Source of the DNA: a virus
Length of the DNA stretch: 38,890 nt
Direction: 5' to 3' (one strand)
IMG/VR virus record: IMGVR_UViG_3300008450_000130
Coordinates: 1 to 38,890 of that record
Shown here one piece after another: positions 1 to 38,890 of this stretch (its first letter is position 1; the number at the start of each line of letters is the position of its first letter). Under the pieces are notes generated by a model, which was given only the letters and a program-made list of their open reading frames with translations, had not been told where the DNA came from and did not search any database. Made by a program: the position numbers and the translations under genes.

Positions 1-114
1 CCGGCGTAGGGGCGCCAAGCATTTTAAGGTTAGCTTCACTTTGTACAGCCATTACTATGAACATGTGTTTTTCTCCTTTAATGCTAAAACATAAGCTACT
101 AAGTCTTGATATCG
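1..114. repeat. terminal direct repeat, left copy (circular-assembly overlap)
   Basis: Identical base for base to 38777-38890. The join restores a continuous 62-codon gene (38652-38840) and the closely packed leftward operon, so this is most simply the overlap left when a circular or circularly permuted genome is assembled. A true phage terminal repeat is less likely because it would end inside genes. Confidence 0.9.
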
Positions 115-390
115 CTCGCTGACCTTCTTTACTTCGTGTGCAGGGCAAATCCTATACGCATATGCAATCTCATTAAATTCTTCTTCATTCCAAGCCACAG
201 GTTCTTGCGCTGGTTGTTCTAGTGCTTCTTTGCAAGCGTTAATTGGTTTAATTAAAAAAGTATCTTTTTGCATATTTAATTCACTCGGACTTACTCCAAA
301 TGTAATAAGCAAACTGCATAATTGCTCAAAATAATTATCGGTTTTTGTCATCGCTTCAATCGCCATCTTTAATGCTTCGTCTTTAGTCAT
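55..390 (-). CDS. hypothetical early protein, 111 aa
   Basis: Not assignable to a function. The N-terminal half is helical and begins with an EALKMAIEAM segment. A second segment, ACKEALEQPAQEPVAW, recalls the helix plus PEQEPVA-type linker that recurs in many small phage early proteins. The C-terminal half (AYAYRICPAHEVKKVSERY) is probably also helical. The gene lies in the leftward early operon. Its start overlaps the helicase stop as ATGA (387-390) and its end overlaps the next gene's start (55-64), so it is translationally coupled on both sides. Real gene by context; function unknown. Confidence 0.75.
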   Translation of the reverse strand: MTKDEALKMAIEAMTKTDNYFEQLCSLLITFGVSPSELNMQKDTFLIKPINACKEALEQPAQEPVAWNEEEFNEIAYAYRICPAHEVKKVSERYQDLVAYVLALKEKNTCS

Positions 391-1697
391 TTCAACTCCT
401 CCATTGCAATATCAGAAATAGCCCGCTTGTCATGCAAGGCCGCCCAAATACGTTCGTCTACGGTTTTGTTAGCTAACAGTATGTAGCACCACACGTCATG
501 CGCTTGGCCACTGCGATGCAGACGGCCTATGGTTTGTTCATACAACTCTAAGCTCCACGGCAGTGAGAAGAACACTATCTTACAGCCGCCGTGCTGTAAG
601 TTCAGACCGTGGCCTGCTGACTTAGGGTGTATCAGTAGCAGTTCAATCTCACCGTTATTCCAACGCTTGATGGCGTCAGGCTCGTCTATCGTCACGGCTT
701 TAGGGAAGCGCTGCTTTAGCTTTTGCAGTTCCGCCTGGAAGTTGTACACCACGATAGTGTTGTCGTGTTGGTTCTCGTCCAGTAGGTCTTCTAGCATGTC
801 AAACTTATGAAAGCTCAACCATTTAGTCTCGCTGCTATCTTCGGTGTCGTAGATAAAGCCTGACGCCAACTGCTGTAGCTTAGACGTCAGCACGGCAGCG
901 TTAACGGCGGTCAATGTTTTGCCGTCCAGCTCCATCACAAACGTCTTCTTAAAGTGTTCGTACTCTTGTCGGTTAGGCAGTTCGCACCGCACCTCTACCG
1001 TGTGGCATGGCGGTAGCTTGTCGCTGTATTCGCCAGCCTCTAACACATACGTGGCAGGCTTAATAATCTGCATCACGGTCTTAAGTGCGTCAGGGCGCGG
1101 CTTCCAGTCGTTAAAGTCTTTGTTCAGTAGCACAAAGTGTTGCTGTAAGAACGCACCCTTGCTACGGCCTAACAAGGTCTGATCGACTATCTTGCACTGG
1201 CCGAACACATCCTCTAAGCCGTTGCTGGTGAACGATCCGGTCAAGCCCCAGCGTATGTTAATCTTGTCCATCAGCTTGGCGATGGCTTTAAAGCGTTTGC
1301 CAGTAGGATTTTTAAGCCGTGTCAGCTCGTCAAACACCACGGCATCAAAGCCCTTCAATGTCTCCAACGATTGCAGGCTGTCGTAGTTTGTCACCACTAC
1401 ATTGGCGTCGGTCTTGAACGCATCCTGGCGTTGCTTTTGTGTGCCTACTGCCACAACAAGTGACAAGCGTGGCGCCCACTTAGGCTGCTCGACAGGCCAC
1501 ACGTCAGTGCAGACACGCTTAGGCGCAACCACTAGGAAGCGCTTAACAAGCCCAGCCTCAATAGCGTCCTGCATCGCAGTAAGCGTGATGGCCGTCTTAC
1601 CTGCGCCAACAGGCGCAAGTATCATGGCACGGTCATGCTCATATATAAAGTCAGCCGCGACTTCTTGGTAAGGACGTAGCTTTAGCCCAGTCATCAA
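387..1697 (-). CDS. SNF2/DEAD-like superfamily 2 helicase
   Basis: A 436 aa ATP-dependent helicase or translocase acting on phage DNA. Visible motifs in order: Walker A GAGKT at residues 31-35, motif Ia VVAPKR near 56, motif II FDEL at 121-124 (DEL in place of DEAH/DEAD), motif III LTGS at 151-154, motif V around SAGHGLNLQ, and motif VI QTIGRLHRSGQ at 388-398 with the arginine finger. The GRLHRSGQ form is typical of SNF2-like phage helicases. These are commonly encoded beside a VRR-NUC nuclease and the DUF2800/DUF2815/family A polymerase set, which is what is seen here. It overlaps the upstream nuclease gene by 47 bases. The exact role in replication or recombination is inferred. Confidence 0.93.
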   Translation of the reverse strand: MMTGLKLRPYQEVAADFIYEHDRAMILAPVGAGKTAITLTAMQDAIEAGLVKRFLVVAPKRVCTDVWPVEQPKWAPRLSLVVAVGTQKQRQDAFKTDANVVVTNYDSLQSLETLKGFDAVVFDELTRLKNPTGKRFKAIAKLMDKINIRWGLTGSFTSNGLEDVFGQCKIVDQTLLGRSKGAFLQQHFVLLNKDFNDWKPRPDALKTVMQIIKPATYVLEAGEYSDKLPPCHTVEVRCELPNRQEYEHFKKTFVMELDGKTLTAVNAAVLTSKLQQLASGFIYDTEDSSETKWLSFHKFDMLEDLLDENQHDNTIVVYNFQAELQKLKQRFPKAVTIDEPDAIKRWNNGEIELLLIHPKSAGHGLNLQHGGCKIVFFSLPWSLELYEQTIGRLHRSGQAHDVWCYILLANKTVDERIWAALHDKRAISDIAMEELK

Positions 1698-1944
1698 TGT
1701 CTTCCTTATTCCATAAACATGCGTACTTCTGATTAAGGCGTGTGACCTCTATTGCAAATACTTTTTGCAGTTCGGACAACTTACCGCCGTCTGTTTTTAT
1801 TTCCACAAACCATGTATCACCGTTAGGCAGACACGCTACTCGATCCGCTACACCCCGATGCGCTGGGCTTGTGAACTTGTAGCTCTTACCGCCTAACTGC
1901 TCTACTACTTTCTTAAAGTAGGCTTCAACTTGTTTTTCTAACAT
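1651..1944 (-). CDS. VRR-NUC domain nuclease
   Basis: A 97 aa single-domain PD-(D/E)XK nuclease. The core is visible: GVADRVACLP supplies the first acidic residue after a conserved G/R region, and WFVEIKTDGGKLS supplies the E-x-K pair, followed by a helix with Q (SELQKVFA). This matches VRR-NUC proteins, structure-selective nucleases related to Holliday-junction resolvases. The ATG at 1944 is preferred over an upstream in-frame start because GGGAG lies 8 bases before it. It is the first gene of the leftward early operon and overlaps the helicase, so it is probably coupled to it. Likely role: processing branched replication or recombination intermediates. Confidence 0.9.
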   Translation of the reverse strand: MLEKQVEAYFKKVVEQLGGKSYKFTSPAHRGVADRVACLPNGDTWFVEIKTDGGKLSELQKVFAIEVTRLNQKYACLWNKEDIDDWAKATSLPRSRG

Positions 1945-1968
1945 GCTTATCTCCCGTTGATGATTTAA

Positions 1969-1998
1969 ATAATAACACAATAAAAAATATATTGACAA
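1969..1998 (-). promoter_or_regulatory. leftward early promoter (sigma70-like)
   Basis: Reading leftward: -35 TTGTCA (1998-1993), an 18-base spacer, -10 TATTAT (1974-1969). It would drive the VRR-NUC/helicase operon. Its -35 box shares five base pairs with the -35 box of the opposing promoter. Confidence 0.6.
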
Positions 1999-2021
1999 CA
2001 TTTATTTTTAATTGCTATACT
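1992..2021 (+). promoter_or_regulatory. rightward early promoter (sigma70-like)
   Basis: Perfect -35 TTGACA at 1992-1997, an 18-base spacer, and -10 TATACT at 2016-2021, about 32 bases before the first gene of the replication operon. A strong host sigma70 match fits immediate-early expression without a phage polymerase. Confidence 0.8.
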
Positions 2022-2053
2022 GCAATCTCAATAGGTAATCTAAAGGACAGTAA

Positions 2054-3178
2054 ATGAAACATTCATCCGTAGTCGGCGGCTCAACCGCCAAACGTGTTAT
2101 CTCATGCCCTGGCTCTGTGGCGCTCTGCGACAAGATGCCACCACGCCCTTCCAGTAAATACGCAGATGTAGGCACGTTGCTACATAATGTGATTGCAGAC
2201 GTATTAGACAAAGGCTTTGCCCCTGAGCATTACCTTGGCACCACGTACGAAGACCAAGTGCTAACGCAAGAACTAATAGACGACAAGATTAAACCTGCCT
2301 TGGCTGCGCTTGATGCAATCGACCCTGACAAACAAATGGAATACGCCGTAGAGACACGCGTAGGCTTTGGTGACTTCCTGCCTGACGTGTTCGGATCGAC
2401 TGACTTCCTAGGTCGCATCGGTGATACTGCTTATGTATTGGACTGGAAGTTCGGCGATGGCGTAACCGTTGAGGTAGAAGAAAACCCACAGCTTATGTTC
2501 TACGCGGCTGCGGCCATGCGAACTAAAGAGGTAGCGTGGGTGTTTGAAGGCGTCACTAATATAGAGATGGTTATTGTTCAACCGCCTGCCGTTAAACGCT
2601 GGACGACAAACGCGGCGCGTATAAGAAAGTTCGAACAGGATTTAGTGGCTGCTGTGCGCCTAGCTGAGTCACCTGACGCTAAACTTGTCGTGGGTGAGCA
2701 TTGCCGTTGGTGTTCTGCCAAGGCTATTTGCCCACAGATGACGGGCGCTGTTGACCGTGCGCTGCACACAAAACTTGATGCGTTGCCTGTCGAACAAATC
2801 GGTGTATACTTACACAATGCTGACATATTAGAGCAGTGGATTACCGATCTACGTGCGCTGGCATTTCAACTACTGGAGACAGGCAAACCTGTGCCAGGCT
2901 TTAAATTAGTCGCTAAACGCGCTACAAGACAATGGGTTAATGAGGATGACGCTAAGGCTGCACTCCTCAAAGACCTGAAAGAATCTGAGATAGTGGAGAC
3001 AGCTTTAATCTCTCCGGCCAAGGCTGAGAAGGTGCTTAAAAAGCACGGCCTCACGCTACCGGAGGGTACAGTCGTCGCCATTAGTTCAGGTAGTACGCTG
3101 GCAAACGAGGATGACCCTCGACCAGCTTTGTTGCAAATCGGCCAGCAACTTACCGCTGCGCTGAGTAAAATAATCTAA
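2054..3178 (+). CDS. DUF2800 RecB/Cas4-like nuclease
   Basis: A 374 aa protein of the DUF2800 type, a PD-(D/E)XK exonuclease group related to RecB and Cas4. Catalytic elements are visible: GSTDF with the motif II aspartate, VLDWKFG with the D-x-K pair, and the following QLMFYA helix (Q-x-x-x-Y signature). Cysteines near the N-terminus (SCPGSVALC) and a C-terminal cluster CRWCSAKAIC are spaced as in iron-sulphur Cas4/AddB-like nucleases. Start supported by AAAGGA upstream. It is the first gene of the rightward early operon, followed 11 bases later by DUF2815. Likely role: end resection in phage recombination-dependent replication; this is inference from the family. Confidence 0.9.
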   Translation: MKHSSVVGGSTAKRVISCPGSVALCDKMPPRPSSKYADVGTLLHNVIADVLDKGFAPEHYLGTTYEDQVLTQELIDDKIKPALAALDAIDPDKQMEYAVETRVGFGDFLPDVFGSTDFLGRIGDTAYVLDWKFGDGVTVEVEENPQLMFYAAAAMRTKEVAWVFEGVTNIEMVIVQPPAVKRWTTNAARIRKFEQDLVAAVRLAESPDAKLVVGEHCRWCSAKAICPQMTGAVDRALHTKLDALPVEQIGVYLHNADILEQWITDLRALAFQLLETGKPVPGFKLVAKRATRQWVNEDDAKAALLKDLKESEIVETALISPAKAEKVLKKHGLTLPEGTVVAISSGSTLANEDDPRPALLQIGQQLTAALSKII

Positions 3179-3189
3179 AGGAAATTAAA

Positions 3190-3834
3190 ATGACTAATCT
3201 AGTAAACTTCAATCAAGCAAATCTACCAACCGTAGCATCATTAAGCACTGCACTTCGCGCCTTAGAGCAAGACGTGTCACCTGCTGGCGTTGCAATCCTT
3301 AAAATGGATAAGACTGGCCACTGGGTATACGGTGCTGATCAAACTGAAATCGAAGACGACTCTACTTGGGCTGTTAACCCTTTCTCATTCGTTCACGGCT
3401 TTATTGCCTGGGGCGATGGTGAAGTGTTAGGTGAGAAAATGGTATCTGTATCACAACCATTACCTGAGTTAGAAGGCGCACCACAAGCCGCTAAACGCGG
3501 ATGGGAAACGCAAGTCGGCCTTTCATTAAAGTGCCTAACAGGTGAAGACAAAGGTTTAGAGGCCCGCTTCTCTACAACGTCTGTTGGTGGTAAACGTGCA
3601 GTGCAAGCACTGGCCGTAGCCATCGCAAACCAAGTAGAGAAAGACCAAGCTAATCCAGTGCCTGTCATTCTACTTAAAAAAGAACACTACCAACATAAGA
3701 GCTATGGCCGTATCTTTACGCCAGTGTTTGACATCGTTGAGTGGACTGGCATGGATGCTAAAGAGGCTACGAACGAAGCCGAAGAAGCTACACCTGCTGT
3801 AGAAGAAACATCACGTCGTCGTCGCAGTGTATAG
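3190..3834 (+). CDS. DUF2815 protein, putative ssDNA-binding protein
   Basis: 214 aa, recognised as DUF2815 by the LSTALRALEQDVSPAG start, the FVHGFIAWGDGEVLGEKM segment and the YGRIFTPVFDIVEW C-terminal strand. The family is considered an OB-fold single-stranded DNA-binding protein. The sequence ends in an acidic stretch (DAKEATNEAEEATPAVEE) followed by RRRR. An acidic tail is typical of SSB-like proteins, but the terminal basic run is unusual. It lies between the nuclease and the polymerase, as in other phages with this module. Ribosome binding site AAAGGAAA. Confidence 0.85.
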   Translation: MTNLVNFNQANLPTVASLSTALRALEQDVSPAGVAILKMDKTGHWVYGADQTEIEDDSTWAVNPFSFVHGFIAWGDGEVLGEKMVSVSQPLPELEGAPQAAKRGWETQVGLSLKCLTGEDKGLEARFSTTSVGGKRAVQALAVAIANQVEKDQANPVPVILLKKEHYQHKSYGRIFTPVFDIVEWTGMDAKEATNEAEEATPAVEETSRRRRSV

Positions 3835-3843
3835 GAGATTAAA

Positions 3844-4002
3844 ATGAACTTTAACTTTACCGTAGAAGAAATGAATGGCATCTTAGCTATCTTAGCTAAA
3901 CAACCGTTTGAGCAAGTAACCAGCATCATTGAGAAAATTCGCCAACAAGCGATGGCTCAAATGCAACCTGCCCCAACGGAAGTCGATAAGGATGCTGAAT
4001 AG
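3844..4002 (+). CDS. small hypothetical protein, 52 aa
   Basis: The frame starts at ATG 3844 with AGGAG seven bases upstream and ends in a TAG that overlaps the polymerase GTG start. The protein (start MNFNFTVEEMNGILAILA) is helical with the pattern FTVEEMNGILAILAKQPFEQV. Similar 50-70 aa proteins occur in many podovirus and siphovirus early regions, but no function is known to me. The tight spacing on both sides supports a real gene. Confidence 0.75.
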   Translation: MNFNFTVEEMNGILAILAKQPFEQVTSIIEKIRQQAMAQMQPAPTEVDKDAE

Positions 4003-5945
4003 TGATCCTGTGGCTCGATTTTGAGTCACGTAGCCGCTGCGACTTATTAAGTCGTGGCGTCTACAACTACGCTCAAGACGCCAGCACCGATGTGTTGTGC
4101 ATGTCTTATGCGTTTGATGATGGTGACGTCATTACATGGACGCCTAATCAACCCTTCCCTGACGAGGTGCGTAACTTTACCGGTCAGATACGCGCACACA
4201 ATGCCGCGTTCGAGAGGCTGATATTTTGGTATGTTTTACAAATTAACTTCGATATTACCCAATTCTATTGCACGGCTGCACAAGCCCGTGCGAACTGTGC
4301 GCCTGGCTCACTTGAGGACGTAGGTCGCTTCTCAGGCGCTACCATGCGTAAAGACCACCGTGGTAAGCAGCTAATTCGTTTGCTGTCTATACCTCGCGCC
4401 GATGGCACGTTCAATAACGACCCTACCTTGATGGCTGAGATGATTGCGTACTGTGAGACCGATGTTAAGGTCATGCGGACTATCTCTAAGGCTATGCGTA
4501 ACCTGTCTGACGACGAGCTGTTTGACTACCACGTCAACGAGCGCATCAATGACAAGGGCGTGTTATTAGATAGGCCATTGGCCGACTCTGCTGTGCGCTA
4601 CGCAAGTGTAGAGCTTGAGGAAATAGAGCGCATCGTGACTGATGTGACTAAGGGTGCGATAACGTCTGTACGCTCCCCGCGTATGCGTGAGTGGGTGCAA
4701 GAGCGTGTCGGCCCTGAGGCGCTAAAGCTAATGTCTACAATTAAAGAAGGCGAAACGAAAATGTCTATTGACAAGACCGTCCGCGCCAACTTACTACTAC
4801 TTGCAGAGGAAAACCCTGATGAAGTACCAAACGAAGTCGCGGACGTTATCCAGTGCGCGGACGATTTATGGGCGTCATCGGTTGCGAAGTTCAACCGACT
4901 ATCTCAACTTGCTGACGAGGAAGATCACCGCGTCAGGGGCGCCTTTGTCTTTGCCGGCGGTAGCGCGACTGGCCGTGCATCTAGCTATGGGGCGCAAGTA
5001 CACAACTTTACGCGCAAGTGTGCTAAGGAGCCTGACGAAGTAAGGCAGGCGATGGTGCGTGGTCATGCTATCGTGCCTAAGTATGGTAAACGTGTGACTG
5101 ACGTGCTAAAAGGCATGTTGCGTCCTGCGCTAATACCGTCACAAGGCAAGTCGCTAGTGGTAGCAGACTGGAACGCAGTAGAGGCTAGGCTAACCCCTTG
5201 GCTATCCAATGACAAACGCGCTGAGGAGGTGCTGGATGTATTTAGATCAGGTCGTGACATATATGTACGAGAGGCTGCCGGTATTTTCCACTTGCCTGAA
5301 GACCAAATCACGTCAGATAAAAGACAGATTGGTAAGGTCGCTATCCTATCTTGCGGCTTCGGTGGTGGAGTTGGTGCTTTTGCCGCTATGGGTCGCAACT
5401 ACGGTATTATCCTCAACGAATCGGATGCTAAACGCACTGTTGATGCGTGGAGAAGGTCTAATCAGTGGGCGGTGAACTATTGGCAGAAGTTGGAAGAAGC
5501 GTATACCCGTGCGCTGCGTAATACTGGCAGAGAATTTAGTGCAGGCCGCGTGACATACTTATACGATGGTGTGCATTTATGGTATGCTTTACCCTCAGGT
5601 CGAGTGCTTTGTTATCCATTTGCAAAACTTGAGCCTGACGGTGTGACCTATGCTAAAGCAGCATGGAAACCTGCCGCTGATGCCACCGAGTGGCCTAGAG
5701 CTAGATTATGGAAAGGTTTAGCGTGTGAGAACATCACGCAAGCCGTTGCTAACGACCTACTCCGACACTCACTGAGATTGATTGACGATGTAATTCTGCA
5801 CGTACACGATGAGATTGTCGTAGAGACGGATAAACCGGATGAAGTTTTGCAACAAATGAGCGATGTGATGTGTACGCCACCTGATTGGGCTAAGGGTCTT
5901 CCCTTGTCCATTGAGAGTAGCGTTATGTTGCGTTATGGTAAGTAA
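4002..5945 (+). CDS. DNA polymerase, family A with 3'-5' exonuclease
   Basis: A 647 aa replicative polymerase starting with GTG that overlaps the preceding stop. N-terminal DEDD exonuclease: Exo I LDFES (residues 5-9), Exo II HNAAFE (66-71), Exo III YCETD (150-154). Polymerase domain: motif A ADWNAVEAR with the catalytic Asp at about 389, motif B region RQIGKVAILSCGFGGGVGAF, and motif C HVHDEIV with HDE at 602-604. This is the compact polymerase type found with DUF2800/DUF2815 and a SNF2 helicase. No 5'-3' exonuclease domain is visible. Residues preceding and following motif B look intact, so an active proofreading enzyme is expected. Confidence 0.95.
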   Translation: MILWLDFESRSRCDLLSRGVYNYAQDASTDVLCMSYAFDDGDVITWTPNQPFPDEVRNFTGQIRAHNAAFERLIFWYVLQINFDITQFYCTAAQARANCAPGSLEDVGRFSGATMRKDHRGKQLIRLLSIPRADGTFNNDPTLMAEMIAYCETDVKVMRTISKAMRNLSDDELFDYHVNERINDKGVLLDRPLADSAVRYASVELEEIERIVTDVTKGAITSVRSPRMREWVQERVGPEALKLMSTIKEGETKMSIDKTVRANLLLLAEENPDEVPNEVADVIQCADDLWASSVAKFNRLSQLADEEDHRVRGAFVFAGGSATGRASSYGAQVHNFTRKCAKEPDEVRQAMVRGHAIVPKYGKRVTDVLKGMLRPALIPSQGKSLVVADWNAVEARLTPWLSNDKRAEEVLDVFRSGRDIYVREAAGIFHLPEDQITSDKRQIGKVAILSCGFGGGVGAFAAMGRNYGIILNESDAKRTVDAWRRSNQWAVNYWQKLEEAYTRALRNTGREFSAGRVTYLYDGVHLWYALPSGRVLCYPFAKLEPDGVTYAKAAWKPAADATEWPRARLWKGLACENITQAVANDLLRHSLRLIDDVILHVHDEIVVETDKPDEVLQQMSDVMCTPPDWAKGLPLSIESSVMLRYGK

Positions 5946-5952
5946 ATAAAAA

Positions 5953-5976
5953 AAGACCGCCTTGCCGGGCGGTCTT
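5953..5976. terminator. hairpin terminator after the polymerase gene
   Basis: A 9-bp stem AAGACCGCC/GGCGGTCTT with a 6-base loop. The A-run (5948-5954) precedes it, so as a classical terminator it is stronger for leftward transcription. Rightward it ends TCTTCAC and may only attenuate before the primase gene. Confidence 0.6.
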
Positions 5977-5991
5977 CACTGGAGTATTGCT

Positions 5992-8292
5992 ATGGAGTTC
6001 TTAGACTATATCACAAAAATTGCCCCTGAGGGCGAAACTGTGTTATTTGTGCGACAAAAACCGCTATTAGACGGCGGTGTGTTGCAATTTCACAACGATG
6101 GCGCAATCAAATGCACTTGGCCAGCGTATCTGCCTGAACAGGCCAAGATCAAAAAGGGTGACGCTTGGTATGCTAACACGGCCTGCTTTATCCTAGACCG
6201 TTTCAAGGACGGTAAAGTTTCCGCGTCAAGTGCTAATTGTGAGCGCGTTGCGTTCATGGTGCTAGACGACATCGGTACGAAATCTAAAGTGCCACCGCTT
6301 GAGCCGACGTGGATTATCGAAACGTCACCGGACAATTACCAATGGGGCTATACCTTTGCCCTTGATGACCAACCTTTAAAGGGAGATTTTAGTGCTGCGA
6401 TTAAAGCAATTGCTGACGCTGGCTACACAGATGGCGGTGCAATTAACCCTGTTCGCAACTTTCGTGTGCCTGGCAGCGTCAATCTTAAGCCTGGCCGTGA
6501 TAGCTTTGCATCGCGCCTTGTAGAGTTACACCCTGAACGTGAGTTTAGTCTGCCTCAAATATGCGTAGCGTTAGACGTTACACCTGCACCGGCTGACACC
6601 GCTACGCATACATCAATCCGTCTTAAAGACGATGGCGGCGATGACGTGCTTAGTTGGATGAGCAGTAACGGTATGATTATCACACCTAAGAACGGCGAGG
6701 GCTGGGTAGGCGTCGTGTGTCCTAACAGCATTAGCCATAGCGATGGCAACCCTGAAGCTAGATACAAACCCCTAGACCGTTCATTCTGCTGTTACCATGA
6801 GCATTGTCAAGAGCTAGACAGCAAGACCTTCTTATCATGGGTTGCCGATAACGGTGGCCCTAAGCATACTCACGGGCTTCGTGAAGAACTACTGGCGGAT
6901 GTTATGGAAACGGCCTTATCAAAAATTCAACCCTCTGAGATGTTTACGCACGATGCCGACGACATCATTGCAGAGGTAGAGCGTAAAGAGCTAGGCCGTA
7001 TAGAGAAGGCAGACTGGTATAAACGCTTTGCCTATATACAAGAGGACGACGCCTACTTTGACTTGCAAGACCGTAGAGAGGTGAGCCGTTCTACCTTTAA
7101 CGCCTTGTTCCGTCACATTGATTGCCGTTCTATACACACCGCCGCGCGAGTGTTGCCTGCTGTGTCGTATGACGAGAACCGTCAGACTATGGGTGCTAAA
7201 GCCCTAGTGGGTATCACCTATGCGGCTGGTGAGACGGTGCTTGTGTCCCGTGATGGTGATATTTATGGCAATCGCTGGCGCAATGCGCGGCCTGAGAACC
7301 TAGTGGCTGGCGACATAACACCGTGGCTAGAGCATGCTAGGACGCTTATACCTAACGCGGACGAGCTAGAGCATATATTTGATGTTATGGCCTATAAAGT
7401 GCAACACCCTGAGATTAAAATTAACCATGCTGTGCTACATGGCGGCGATGAGGGCAGCGGTAAAGACACATTTTGGGCGCCGTTCCTATGGGCTGTCTGT
7501 GGCGATAACCTGCGTAATCGTGGCATTATGGACAATAACTCTGTTAACAGCCAATGGGGTTATCAATTAGAGAGTGAGATTTTAATCATCAATGAGCTAA
7601 AAGAGCCGGATGCGGCAGCGCGTAGGCAATTGGCTAACCAGTTGAAACCTATCATAGCCGCACCGCCTGAGATGCTACCTATAAACCGCAAGGGCTTGCA
7701 CCCTTACATGATGTTAAATCGTGTTTTCGTGTTGGCATTTTCCAATGACCCTGTGCCTATAAGCCTCGCTTCACAAGATAGGCGCTGGTTTTGCGTATGG
7801 AGCCAAGCCCCGCGTATGGAACCTAGCGAGGCGGCAAAGTTGTGGCGTTGGTATAAGGCTGGCGGCTTTAGTGCTTGTGCTTCGTGGCTTATGCTTCGTG
7901 ATGTTAGCAAGTTTAACCCTAGCGCTGCGCCTATGTGGACTGAGTTTAAATCTAACCTGGTTGAACATGGCATGAGCATGGCCGAATCGTTCCTGGTTGA
8001 GCAGATGCGAGAGCGCATAGGCGAATTCAGCAAAGGCGTCATTGGCAGCCCATTCCATTCAATCTGCGATAGGCTGGCCGGATCAGCGCCTAGTGGTGTT
8101 AAAGTGCCCCAGGCTGCTTTATTGCATGCGCTAAAAGAAGCCGGCTGGATAGACTGCGGCCGCCTAGCCAGCGCTGAGTATATGAATAAAAAGCATATAT
8201 TCTGCGCTCCAGGCTTTGCTAATTATAGCAAGTCGGATCTGCGGCGCATGGTTGAAGTAAACGATCCGCCTAAGATGGTAGTGATTAAATAG
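5992..8292 (+). CDS. primase-helicase (RepB-like primase plus D5/SF3-type helicase)
   Basis: 766 aa from the ATG at 5992, preferred over an in-frame start at 5962 because GGAG lies 7 bases before it and the earlier start would overlap the hairpin. The N-terminal third resembles RepB-type primases (IIETSPDNYQWGY, then GGAINPVRNFRVPGSVNLKPG). A Cys/His cluster follows (VCPNSISHSDG ... FCCYHEHC), like primase zinc modules. The C-terminal half is a superfamily 3-like helicase with Walker A GGDEGSGKDT at about 484-493, an acidic strand ILIINELKE, and SNDPVPISLASQDRRW resembling the sensor/arginine region. It would unwind and prime phage DNA for the family A polymerase next to it. Confidence 0.88.
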   Translation: MEFLDYITKIAPEGETVLFVRQKPLLDGGVLQFHNDGAIKCTWPAYLPEQAKIKKGDAWYANTACFILDRFKDGKVSASSANCERVAFMVLDDIGTKSKVPPLEPTWIIETSPDNYQWGYTFALDDQPLKGDFSAAIKAIADAGYTDGGAINPVRNFRVPGSVNLKPGRDSFASRLVELHPEREFSLPQICVALDVTPAPADTATHTSIRLKDDGGDDVLSWMSSNGMIITPKNGEGWVGVVCPNSISHSDGNPEARYKPLDRSFCCYHEHCQELDSKTFLSWVADNGGPKHTHGLREELLADVMETALSKIQPSEMFTHDADDIIAEVERKELGRIEKADWYKRFAYIQEDDAYFDLQDRREVSRSTFNALFRHIDCRSIHTAARVLPAVSYDENRQTMGAKALVGITYAAGETVLVSRDGDIYGNRWRNARPENLVAGDITPWLEHARTLIPNADELEHIFDVMAYKVQHPEIKINHAVLHGGDEGSGKDTFWAPFLWAVCGDNLRNRGIMDNNSVNSQWGYQLESEILIINELKEPDAAARRQLANQLKPIIAAPPEMLPINRKGLHPYMMLNRVFVLAFSNDPVPISLASQDRRWFCVWSQAPRMEPSEAAKLWRWYKAGGFSACASWLMLRDVSKFNPSAAPMWTEFKSNLVEHGMSMAESFLVEQMRERIGEFSKGVIGSPFHSICDRLAGSAPSGVKVPQAALLHALKEAGWIDCGRLASAEYMNKKHIFCAPGFANYSKSDLRRMVEVNDPPKMVVIK

Positions 8293-8328
8293 TTTATTTA
8301 GTGTTGCATATATAAACTAATAGTTTAG

Positions 8329-8362
8329 TAGCATGTAATAATTTAAACTTTATTACATGCTA
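8329..8362. other. long perfect hairpin between convergent units
   Basis: A 13-bp perfect inverted repeat (8329-8341 with 8350-8362) and an 8-base AT-rich loop, just before the bidirectional terminator. It has no adjacent U-tract of its own. It could stabilise the 3' end of the primase-helicase mRNA or bind a protein. Confidence 0.6.
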
Positions 8363-8370
8363 GACAAAAG

Positions 8371-8399
8371 AAAAACGGCCTTAGGGCCGTTTCTTTTTT
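8371..8399. terminator. bidirectional rho-independent terminator
   Basis: Stem AAACGGCC/GGCCGTTT with a 4-base loop, followed rightward by TCTTTTTT and preceded by AAAAGAAAA. It can therefore terminate the replication operon (rightward) and unit L2 (leftward), which converge here. Confidence 0.9.
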
Positions 8400-8416
8400 G
8401 GGTTGATAGGATTGTG

Positions 8417-8476
8417 TCAAATATCTAATATAATCGCTATAAGCGCCGCGATTAAGGCCGCAATTGCTATCAGCAT
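8417..8476 (-). CDS. possible 19-residue hydrophobic micropeptide
   Basis: An ATG at 8476, one base after the stop of the preceding gene, opens a 19-codon frame encoding MLIAIAALIAALIAIILDI, long enough for one membrane-spanning helix. It has no ribosome binding site of its own and would depend on coupling. It is the last frame before the terminator. It may be chance, but the almost purely hydrophobic composition in a coupled position is notable. Confidence 0.35.
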   Translation of the reverse strand: MLIAIAALIAALIAIILDI

Positions 8477-8477
8477 A

Positions 8478-8750
8478 CTATTTAAACGAGTGTAAATCGA
8501 TAAGCGCTTCATAATCATCGTTTAGCTTGTCATAACGATCAATTAGCGCCGTATAATCAGCGCGTAAGCGCTCCAGCGCTTTATCCAGCGCGGCATATTC
8601 TACCGGCAAATCATGATAATCTAGCACTTCATGCAGCCGGCCGAGTGCTTCACTATCAGCGCTGGTAATTTCAACATAGTCCAGCACTTCGCGCAGTAAC
8701 TCGTTATCCTGGCGCGATAATTCAATCTGTAATCGATCTTTTAAATTCAT
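8478..8750 (-). CDS. hypothetical coiled-coil protein, 90 aa
   Basis: Unrecognised. Start ATG at 8750 with GGAG 7 bases upstream, inside the end of the previous gene (29-base overlap). The protein is highly charged. Its C-terminal half has heptad-like repeats (ALDKALERLRADYTALIDRY, then DKLNDDYEALIDL), suggesting a coiled coil. No catalytic motif seen. Confidence 0.65.
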   Translation of the reverse strand: MNLKDRLQIELSRQDNELLREVLDYVEITSADSEALGRLHEVLDYHDLPVEYAALDKALERLRADYTALIDRYDKLNDDYEALIDLHSFK

Positions 8751-8916
8751 TTAGATTCTCCATTTCAATAGCTAATTCTGAAGGCGTCATATTCTCAAAA
8801 CCTTTAAAACCATAGCGCAGCAAATCGTGAATAAATTCATCGTTAAAAGCGCTATCGTTATAGCAAAGCTCCAAGTTTATATCTAGTAACTCGTTTATTA
8901 ATTTATCGTTATCCAT
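8722..8916 (-). CDS. hypothetical acidic protein, 64 aa
   Basis: Start taken at ATG 8916 (GGAG 8 bases upstream) rather than the in-frame GTG at 8925. Acidic and helical, with a DLLRYGFKGFENMTPSELA segment resembling a small helical domain. No function recognised. It is separated from the clamp gene by a hairpin that could uncouple their expression. Confidence 0.65.
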   Translation of the reverse strand: MDNDKLINELLDINLELCYNDSAFNDEFIHDLLRYGFKGFENMTPSELAIEMENLNEFKRSITD

Positions 8917-8936
8917 GTTATACACTCCAAAAATTA

Positions 8937-8960
8937 GCGCCGGGCTTGTGGGCCTGGCGC
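8937..8960 (-). terminator. intra-operon terminator or attenuator downstream of the clamp gene
   Basis: Read leftward: a 9-bp GC-rich stem (one G-U pair) with a 6-base loop followed by TAATTTTT. It is placed immediately after the DnaN-like gene, so it probably reduces read-through to the two or three genes beyond. Confidence 0.7.
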
Positions 8961-8969
8961 ATGTTGATA

Positions 8970-9566
8970 TTATGCTGCTGCTTTTAATGGCGCTGGCAAT
9001 TCGATCCAGGCGGGCCGGTTTAGATTTTTATGCAGATCATGGCGCAACGGCATAATGACGCCAATTGCATTTTCATTTTCATAGCGCACTAATGCGCTCA
9101 TGCCTGGGCCATTCTGTAACACGCTGGCCTTGCCGCCTTCGATTAATGCGCCGATCTTATCAAAATCTACTAAATAGGTATTATTAAAATCATTGCCTTG
9201 TATGCCGGATACGCTATTGGGTATGACGCGGCGATAATCCGGAAAAACTCCGTCGGTAATTAATCCGCTGATAGACTGGCCGGCGCTGGCAAGCGTAACA
9301 TTCCCGGCGTCTATTGTTATTTCAATGTATACGGATTTAGTTTTAACGGCCGCCTCGATTAATGCGCGAGGTATTAAGTTTTTAATGTTTGGCGCACTTT
9401 CGGCCGGCAAGTTTATACATATTAAACGATGGCCGTCAGTCGCAGCTGCGATTATGCCATTAGCACTTGATTCAAAATGCACTCCGTTTAGATAATAGCG
9501 CACGTCATTTTTAGCAGCGCATAATAGCAGCGCTTTTAATTCATTGGTTTTAATTGTGAATTGCAT
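8970..9566 (-). CDS. DnaN-like (beta sliding clamp) protein, shortened
   Basis: 198 aa. Three blocks match bacterial beta clamp: DVRYYLNGVHFE at residues 21-32, ATDGHRL at 42-48 and FPDYRRVIP at 108-116, in the order and spacing of the central domain of DnaN. The N-terminus (MQFTIKTNELKALL) aligns with the beginning of that central domain, so the first clamp domain is absent and only part of the third appears to remain. Bacterial clamps are about 370 aa dimers with six domains per ring. A two-domain protomer would need a trimer to close a ring, or this may be a non-ring decoy or adaptor. Start supported by AAGGGAA. It lies in unit L2, not with the polymerase. Confidence 0.85.
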   Translation of the reverse strand: MQFTIKTNELKALLLCAAKNDVRYYLNGVHFESSANGIIAAATDGHRLICINLPAESAPNIKNLIPRALIEAAVKTKSVYIEITIDAGNVTLASAGQSISGLITDGVFPDYRRVIPNSVSGIQGNDFNNTYLVDFDKIGALIEGGKASVLQNGPGMSALVRYENENAIGVIMPLRHDLHKNLNRPAWIELPAPLKAAA

Positions 9567-9604
9567 TTGATTCCCTTTACAATTAGCCGGCTAAAATTAG
9601 CCGC

Positions 9605-9630
9605 TATGCGCACGGGTAAGCATGCGCATA
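9605..9630. other. hairpin upstream of the clamp gene
   Basis: Perfect 8-bp inverted repeat TATGCGCA/TGCGCATA with a 10-base loop. Reading leftward it is followed by a GGCTAATTTTAGCC palindrome in the clamp leader. A possible mRNA structure between two genes of unit L2; no clear terminator U-tract. Confidence 0.45.
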
Positions 9631-9639
9631 ACGAAAATT

Positions 9640-9912
9640 CTATGCTGCGATTTCTTCTTCTTTTAATTCTTCCATGCTTTCGGCAATTTCATACCAGTTA
9701 ACGTCTGATAGAAAAGCCATGGCATAGCTAAAAGCCAATGAATCAAGGCTGGCGCCGTCGGCCATTAGCTCTTCGGCATATTCTTTTAAATAGATAGATA
9801 GATCATAGGTAGATCCGTCAAAATCTTCAATGAATGGCACGCCGTCAAATAATTCTAAGTTTACGCGCCATGTTGCATAATTGGCCCAGCCATTGTATTT
9901 AGTATCGGTCAT
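9640..9912 (-). CDS. conserved phage/plasmid-type hypothetical protein, 90 aa
   Basis: Contains the NGWANYATWRVNLELFDG block, a form of the YNGWxNYxTW signature seen in a widespread family of small acidic proteins of phages, plasmids and antirestriction-adjacent regions. Function unknown. Strongly acidic C-terminus (MEELKEEEIAA). GGAG lies upstream of the ATG at 9912. Some relatives lie near antirestriction genes, but nothing here shows that activity. Confidence 0.75.
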   Translation of the reverse strand: MTDTKYNGWANYATWRVNLELFDGVPFIEDFDGSTYDLSIYLKEYAEELMADGASLDSLAFSYAMAFLSDVNWYEIAESMEELKEEEIAA

Positions 9913-9932
9913 TTTTTAGTCTCCAGGTTTAA

Positions 9933-10211
9933 TTAGCAATAGATCCGCGCATTAGTTTCAAAATACGCGTCATAAACTTCTTTTAATACATGCTTAGGTA
10001 TTTTTTTGTATATATCGCTATAAATATTGGCCCATGATTGTTTATCAGTCTTAGATACAATATCAAAGTTATATACTGGCTTTTTACTATCAATGAATTG
10101 ATTGCCAATATATCCAGGCGCTTTAGGCTGTAAACAAGCATTTTCTACGCTAATAACGGCATTGAATTTATCTAGCATGCTGTTTAATTCATTTAAAGTA
10201 TATTTATTCAT
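9933..10211 (-). CDS. hypothetical protein, 92 aa
   Basis: No family recognised. Lysine- and tyrosine-rich, with a segment DKQSWANIYSDIYKKIPKHV and a helical C-terminus. Start preceded by TAGGAG, which overlaps the stop of the upstream 40-residue membrane protein, so expression is coupled. Confidence 0.65.
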   Translation of the reverse strand: MNKYTLNELNSMLDKFNAVISVENACLQPKAPGYIGNQFIDSKKPVYNFDIVSKTDKQSWANIYSDIYKKIPKHVLKEVYDAYFETNARIYC

Positions 10212-10222
10212 TTTCTACACTC

Positions 10223-10345
10223 CTAGATTGTTGCGATAAAGATTAAAGATATAAGAATCAGCGCAAATGCCACAGCGCCGAGTAATTCAACGGCGCTTAT
10301 CTTTTCTGCTGCTGGCTTATGGTTTTTATAATCGTGCATGATCAT
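10223..10345 (-). CDS. single-pass membrane microprotein, 40 aa
   Basis: ATG at 10345 with GGGAG 7 bases upstream and stop at 10223-10225. The first 19 residues are polar (MIMHDYKNHKPAAEKISAV). The rest (ELLGAVAFALILISLIFIAT) is one hydrophobic helix. It sits tightly between two genes (gaps of 2 and 11 bases). Unknown function; an early small membrane protein could modify the host envelope or exclude other phages, which is only a guess. Confidence 0.6.
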   Translation of the reverse strand: MIMHDYKNHKPAAEKISAVELLGAVAFALILISLIFIATI

Positions 10346-10347
10346 AA

Positions 10348-10581
10348 TTAAACTCCCTTAATTGATAAAGTTATTACGCGGCCGTAATTGTCAACAATGC
10401 GCGCGCCGCCATTTGAATGAATAAAATCTATTTCATTCTCGATTTCGCGGCCGCAGGCGTAAGAATAATAGTTAGTAATTGAAATGCCGGTTTGATAAAG
10501 CATATAGTCTAATGCTTTAGCCAAAGTTTTATATTTGCTTTTAAATACGCCGTCTGGTGCTTGAATTGTGATTTGATACAT
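10348..10581 (-). CDS. hypothetical protein, 77 aa, first gene of unit L2
   Basis: Start ATG at 10581 with a strong GGGAGG 9 bases upstream. Begins MYQITIQAPDGVFKSKYKTL and looks like a small alpha/beta protein (strand, helix ALDYMLYQTG, strand RIVDNYGRVITLSIKG). No family recognised. As the gene closest to the promoter and to the repeat array it is a candidate array-binding protein, but no helix-turn-helix is evident. Confidence 0.65.
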   Translation of the reverse strand: MYQITIQAPDGVFKSKYKTLAKALDYMLYQTGISITNYYSYACGREIENEIDFIHSNGGARIVDNYGRVITLSIKGV

Positions 10582-10630
10582 TTTGCTTCCTCCCGGTTAA
10601 CTTACTAAAAAAAACTGAACTACAGCCTTC

Positions 10631-10658
10631 ATAATATCATTGTCAAGTCAAATGTAAA
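10631..10658 (-). promoter_or_regulatory. probable promoter of leftward unit L2
   Basis: Leftward -35 TTTACA (10658-10653), a 16-base spacer, -10 TATTAT (10636-10631), about 50 bases before the first L2 gene. Both boxes match sigma70 at five of six positions. A second TTGACA-like box overlaps the spacer. Confidence 0.55.
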
Positions 10659-10696
10659 GCATTATTTTATTGTTTAACAATAAATAGGCATTTTAT

Positions 10697-11081
10697 TGTC
10701 ATGGATTGGCAATAGATTGGCAATAGATTGGCAATTGTGGCGGATCGTGCAAAGGCACAGAGCGCAAAGGTTTTAGAGCTTTATTGGCAATATTGTCATT
10801 TTATTTTATAGATATATAGAAAAGTATATATATAAGGTATGCAGACACGAAAGGCGCAAATGCCAGCGACTAAAATTGTCATGGCAATATTGCCAATATG
10901 ACCAATAAATTCTCGCCGCGCATTTTGCACTAAGCATAATTTCAGCACTTAAAACCAAATGACAATATTGCCAATGATTTTCAAATGACAATATTGCCAA
11001 TGATTTCTAAATGACAATATGACCAATAAGCGCCAGGCCAGCAGCAAATAAAACTCACATGGCAATATGGCAATATGACCA
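10697..11081. repeat. iteron/operator-like array (TGRCAATATTGCCA dyads)
   Basis: Three tandem 11-bp units ATTGGCAATAG (10705-10737, third ends TTG) are followed by 14-bp dyads: TGGCAATATTGTCA 10785-10798, perfect TGGCAATATTGCCA 10882-10895, and TGACAATATTGCCA 10960-10973 and 10986-10999. Variants ending ATGACCA occur at 10891-10904, 11012-11025 and 11068-11081. The copies beginning AAATGACAATAT at 10957, 10983 and 11009 have an exact 26-bp period. The stretch is AT-rich and lies between divergent units, so a replication origin (iterons) or a cooperative operator are the two obvious readings. No coding frame here is convincing. Confidence 0.85.
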
Positions 11082-11137
11082 ATGCACTCAGCCGGCTGCG
11101 TACTGCGATCAGCTGCGCGCCCGCCAGCCCACTAGCC

Positions 11138-11156
11138 AATGCGAATAATTCTCATT
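11138..11156. promoter_or_regulatory. Fur-box-like 19-bp palindrome
   Basis: AATGCGAATAATTCTCATT is a 9-1-9 inverted repeat with one mismatched pair. It resembles the NAT-rich Fur boxes of beta/gammaproteobacteria of the AATGAGAATAATTCTCATT form. It is about 240 bases upstream of pqqA with no obvious sigma70 promoter overlapping it, so function is uncertain. Confidence 0.4.
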
Positions 11157-11196
11157 AGCATACAGCCTGCAGCAGGGAATTGTTTGCATTTTGCAT

Positions 11197-11223
11197 GGGG
11201 GGGGTAGGGCCTTGGGGGAAGGG
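11197..11223 (+). other. G-quadruplex-forming motif
   Basis: Four G-runs of 8, 3, 5 and 3 bases separated by loops TA, CCTT and AA satisfy the standard intramolecular G4 pattern on the + strand. It lies in non-coding DNA between the repeat array and pqqA and is an isolated G-rich island in an AT-rich neighbourhood. Confidence 0.7.
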
Positions 11224-11284
11224 CCTTCGTGGACGATGGTGTCAGAAGAAATTTTTATTTTTTATTTTATTTAGCGCCCAGCAT

Positions 11285-11373
11285 TTAACGTGACGCGTTA
11301 ATCATGAATATCTGTATATACAATGTATATACAAAAGCTGAAAATGTGTACACGTACACCTTGATGTGTACAC
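11285..11373. promoter_or_regulatory. tandem dyads in the pqqA leader
   Basis: Dyad TTAACG/CGTTAA (11285-11301); two perfect palindromes TGTATATACA at 11313-11322 and 11324-11333 (11-bp period, one helical turn); direct repeat ATGTGTACAC at 11344-11353 and 11364-11373 (20-bp period), each containing palindromic GTGTACAC. The arrangement suggests cooperative regulator sites controlling pqqA and perhaps the late unit. No good -35/-10 pair could be placed with confidence. Confidence 0.55.
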
Positions 11374-11397
11374 TCAATCGACTTAAGGAGAATTACC

Positions 11398-11469
11398 ATG
11401 TGGACAACACCAGCAGCTACAGAAATGCGTTTCGGTTTTGAAGTGACAATGTACGTGATGAACAAGTAG
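11398..11469 (+). CDS. pqqA: PqqA, coenzyme PQQ precursor peptide
   Basis: A 23-residue peptide: MWTTPAATEMRF then GFEVTMYVMNK. It has the length and landmarks of canonical PqqA: W2, P5, R11, G13 and the EVTMY core with Glu15 and Tyr19, the two side chains joined by PqqE and converted to PQQ. The start has an excellent AAGGAG 7 bases upstream and the gene has its own terminator. No pqqB, C, D or E is in the genome, so the peptide must be processed by host enzymes. PQQ is the cofactor of methanol dehydrogenases (MxaF, XoxF) and other periplasmic quinoproteins, so the gene looks like an auxiliary metabolic gene boosting cofactor supply during infection. Alternatives: a decoy substrate blocking the pathway. 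Identity is strong; effect is inference. Confidence 0.93.
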   Translation: MWTTPAATEMRFGFEVTMYVMNK

Positions 11470-11485
11470 TAACATATTTGTTACC

Positions 11486-11506
11486 AAGGGGGCTTCGGCC
11501 CCTTTT
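11486..11506 (+). terminator. UUCG-loop terminator after pqqA
   Basis: An 8-bp GC-rich stem (one G-U pair) closed by a TTCG tetraloop and ending in TTTT. A second 6-bp hairpin GTAACA/TGTTAC (11469-11484) lies between it and the stop. This would make pqqA largely a separate short transcript, or set pqqA expression well above the structural genes that follow. Confidence 0.88.
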
Positions 11507-11545
11507 GCTATTGACACCACGCATGTAAACCAATACCATGCGCTA

Positions 11546-11950
11546 ATGACATTCCTATCGATACCTTTTACGCCACGCGAGGTAAAAGCCACCGAATCGC
11601 GTTTACAGGCGATATACGACGCAGCCAAGTTGGGGCTAAAGAACGACTCATTGGCCTTAGCCGCTGGTATGTTGCCATCCGAGTACCGGCAACTGTGCCA
11701 GCTAGACCCCGTAGCGGAGATGGCGGCGCAGAAAGGTAAGGCAGACGGTGAACGTGAAATGGCCCAGGTGCTAATCGCCTCGGCCAAGGACGGTGACGCT
11801 AAGTCGGCACTGGCCGTGCTACAGCATGCACACGCATGGACGGCTAAGACCGAGATCAGTGTGGATGTGTACCAAAAGATAAGTATTACTCAGGCATTAG
11901 CCGAGGCTCAATCGCGTATCATTGAAGGCACCGTCGTAGACAACCAATAA
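11546..11950 (+). CDS. terminase small subunit
   Basis: 134 aa by position and sequence: a short helical protein directly upstream of and overlapping the large terminase (TAATG at 11948-11952). An N-terminal HTH-like segment (NDSLALAAGMLPSEYRQL, about residues 33-50) would bind the packaging site. The C-terminal part (ISITQALAEAQSRIIEG) would contact the large subunit or oligomerise. There is no recognisable ribosome binding site before the ATG and no other in-frame start upstream, so initiation may be weak. TTGACA at 11513-11518 is present but has no good -10 box. Confidence 0.82.
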   Translation: MTFLSIPFTPREVKATESRLQAIYDAAKLGLKNDSLALAAGMLPSEYRQLCQLDPVAEMAAQKGKADGEREMAQVLIASAKDGDAKSALAVLQHAHAWTAKTEISVDVYQKISITQALAEAQSRIIEGTVVDNQ

Positions 11951-13479
11951 TGCAACTACCTATATATAGTTCGGACGAAGAACAACTCCTCATGTCAAGG
12001 CTGTGGGATCCGCGTGTTGCGGACGACCCTGAAGCGTTCGTGCTGTTCGCGTTCCCGTGGGGCCAACCTAACACGCCACTGGCTAAGTTCAAAGGGCCAC
12101 GCACCTGGCAGCGCGAGGTGTTAAGAACGATAGCCAAGCACATCAAGGACAACCGAGGCGAGGTCGACATGTCGACACTGCGTGAGGCGGTCAGTAGCGG
12201 ACGGGGTATTGGGAAGTCGGCGCTAGTCAGTTGGCTCATAATGTGGATGTTATCGACAAGGATAGGAAGCTCAGTTGTTGTCAGCGCCAACAGTGAGTCG
12301 CAACTGCGGTCAGTCACCTGGGGTGAGTTGACTAAGTGGCAGGCCATGATAATAAACTCGCACTGGTGGGAGATCTCGGCGACCAAGCTGGTGCCAGCGA
12401 AATGGGTGTGCGAGCTAGTGGAGCGTGACTTGAAAAAGGGTACGCGGTACTGGGCGGCAGAAGGCAAGCTGTGGTCGGAAGAAAATCCTGACAGTTACGC
12501 CGGTGTCCACAACCACGACGGGATGATGTTGATATTTGACGAGGCAAGCGGTATACCTGACACGATATGGTCAGTGGGCGCGGGCTTCTTTACAGAGAAC
12601 ATATTAGATCGGTATTGGTTTGCGTTCAGCAACCCGCGTCGCAACCAAGGGTATTTCTTCGAGTGCTTTAACTCTAAACGGGACTTTTGGCATGGCAGAC
12701 AAATTGACGCGAGGCAAGTCGAGGATACGGATAAAGCGGTATATGAACAGATTATTGCCGAGTATGGCGAGGACTCTGCACAGGCGCGGGTCGAGGTATA
12801 CGGTGAGTTTCCATCGGCAGGTGAAGACCAGTTTATCAGTCCGACATTGGTCGAGGACGCTTTCAAACGTGAGAGATATAAGGATACGTCTGCGCCGATT
12901 GTTATCGGGGTCGACCCTGCAAGAGGCGGGGCAGATAGCACGGTCATCGTCGTTCGCCAAGGCCGTGACATCGTGGCCATAAAACGCTATCAAGGCGAGG
13001 ACACAATGACCGTCGTTGGCCGAGTGATTGAGGCCATAGAAGAATACAAACCAGTGATGACCGTCATCGATGAGGGCGGACTAGGGTACGGGATATTGGA
13101 CAGGCTAACCGAGCAGCGGTACAAGGTGCGCGGTGTGAACTTTGGTTCACGGGCTAAGAACTCGATAATGTGGGGCAACAAGCGGGCCGAGATGTGGGGC
13201 GCGATGCGGGAGTGGTTACGCAGCGCCAGCATACCGGAGGATAGGAAATTAAAGTCTGACTTGACAGGCCCGATGAAAAAGCCTAACAGCAGCGGGACGA
13301 TATTCTTAGAAGGCAAGAAAGAGATGAAGGCCAGGGGCATGGCAAGTCCGGACGCAGCAGACGCGTTATGCGTGACGTTTGCGTTCCCTGTAGCCCATCG
13401 AGAATATAGGGTTGACAACGCGCCCCGTAAGTCGTATGCTAATGGTAGCGGAGCATCCAGCTCTTGGATGGGGAGTTAG
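11950..13479 (+). CDS. terminase large subunit
   Basis: 509 aa DNA-packaging motor. ATPase domain: Walker A SGRGIGKS at residues 83-90, Walker B MMLIFDEAS with D197/E198. RNase H-like nuclease domain: GVDPARGGADST (Asp322), VIDEGGLGYGILDRL, and DAADAL near 468-473 with Asp471 as the third metal ligand. Length and motif order are normal for TerL. It cuts and translocates concatemeric DNA into proheads through the portal encoded downstream. Circular permutation of the assembled genome fits headful packaging, but the packaging strategy is not proven by the sequence. Confidence 0.95.
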   Translation: MQLPIYSSDEEQLLMSRLWDPRVADDPEAFVLFAFPWGQPNTPLAKFKGPRTWQREVLRTIAKHIKDNRGEVDMSTLREAVSSGRGIGKSALVSWLIMWMLSTRIGSSVVVSANSESQLRSVTWGELTKWQAMIINSHWWEISATKLVPAKWVCELVERDLKKGTRYWAAEGKLWSEENPDSYAGVHNHDGMMLIFDEASGIPDTIWSVGAGFFTENILDRYWFAFSNPRRNQGYFFECFNSKRDFWHGRQIDARQVEDTDKAVYEQIIAEYGEDSAQARVEVYGEFPSAGEDQFISPTLVEDAFKRERYKDTSAPIVIGVDPARGGADSTVIVVRQGRDIVAIKRYQGEDTMTVVGRVIEAIEEYKPVMTVIDEGGLGYGILDRLTEQRYKVRGVNFGSRAKNSIMWGNKRAEMWGAMREWLRSASIPEDRKLKSDLTGPMKKPNSSGTIFLEGKKEMKARGMASPDAADALCVTFAFPVAHREYRVDNAPRKSYANGSGASSSWMGS

Positions 13480-13481
13480 CT

Positions 13482-13622
13482 ATGCCATTAAAAAAATCAT
13501 CTAGTAAAGAAGCCTTCCGTGCTAATGTTAAGGCCGAGATAGACGCAGGTAAAAAGCCAGCTCAAGCTGTCGCTATTGCGTACTCTGTTAAACGTGAATC
13601 AACTAAAAAAGGCAAAAAATGA
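13482..13622 (+). CDS. small basic hypothetical protein, 46 aa
   Basis: ATG at 13482, two bases after the terminase stop (GGGAG upstream); ends as ATGA with the groES start. Lysine-rich, with the pattern MPLKKSSSKEAFRANVKAEI and then GKKPAQAVAIAYSVKRE. Very similar short basic proteins recur in phage structural regions (PLKKG...I..N...E...GK...QA.AIAY), usually annotated hypothetical. A small DNA-binding or virion protein is possible. Confidence 0.8.
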   Translation: MPLKKSSSKEAFRANVKAEIDAGKKPAQAVAIAYSVKRESTKKGKK

Positions 13623-13906
13623 AATTAAAACCTTTCGGTGAACGAATTGTAGTAAAGCAAAAAGAAGAAGAACTAACAACGGCCAGTGGCATTGTACTGG
13701 CCAAGCAAGCAGAGAAGAAGTTTGAAGGTGTGATTGTTGCAGCAGGCCAAGGCGCCATATTAGATAATGGCACGGTCAGAGCGATGACAGTTAAAGTAGG
13801 TGACACAATACTGTTCGGTGAGTATTCAGGACAGAAGTTTAAATACGAAGACGAAGACTATCTTCTTATGAACGAAAAAGACGTGATCGGAATATTAAAT
13901 GAATGA
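13619..13906 (+). CDS. groES: GroES-like co-chaperonin
   Basis: 95 aa, the full length of bacterial GroES (about 97). Recognisable blocks: KPFGERIVVKQKE at the N-terminus, mobile loop TTASGIVL with the GroEL-binding hydrophobic tripeptide I25-V26-L27, GVIVAAGQGAILDNG, VKVGDTILFGEYSG, and the YLLMNEKDVIGIL C-terminus. It should cap host GroEL. Known phage co-chaperonins (T4 gp31 is a divergent analogue) adapt GroEL to fold the coat protein, so position between terminase and portal suits capsid folding. It overlaps the portal start by 8 bases. Acquired host gene is the simplest origin. Any host-range consequence is inference. Confidence 0.95.
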   Translation: MKLKPFGERIVVKQKEEELTTASGIVLAKQAEKKFEGVIVAAGQGAILDNGTVRAMTVKVGDTILFGEYSGQKFKYEDEDYLLMNEKDVIGILNE

Positions 13907-16109
13907 TGACATGACCACCGTTGGGGTTGTCGCTGAAGGTGCTAATAAGCCTAACGACAAAAAAGACATGCTTGCAACGATGCGAAGCCGCTTTACTATG
14001 GCGGTTTCTGCGTATTCAGAAAGCCGTGAAGACGAGCTAGATGACTTACGCTTCGAGGCAGGCTCACCGGACAACCAATGGCAATGGCCTGCGGACGTAC
14101 TGGCTACCCGTGGTTCAGTTCAAGGTCAGACCATCAATGCAAGACCATGCTTAACAATCAATAAGTTACCGCAACATGTTCATCAAGTTACTAATGAACA
14201 ACGCCAAAATCGCCCTTCGGTGAAGGTAATCCCTGTAGATGATAACGCTGACGTAGAAGTCGCGGAGATATTTGAGGGTGTAATTAGGCATATTGAGTAT
14301 ATTTCAGATGCAGATGTCGCATACGACACAGCATGTGAAAACCAAGTCACCTATGGTGAAGGCTACATCCGTGTACTCACTAAATATTGCGACGACAATT
14401 CATTTGACCAAGACCTATACATTGGCCGTATCCGCAATTCCTTTAGCGTTTATATGGATCCTACAATACAAGACCCATGCGGCAGCGATGCCGAGTGGTG
14501 TTTTGTCACAGAAGACATGACGAAGGCAGAATACGAGCGTCAGTTCCCTGATGCCGCGCCAATTTCGTCTATGATGCAGCAAGGTGTGGGCGACTCCTCA
14601 CTAAGTCAGTGGTTGACAGAGAACACAGTGCGTGTTGCTGAGTATTTTTACTACGAGCATACGCCGACCAAGCTAAACTTATACCAGGGCAACATGAGCG
14701 CCGTAGAAGGCAGCCGTGAAGACAAAGAATTAAAGGCTTTAGGCTTAAAACCGCTTAAATCACGCATGGCAGACGTTAAAAAAGTCAAATGGCTCAAAAC
14801 TAACGGCTTTGAAGTGCTAGAAGAACAAGATTGGGCGGGTAAATTTATACCTGTTATCCGTGTTGTAGGTAACGAATACGAAGTTGATGGCCGTTTATAC
14901 GTGTCAGGCTTAATCCGTAACGCAAAAGACGCACAACGTATGTACAACTATTGGGTTTCACAAGAAGCCGAGATGTTGGCACTGGCACCAAAAGCGCCAT
15001 TCATAGGTTACGGCGGTCAATTTGAGGGTTACGAGACACAATGGAAAACTGCAAATACGACAAATTGGCCGTATTTAGAGGTTAATCCTGATGTAACAGA
15101 CGGTGCTGGTGCGGTATTGCCATTACCACAACGCGCTCAACCGCCTATGGCGTCTAGCGGTCTATTACAGGCAAAAGCTGGTGCATCTGACGATATTAAG
15201 TCCTCAACTGGCCAATATGACTCCAGTTTAGGTGCGACAAGTAACGAACGCTCAGGCCGTGCCATCTTAGCGCGTGAAAAACAAGGCGACACAGGCACAT
15301 ACCACTACGTTGACAATTTAGCGCGTGCTATACGTCACTGTGGACGTCAATTAGTGGACATGATACCTAAAATTTACGATACAGAGCGTATTGCTCGTAT
15401 TATTGGTGTAGATGGCGAAGTGAAACGGGCTAAAATTAACCCATCACAAGCCGAGCCAGTGAAGAAAATTGTTGATGAAACAGGCATTGTGATTGAAAAA
15501 ATCTACAATCCTAGCGTTGGTAAGTACGATGTATGCGTATCGACTGGCCCAAGCTACATGACTAAACGTCAAGAGTCACTTGATGCCATGAGCCAACTAT
15601 TGCAAGGCAACCCACAATTGTGGCAAGTGGCTGGCGATTTATTCGTTAAAAACATGGATTGGCCTGGCGCACAAGAGATGGCTAAACGCTTTGCTAAGAC
15701 TATTGATCCTAAACTACTAAGCGATGCCGACGAAGACCCAGCATTGCAAGCTGCACAGCAACAACTTGAAGCGATGGGCCAAGAGTTAGACCAATTGCAC
15801 GGCATGTTGCAAAACGTCAGCAAGTCTATGGAAGCGCAAGACTTGGCAATCAAAGAACAAGAGGCTAACATTAAAGCATACGACGCTGAAACTAAACGTA
15901 TCAGCGCAGTGCAGGCAAGCATGTCACCTGAACAAATCCAAGACATCGTTATGGGTACAGTTCACGGCATGATGGACAGCGGTGACTTAATTGGCGAAAT
16001 GCCTGGTAGAGAAATGCCAAACGAAGGGCTAGAACAGCCTGAAGGCATGATGCCTGAAGAACAAATGCAACCTGAACAACCAATGATGCCACCCGAAGGA
16101 CAAATATAA
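13899..16109 (+). CDS. P22-like portal protein
   Basis: 736 aa, close to P22 gp1 (725 aa). Features: N-terminal NARPCLTINKLPQHVHQVTNEQRQNRPSV in segments, typical of the P22-type portal family; a long core; SSTGQYDSSLGATSNERSGRA region; and a coiled-coil barrel-like C-terminus (about residues 615-680) ending in a Met/Gln/Pro/Glu-rich tail (MPEEQMQPEQPMMPPEG). Twelve copies would form the DNA entry/exit channel, docked by TerL during packaging and then by the gp4-like adaptor encoded downstream. The start overlaps groES by 8 bases; a second ATG four codons later is also possible. Confidence 0.92.
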   Translation: MNDDMTTVGVVAEGANKPNDKKDMLATMRSRFTMAVSAYSESREDELDDLRFEAGSPDNQWQWPADVLATRGSVQGQTINARPCLTINKLPQHVHQVTNEQRQNRPSVKVIPVDDNADVEVAEIFEGVIRHIEYISDADVAYDTACENQVTYGEGYIRVLTKYCDDNSFDQDLYIGRIRNSFSVYMDPTIQDPCGSDAEWCFVTEDMTKAEYERQFPDAAPISSMMQQGVGDSSLSQWLTENTVRVAEYFYYEHTPTKLNLYQGNMSAVEGSREDKELKALGLKPLKSRMADVKKVKWLKTNGFEVLEEQDWAGKFIPVIRVVGNEYEVDGRLYVSGLIRNAKDAQRMYNYWVSQEAEMLALAPKAPFIGYGGQFEGYETQWKTANTTNWPYLEVNPDVTDGAGAVLPLPQRAQPPMASSGLLQAKAGASDDIKSSTGQYDSSLGATSNERSGRAILAREKQGDTGTYHYVDNLARAIRHCGRQLVDMIPKIYDTERIARIIGVDGEVKRAKINPSQAEPVKKIVDETGIVIEKIYNPSVGKYDVCVSTGPSYMTKRQESLDAMSQLLQGNPQLWQVAGDLFVKNMDWPGAQEMAKRFAKTIDPKLLSDADEDPALQAAQQQLEAMGQELDQLHGMLQNVSKSMEAQDLAIKEQEANIKAYDAETKRISAVQASMSPEQIQDIVMGTVHGMMDSGDLIGEMPGREMPNEGLEQPEGMMPEEQMQPEQPMMPPEGQI

Positions 16110-16471
16110 TGAAAGCCTGTGACTTTGTAGGAATACTATTCTTAGCTAGAGACGTGACGCACTCCGTCCACCTAAACACTAGAAGCTACTCTAAACATAA
16201 GGCTTTGCAGAAGTTTTATGAGAGCATAATTGACTTAGCAGACGGTTTTGCTGAAGCCTATCAAGGCCGCCACGGTTTGATGGGGCCTATTTCGCTTCAG
16301 TCAGCTAAAAAGACTACTAACGTCATTGACTTTCTACAAAATCAATTAGAAGAAATTGAAGCGGATCGCTATAAAATTTGCGACGAAACAGATTCCGCAA
16401 TACAGAATCTAATTGACGAAGTAATAGCCCTTTACCTATCAACCTTGTATAAATTGAGGTTCTTAGCATGA
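16109..16471 (+). CDS. helical conserved phage protein, possibly ferritin/Dps-like (DUF5856-like)
   Basis: 120 aa, starting at the last base of the portal stop and overlapping the next gene by 4. All-helical. The segment HSVHLNTRSYSKHKALQKFY followed by DLADGFAEAYQGRHG has the H-x-x-H, H...Y...D..AE..G spacing reminiscent of Dps/ferritin-like four-helix proteins. The C-terminus NLIDEVIALYLSTLYKL recurs in small phage proteins I remember as DUF5856. No ferroxidase activity can be claimed. It could be a head-associated structural protein. Confidence 0.65.
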   Translation: MKACDFVGILFLARDVTHSVHLNTRSYSKHKALQKFYESIIDLADGFAEAYQGRHGLMGPISLQSAKKTTNVIDFLQNQLEEIEADRYKICDETDSAIQNLIDEVIALYLSTLYKLRFLA

Positions 16472-17247
16472 ACGTCTTTACCTCACAAACTCAATTTGGC
16501 AAAAATGAAGATTTTGCACTCCAAGTAGCTAGGGGGCAAATTCCAGGGCATTCCGCAATATCCGTATTTGGGTACAATCCTGACGTAGATACGGCTGAAG
16601 AATCAATTTGGCCTGATGGCGGCACAGTGCCTCACCCAACCGTGGCTTCCGTGCTTAAAATAAGCTCGTCTAGTACGGACGATACTTCAGCAGGCACTGG
16701 AGCAAGAACTGTCACTATAGTAGGGCTTGATGGAAGCTATAATCAAGTTAGCGAAAGCATAACTTTAAATGGGCAAACAGCAGTTAACACAACGAACAGT
16801 TATCTTTATGTAAATGGATTTTATGTAGCTTCAACTGGATCAGGCGGTGCAAACGCGGGTAATATTAATGCAGGCACAGGTGTAGTAACTGCGGGCGTCC
16901 CTGCTGTATTATATGACATTATCGCAACAGGGTATAATAACCGCACTACCGCACATTATTGCGTTCCAGCGGGTTACACAGGCTACTTAACTACAGGCGT
17001 TATTACTACAGGCCAGGCTACAGGTTCAACATCTGTAACGGCGTTTTTAAAACAACACGGCCAAGATGGAATTGTTCGCGTGGGTGCGGTATCTACGCTT
17101 AACAACGGGTCAGTGCAGTATGATTTTTCATACCCGTATATAATTTCAGAAAAAAACTGTGTAGGCGCCTCTGCAATAGGTTCTGCGGCAAATAACTCAG
17201 CAAGTGCATTTTTTAATATTGTTTTAATTAAAAATTATCAGGATTAA
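16468..17247 (+). CDS. putative head/neck structural protein, 259 aa
   Basis: Serine-, threonine- and glycine-rich beta-type protein. The segment GTGARTVTIVGLDGSYN, followed by ITLNGQTAVNTTNSYLYVNG, is a pattern found in structural proteins of many aquatic podoviruses and myoviruses. Location between portal and scaffold supports a virion role such as capsid decoration. No enzyme motif. Overlaps the upstream gene as ATGA-type coupling. Confidence 0.65.
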   Translation: MNVFTSQTQFGKNEDFALQVARGQIPGHSAISVFGYNPDVDTAEESIWPDGGTVPHPTVASVLKISSSSTDDTSAGTGARTVTIVGLDGSYNQVSESITLNGQTAVNTTNSYLYVNGFYVASTGSGGANAGNINAGTGVVTAGVPAVLYDIIATGYNNRTTAHYCVPAGYTGYLTTGVITTGQATGSTSVTAFLKQHGQDGIVRVGAVSTLNNGSVQYDFSYPYIISEKNCVGASAIGSAANNSASAFFNIVLIKNYQD

Positions 17248-17249
17248 TC

Positions 17250-17516
17250 ATGGCAAACTATAAATATTTAGCTGCAACAGACCAAACTAAAGTCGGTGCA
17301 GGCAAACTATACGGCATTTTTGTGTCAACAACATCAAGCGGTACTATTACTGTATACGATAGCGCTACATCAAGCACTAGCGACGGTAAAATTGCTAACA
17401 CCATTACAGTAGCTGCTGGTACTCAGTATCTTAGCTTTCCATCAGGTATTTGGTTTAGCAAAGGCTTATATGTAGTATTAGCCAACACTGCCACCTTTAC
17501 AGTTGTCTACGAATAG
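17250..17516 (+). CDS. small structural protein, 88 aa
   Basis: Beta-rich (YGIFVSTTSSGTITVYDSAT, GLYVVLANTATFTVVYE), typical of small head-decoration or adaptor proteins encoded next to capsid genes. Two bases after the preceding gene. Function inferred only from location and composition. Confidence 0.6.
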   Translation: MANYKYLAATDQTKVGAGKLYGIFVSTTSSGTITVYDSATSSTSDGKIANTITVAAGTQYLSFPSGIWFSKGLYVVLANTATFTVVYE

Positions 17517-17533
17517 AATATATTAAAAATGTA

Positions 17534-17550
17534 CTGGTGCATTTCACCAG
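17534..17550 (+). terminator. hairpin before the scaffold gene
   Basis: 6-bp stem CTGGTG/CACCAG followed by GGTTTCT: a weak terminator or mRNA processing structure separating the upstream head genes from scaffold and coat. Confidence 0.45.
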
Positions 17551-17568
17551 GGTTTCTAAGGAAACAAA

Positions 17569-18354
17569 ATGAGTGAAAACCAAGAAGTAGAAGTATTAGC
17601 GGAAGTACCCGCGCCAGTAGAAGAAGTTACGACAGCTCCTGAAACTGTAGCAAATGAAGTAGAAGTGTCGGAAGAAAAGCCAGCAGAAGCAAGCAAGACA
17701 TTCTCGCAAGAGGAACTTGATGCTGCGATTGGCAAACGCTTGGCAAGAGAACAGCGTAAATGGGAAAGAGAACGTGCTGCACAGGCTTCAACCCCTGCGA
17801 CGCCTAGAGACCTCCCTGCGCCTGAGCAATTTGAGTCAGTAGAAGCATACGCCGAAGCATTGGCCGTGCAAAAAGCTGAACAACTGCTTGAGCAAAGAGA
17901 GCAACAAAGGCAACAACACGAAATCTTAGAGACGTATCACGATAGGGAAGAAGAAGCCCGTGCTAAGTATGATGACTTCGAGCAAGTTGCATACAACCCC
18001 AGTGTTCCTATTACTAATGTGATGGCTCAATCTATTCAGGCATCTGATGTTGGCCCCGAACTGGCTTATTACCTAGGGACTAATATTAAGGAAGCTGAAC
18101 GGATCTCTCGGTTAGCGCCAATCTTACAAGCTAAAGAAATTGGCCGACTTGAAGCTAAAATTGCTAACGAGCCGGTGATTAAGAAAACAACTAGCGCACC
18201 TGCGCCTATTTCGCCTGTCACGGCTAAAGGTAACGGTTCACCAGCGTACGACACGACTGACCCTAGGTCAATGAAGTCAATGTCTACGTCTGATTGGATT
18301 GCTGCTGAAAGAGCTAGACAAGCTAAGGCATGGGAAGCGAAAAGAAACCGCTAA
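17569..18354 (+). CDS. capsid scaffolding protein
   Basis: 261 aa, directly upstream of the coat gene as in P22-like phages. The first 45 residues are very acidic (EVEVLAEVPAPVEEV and following). Then comes a charged helical stretch (KRLAREQRKWERERAA; KAEQLLEQREQQRQQHEIL) likely forming a coiled coil, and a basic C-terminus (ERARQAKAWEAKRNR) like the coat-binding helix-turn-helix tail of scaffolds. It would guide prohead assembly and exit before packaging. Identified by composition and order rather than a diagnostic motif. AAGGAA lies upstream. Confidence 0.85.
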   Translation: MSENQEVEVLAEVPAPVEEVTTAPETVANEVEVSEEKPAEASKTFSQEELDAAIGKRLAREQRKWERERAAQASTPATPRDLPAPEQFESVEAYAEALAVQKAEQLLEQREQQRQQHEILETYHDREEEARAKYDDFEQVAYNPSVPITNVMAQSIQASDVGPELAYYLGTNIKEAERISRLAPILQAKEIGRLEAKIANEPVIKKTTSAPAPISPVTAKGNGSPAYDTTDPRSMKSMSTSDWIAAERARQAKAWEAKRNR

Positions 18355-18374
18355 CTTTTATATAAGGAAACATC

Positions 18375-19589
18375 ATGTCAAACTCAATCTTAACCATTGA
18401 TATGATCACTCGTAAAGCCCTAGAAATCCTAGAGAATAACCTTGTGATCACACGTAACGTAAATCGTCAATACGACGATTCTTTTGCCGTTGAAGGCGCT
18501 AAAATTGGTTCTACATTGCGTATCCGTTTACCGGATCGTGCTTTAGTAACTGACGGCGCGGCTTTACAAGTGCAAGATGACAACGAACAATACACAACAT
18601 TGTCTGTTGCTTCACAAAAACACATTGGCGTTAACTTCACATCAGCTGAGTTAACAATGCAATTAGACGATTTTGCAGAACGTGTATTGAAACCACGTAT
18701 CTCACAATTGGCTTCTAGCGTTGATGCTGACGTTGCTAATGCTTACAAATCAATCTACAACTCAGTAGGTACTCCAGGCACTACACCTTCAACTTCATTA
18801 GTATTGTTGCAAGCTCAACAAAAACTAAACGAAGGCGCAGCTGTTATGTCTCCACGTTATGCAACTGTTAACCCAGCTGCCAACGCGGGCTTAGTTGAAG
18901 GTATGAAAGGTTTGTTCAACCCAACTGACACTGTTTCACGTCAATTCCGTAACGGTATGATGGGTATGGGCGTTCTTGGCTTCGAAGAAGTTAACATGTC
19001 TCAATCTATAAAACAACACACCACTGGTACACGTTCTACTAGCGATACTATCTTAGTTAACGGCACTGTTACTACAGAAGGCCAAGCTACTATCAGCATC
19101 GATGGCGGTACAGGTTCAGCTACAGTTACTGTAGGTGACGTGTTTACTGTTGCTGGCGTTTACGCTGTCAACCCACAAACTCGTGAGTCAACTGGTTCAT
19201 TGCAACAATTCACTGTGACTGCGGCTAACACTGCTTCAGGTGGCGCATGGACTAACATTGCTATCTCACCACCTTTGTACACACCAAACAACGCTTTGGC
19301 TACTGTTAGTGCCTTCCCACAAGACGGTGCTGCTGTTACATTCGTTGGTGCTGCAAGCACTCAATACGCTCAAAACTTGGTATACCACAAAGATGCAATC
19401 ACTTTCGCGACTGCTGACTTGTTATTACCACAAGGCGTAGACATGGCTTCACGTCAAGTACACAACGGTATCTCTCTACGTGTTGTCCGTCAATATGACA
19501 TCAACAACGACCGCTTACCTTGCCGTATTGACGTTCTATATGGCTACAGCGCTGTTCGTCCACAAATGGCTGCCCGTATTTGGGGTTAG
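18375..19589 (+). CDS. major capsid protein, P22 coat-like
   Basis: 404 aa (P22 coat is 430). Matches the P22-type HK97-fold coat: N-terminal ALEILENNLVITRNVNRQYD, the LRIRLPDRALVTDGAALQVQ strand, and an insertion-domain-like segment GDVFTVAGVYAVNPQTREST followed by LQQFTVTA, which is characteristic of this family. The C-terminus VVRQYDINNDRLPCRIDVLYG closes the fold. It is followed by a strong terminator, consistent with an abundant transcript. Codons are noticeably biased toward a restricted set (GTT, ACT, GCT, CGT) compared with early genes, as expected for very high expression. Likely the main GroEL/GroES client. Confidence 0.93.
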   Translation: MSNSILTIDMITRKALEILENNLVITRNVNRQYDDSFAVEGAKIGSTLRIRLPDRALVTDGAALQVQDDNEQYTTLSVASQKHIGVNFTSAELTMQLDDFAERVLKPRISQLASSVDADVANAYKSIYNSVGTPGTTPSTSLVLLQAQQKLNEGAAVMSPRYATVNPAANAGLVEGMKGLFNPTDTVSRQFRNGMMGMGVLGFEEVNMSQSIKQHTTGTRSTSDTILVNGTVTTEGQATISIDGGTGSATVTVGDVFTVAGVYAVNPQTRESTGSLQQFTVTAANTASGGAWTNIAISPPLYTPNNALATVSAFPQDGAAVTFVGAASTQYAQNLVYHKDAITFATADLLLPQGVDMASRQVHNGISLRVVRQYDINNDRLPCRIDVLYGYSAVRPQMAARIWG

Positions 19590-19596
19590 TCTAAAT

Positions 19597-19622
19597 AATC
19601 CCCACTTCGGTGGGGGTTCTTT
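19597..19622 (+). terminator. UUCG-loop terminator after the coat gene
   Basis: Stem CCCCAC/GTGGGG (extendable by two A-T pairs across a T-G pair) with a TTCG loop, followed by TTCTTTA. Probably a partial terminator, since structural genes continue downstream without a clear new promoter. Confidence 0.85.
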
Positions 19623-19647
19623 AATCTATTAAGAAAAGGAAAATATC

Positions 19648-19899
19648 ATGGCAATTCCAAACGGCGCAGGCCCATATCAAGTATCTGACGGTAACGTAGA
19701 TGCAGCTAAATTACTTGGTGGTAGCATCCTTACAGCATCTTCAGGTGCAGGATTATACTTTTTAACTACAGCAGTTACTGCTAACAGCACTACAACAACT
19801 GCACCAGCAGGCTCTATTGGCGTTACTACTAACGCTACTGGCTTAGGTAAGATGTTTATTTCTGACGGCACTAAATGGCAATTTGCTGTTGTAGCCTAA
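19648..19899 (+). CDS. small structural protein, 83 aa
   Basis: Gly/Ala/Thr-rich, beta-type (SSGAGLYFLTTAVTANSTTT; GKMFISDGTKWQFAVVA). AAAGGA upstream. Flanked by hairpin terminators on both sides. The likely role is a capsid decoration or fibre-like protein; not assigned to a family. Confidence 0.6.
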   Translation: MAIPNGAGPYQVSDGNVDAAKLLGGSILTASSGAGLYFLTTAVTANSTTTTAPAGSIGVTTNATGLGKMFISDGTKWQFAVVA

Positions 19900-19918
19900 G
19901 GTAATATTTTGTAATACC

Positions 19919-19941
19919 TCCGCCCTTCGGGGCGGATTTTT
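19919..19941 (+). terminator. UUCG-loop rho-independent terminator
   Basis: Stem TCCGCCC/GGGCGGA with a TTCG loop and TTTTT tail: a textbook terminator between two small structural genes. Confidence 0.9.
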
Positions 19942-19955
19942 AAAAAGGAACTATT

Positions 19956-20174
19956 ATGCCTAATACCAAACCTATCGGTGTTGCATACGAAGACCAGCAA
20001 TTAGATGGCGCTATTCTTGGCAATGCAGGCGGTACTATCGGATTTTACGGTACTACCCCTATTGTTAAAGCAGCCGCAATTACCGCAGTGTCAAATACTG
20101 CGTCTGGTACTGAGTTAGCAACTGCAATTAACGCACTTCGCACAGTATTAAAAAACTTAGGTATTACAGCTTAA
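19956..20174 (+). CDS. small conserved structural protein, 72 aa
   Basis: Contains GNAGGTIGFYGTTPIVKAAA followed by TELATAINALRTVLKNLG. This G-x-TVGFYG-x-TPV plus terminal helix pattern is common to small virion-associated proteins of many environmental phages. It may be a head-decoration or tail protein with a trimerising C-terminal helix. AAAAGGAA upstream. Confidence 0.65.
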   Translation: MPNTKPIGVAYEDQQLDGAILGNAGGTIGFYGTTPIVKAAAITAVSNTASGTELATAINALRTVLKNLGITA

Positions 20175-20177
20175 GTA

Positions 20178-20205
20178 AAAGAGGGGGCCTTAAAACCTCC
20201 TCTTT
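20178..20205 (+). terminator. hairpin, third in the head-gene series
   Basis: 10-bp stem AAAGAGGGGG/CCTCCTCTTT including one G-T pair and an 8-base loop. The U-run is part of the stem, so it may act as attenuator or processing site. Confidence 0.6.
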
Positions 20206-20221
20206 AATTATCGGATAAAAC

Positions 20222-20419
20222 ATGGCAACCATATATTTAAGACACCCCGTTCATGGTACTAAAGTAGCTACTATGATTGAGGAAGCTGAAGCTGATGCAC
20301 AAAACGGATGGATAGAGTATAATCTTGATACGCCAATTAAAACTGAAGCTAAAGCTGAAGTTAAAGTTGAAGCGGCTCCCGTCAATACGCTGGATGTCAA
20401 ACGACGTAGAAAAGAATAA
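20222..20419 (+). CDS. hypothetical protein, 65 aa
   Basis: The first half resembles a small beta domain (TIYLRHPVHGTKVATMIEEA; EADAQNGWIEYNLD). The second half is a repetitive charged linker (KTEAKAEVKVEAA) ending VKRRRKE. Such short proteins next to tail-adaptor genes occur in other podoviruses; function unknown. Confidence 0.6.
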   Translation: MATIYLRHPVHGTKVATMIEEAEADAQNGWIEYNLDTPIKTEAKAEVKVEAAPVNTLDVKRRRKE

Positions 20420-20430
20420 GGAGCCGTATT

Positions 20431-21144
20431 ATGGCCACTACCGCAGGCGATCAAATTAATGGAGCGTTACGATTACTTGGCATTTTAGCCGAAGGCGAAA
20501 CTCCATCTGCCGCAACCTCACAAGACGCTCTATCCGCGCTAAATCAAATGATTGATAGCTGGAATACTGAGCGTTTATCCGTATTCGCTACACAAGACCA
20601 AATCGTAACCTGGTTGCCTAATACTAGAACACATACCTTAGGCCCATCCGGTGACACCGTTGGCAATCGTCCAATCTTAGTCGACGATGCAACATACTTC
20701 CGTGACCCATCAAGCGGTATATCGTTCGGCATTAAACTAATCAATCAACAACAATACGATGGTATTGCTGTTAAGACCGTGACGTCTACTTATCCACAGG
20801 TTATGTGGGTAAACATGGATTACCCTAACATTACGATGACAGTGTACCCAGTGCCAACCAAAGTGTTGGAGTTCCACATCGTATCTGTTCAAGAGTTAAC
20901 TGCGCCTGCGACATTGGCCACAAACCTAGCGTTCCCTCCAGGCTATCTACGTGCGTTCAAATACAACTTAGCTTGCGAGATAGCACCTGAGTTTGGCGTA
21001 GAGCCATCACCGACTGTGTCACGCATTGCGATGACATCTAAACGTGACTTGAAACGCATCAACAATCCTGACGACATTATGTCCATGCCTTACAGCATTG
21101 TGGCTACACGTCAACGCTTCAACATTTTTGCCGGTAACTACTAA
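20431..21144 (+). CDS. gp4-like tail accessory / head-completion protein
   Basis: 237 aa. The start DQINGALRLLGILAEGETPS and LNQMIDSWNTERL are typical of the P22 gp4-like adaptor family that binds the portal ring after packaging. The C-terminal part contains NLACEIAPEFGVEPSP, also characteristic. It is longer than P22 gp4 (166 aa), as in related podoviruses. Its stop overlaps the start of the gp10-like gene by one base. Some gp4 proteins have peptidoglycan hydrolase activity, but no catalytic signature is evident here. Confidence 0.8.
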   Translation: MATTAGDQINGALRLLGILAEGETPSAATSQDALSALNQMIDSWNTERLSVFATQDQIVTWLPNTRTHTLGPSGDTVGNRPILVDDATYFRDPSSGISFGIKLINQQQYDGIAVKTVTSTYPQVMWVNMDYPNITMTVYPVPTKVLEFHIVSVQELTAPATLATNLAFPPGYLRAFKYNLACEIAPEFGVEPSPTVSRIAMTSKRDLKRINNPDDIMSMPYSIVATRQRFNIFAGNY

Positions 21145-22583
21145 TGAAAACGCCAATCTTAGGTCAATCTTATGTAGCTCGTTCAATTAACGCTGCGGAC
21201 AACCGCATGGTTAACTTGTTTCCTGAGCAGACGCCTGAGAACGGTCTTGAGATAGGCTACCTTAATCGTGCGCCTGGTTTAACTAAGCTAGTCACCATAG
21301 GCACAGGCCCTATCCGTGGATTATGGGCGCACCAAACCAATGGCACCGATGCGTATTGCGTATCAGGCACAGGTTTTTACCGCATCAACACCGACTACAC
21401 TTACGAGTACATCGGTGAAGTAGATGGCACTGGGCCAGTCACGTTTGCTGATAACGGCATACAAATATTTATTGCAGCCAACCCTAGCGGTTACATCTAC
21501 AATGAAGTGACAGACGTATTTGCTAAGATTACAGACCCTGACTTTACTGGCGCAGGCACTGTTACTTATCTTGATGGGTATTTTATATACAATGAGCCTG
21601 ACAGCCAAAAGATATGGATTACACAGTTACTAGACGGTACATCCGTCGATCCGCTAGATTTTGCTAGTGCTGAGGGTTCACCTGACGGCGTTGTAGCCGT
21701 TAACACTATCCACCGTGAACTATGGGTATTCGGTACGGACACGACAGAGGTTTGGTATGACTCCGGTGCTACCGACTTCCCGTTGATACCAATCCAAGGT
21801 GCGTTTAACGAGACAGGCTGTATCGCACCTTATTCTGTGGCAAAGTTAGATAACTCATTGTTTTGGTTAGGCAACGACCCACGGGGGTTTGGTGTTATTT
21901 ACAGGTCTAACGGCTACGCTGCACAGCGCGTGTCCACACACGCCATCGAATACGCTATCCAAGGCTACACCGACATATCAGACGCTGTGGCTTACACATA
22001 CCAACAAGAAGGTCATGCGTTTTACGTTATATCGTTTCCTACTGGCAATGCCACATGGGTATACGATGTTGCTACTGGCGCATGGCATGAACGTGCTTAC
22101 TTGACTAACGGTGAGTTCACACGCCATCGTTCAAATTGTCAATGCAACTTCCAATCTACAACACTTGTTGGCGACTACGCCAACGGTAACATATATAAGT
22201 TTGACCTAGACGTGTATGCCGATAATGGCGCTACGCAGAAATGGTTACGCTCATGGAGAGCATTGCCTAGCGGTCAGAACAATTTAAAACGCACAGCGCA
22301 ACACAGCCTACAGTTAGAGTCTGAGTCAGGCGTTGGACTTGTTGTTGGTCAAGGTAACGACCCACAAGCGATGCTACGATGGTCAGACGATGGCGGACAT
22401 ACTTGGTCTAATGAACATTGGAAATCTATGGGTGCGATAGGTCAATATGGCTATCGTACTATTTGGCGTCGACTTGGCATGACACAAAAGCTACGTGACC
22501 GCGTGTACGAGGTGTCAGGCACTGACCCAGTTAAAATAGCCATTATGGGCGCTGAATTAATCCTCAGCGGCACTAATGCTTAA
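21144..22583 (+). CDS. gp10-like packaged-DNA stabilisation / tail hub protein
   Basis: 479 aa, the length of P22 gp10 (472). Family-like features: opening SYVARSINAADNRMVNLFPE, then NRAPGLTKLVTIGTGPIRGL, a beta-propeller-like series (VNTIHRELWVFGTDTTEVWY; FWLGNDPRGFGVIYR), and the C-terminal WSDDGGHTWSNEHWKSMG. It forms the hexameric ring between the gp4 ring and spikes that closes the particle. Overlaps the fibre gene by 8 bases. Confidence 0.85.
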   Translation: MKTPILGQSYVARSINAADNRMVNLFPEQTPENGLEIGYLNRAPGLTKLVTIGTGPIRGLWAHQTNGTDAYCVSGTGFYRINTDYTYEYIGEVDGTGPVTFADNGIQIFIAANPSGYIYNEVTDVFAKITDPDFTGAGTVTYLDGYFIYNEPDSQKIWITQLLDGTSVDPLDFASAEGSPDGVVAVNTIHRELWVFGTDTTEVWYDSGATDFPLIPIQGAFNETGCIAPYSVAKLDNSLFWLGNDPRGFGVIYRSNGYAAQRVSTHAIEYAIQGYTDISDAVAYTYQQEGHAFYVISFPTGNATWVYDVATGAWHERAYLTNGEFTRHRSNCQCNFQSTTLVGDYANGNIYKFDLDVYADNGATQKWLRSWRALPSGQNNLKRTAQHSLQLESESGVGLVVGQGNDPQAMLRWSDDGGHTWSNEHWKSMGAIGQYGYRTIWRRLGMTQKLRDRVYEVSGTDPVKIAIMGAELILSGTNA

Positions 22584-24969
22584 TTTTACCCGCATCCCAG
22601 CACCACGCGTTACGCTTGTCGATCCACAGACAGGCATTGTGTCGAACGAATGGTTTAGGTTTTTTAACAACTTATACTCAATAATTTACGCGGCGCCAGG
22701 CAATGTTACGCCAGGTACTTACGGGTCTGCAACGGTTGTACCGCAAATTACGGTAGACGCGTTTGGAACTATTACCGCAATAACTGACGTAACCATAGCT
22801 ATTGATGCTAGTCAGATTGTCAGCGGCACCATAGCGTCAGCGCGTATATCAGGGTCATATACAGGCATTACAGGCGTCGGTACATTGACCGCAGGTACAT
22901 GGAACGCAACTGCAATCACTACGCCTTACGGTGGCACAGGCTTATCAAGCTACACGGCTGGCGATACGCTTTACTATGCGTCAGGGTCTGCGTTAACCAA
23001 ACTAGCCATAGGGGTTAGCACATATATTAATACGTCTAGTGGTACAGCACCGCAATGGACTGATCCTACGACAATAACAATAGGTAAGGCAACTAACCTT
23101 GTAGGCGGTGCGGCTAATCGCATAGCGTATCAAACAGCGGCAGACACGACAGACTTTATTGTAGCGCCTACTGTATCGAACACTTATTTAGAATGGTCAG
23201 GCACTGCGTTTCAATGGACAGCTAACCCACTAGGCACGGTCACAAGCGTTGCGGCCTTAACACTAGGCACGACAGGCACTGACTTAAGCTCAACCGTAGC
23301 AAACCCTACCACAACGCCTGTTATTACCTTGAACGTGCCTACAGCGTCTAGCGTTAATCGCGGCGCGTTAAGTGCTGCGGACTGGACGACATTTAACAGT
23401 AAAGCACCAGGCGTTACGTTTACGACTAACTATATTCCTTATGGCCAAGGCACTACATCATTAAACCAGTCTGCTGGGTTGCAGTTTGATGGCACGAACT
23501 TTACGACTACTGGATCTGCAACTGCTACAGGATTTATTCCGTCTAGCGCTACAATACCTACTAATGGTATGTATTTGCCTGCGGCTAATAGCGTGGGATT
23601 TGCTACTAACAGCACAAATGCTATTTATATTGATAGTTCTCAAAATGTAGGGATTGGTAAATCCCCTACATATCCACTCCAAGTAAGTAGGTCAAATACA
23701 ACTGGTGGGCTACAAGTAGCAAATATAACTTTAGAAGGGACACAATCTGCTGATAACTACGCAGACTTTTCATTTACATTAGGCAACAATGCTTCGCGTG
23801 CAGCCGTTATAAGAGCTATTACCAATGGTCAAGCAGCAGGTAATGGACATAATTTAGCATTTTTAACAAGTGCAAATGGAGTTGCAGCAACAGAACGTAT
23901 GCGTATTAATTCTGCTGGTAACGTGGGTATTGGTACTGTTAGCCCTGTAGGAACATTAGACGTCGCAAGTTTAACCCCTAACGTAACAATAAGAAACACA
24001 AAATCAGGTCTTTGGACAGATGGCGAAGTAGTAGGAACATTATCATGGTACACAGATGACCCTAGTGGAATTGGCGCACATGACGTAGCGTCAATTGAAG
24101 CCATTAATACAGGATCTCAAACTACGCCTAACTCTAATTTAGTGTTTTCAACTGCTGTTCAGAACGTACCTAAAGCAGAACGTATGCGTATACACCCCAC
24201 TGGCGGTGTATCAATAGGTAATACCACAGACCCAGGTGCTACTAACTTAAGCGTGACGGGCAGTGTAGGTATTGGTACTACTAGCCCAGCATCTGCGCTT
24301 TTTGTATCCGCAAATACAGCAACAGGTGGTGTACCTGAAATCAATTTAGAAAATAGTCAAAATTTTGAGGCGGCTAATTATCTTAATTACAAAACAGAAC
24401 TTATATTTAGAGGCGATAAACAAAATAGGTATAGTAGTGCTGGAGCAATACTAGGGCCTTTAGCTTCAATAGCAACAATTTATTCAAACCCAACGCTCAC
24501 CGCAGACGCTCAACAAGGCGCTGGCGCATTAACATTTAGCACTAGGGCTGCAACTGCAACAACATCATCGGACACTTTAACAGAACGTATGCGTATTGAC
24601 TCTGCTGGCAATACTTATGTAGAAGTAGGTACGTTTTGGCAATACGCCCCTGCGCCAACATCAAAAGCAGCGGTAGCAACATTAACGGCAGCCGAAGTAG
24701 CTACAGGCATACTTAATACAACTGGTACGACTTACACAGTTACGCTTCCTACAGGTACAGCTTTAGACTCACAATTTTCTAGTGCGCCAGCGGTAAATAT
24801 TAGCTTTGACTGGGTTGTAGTTAATACTGCATCAGGTACAATAACGATAGCTGTAGGCGCTTCAGGTATGACGTCGCTAGGAACTTTAACCGTTACAACC
24901 GGTGTATCTGCACGATTTAGATTTCGCAGAACAGCGGCCAATACTTACGTACTTTACAGAATAGGCTAA
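22576..24969 (+). CDS. tail fibre protein with repeated beta motifs
   Basis: 797 aa. The N-terminus (TRIPAPRVTLVDPQTGIVSN; EWFRFFNNLYS) is a common podovirus fibre attachment segment. The long middle is Thr/Ser/Gly-rich and includes ATAITTPYGGTGLSSYTAGD, a widespread fibre repeat. Residues about 365-680 carry repeated blocks: ERMRINSAGNVGIGTVSP, ERMRIHPTGGVSIGN and ERMRIDSAGNTYV, plus SVGIGTTSPASAL. These form stacked triple-beta structures in other fibres. The C-terminus (ARFRFRRTAANTYVLYRIG) would be the trimer tip. No chaperone domain was recognised. The repeated DNA offers material for recombinational host-range change. Confidence 0.85.
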   Translation: MLNFTRIPAPRVTLVDPQTGIVSNEWFRFFNNLYSIIYAAPGNVTPGTYGSATVVPQITVDAFGTITAITDVTIAIDASQIVSGTIASARISGSYTGITGVGTLTAGTWNATAITTPYGGTGLSSYTAGDTLYYASGSALTKLAIGVSTYINTSSGTAPQWTDPTTITIGKATNLVGGAANRIAYQTAADTTDFIVAPTVSNTYLEWSGTAFQWTANPLGTVTSVAALTLGTTGTDLSSTVANPTTTPVITLNVPTASSVNRGALSAADWTTFNSKAPGVTFTTNYIPYGQGTTSLNQSAGLQFDGTNFTTTGSATATGFIPSSATIPTNGMYLPAANSVGFATNSTNAIYIDSSQNVGIGKSPTYPLQVSRSNTTGGLQVANITLEGTQSADNYADFSFTLGNNASRAAVIRAITNGQAAGNGHNLAFLTSANGVAATERMRINSAGNVGIGTVSPVGTLDVASLTPNVTIRNTKSGLWTDGEVVGTLSWYTDDPSGIGAHDVASIEAINTGSQTTPNSNLVFSTAVQNVPKAERMRIHPTGGVSIGNTTDPGATNLSVTGSVGIGTTSPASALFVSANTATGGVPEINLENSQNFEAANYLNYKTELIFRGDKQNRYSSAGAILGPLASIATIYSNPTLTADAQQGAGALTFSTRAATATTSSDTLTERMRIDSAGNTYVEVGTFWQYAPAPTSKAAVATLTAAEVATGILNTTGTTYTVTLPTGTALDSQFSSAPAVNISFDWVVVNTASGTITIAVGASGMTSLGTLTVTTGVSARFRFRRTAANTYVLYRIG

Positions 24970-24982
24970 TAAAGGATACATC

Positions 24983-26440
24983 ATGGCAACTTTAATTCCA
25001 AAATATGACTTAGGCGCAACTGGTGCAGTCAATAGACCAATTAATTTAAAACTTCAAGAGACAGTCTCTGTAGAAGATTTTGGGGCGCTTGGTGATGGCA
25101 CATCTGATGATTTAGCAGCGTTTAACTTAGCGACAACGTATGCCGCAAGTTCAGGTGCTAAATTAATATTAAGCTCTAATATATATGTTGTAAGTGATGA
25201 GTGGGTTATCCCATCAAACGTAACTATTGAGGGCTACAATCCTATAGGTGCAAACCCTGGGTCAATAAAACAAGCTATAGTTAAATGGAAAACAGGCGTA
25301 TCAGGTACGGGTAAAGCTGTTATTCGATGCTCTACTTTAGCAGTAGGAACTACGCCTAGCACGGCTATATCATCTTCTGTTATTAGAGGCATTAAAGTAG
25401 ACGCCACAGGTTGCGATTACGGTATCTATTGCGCTTACTTTACTAACGAGTCAGGGCTTGAAAATATTGACGTAGTAGGGGCAACATTAGCTAACATATC
25501 AATACATAAGTCTTGGTTTGCTCGATACAGAGATTTAACTGCATACTCAGGCGTAAATGCGGGGATTGTTTTTTCTTACGCTTTATCAGGCGAGGCAGGC
25601 GATTTAGCTGTTAATGCTTGTGACATTCAGAACATAAGAGCGCACTCTAATGGTACAGGTAATACCTATAATAAAACATCTAATCCTTCAGGTGGCGCAG
25701 GTATAGTTATAGGGTCATCATTTAGATCATCAAACATAGGCGTTGTTCAATCCGAAAATAATAGCGGCCCTGGCGTATACGCAATTCCAAGTTATGTAAC
25801 TAATATTGGGTCTATGTACTTAGAAAGTAATTGTACTTCAGACACGGGCGATAACAGGTCGCTGTATATAGATTCATCAGGAAATGCTACGCCTTGGAAT
25901 ATCAACGCGCTATATTTAGCTTCTGATCAGCGTATATATTCTGAAATTACAATTACAATCCAAGCATTAAATAGACCTGATAACATTAATAGCTTTGTAT
26001 CAGGAACAGCTACGTTAAATGTTTTAACGTCTAATTTAAGCTCATTTGCAGCTACTGATTGGACTTATGTAGCCAGCGCACCTGTTATGGTGGCTCAATT
26101 TAATAATGTTAACATTAGATACATCGCATCTTTTGCAAACGCTTATTTTTACCTACAAGAAGACGTGCCTTATCCATACTATGTTGTAGTGCCTAGGGCT
26201 ACTGCTACATTAGCCAGCAATTTTATTTTGACTATTGCCCCCGCAACGACACTTGTTACTAATGACACTAGAACAATAGGCACTGCTTTTGTTCAAGGTA
26301 CGCCAATAGGAAGCAGAGGCGTAAGCCAATCTTCAGGCGCGTATAAATTAAACGTAGGCGGCACTCCACCAAGTACAGACACTTATGTTGATATATTTGT
26401 CTACTATACAAAAGTAGGTTTTGGTAAGGTGCATCCATAA
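24983..26440 (+). CDS. tailspike-like protein with pectate-lyase beta-helix
   Basis: 485 aa. The N-terminal linker NLKLQETVSVEDFGALGDGT is the standard entry to phage right-handed beta-helix (pectate lyase 3) spikes. The body (VSDEWVIPSNVTIEGYNP; GLENIDVVGATLANISIHKS) fits a beta-helix. It has no recognisable P22-type head-binding domain. It may attach through the preceding fibre or the gp10-like hub, and presumably binds or cleaves a surface polysaccharide. Catalytic residues cannot be assigned by eye. One-base overlap with the next gene. Confidence 0.8.
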   Translation: MATLIPKYDLGATGAVNRPINLKLQETVSVEDFGALGDGTSDDLAAFNLATTYAASSGAKLILSSNIYVVSDEWVIPSNVTIEGYNPIGANPGSIKQAIVKWKTGVSGTGKAVIRCSTLAVGTTPSTAISSSVIRGIKVDATGCDYGIYCAYFTNESGLENIDVVGATLANISIHKSWFARYRDLTAYSGVNAGIVFSYALSGEAGDLAVNACDIQNIRAHSNGTGNTYNKTSNPSGGAGIVIGSSFRSSNIGVVQSENNSGPGVYAIPSYVTNIGSMYLESNCTSDTGDNRSLYIDSSGNATPWNINALYLASDQRIYSEITITIQALNRPDNINSFVSGTATLNVLTSNLSSFAATDWTYVASAPVMVAQFNNVNIRYIASFANAYFYLQEDVPYPYYVVVPRATATLASNFILTIAPATTLVTNDTRTIGTAFVQGTPIGSRGVSQSSGAYKLNVGGTPPSTDTYVDIFVYYTKVGFGKVHP

Positions 26441-26709
26441 TGGAAAAACTATTCTCACTGTTTGCCAAGCTGTCTAGCCCACGTATCCCAGTACGTGCCG
26501 ACTTACAGGCTCACTTTAACGTAGGCGCTTTATTGGCGTTCATAGCATACTTTGTTATAGGCTACTGGGCGTTATTACTTGTAGCTATAGTAGCTGGCGC
26601 AAAAGAGTGGTATGATTACAAGCATCCTAATCATACCGCAGATTTTTATGATTGGTTAGCCACGACACTAGGGGCTATTGTTACATTAGGAGTTATATAT
26701 GTCTGTTAA
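26440..26709 (+). CDS. small membrane protein, two predicted helices
   Basis: 89 aa with hydrophobic segments FNVGALLAFIAYFVIGYW-ALLLVAIVAGA (about 28-53) and WLATTLGAIVTLGVIYV (about 72-88). The intervening KEWYDYKHPNHTADFYD gives the (K)E-x-YD ... D-x-x-D/AT-x-x-G signature shared with small VanZ/YfiM-like membrane proteins often found in phages. Position between two spike genes is unusual for a membrane protein. A holin/antiholin or superinfection function is possible but unproven. Confidence 0.65.
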   Translation: MEKLFSLFAKLSSPRIPVRADLQAHFNVGALLAFIAYFVIGYWALLLVAIVAGAKEWYDYKHPNHTADFYDWLATTLGAIVTLGVIYVC

Positions 26710-28903
26710 CTTATCCCCTTTAGGCGGCGCTGGCGCACAGTTCTTCACCAACGATGGCGTCCCCTTAACTGGCGGTCTACTGTACACTTACCAAGCAGGC
26801 TCAACTACGCCTGCTACCACGTATACATCAAGCTCAGGCATTACTGCCCTAGCTAACCCAATTATCTTAGACGCCGCAGGTCGAGTGCCTACAGGTGAGA
26901 TTTGGCTAACAGACGGCATTGCTTACAAGTTTGTACTGAAAGACTCCTCAGACGTGCTAATCGCCACCTGGGACGGCTTGTCAGGTATCAACTCTAACTT
27001 TATTGCTTACTCAGCACAAGAAGAAACCGTTACGGCTACCGCTGGTCAGACTGTGTTTGATATATCGTTAACCTATATTGTAGCCACTAATAATTTAGCC
27101 GTGTATGTTAACGGCAGTAATCAAATTGTTAACGTCAACTATCTTGAAACCGATGAGAACACCGTTACATTCTTAACTGGTCTTAATGTAGGCGATGTAG
27201 TTAAGTTCTCTACTGCGTCCCCCGTATCTACTAATGCTGTTAGCGCGGTCAATGTGGCATTTACTGGCGCAAACGGTAGTGTAGGTAATGTTCAAGATAT
27301 TGCTGATCCTGATGGATCGGATTGGATAGGATATAACCAAGGCGGCACAGGCGCAACTAATAGAACTGTTCAAGATAAGCTACAAGAATTAGTATCAGTT
27401 AAAGATTTCGGTGCCGTAGGCGATGGCGTAGCGGATGACACTACAAAGGTAGAAGCCTGGTTAGCAGCTGGTGGGGGGTATATTCCTCAAGGGTGCTTTT
27501 TAGGCCTTAGTAGAACAGTTGTTGTTGGCAACGATAAAGTCATTCAAGGCGCAGGGTCAAAACTTTGCGGTTTTACTGAATTGGCTACTTTTGATAACAC
27601 CGATAATGCGCCTATGTTAGCGTTAAACACTAACTATGCTAACACTAGTAATAATGCGTACAACGTAGACAACGTATTTTTAAAAGGATTTAGCGTAATA
27701 GGTACCACAATAGCCGTAGATGCAAATGGTATTCCAACGGCCAATGCAGGTACTACAGGCGTGGATGTTACGTGGACAAAAGACAATATTATATTAGACG
27801 ACGTTGGGTTTGAACGACTCTATGTTGGCGTGAATAAACGCGACAGCGTGAGGGCAGATGTTGTTCATTGGGGCATAGATATTACAAACGGCTACGTATA
27901 TAACTGCCGTAACGGATATATTCTGTATCCTTCTACAGGTAATATTGATTCACCGGATATACAAGGCACACCGTATTCAGTAGCTATTACATCAACTAAT
28001 GCTACTAGCAGTAACATGACCTTAAACTTACGCAGAGTTGAAGTAAATTCAACGTACACAACACCAGCAGACGGGTATTTGTTATGGCTTAATTCTGTTA
28101 AAGCACAAGTGTCAGGGTATTTTGAAGGTAACTCTCGACACATTAAAATTACAGGTGGCGGTAACTCTCAGGTTGTTATTCTTGCTGCACAATTTTCAGC
28201 TGTTAATAGTGGTGGCGTAGCATCATCTAGTAATGGCGTACCCATTTTAATGGACACTACGGCTACAGCATCACTTACACTAGTAGCTATTTACGGTATG
28301 TATTCTAGCAATATGTCTGCATTTATTGAAACTTCCGCAGCTTGTGAAGCCGCAGGCGGAAAACTTATTTGGTTAGGTCAAGGCGGAAACAATTACGCTA
28401 TATTTAAAACTTCTGCAGGTACGCTTCAAGAGTACCCGCCTTTATCAATATCTTATGTAAACTTTGATAACCTTCGGGGGTTTGTAAATACGCCTAATGT
28501 AAAAGCGTATGCACTTCCTATGCGATGGAGTGGCTATTCAGATTCATTTTTTAAACAAGAGTACATTCGTAGAATTAATAACACAACTGTAGCAACGCAC
28601 AATGTCGTAACTTTTAGCAGTAAATGTCATGGTGTAGTTAAAGTGTCGCTACAAGATCCTACGGTAAAAGCTAGTTCTACCTACTATTTGCATCAAGTAT
28701 GGGAGTTTTTCTGTCAAGATGACGGCACTGTTGTAGCGACGCAAATTGTTAGTACGCCTAATGGCGGCGGCGTTGGGCCATACTTCCAATGGAGCGGAAA
28801 AATACTACAACAAGTTATACAAAACTCTACGCTAACTACTTGTGCATTAGAACTACAAGTTGTTAGTGAGTCCGAGCCTAACTCAATATTGACTTGGGCG
28901 TAA
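26699..28903 (+). CDS. tailspike with head-binding domain and beta-helix
   Basis: 734 aa. Residues 1-105 form a P22-like head-binding domain: GGLLYTYQAGSTTPATTYT, NPIILDAAGRVPTGEIWL and YKFVLKDSSDVLIATWDGL. A second small domain (VFDISLTYIVATNNLAVYVN) follows, then the spike entry motif QELVSVKDFGAVGDGVADD near 230 and a beta-helix body. It is expected to bind the tail hub as a trimer and degrade or bind host polysaccharide. The linker is closely similar to that in the 485 aa spike upstream, suggesting duplication or a shared donor. The start overlaps the membrane-protein gene by 11 bases. Confidence 0.88.
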   Translation: MSVNLSPLGGAGAQFFTNDGVPLTGGLLYTYQAGSTTPATTYTSSSGITALANPIILDAAGRVPTGEIWLTDGIAYKFVLKDSSDVLIATWDGLSGINSNFIAYSAQEETVTATAGQTVFDISLTYIVATNNLAVYVNGSNQIVNVNYLETDENTVTFLTGLNVGDVVKFSTASPVSTNAVSAVNVAFTGANGSVGNVQDIADPDGSDWIGYNQGGTGATNRTVQDKLQELVSVKDFGAVGDGVADDTTKVEAWLAAGGGYIPQGCFLGLSRTVVVGNDKVIQGAGSKLCGFTELATFDNTDNAPMLALNTNYANTSNNAYNVDNVFLKGFSVIGTTIAVDANGIPTANAGTTGVDVTWTKDNIILDDVGFERLYVGVNKRDSVRADVVHWGIDITNGYVYNCRNGYILYPSTGNIDSPDIQGTPYSVAITSTNATSSNMTLNLRRVEVNSTYTTPADGYLLWLNSVKAQVSGYFEGNSRHIKITGGGNSQVVILAAQFSAVNSGGVASSSNGVPILMDTTATASLTLVAIYGMYSSNMSAFIETSAACEAAGGKLIWLGQGGNNYAIFKTSAGTLQEYPPLSISYVNFDNLRGFVNTPNVKAYALPMRWSGYSDSFFKQEYIRRINNTTVATHNVVTFSSKCHGVVKVSLQDPTVKASSTYYLHQVWEFFCQDDGTVVATQIVSTPNGGGVGPYFQWSGKILQQVIQNSTLTTCALELQVVSESEPNSILTWA

Positions 28904-28904
28904 T

Positions 28905-29375
28905 ATGCCTACCATGTCTCAAGAATGGCAAGAACAAAACCAAGCGAATAAACAACGCTGGTTCTTAGGTCATGCAGAAGCGATAGACTTTATAAACAGT
29001 TTCTTTTCTGCGGTTGAGCTGTGGGATGACTTGATTGATAAAGACGTCGAGGTATCGGATGACTTTATTAATACGGTGTTTACTAACTTAATGTTCGTAT
29101 TGCCGCAGAACAGATGGTTTACTGATAACAGTAAGTATTATGCACCGTTGATTATGGCCTCTATAAATGGCTTTCACGATGCCAATGAGATGTGTAAGAG
29201 TGATAAAATACACATTCGTAACTTAGCTTTTCATATCCGTAATTTTGGGATAGAGTTGCATATCGCAACTGCTTTTCTATTAGGCGGGTATAAACACATG
29301 CGTGAGGTTTCACGCGAAATACGCGAGTTTTACGCGTTTGAAACTTTTGAGGAATGGGAGATTAATCATGGCTGA
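28905..29375 (+). CDS. hypothetical helical protein, 156 aa
   Basis: Rich in Phe, Trp and His and helical (AIDFINSFFSAVELWDDLID; DEMCK-like region NANEMCKSDKIHIRN is not reproduced exactly here and has no known motif). Located between the spike and the ejection proteins, where some podoviruses place a tail-needle or internal protein. Overlaps the next start by 8 bases. No function assigned. Confidence 0.6.
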   Translation: MPTMSQEWQEQNQANKQRWFLGHAEAIDFINSFFSAVELWDDLIDKDVEVSDDFINTVFTNLMFVLPQNRWFTDNSKYYAPLIMASINGFHDANEMCKSDKIHIRNLAFHIRNFGIELHIATAFLLGGYKHMREVSREIREFYAFETFEEWEINHG

Positions 29376-30123
29376 TCCAATCACCGCCGTTGTTGGCGGG
29401 GGAAGTATAGTAAGCGGGGTAATGGGCGCTAATGCCGCTAAGAAAGCGGCTAAGACCCAAGCCGCGTCAGCCGATTATGCGGCAGAACTACAGAAGGAAA
29501 TGTTCGACAAGAACATTGAATTGCAAGCGCCATTCCGTGAGGCGGGGCTAACTAGTCAAAACCGATTGTTAGACCTATTGGGGTTAAGCAAAAACACTGG
29601 CGCTGCAGGATACGGGTCTTTAATGAGAGACTTTGGTATGTCAGACTTTCAAGCTGACCCAGGCTATGCGTTTAGAATGTCTGAAGGTCTTAAAGGATTA
29701 GATCGTACGGCGGCAAGTAGAGGCGGACTGTTATCAGGCGCAGCGTTAAAAGGCGCTGAACGCTTTGGTCAAGACTTAGCTTCGCAAGAGTATCAAAACG
29801 CGTTTAATCGATATCAAACTAACCGCGCTAACAAGCTCAACCCACTACAAAGTTTAATGGGGTCAGGTCAGACTGCCGCTAACACTGTAGGTAATGCGGC
29901 GCAAAACTACGCCACTAACGCAGGTAACGCGTACATGAACGCCGGTAACGCCCGCGCATCAGGTTACGTTGGGTCAGCTAACGCATGGTCTAACGCATTA
30001 GGCGGTGCAGCTAACGCGTACAACCAAAATCAAATGATGAACAGATTTTTTCCTCAAGGTGGCGCGACTGCTGGGTATACACCGTTGCCTGACTCACAAT
30101 CTTTTGACTATTATAATGGATAA
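29368..30123 (+). CDS. DNA ejection protein, P22 gp7-like
   Basis: 251 aa from the ATG at 29368 (GGGAG 7 bases upstream), preferred to an upstream in-frame ATG at 29302 that would lie deep in the preceding gene. Features of podovirus transfer proteins: N-terminal Gly/Ala hydrophobic segment (ITAVVGGGSIVSGVMGANAA), AAELQKEMFDKNIELQAPFR, and DPGYAFRMSEGLKGLDRTAA. A long Ala/Asn/Gly-rich tail (AYMNAGNARASGYVGSANAW) follows. It would leave the virion with DNA and help form a channel through the envelope. Confidence 0.83.
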   Translation: MADPITAVVGGGSIVSGVMGANAAKKAAKTQAASADYAAELQKEMFDKNIELQAPFREAGLTSQNRLLDLLGLSKNTGAAGYGSLMRDFGMSDFQADPGYAFRMSEGLKGLDRTAASRGGLLSGAALKGAERFGQDLASQEYQNAFNRYQTNRANKLNPLQSLMGSGQTAANTVGNAAQNYATNAGNAYMNAGNARASGYVGSANAWSNALGGAANAYNQNQMMNRFFPQGGATAGYTPLPDSQSFDYYNG

Positions 30124-30129
30124 CTAATC

Positions 30130-31365
30130 ATGGCTATTGATGCAAGTATCGCTTTAGGCGTTAAGCCCATACAGTTAGAATCGCCAATTAATCAGATGGC
30201 GAAGATGTATGAGATGCAAAATGCTGTTCAAACTAACAAACTCAATCAATTAAACTTGGGTGAAGCAGAACGTAAGATTGAAGATCGTAATCGCCTACGT
30301 TCGACCCTTGGCGGTTTTGCATCGGATATGTCAATTGATCAACAAGTTAATGAATTAGCTCGCGCAGGTTTTCTTGAAGAAGCTAAAGCATTAGCGGAGT
30401 CTGCGGCTAAAGTTAGTAAAGATAAACGTGAAGCAGAAAAAGCTACGTCAGACCTTAGAGCTAACAGCATTAAGTTCCACCGCGATTTATTGCCAGGCGT
30501 TAAAGATCAAGCAACATACGAACAATGGGGCATGAACGCAATCAAAGATATACCTGAACTAGGAAAAATATTGCCTGCGCAGTTTACGCCTGAGCTTCTT
30601 CCCCAATTAGCCATGTCTGCGGATAAATTTATTGAGTCTCAAAAACCTAGAGAGTTAGGCCCTGGCACTGTATTATTAGGCGCCGATAATAAACCTCTTT
30701 ACACTGCGCCATTTAAACCTGAGCCTAGCACAGACATACCTAAACTTAAGCCAGGCGAAGTATGGGACGCTACAAAACAAACTGTTAAACAAATACCAGG
30801 CAGTGCTGAATACAACAAACAAAGTAAAATACATGGTACTGACTATAACGCTGCTAAAACTGTTGTATCTAAAATGGATAACGCTATATCTAAAGTTGAT
30901 GAAATTTTAAAACCTGAAAATAAAAGCGGGTTTGAAAACAACTTTGGCGGGTATAACGCTGCGGTGTCAAGAATGTTTACCGGCGATACGGCTAAAGTTA
31001 GAAAAAACATTGATTCACTTAAAGCCGACATGAAGTCCGCTGGCTTAGAGTTAGTTCGTTCCGGCGGTAGTATAGGTGCATTGACTGAACGTGAATGGCC
31101 AATGCTTGAAGCACAAATTGATGCTATTGATTACATGCTAGATGAAAAAGACGCTGTAGCTGCTTTTAATCGTGTTAAGTCAACCTTTGAGCGCATTAAA
31201 GATCAAGCAAAAGATACATACCAAACTACATGGGGTGAGACACAATACTATAAACCCGATGTACTTAAAGGTGCGCCGCCACCGCCACCAAGTAAACGTA
31301 ATGCTGCTGATGAGGCAGCGTATCAAGCCTATCTAAAAGCACACCCTAAGGCTAGCACACGATGA
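30130..31365 (+). CDS. internal virion / DNA ejection protein, 411 aa
   Basis: Helical, with N-terminal LESPINQMAKMYEMQNAVQT and a coiled-coil-like segment (AKALAESAAKVSKDKREAEK). The segment SGGSIGALTEREWPMLEAQI is a pattern shared by many podovirus ejection proteins. The C-terminus has a PPPPPS linker and AYQAYLKAHPKAS. Second of three ejection genes, analogous in position to P22 gp20. Overlaps the next gene as ATGA. Confidence 0.78.
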   Translation: MAIDASIALGVKPIQLESPINQMAKMYEMQNAVQTNKLNQLNLGEAERKIEDRNRLRSTLGGFASDMSIDQQVNELARAGFLEEAKALAESAAKVSKDKREAEKATSDLRANSIKFHRDLLPGVKDQATYEQWGMNAIKDIPELGKILPAQFTPELLPQLAMSADKFIESQKPRELGPGTVLLGADNKPLYTAPFKPEPSTDIPKLKPGEVWDATKQTVKQIPGSAEYNKQSKIHGTDYNAAKTVVSKMDNAISKVDEILKPENKSGFENNFGGYNAAVSRMFTGDTAKVRKNIDSLKADMKSAGLELVRSGGSIGALTEREWPMLEAQIDAIDYMLDEKDAVAAFNRVKSTFERIKDQAKDTYQTTWGETQYYKPDVLKGAPPPPPSKRNAADEAAYQAYLKAHPKASTR

Positions 31366-33665
31366 ATGAACAAGACGTAGTATCGTTTTTTACCGGTAAA
31401 GGTTATGAGCCGCATCAAGCGGCTGGTATTGCGGGCAATCTTGTGCAAGAAAGCTCGTTAAATCCTACTGCTAAAAACCCTACGTCAGGGGCGTTTGGCT
31501 TTGCTCAATGGCTTGGCCCTCGCAAAAAAGCGTTTATGGACTTTGCAATGAAAGCTAAAAAAGACATTAAAGATCCTTTAGCTCAATTAGAGTTTATAGA
31601 TTATGAATTAAACACAACTGAACGCAAAGCTAAAGATAGACTGCTATCATCTAGAGATGCTACAGAAGCCGCAGTTAATTTTTCAGATCATTACGAACGC
31701 GCAGGGGCTAACGAAAAGAAAAACGCTACCCGTGCAAACTACGCTAATAAAATATTAGGCGCTATTATTCCTTCAGCACAAGCAGGTGAGACTATGGATA
31801 AACCGTTATCATTCGACGAATGGGTTGCAGCAGGAAAACCTAACGCATCAAAAGCAACATCTGAAATTCCATCACGCAAAACAAATGAAGCTAAACCTTT
31901 ATCTTTTGAAGAATGGACTGCGGCAGGAAAGCCTAAAGCGCCGGGCGAAAAAGGCATGTCTTGGGGTGAAACAGCTACAAAAACCGCAAGTAACATAATC
32001 CCTAGCACAGGCAAACTTATTTCAGACGTGGTAGGCGCTGTGACAAGCCCTGTTGAAACAATGGAAGGCTTAATACAACTAACGTCAGGCGGCATGGCTA
32101 AAATACTGCCTGACTTTATTATGCAGTACGCTGTGCCTGAAAAACGTAAGCAAGCCGTTGAAATAGCTAATGCAGTAGGCGGCGTATACAAACAAAAGTA
32201 TGGCACTGAAGAAGGCTTTAAGCGTGCATTAGCCGAAGACCCTGCAAGCGTAGCCGCTGACTTATCAGTGCTACTTTCAGGCGGTTCAAGTTTAGCAGGT
32301 AAGGCTGGCCTAGGTAGGACAGCAAATGCTTTAGCTACTGGTGCTAAGTACACTAACCCGTTAACACCTATAATTGCAGGTGCTACTGCGGCTGCGCCTG
32401 TAGTGGGTAAGGCAGCAGCGATACCTGTTAATTATCTTAGAGACGTTACAAACCCTAAATTAGCGGCGTTAACTACCGCAGCAGAAGGTAGGGGCCAACA
32501 AATTGTTAACGCATTACGCGGTCAAACAGAGATAGTGCCAGGCAGTATACCTACTGCTGGTCAAGCCGCTGCCGACGTAGGCGCTACACGTTACGCAGCA
32601 TTACAAGCCGAAGTAGCTAAACAATTGCCTACTGAGTATTTAGAACGTGCTAACCAACAAGCCGCTGCCCGCGTGGCACAGATACAAGACGTAGGTAAAA
32701 CACAAGCTGATGTTAGCGCAGCCACTAAATTGCGTTCGCAAACTACAGACCCTCTATACACTGCGGCTAGAGAAGCGGGTAATGTTGTCGACGTAAACCC
32801 TATATTGGCTAAGATTGATGATGTAATTGCTAAAAACCCAGGCAATAAAGAGTTGCTGACAGAGTTTAACGCTATCCGTGGCGGTCTTGTTGATGCTAAC
32901 GGTATACCTCGTACAAACGCACAAGAAATTGCATCTGCCATTGACGGCTTAAAATCAGCGTTAGCGAAAAAAGAAAACGCGTTCATTAAAAAACAATTGA
33001 CCGCGCTTAAAAATGACCTTACCAAAGCCGTGCCTGGATATGAAACAGCGCAACAAACATTTGCTGAATTAAGCAAGCCTATTAACCAAATGGAAGTAGG
33101 CCAATACTTAGAGAATAAATTAACCGGATCCTTATCAGAAGGTAAATTGCGTCCAGGTGTATTTGCTGGCGCGGTTAAAGAAGCGCCTACAACACTTAAA
33201 CGTGTTACTGGTGAATCACGCTTTAACACTTTAGATGAAGTATTAACGCCTGATCAAATGGGTAAAGTACAATCCGTTATTGATGACTTAGCCCGCGAAG
33301 AAAAATTCACTACCCAAGCCCGTGCAGGCGCTAAGGGCGGTGAAGTATTGCCTGCAACTGCAATAGGCACAATTCCTAACTGGTTGAACAAAGTAGTGAC
33401 TGCAGCCAACATGATTATTACCCGACTACAAGGTAAGATTGATAAGGCCACGGCTATTGACTTAGCTACAGAGATGTTAAACCCAGCTAAAGCAGCCGCG
33501 TCAATGGAAAAGGCATTGGCTAGACAAGCTAAGTCCGCAGCCACTGGCGCTAAAGTTAAAGCCGCAGCAAAGACAACGGCAGACGTAGCAAAAAGTTCTA
33601 AGACATTAGCTACTGTAAACGCTTTAGCAGCACAACAACAAAACCAAAACGCATTAGCTCAATAA
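31362..33665 (+). CDS. ejection protein with N-terminal lysozyme-like domain
   Basis: 767 aa. Residues 1-130 resemble phage tail lysozyme domains: FFTGKGYEPHQAAGIAGNLV, QESSLNP with candidate catalytic Glu30, SGAFGFAQWLGPRK and a C-terminal helix. Two short repeats follow: PLSFDEWVAAGKPNA and PLSFEEWTAAGKPKA, a linker type common in large ejection proteins. The rest is Ala-rich and helical, with hydrophobic stretches (PLTPIIAGATAAAPVVGKAA) able to span membranes, and ends in an Ala/Lys/Gln tail. It corresponds in position to P22 gp16 but carries its own hydrolase, presumably opening peptidoglycan during DNA entry. Confidence 0.85.
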   Translation: MNEQDVVSFFTGKGYEPHQAAGIAGNLVQESSLNPTAKNPTSGAFGFAQWLGPRKKAFMDFAMKAKKDIKDPLAQLEFIDYELNTTERKAKDRLLSSRDATEAAVNFSDHYERAGANEKKNATRANYANKILGAIIPSAQAGETMDKPLSFDEWVAAGKPNASKATSEIPSRKTNEAKPLSFEEWTAAGKPKAPGEKGMSWGETATKTASNIIPSTGKLISDVVGAVTSPVETMEGLIQLTSGGMAKILPDFIMQYAVPEKRKQAVEIANAVGGVYKQKYGTEEGFKRALAEDPASVAADLSVLLSGGSSLAGKAGLGRTANALATGAKYTNPLTPIIAGATAAAPVVGKAAAIPVNYLRDVTNPKLAALTTAAEGRGQQIVNALRGQTEIVPGSIPTAGQAAADVGATRYAALQAEVAKQLPTEYLERANQQAAARVAQIQDVGKTQADVSAATKLRSQTTDPLYTAAREAGNVVDVNPILAKIDDVIAKNPGNKELLTEFNAIRGGLVDANGIPRTNAQEIASAIDGLKSALAKKENAFIKKQLTALKNDLTKAVPGYETAQQTFAELSKPINQMEVGQYLENKLTGSLSEGKLRPGVFAGAVKEAPTTLKRVTGESRFNTLDEVLTPDQMGKVQSVIDDLAREEKFTTQARAGAKGGEVLPATAIGTIPNWLNKVVTAANMIITRLQGKIDKATAIDLATEMLNPAKAAASMEKALARQAKSAATGAKVKAAAKTTADVAKSSKTLATVNALAAQQQNQNALAQ

Positions 33666-33674
33666 GGATTTAAT

Positions 33675-33935
33675 ATGGACGATCAAACAACTCGCCTTAA
33701 CCGCATAGAAGAAAAGCTGGACAAAGTGTCTGAGGCGATTGTTTCATTGGCCCGCATGGAAGAACGCATGATTACGTTGTTCAAACGCATGGACAGCTAT
33801 GACGACCATCACCGCGCCTTAGAAGGCCGCGTGACCAAGGTTGAAGTGTCTCATGCGTCAGGCGCATGGGTTGAGCGCGTGGTGTGGTTCATAGTCTGTG
33901 GCATCATAATGGGGACTTTATACCTTGGTAAATAG
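33675..33935 (+). CDS. XhlA-like coiled-coil membrane protein
   Basis: 86 aa. Residues 1-65 are charged with heptads (TTRLNRIEEKLDKVSEAIVS; ARMEERMITLFKRMDSYD), and residues 66-85 form one transmembrane helix (VERVVWFIVCGIIMGTLYLG). This coiled coil plus C-terminal helix matches haemolysin XhlA-type proteins associated with phage lysis, and position at the start of the lysis region fits. It could alternatively be a virion protein. AAGGAT upstream. Confidence 0.7.
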   Translation: MDDQTTRLNRIEEKLDKVSEAIVSLARMEERMITLFKRMDSYDDHHRALEGRVTKVEVSHASGAWVERVVWFIVCGIIMGTLYLGK

Positions 33936-33953
33936 CCGTAGGATAAGCATAAA

Positions 33954-34574
33954 ATGATTAATTGCGGGTGTTGTGGGGTTTTGTTTACCCCAGTAAACCT
34001 AAATAGAAAAGGCGGTAGGTTAACTAAGTATTGCTCAGTACAATGCAATGCTTTAGCCTATCACAGAAGAAAAAACAACATTCAACCCATGTTAGCTAAA
34101 AAATGCGTATGTTGCGATACGATTTTTATGCCTGATAAGTTTCACCCAAATCAACAAACATGTTCAAAAAAATGCGCGCGTAAAGTAGAGTATGCACAAA
34201 ACAAAACAAAAAGTATTACCTATACTGTAGCATGGCGAAAAGCCAATCCTGACCTAGTCAGACAATATCATCGGCAGCACTATAAAAATCATATCGGCCA
34301 AATGAGGCTTGTTAAAAGATTACGTAGCACGGGCAAGATTGATCCCGTACAGTGGGAAAAAATATGTGTTGACAATAGCTTTTTATGTGTACAATGCTTT
34401 GAATCATTTGACATAAAGGATTTAACCGTAGATCATATTATGCCAGTTAGTTTGGGTGGTACTAATGATATATCTAATTTACAACCGCTATGTATGCCCT
34501 GTAATAGGTTAAAAGGAAACAGATGGATAGGAACTATACCTAGGGGCATATATTTAAACATGGTGGCAAAATGA
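33954..34574 (+). CDS. HNH endonuclease with zinc-binding motifs (homing-type)
   Basis: 206 aa. Two N-terminal Cys clusters (INCGCCGVLF ... KYCSVQC and KKCVCCDTIF ... QTCSKKC) look like tandem zinc ribbons. The C-terminal HNH nuclease shows LCVQCFESF, then DLTVDHIMPVSLGGTNDISN and LQPLCMPCNRLKGNRW, with the D-H pair, N and second CxxC. The DNA is visibly more AT-rich than its neighbours and separates two lysis genes, as expected for a free-standing homing endonuclease that invaded the cassette. No intron or intein is seen. It overlaps the next gene as ATGA. Confidence 0.88.
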   Translation: MINCGCCGVLFTPVNLNRKGGRLTKYCSVQCNALAYHRRKNNIQPMLAKKCVCCDTIFMPDKFHPNQQTCSKKCARKVEYAQNKTKSITYTVAWRKANPDLVRQYHRQHYKNHIGQMRLVKRLRSTGKIDPVQWEKICVDNSFLCVQCFESFDIKDLTVDHIMPVSLGGTNDISNLQPLCMPCNRLKGNRWIGTIPRGIYLNMVAK

Positions 34575-34954
34575 ATTTACGGTTAAAAAGAACGCACGGC
34601 ACAAAAGATTACACGCATGGTCAATTATTTATTGAAGACGTATACTTTTGTGATACATTAGAAGACCAAGAGCGCGAAACTAAAATACCTGGCCAAACAG
34701 CAATACCTTGTGGCACGTATAAAGTTATATTGACTATGTCAAATAGGTTTAAAAAATTAATGCCTTTATTAGTCAACGTGCCTAATTTTTCAGGCATACG
34801 TATTCATAACGGCAACACGAAAGACCATACTGAAGGTTGTGTTTTAGTAGGAAAAAAAGTAAAAGATGGGTTTGTTGGCGATTCTAAAGTAACTTTTAAA
34901 AAGCTAATGGGCATACTTTATGCAGAAAAAAATATCAGCATAGAAATTACTTAA
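34571..34954 (+). CDS. DUF5675 protein, putative endolysin
   Basis: 127 aa. Matches DUF5675 by YTHGQLFIEDVYFCDTLED, AIPCGTYKVILTMSNRFKK, and SGIRIHNGNTKDHTEGCVLV. The H-x-G-N ... H-x-x-G-C arrangement resembles the His/Cys active site of YkuD-type L,D-transpeptidase folds. It occupies the endolysin slot, between lysis-region genes and just before the holin candidate, and no other free endolysin is present. A peptidoglycan-cleaving role is therefore inferred. AT-rich like the HNH gene it is coupled to. Confidence 0.72.
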   Translation: MNLRLKRTHGTKDYTHGQLFIEDVYFCDTLEDQERETKIPGQTAIPCGTYKVILTMSNRFKKLMPLLVNVPNFSGIRIHNGNTKDHTEGCVLVGKKVKDGFVGDSKVTFKKLMGILYAEKNISIEIT

Positions 34955-34970
34955 CTAAGGGGAAGACACT

Positions 34971-35141
34971 ATGAAAGCATATCTAATTGAACGACTTAAA
35001 GAAGCATCTACATGGCGCGGTATCGTAGCGCTACTAACCGCCATTGGCGTATCGCTATCACCCGAGCAAGGCGAAGCAATTGTAGCCTTAGGTCTAGCCG
35101 CCATCGGTACATTAGGTGTATTTACAGCGGACAAAAAGTAA
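34971..35141 (+). CDS. small holin candidate, 56 aa
   Basis: ATG at 34971 with AAGGGGAAG about 8 bases upstream. The protein begins MKAYLIERLKEASTWRGIVA and has two short hydrophobic stretches (GIVALLTAIGVSL; AIVALGLAAIGTLGVFTA) separated by SPEQGEA, ending ADKK. This LKE.STWRG ... SPEQ ... pattern is a widespread small phage protein usually found beside endolysin and spanin genes and often called holin. It overlaps the spanin start by one base. Role inferred from context. Confidence 0.75.
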   Translation: MKAYLIERLKEASTWRGIVALLTAIGVSLSPEQGEAIVALGLAAIGTLGVFTADKK

Positions 35142-35347
35142 TGACCGCTATTCTTGCTATCATAGACCGCTTACTACTTTTAGTAGTTAAGTGGGCTGTG
35201 GCAAGAGAACAGGCGAAAGCCCAAAGGTTGCGCGATGCACTCGAAGAAAACCCTGCTGATTGGTATATTGCTCATTTTAACAGCGTGTCAAACCCAGCAA
35301 ACACTCCAGCCAACAAAACCACACCTGACGATACAAAAGCAAGCTGA
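35141..35347 (+). CDS. i-spanin (Rz-like) candidate
   Basis: 68 aa from ATG at 35141 (coupled to the holin stop). The N-terminal helix AILAIIDRLLLLVVKWAVA can anchor in the inner membrane. It is followed by a charged helix (REQAKAQRLRDALEENPADW) and a polar Asn/Pro/Thr tail. Short for Rz, but identity is supported by the lipoprotein gene that begins inside it in the +1 frame. A longer frame opening at 35012 is not favoured because it would run antiparallel to no signal and through the holin gene. Confidence 0.7.
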   Translation: MTAILAIIDRLLLLVVKWAVAREQAKAQRLRDALEENPADWYIAHFNSVSNPANTPANKTTPDDTKAS

Positions 35348-35420
35348 CGGTGGCATTTGCTTAGATAAGGACAACGCTGCTAAGTTGGGCGTTTACATCC
35401 TTGAACTGGAGCGCAAATGA
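35235..35420 (+). CDS. o-spanin (Rz1-like) outer-membrane lipoprotein
   Basis: 61 aa, beginning inside the i-spanin gene in another frame and extending 73 bases beyond it. Lipoprotein signal MHSKKTLLIGILLILTAC with lipobox LTAC and lipidated Cys18. The mature part (QTQQTLQPTKPHLTIQKQ and on) is Gln/Thr/Pro-rich, then DKDNAAKLGVYILELERK. Together with the i-spanin it should fuse inner and outer membranes at the end of lysis. Stop overlaps the next gene as ATGA. Confidence 0.85.
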   Translation: MHSKKTLLIGILLILTACQTQQTLQPTKPHLTIQKQADGGICLDKDNAAKLGVYILELERK

Positions 35421-36571
35421 TCGATGAGGATTTAAAGCAGTTTGGCACGGAAAGACAAAATGAATTTATTGATGCAATAATTAAATACGGTTCATTAAGA
35501 AAAGCTGCCGAAAGATTACAAGTTTCTGCCGGCACCATTCAATCGGGTCTTGACCGATTAAAACACAAAGCCGCCATTCGCGGTTACGCTCCCCAAAACG
35601 ATATGGTTCACATAGTACCCGACCCCTTTGTGGTGCGCGGTACGTCAACACTTTATAAAGATGGCGTAGCTAAAATACAATGGGTTAAGACACGCATTGA
35701 GGACACCAAGCTACAGGAAATAATGCGTCAGTCGATTGACGCCATGAAAGAAGACATCCCACGGCTGACTGCACTGCCAGCCCCACCGCTGTCTAATGAC
35801 AACCTGCTGAACTGCTATGTCGTAACTGATTATCATTTGGGAATGCTATCGTGGGACGAGGAGACCGGCGAGAACTGGGACGTCGCCATCGCTGAGACGT
35901 TGGTCATCAAATGGTTTGAGCAGGCCATCGCTCAGTCACCTAACGCTGACACGGCTGTGTTCGCACAGCTATCGGACTTCTTGCACTTCGACGGTATGGA
36001 CGCCGTAACACCTGCGTCTAAACACTTGCTCGACGTGGACACGCGTTTTGCTAAGTTAGTTCGTTCTGCAATACGTGTATTACGCACGATAATAGACATG
36101 CTGTTAGCCAAGCACCAAAAGCTACACATTATCATGGCTGACGCTAACCACGATCCGGTCAGTCAGATATGGCTGCGCGAGTGGTTTAGTGTGCTGTATG
36201 AAAACGAGCCACGCGTTACTGTGGACAAGTCACCTAATCCATACAATGCGTACGAGTTCGGTAACGTGGCGTTGTTCTTCCATCACGGCCACAAACGTAA
36301 GGTCGCAAACGTATCAGAAGTGTTCGCAGGGCAATTCAGGGAAATGTTCGGTAGGACTAAGTATGCCTACGCCCACATGGGCCATTACCACTCTATCGAT
36401 ATTAAAGAAAATAACTTGATGATAGTCGAACAGCATCGTACACTAGCACCAGGTGATGCGTATTCTGCCAGGGGCGGTTGGCTGTCAGGCCGAGATGCTA
36501 AGGTAATAAGTTATGATCGCCGTTACGGTGAAGTCAGCCGGTTAACAATTAACTCTGATATGTTGAGGTAG
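35417..36571 (+). CDS. wHTH-linked calcineurin-like metallophosphoesterase
   Basis: 384 aa. Residues 1-60 contain a helix-turn-helix (GSLRKAAERLQVSAGTIQSG) likely to bind DNA. From about 130 there is a complete metallophosphoesterase motif set: D138-x-H140 (TDYHLG), D187 (SDFLHFD), N244-H245-D246 (ADANHD), GH at 291-292, and G322-H323-x-H325 (MGHYHS). Such fusions occur at the ends of late regions in several phages. Substrate is unknown; a DNA repair/processing nuclease or phosphatase is possible. Position after the spanins makes it one of the last late genes. Confidence 0.88.
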   Translation: MIDEDLKQFGTERQNEFIDAIIKYGSLRKAAERLQVSAGTIQSGLDRLKHKAAIRGYAPQNDMVHIVPDPFVVRGTSTLYKDGVAKIQWVKTRIEDTKLQEIMRQSIDAMKEDIPRLTALPAPPLSNDNLLNCYVVTDYHLGMLSWDEETGENWDVAIAETLVIKWFEQAIAQSPNADTAVFAQLSDFLHFDGMDAVTPASKHLLDVDTRFAKLVRSAIRVLRTIIDMLLAKHQKLHIIMADANHDPVSQIWLREWFSVLYENEPRVTVDKSPNPYNAYEFGNVALFFHHGHKRKVANVSEVFAGQFREMFGRTKYAYAHMGHYHSIDIKENNLMIVEQHRTLAPGDAYSARGGWLSGRDAKVISYDRRYGEVSRLTINSDMLR

Positions 36572-36573
36572 AT

Positions 36574-36747
36574 ATGGCTAAACGTACACCGGAAGAAATC
36601 TGTTACGACTTGTTAGGGCAGTCTATCGATGAAATTGAAGTGGACTACGACAACGAAATCATTGTCATCACCACTAGCATGGGTAGAATTGAATTTACTG
36701 GTGATGATTTAGCGATGTACGTCGAAACCGACAAATTTGACGGGTAA
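36574..36747 (+). CDS. small acidic hypothetical protein, 57 aa
   Basis: ATG at 36574, two bases after the phosphoesterase stop, with GAGGTA upstream. Acidic (about a quarter Asp/Glu). Predicted helix then two strands (DEIEVDYDNEIIVITTSMGR; IEFTGDDLAMYVE). Last gene of the rightward late unit. No family recognised. Confidence 0.7.
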   Translation: MAKRTPEEICYDLLGQSIDEIEVDYDNEIIVITTSMGRIEFTGDDLAMYVETDKFDG

Positions 36748-36766
36748 AGCTAAAAAACGACCTCAC

Positions 36767-36790
36767 CAATCGCTGTATAACAGACGATTG
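36767..36790. terminator. hairpin between convergent units
   Basis: 10-bp interrupted stem (CAATCG-CTGT with ACAG-a-CGATTG, one bulged A) and a 3-base loop in the 119-base gap where the late rightward and early leftward units converge. No U-tract on either side, so termination may be rho-dependent or weak. Confidence 0.45.
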
Positions 36791-36866
36791 ATAAGGCGGT
36801 AATGCACTGATAGCCACGCATGTACAAAAACCTGTCAAAAACGCAGGAAAGTAGCAAATCACGTAT

Positions 36867-37031
36867 TCAAGTATGTTCAATTCGTAATTCATGTATTTCT
36901 ATCTCTATTTTTTTGCCGGACGGCAATTTTACCATAGCCGTGGTCGGAAAATGACCGCGAGATATAATTTCGACAATACATTCGCCTTTGTTCCACCATA
37001 ACCATTTTGGTAACGTCATTTTTTCAGTCAT
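36867..37031 (-). CDS. hypothetical protein, 54 aa, last gene of leftward early unit
   Basis: Start taken at ATG 37031 (CGGAG 6 bases upstream) rather than a longer frame running through the upstream gene. Begins MTEKMTLPKWLWWNKGECIV and ends with KLPSGKKIEIEIHELRIEHT: a small beta-type domain with a W-rich start. Unknown function. Confidence 0.65.
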   Translation of the reverse strand: MTEKMTLPKWLWWNKGECIVEIISRGHFPTTAMVKLPSGKKIEIEIHELRIEHT

Positions 37032-37032
37032 G

Positions 37033-37278
37033 TTATTCTCCGTATTCCATTTGTAAAAGTAGTTCGCAATAGTGAATGGCTTTTTTGATGTCGTCAGCGC
37101 CGTTCTTATTTTTGTGTCGGCAAACGTACTTGATGATGTTGCCTTGAAGAAAGTCCAAACCGTTTGCGGTGATGAACTCAATCGGCTGAATAGTCATGTC
37201 AGCGTAATGCGACCCGCCCACTTGTTTTTGTAATGCAGTCGCTTCTTCCATGTACATCTCTGTCATTCCGTCACTCAT
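37033..37278 (-). CDS. DUF3310 protein
   Basis: 81 aa with the DUF3310 signature: QVGGSHYADMTIQPIEFI, LDFLQGNIIKYVCRHKNKNG and DIKKAIHYCELLL. The family is widespread in phages and is sometimes labelled nucleotide-kinase-like, without firm biochemistry to my knowledge. Early expression fits a role in nucleotide metabolism. Start has GGAGG 7 bases upstream and overlaps the preceding gene by 8 bases. Confidence 0.88.
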   Translation of the reverse strand: MSDGMTEMYMEEATALQKQVGGSHYADMTIQPIEFITANGLDFLQGNIIKYVCRHKNKNGADDIKKAIHYCELLLQMEYGE

Positions 37279-37492
37279 TGCCTGCTACCTCCAATACTAA
37301 GTCTTCGACGCGGATCAGCGTGTCGTCTGATAACAAATTTGATATGTCTTGCGTAGAGTCCGGCAATTCTATTGATAGGATTTCTACGTCCACGTCGTCA
37401 GGGCTGTCGCCAGTGCCGAACGGATCGTTATACCTGGTAATGTCTGCGTACACATCTAGCTCGATGCCGTATAGATTAATTGTATATATCAT
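37271..37492 (-). CDS. hypothetical acidic protein, 73 aa
   Basis: ATG at 37492 overlaps the stop of the 44-codon gene upstream as ATGA. An alternative TTG start at 37510 is less likely. Acidic, beta-type (MIYTINLYGIELDVYADITR; PDDVDVEILSIELPDS). No family recognised. Confidence 0.65.
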   Translation of the reverse strand: MIYTINLYGIELDVYADITRYNDPFGTGDSPDDVDVEILSIELPDSTQDISNLLSDDTLIRVEDLVLEVAGNE

Positions 37493-37623
37493 TTTGTCAC
37501 CCACATCCAAACTCTAGTCCAAAAGCCGACTGGCTCGTATTCTTCAATCGGTAGCCAAGGTGTTGCGTCTACGTTAGTAAACTTGTAATTTTGCCTATCC
37601 CAAACTTCACGATAGTTGTTCAT
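37489..37623 (-). CDS. small Trp-rich protein, 44 aa
   Basis: ATG at 37623, with AGGAGG about 10 bases upstream; stop overlaps the next ATG. Sequence MNNYREVWDRQNYKFTNVDA, TPWLPIEEYEPVGFWTRVWM, WVTK has five tryptophans in 44 residues. Coupled on both sides (ATGA junctions), which supports it being real. Function unknown. Confidence 0.6.
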   Translation of the reverse strand: MNNYREVWDRQNYKFTNVDATPWLPIEEYEPVGFWTRVWMWVTK

Positions 37624-37814
37624 GGTCGTACTGCCTCCTTAATTATTTCCACACGCTCACGCGCAGCGCGTAAGATGGTGTAGCGTTGATGTAATCGTTG
37701 TAACATTGAAATACGGCGCTCGGTTTGCCTTTCATGGTTTAGCAACTCCAGCACTTCTTCCTCAGTCTTGTCGTTAATGATAGCGTTCAGTGAACGCCAG
37801 TTTAGTCTTTCCAT
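37620..37814 (-). CDS. hypothetical coiled-coil protein, 64 aa
   Basis: Highly charged and helical (TEEEVLELLNHERQTERRIS; MLQRLHQRYTILRAARERVE), probably a short coiled coil. Starts LNWRSLNAII-type after MER. AAAGGAG upstream. Tightly packed in the early operon; unknown role. Confidence 0.65.
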   Translation of the reverse strand: MERLNWRSLNAIINDKTEEEVLELLNHERQTERRISMLQRLHQRYTILRAARERVEIIKEAVRP

Positions 37815-37815
37815 C

Positions 37816-38055
37816 CTATTCTCCTTTGTAATGCAGGCCGTCGTTGCCGTTGGCTGCGATAATATCTATACGTGACTCGTCCCAGTTAAGTGGACAACCT
37901 GTAAATGCACACTCTTTTGTTGAGGCCATCCCCTTACCGCAGATGTTGCAGATAGGGTCTTTCTTTTTAAAGATTAAATCAAAGTTATCCTCAAACTCTT
38001 TACTGTTTACACGGCTCTGTATCAAGTCGCCTGTGATGTCGTTATGTGCCGCCAT
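37816..38055 (-). CDS. small zinc-binding protein, 79 aa
   Basis: Start ATG 38055 (GGAG 6 bases upstream), preferred over a longer frame. Cysteines PICNICGKGM ... KECAFTGCPLNW form a CxxC...CxxxxC zinc-binding arrangement near the C-terminal half. Early zinc-finger proteins of this size often bind host proteins or DNA; nothing more can be said. Confidence 0.65.
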   Translation of the reverse strand: MAAHNDITGDLIQSRVNSKEFEDNFDLIFKKKDPICNICGKGMASTKECAFTGCPLNWDESRIDIIAANGNDGLHYKGE

Positions 38056-38091
38056 CTTGTTCTCCTTAATTAATTGCAAAAAAGTGATATA

Positions 38092-38313
38092 TCAAACAGT
38101 CTTACCAATGTAAGTAGCTTTAACATTGTTATTAAACTGCAACGTCACAGCGCACTCCTGGCCTTTGTTTCTATTGATTAGCTTGTATAGCCCAAATCCA
38201 ATGGAAAACAAACACAGGATCAGCAATACCGATATCACAACCATTGCTCGATCTACGCTTCTTTCCCCGCAGTCACACTTGCGGCCTTGATTACAATCTT
38301 GATTACATGGCAT
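38092..38313 (-). CDS. cysteine-rich single-pass membrane protein, 73 aa
   Basis: N-terminal CNQDCNQGRKCDCGE, a Cys-rich cap recurrent in small phage membrane proteins, followed by a transmembrane helix (AMVVISVLLILCLFSIGFGL) and a soluble tail (AVTLQFNNNVKATYIGKTV). Start preceded by AAGGAT. Unknown function, probably inner membrane. Confidence 0.7.
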   Translation of the reverse strand: MPCNQDCNQGRKCDCGERSVDRAMVVISVLLILCLFSIGFGLYKLINRNKGQECAVTLQFNNNVKATYIGKTV

Positions 38314-38315
38314 AA

Positions 38316-38528
38316 TTAAACATCCTTTTCAAAAATTATTTTTCTATATGATTTTAGTTTTTCTGTATGTTCAAGGCAGCTAAAATAATTATTTACAGAG
38401 GTTAGTGCATCAAAATAAGGGGAGCATAAATACCATCGTTTACCAAAAATAGTCCAGCCAAACTTTTCAATATACCATTGAGGCTCTAATCCTTTAGCTC
38501 CGTGTTCTATAATCCTAAACTTAGTCAT
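38316..38528 (-). CDS. hypothetical protein, 70 aa
   Basis: Aromatic-rich (EPQWYIEKFGWTIFGKRWYL), then helical C-terminus (SCLEHTEKLKSYRKIIFEKD). Start overlaps the preceding stop as ATGA. The WYIEKxxW...W pattern is seen in small phage early proteins of unknown function. Confidence 0.65.
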   Translation of the reverse strand: MTKFRIIEHGAKGLEPQWYIEKFGWTIFGKRWYLCSPYFDALTSVNNYFSCLEHTEKLKSYRKIIFEKDV

Positions 38529-38659
38529 TGTGGTTTATCCTCATCGTCAAAAGTCATATCGTTATGGGGTATGTCATCATGCACAATTAACCCATCCTCA
38601 TCTGCTTCAATAAAACGCTGGCATATTACGCACCAGTAACCATCTATACCATCAGTCAT
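38525..38659 (-). CDS. small zinc-finger-like acidic protein, 44 aa
   Basis: ATG at 38659, with GGGGAG about 8 bases upstream; stop overlaps the next gene. Sequence contains GYWCVICQRFIEADEDG and IVHDDIPHNDMTFDDED: C-x-x-C followed by H...H, plausible single zinc site. Very acidic. Overlaps the upstream gene by 8 bases. Confidence 0.6.
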   Translation of the reverse strand: MTDGIDGYWCVICQRFIEADEDGLIVHDDIPHNDMTFDDEDKPQ

Positions 38660-38840
38660 TTGGTTTCTCCCCTATTTCAACTATAGTAAACTTCTTTTTA
38701 GAATACCTTTCGGCAGCCTTACGAGACATAAACACAGGCAATACCCCAATCATGCCACTGGCAAACTTTAACTCTACCGGCGTAGGGGCGCCAAGCATTT
38801 TAAGGTTAGCTTCACTTTGTACAGCCATTACTATGAACAT
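38652..38840 (-). CDS. hypothetical protein, 62 aa (crosses the circular junction)
   Basis: The start at 38840 corresponds to position 64 of the unit genome, so the gene spans the coordinate origin and is cut at the left end of the window. AAAGGAG lies 8 bases upstream of the first ATG; a second ATG four codons later is possible. Contains LGAPTPVELKFASGMIGVLP and VFMSRKAAERYSKKKFTIVE. Unrecognised. Its start overlaps the end of the 111 aa gene by 10 bases. Confidence 0.7.
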   Translation of the reverse strand: MFIVMAVQSEANLKMLGAPTPVELKFASGMIGVLPVFMSRKAAERYSKKKFTIVEIGEKPND

Positions 38841-38890
38841 GTGTTTTTCTCCTTTAATGCTAAAACATAAGCTACTAAGTCTTGATATCG
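38777..38890. repeat. terminal direct repeat, right copy
   Basis: Exact copy of 1-114. Joining the copies gives a circle of 38,776 bp. See the left copy. Confidence 0.9.

Follow-up and report, generated by a model that had tools for sequence, protein, structure and literature searches.

A pqqA gene in a podovirus genome and its probable role as a substrate-only auxiliary metabolic gene in phages of Methylophilaceae

A short pqqA frame beside the terminase genes

The window analyzed here spans an entire IMG/VR virus record, 38,890 bases (38.9 kb) long. It encodes replication proteins (helicase, exonuclease, DNA polymerase, and primase), packaging and head proteins (terminase, portal, scaffold, and major head protein), and proteins for DNA ejection, a tail spike, and a fiber, a gene content consistent with a podovirus. 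No integrase was found among the open reading frames searched, which include nearly all of those of at least 200 amino acids, and the podovirus looks lytic. Its rightward packaging and structural block opens with a frame of only 23 codons, whose surroundings are as follows.

11385 to 11390, plus strand: Shine-Dalgarno sequence AAGGAG, 7 nt 5' of the pqqA ATG
11398 to 11469, plus strand: pqqA, 23 codons and a stop, translated as MWTTPAATEMRFGFEVTMYVMNK
11383 to 11787, minus strand: spurious antisense frame of 134 amino acids with a TTG start, which masks pqqA and matches no family
11486 to 11504, plus strand: terminator-like hairpin AAGGGGGCTTCGGCCCCTT, 16 nt 3' of the pqqA stop
11511 to 11539, plus strand: sigma-70-like promoter TTGACA-17-TACCAT before the packaging genes, a consensus match only
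11546 to 11950, plus strand: terminase small subunit, assigned from its position and from how its counterpart in phage DSL-LC05 is annotated, with no PHROG match
11950 to 13479, plus strand: terminase large subunit (TerL), used to delimit the clade for scoring pqqA presence

The original prediction identified this frame as pqqA from its ribosome binding site and a set of PqqA landmarks, and W2, P5, R11, G13, E15, and Y19 are indeed all present in the translated peptide. Profile searches agree: the peptide exceeds the curated cut-offs of both PF08042 (Pfam; 40.3 bits, E = 3e-10, cut-off 21.1) and TIGR02107 (NCBIfam; 38.8 bits, E = 5.6e-10, cut-off 20). It is a full-length, free-standing PqqA, 23 residues long and bounded by a start and a stop codon of its own, and its E15-V-T-M-Y19 core leaves intact the Glu-x-x-x-Tyr residues that are the source of pyrroloquinoline quinone (PQQ). 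A PDB search with the peptide returned no relatives.

The same prediction held that routine gene callers could miss the gene and that the longer frame on the other strand was spurious, and both points are borne out by the lack of a family match for the antisense frame and by the phage annotations described below. The oversight is explained in part by PHROGs, in which no family matches the peptide. As also anticipated, pqqA stands alone: PqqE was not found in the window, and pqqBCDE do not lie next to pqqA, an adjacency that is not defining for PqqA. The gene nevertheless lies inside a bona fide viral genome, with terminase, portal, major head protein, and DNA ejection genes.

Given the hairpin that follows its stop, pqqA may be transcribed as a monocistronic unit. 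The hairpin is a weak signal by itself, with 1 found versus 1.8 expected in shuffles; similar GC-rich inverted repeats occur 3' of pqqA in clade members L046 and L282.

Two other features of the window were recorded. A partly palindromic repeat (TGRCAATATTGCCAAT / TGGCAATATGACCAAT) recurs about nine times at positions 10700 to 11085, within a noncoding region of about 800 nt between divergent modules; the copies are candidate replication iterons or regulator operators. The minus-strand gene at 8970 to 9566 matches PHROG 3007, which bears the name RusA-like resolvase, as well as PHROG 947 (DNA polymerase processivity factor); if its product is a sliding clamp, as it may be, the name of PHROG 3007 is doubtful.

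Distribution and conservation of viral pqqA

We gathered relatives of the window's TerL without reference to pqqA and scored the loci whose upstream sequence reached 700 nt or more. At TerL identities of at least 95%, pqqA is present in 8/8 loci in a single shared slot; among sister loci, with identities of 79 to 85%, it is present in 0/55, and it appears nowhere in 11 longer sister records (0/11). GC content is 45 to 46% in four sampled clade members and 48 to 60% in sixteen sampled sisters, a gap consistent with different hosts. Within the clade, pqqA has a pN of 0.009 versus a pS of 0.37, values that are unbiased by any search for pqqA because the loci were collected via TerL. Only 1 of 12 variable codons alters an amino acid (T4K; binomial P ~1e-7), and the noncoding flanks diverge strongly. 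PqqA of the window clade is under strong purifying selection and is maintained by selection in the virus, a mark of auxiliary metabolic genes.

To survey other phages, we searched 50,697 phage records with the window peptide by tblastn. Matches were obtained in P19250A, MEP301, MEP401, MEP402, Venkman, and four Melnitz isolates and, outside the isolates, in one metagenomic podovirus from Manatee Spring. The P19250A peptide is identical to that of the window:

KX815270.1, 28085 to 28153, minus strand (L003, 3517 to 3588): unannotated pqqA of P19250A, 100% protein identity to the window peptide

Two matches assigned to an Acinetobacter phage were rejected as bacterial contigs. These "Acinetobacter phage MD-2021a" records (CAKLQF020000010.1 and CAKLQH020000055.1; L270 and L271) hold a full pqqABCDE operon with ordinary chromosomal genes and look mislabeled.

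Once bacterial contigs are removed, PqqA in this collection is confined to Methylophilaceae phages and the one metagenomic podovirus, and every Methylophilaceae phage isolate that the collection returned (nine records) carries it. HIM624-A, MEP431 to MEP434, and Venkman EXVC038S, named in the taxonomy and perhaps outside the searched collection, are not among the matches. Pelagibacter phage HTVC008M, a relative of Melnitz (PMC9004378), is present in the collection and is likewise not among the tblastn matches. In none of the nine isolate records, nor in the Manatee Spring record, does the gene bear a pqqA annotation; in the Melnitz and Manatee Spring records, an antisense "hypothetical protein" overlies it. 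The neighbors of pqqA in these phages are recombination genes, a tRNA-Leu gene, or downstream structural genes. Because these neighbors differ, the contexts are unrelated. Identity to the PqqA of P19250A and of host bacteria, together with conservation in its own clade, confirms that the window frame is not a chance one, and phages of Methylophilaceae seem in general to top up the PQQ precursor.

Degenerate DNA patterns for pqqA were used to scan IMG/VR. The first scan gave at least 120 matches, nearly all of those listed being true PqqA frames. A sub-pattern with CGC as the arginine codon accounted for 11/120 among the matches listed in that scan and by itself gave at least 120 matches; extrapolated on the assumption that the first scan is a fair sample, the number of carriers in IMG/VR comes to about 1,300 or more. 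Glu15 and Tyr19, whose conservation in sister phages the original prediction had made a test, are kept in 135/135 viral copies from a scan that left positions 15 and 19 free. A Shine-Dalgarno-like motif lies 5' of 247/255 viral pqqA genes versus 6% of random ATGs.

Across 256 viral pqqA loci (2.1 Mb of contig stretches, some short of whole genomes), we detected no PqqC, PqqD, PqqE, or methanol dehydrogenase. A smaller set of viral loci likewise lacked the pqq genes in a search whose host positive controls did detect them, the controls applying to the pqq genes alone. A PqqE search of IMG/VR, which reaches close relatives only, gave one pattern match and no homolog. Where their gene content is visible, viral loci appear to bring the PqqA substrate only. 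Viral PqqA peptides with other C termini (IANR, INNR, IHNR, and INASN) were seen at loci such as L010, L031, L038, L073, and L090 and possibly come from phages of other PQQ-making hosts.

Methylophilaceae hosts and the probable role of the peptide

We scanned genome contigs for the phage-type PqqA C terminus. Bacterial contigs with this C terminus belong to Methylophilaceae or to unclassified betaproteobacterial or proteobacterial bins, and the commonest PqqA form among them, with 56 copies, is the window peptide itself, so the proposed comparison with Methylophilaceae genomes ended in identity. The window's presumed host is a member of the Methylophilaceae. PqqA is present in 149/150 Methylophilaceae genomes at 1 to 12 copies; a published account gives 3 to 12 copies of pqqA versus typically single copies of the other pqq genes, the extra copies standing apart from the pqq operon (PMC4109929). 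Such multiplication of pqqA, with the rest of the pathway typically single copy, is compatible with a need for extra precursor dosage. PqqE scores over its family cut-off in 4/5 host genomes tested, the fifth being a small single-cell assembly, and methanol dehydrogenase-type enzymes are present in 3/3 host genomes tested. Arg11 is encoded by CGT in 122/126 host copies, while AGA is also freely used in viral copies, among which the CGC count is inflated by the CGC-specific scan; since viral codon use at this position differs from that of the host, the viral copies seem to be old residents of phage genomes and not recent captures.

PQQ synthesis consumes PqqA one for one. Its Glu and Tyr are cross-linked by PqqE with PqqD, and other Pqq proteins complete the cofactor, which PQQ-dependent (Mxa/Xox) methanol dehydrogenases then use. 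A peptide identical to that of the host, purifying selection, carriage by several unrelated Methylophilaceae phages, and the absence of processing enzymes together point to a genuine viral pqqA, which the phage probably retains as an auxiliary metabolic gene that feeds substrate alone to host PqqBCDE. The phage would transcribe pqqA during infection, and host PqqBCDE would convert the extra viral precursor to PQQ; periplasmic methanol oxidation could then be kept going while host transcription drops, supplying electrons and carbon for making virions. Because PqqA is consumed one for one and hosts multiply pqqA rather than the enzymes, the amount of precursor could plausibly become limiting in infected cells, and the viral peptide may in this way raise PQQ and sustain methanol oxidation. 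Two observations count against supply: hosts already hold several pqqA copies, and the position of the gene, with its bearing on expression timing, differs among phages.

Those two observations are also what would favor a second role for viral PqqA, perhaps that of a small regulator or a signal, to which PQQ supply would be subordinate: the gene is retained in phages whose hosts hold 1 to 12 copies, and its genomic positions vary. We consider this unlikely, as the window peptide is the same as the host's, its core bears no virus-specific change, and the pattern of conservation agrees with the known enzymology. Somewhat less likely still is a decoy that occupies PqqD/PqqE, throttles PQQ synthesis, and switches off methanol metabolism in the host or some process linked to PQQ. 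Abundant substrate might in principle saturate PqqD/PqqE, and the absence of the pathway enzymes from viral loci suits such a role; however, titration is a weak alternative because the window peptide equals the host substrate letter for letter, and both cross-linked residues are present in every viral copy, whereas a decoy would be freer to drop them. Conserved short genes often serve phages as integration sites, and the near-identity to the host gene could mark a nonworking attachment site or recent host DNA, but we reject this very improbable explanation because no integrase was found among the window frames searched and identity to host DNA ends at the coding sequence (0.58 outside it versus 0.583 for shuffled flanks), and strong purifying selection, the conserved Shine-Dalgarno motif, and the lack of related prophages in 150 Methylophilaceae genomes (a lytic phage would leave none anyway) also stand against it.

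Auxiliary supply of the substrate by the phage is therefore the reading that we carry forward. We lean, with less assurance, toward the broader view that a standalone cofactor-precursor peptide is near-obligatory in Methylophilaceae phages and that unrelated lineages acquired it repeatedly on entering this host family. If so, viral pqqA would represent a substrate-only auxiliary class exploiting a RiPP-type pathway of the host, and the host family could be predicted from its presence; it also offers a simple sequence marker for assigning hosts to uncultured phages. Methylophilaceae (OM43, LD28/Methylopumilus, and Methylotenera) are important methanol oxidizers in coastal and fresh waters, and if their phages routinely supply PQQ precursor, infection directly affects methanol carbon flux. 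That pqqA is unannotated in nine isolates and matches nothing in PHROGs implies that small-ORF auxiliary genes are systematically overlooked.

Viral pqqA among known systems

Viral PqqA in methylotroph viruses is already on record in a single report. In 2020, the T4-like viral population VP_266 from Lake Baikal was found to encode PqqA together with a viral methanol dehydrogenase, and with Methylophilaceae as its predicted host, support of methanol oxidation was proposed (PMC7678222). That report says that P19250A encodes none of the methanol oxidation genes of VP_266, a statement contradicted by the unannotated PqqA that tblastn reveals there. Elsewhere, a list of P-cycling genes carried by viruses of reservoir sediment includes pqqA (PMC13188868); PQQ goes unmentioned in the MEP301 and MEP401/402 papers, and the Melnitz paper refers to it solely as a supplement to the medium. 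The breadth, host linkage, selection, and standalone-substrate pattern of viral PqqA appear to be new within the open-access papers searched.

The window resembles VP_266 in its viral pqqA, its predicted Methylophilaceae host, and the proposed support of methanol oxidation; VP_266, however, is T4-like and has its own methanol dehydrogenase, whereas the window is a podovirus with pqqA alone. Compared with the bacterial PqqA of Methylophilaceae, the window encodes the same 23-amino-acid peptide with the same E15-V-T-M-Y19 core, and many host copies are likewise short standalone genes, but the window copy sits among phage packaging genes, away from pqqBCDE. Like classical auxiliary metabolic genes such as cyanophage psbA, viral pqqA is host derived, is under purifying selection, and would sustain host energy metabolism; unlike psbA, its product is neither an enzyme nor a photosystem protein but a precursor peptide that is consumed.
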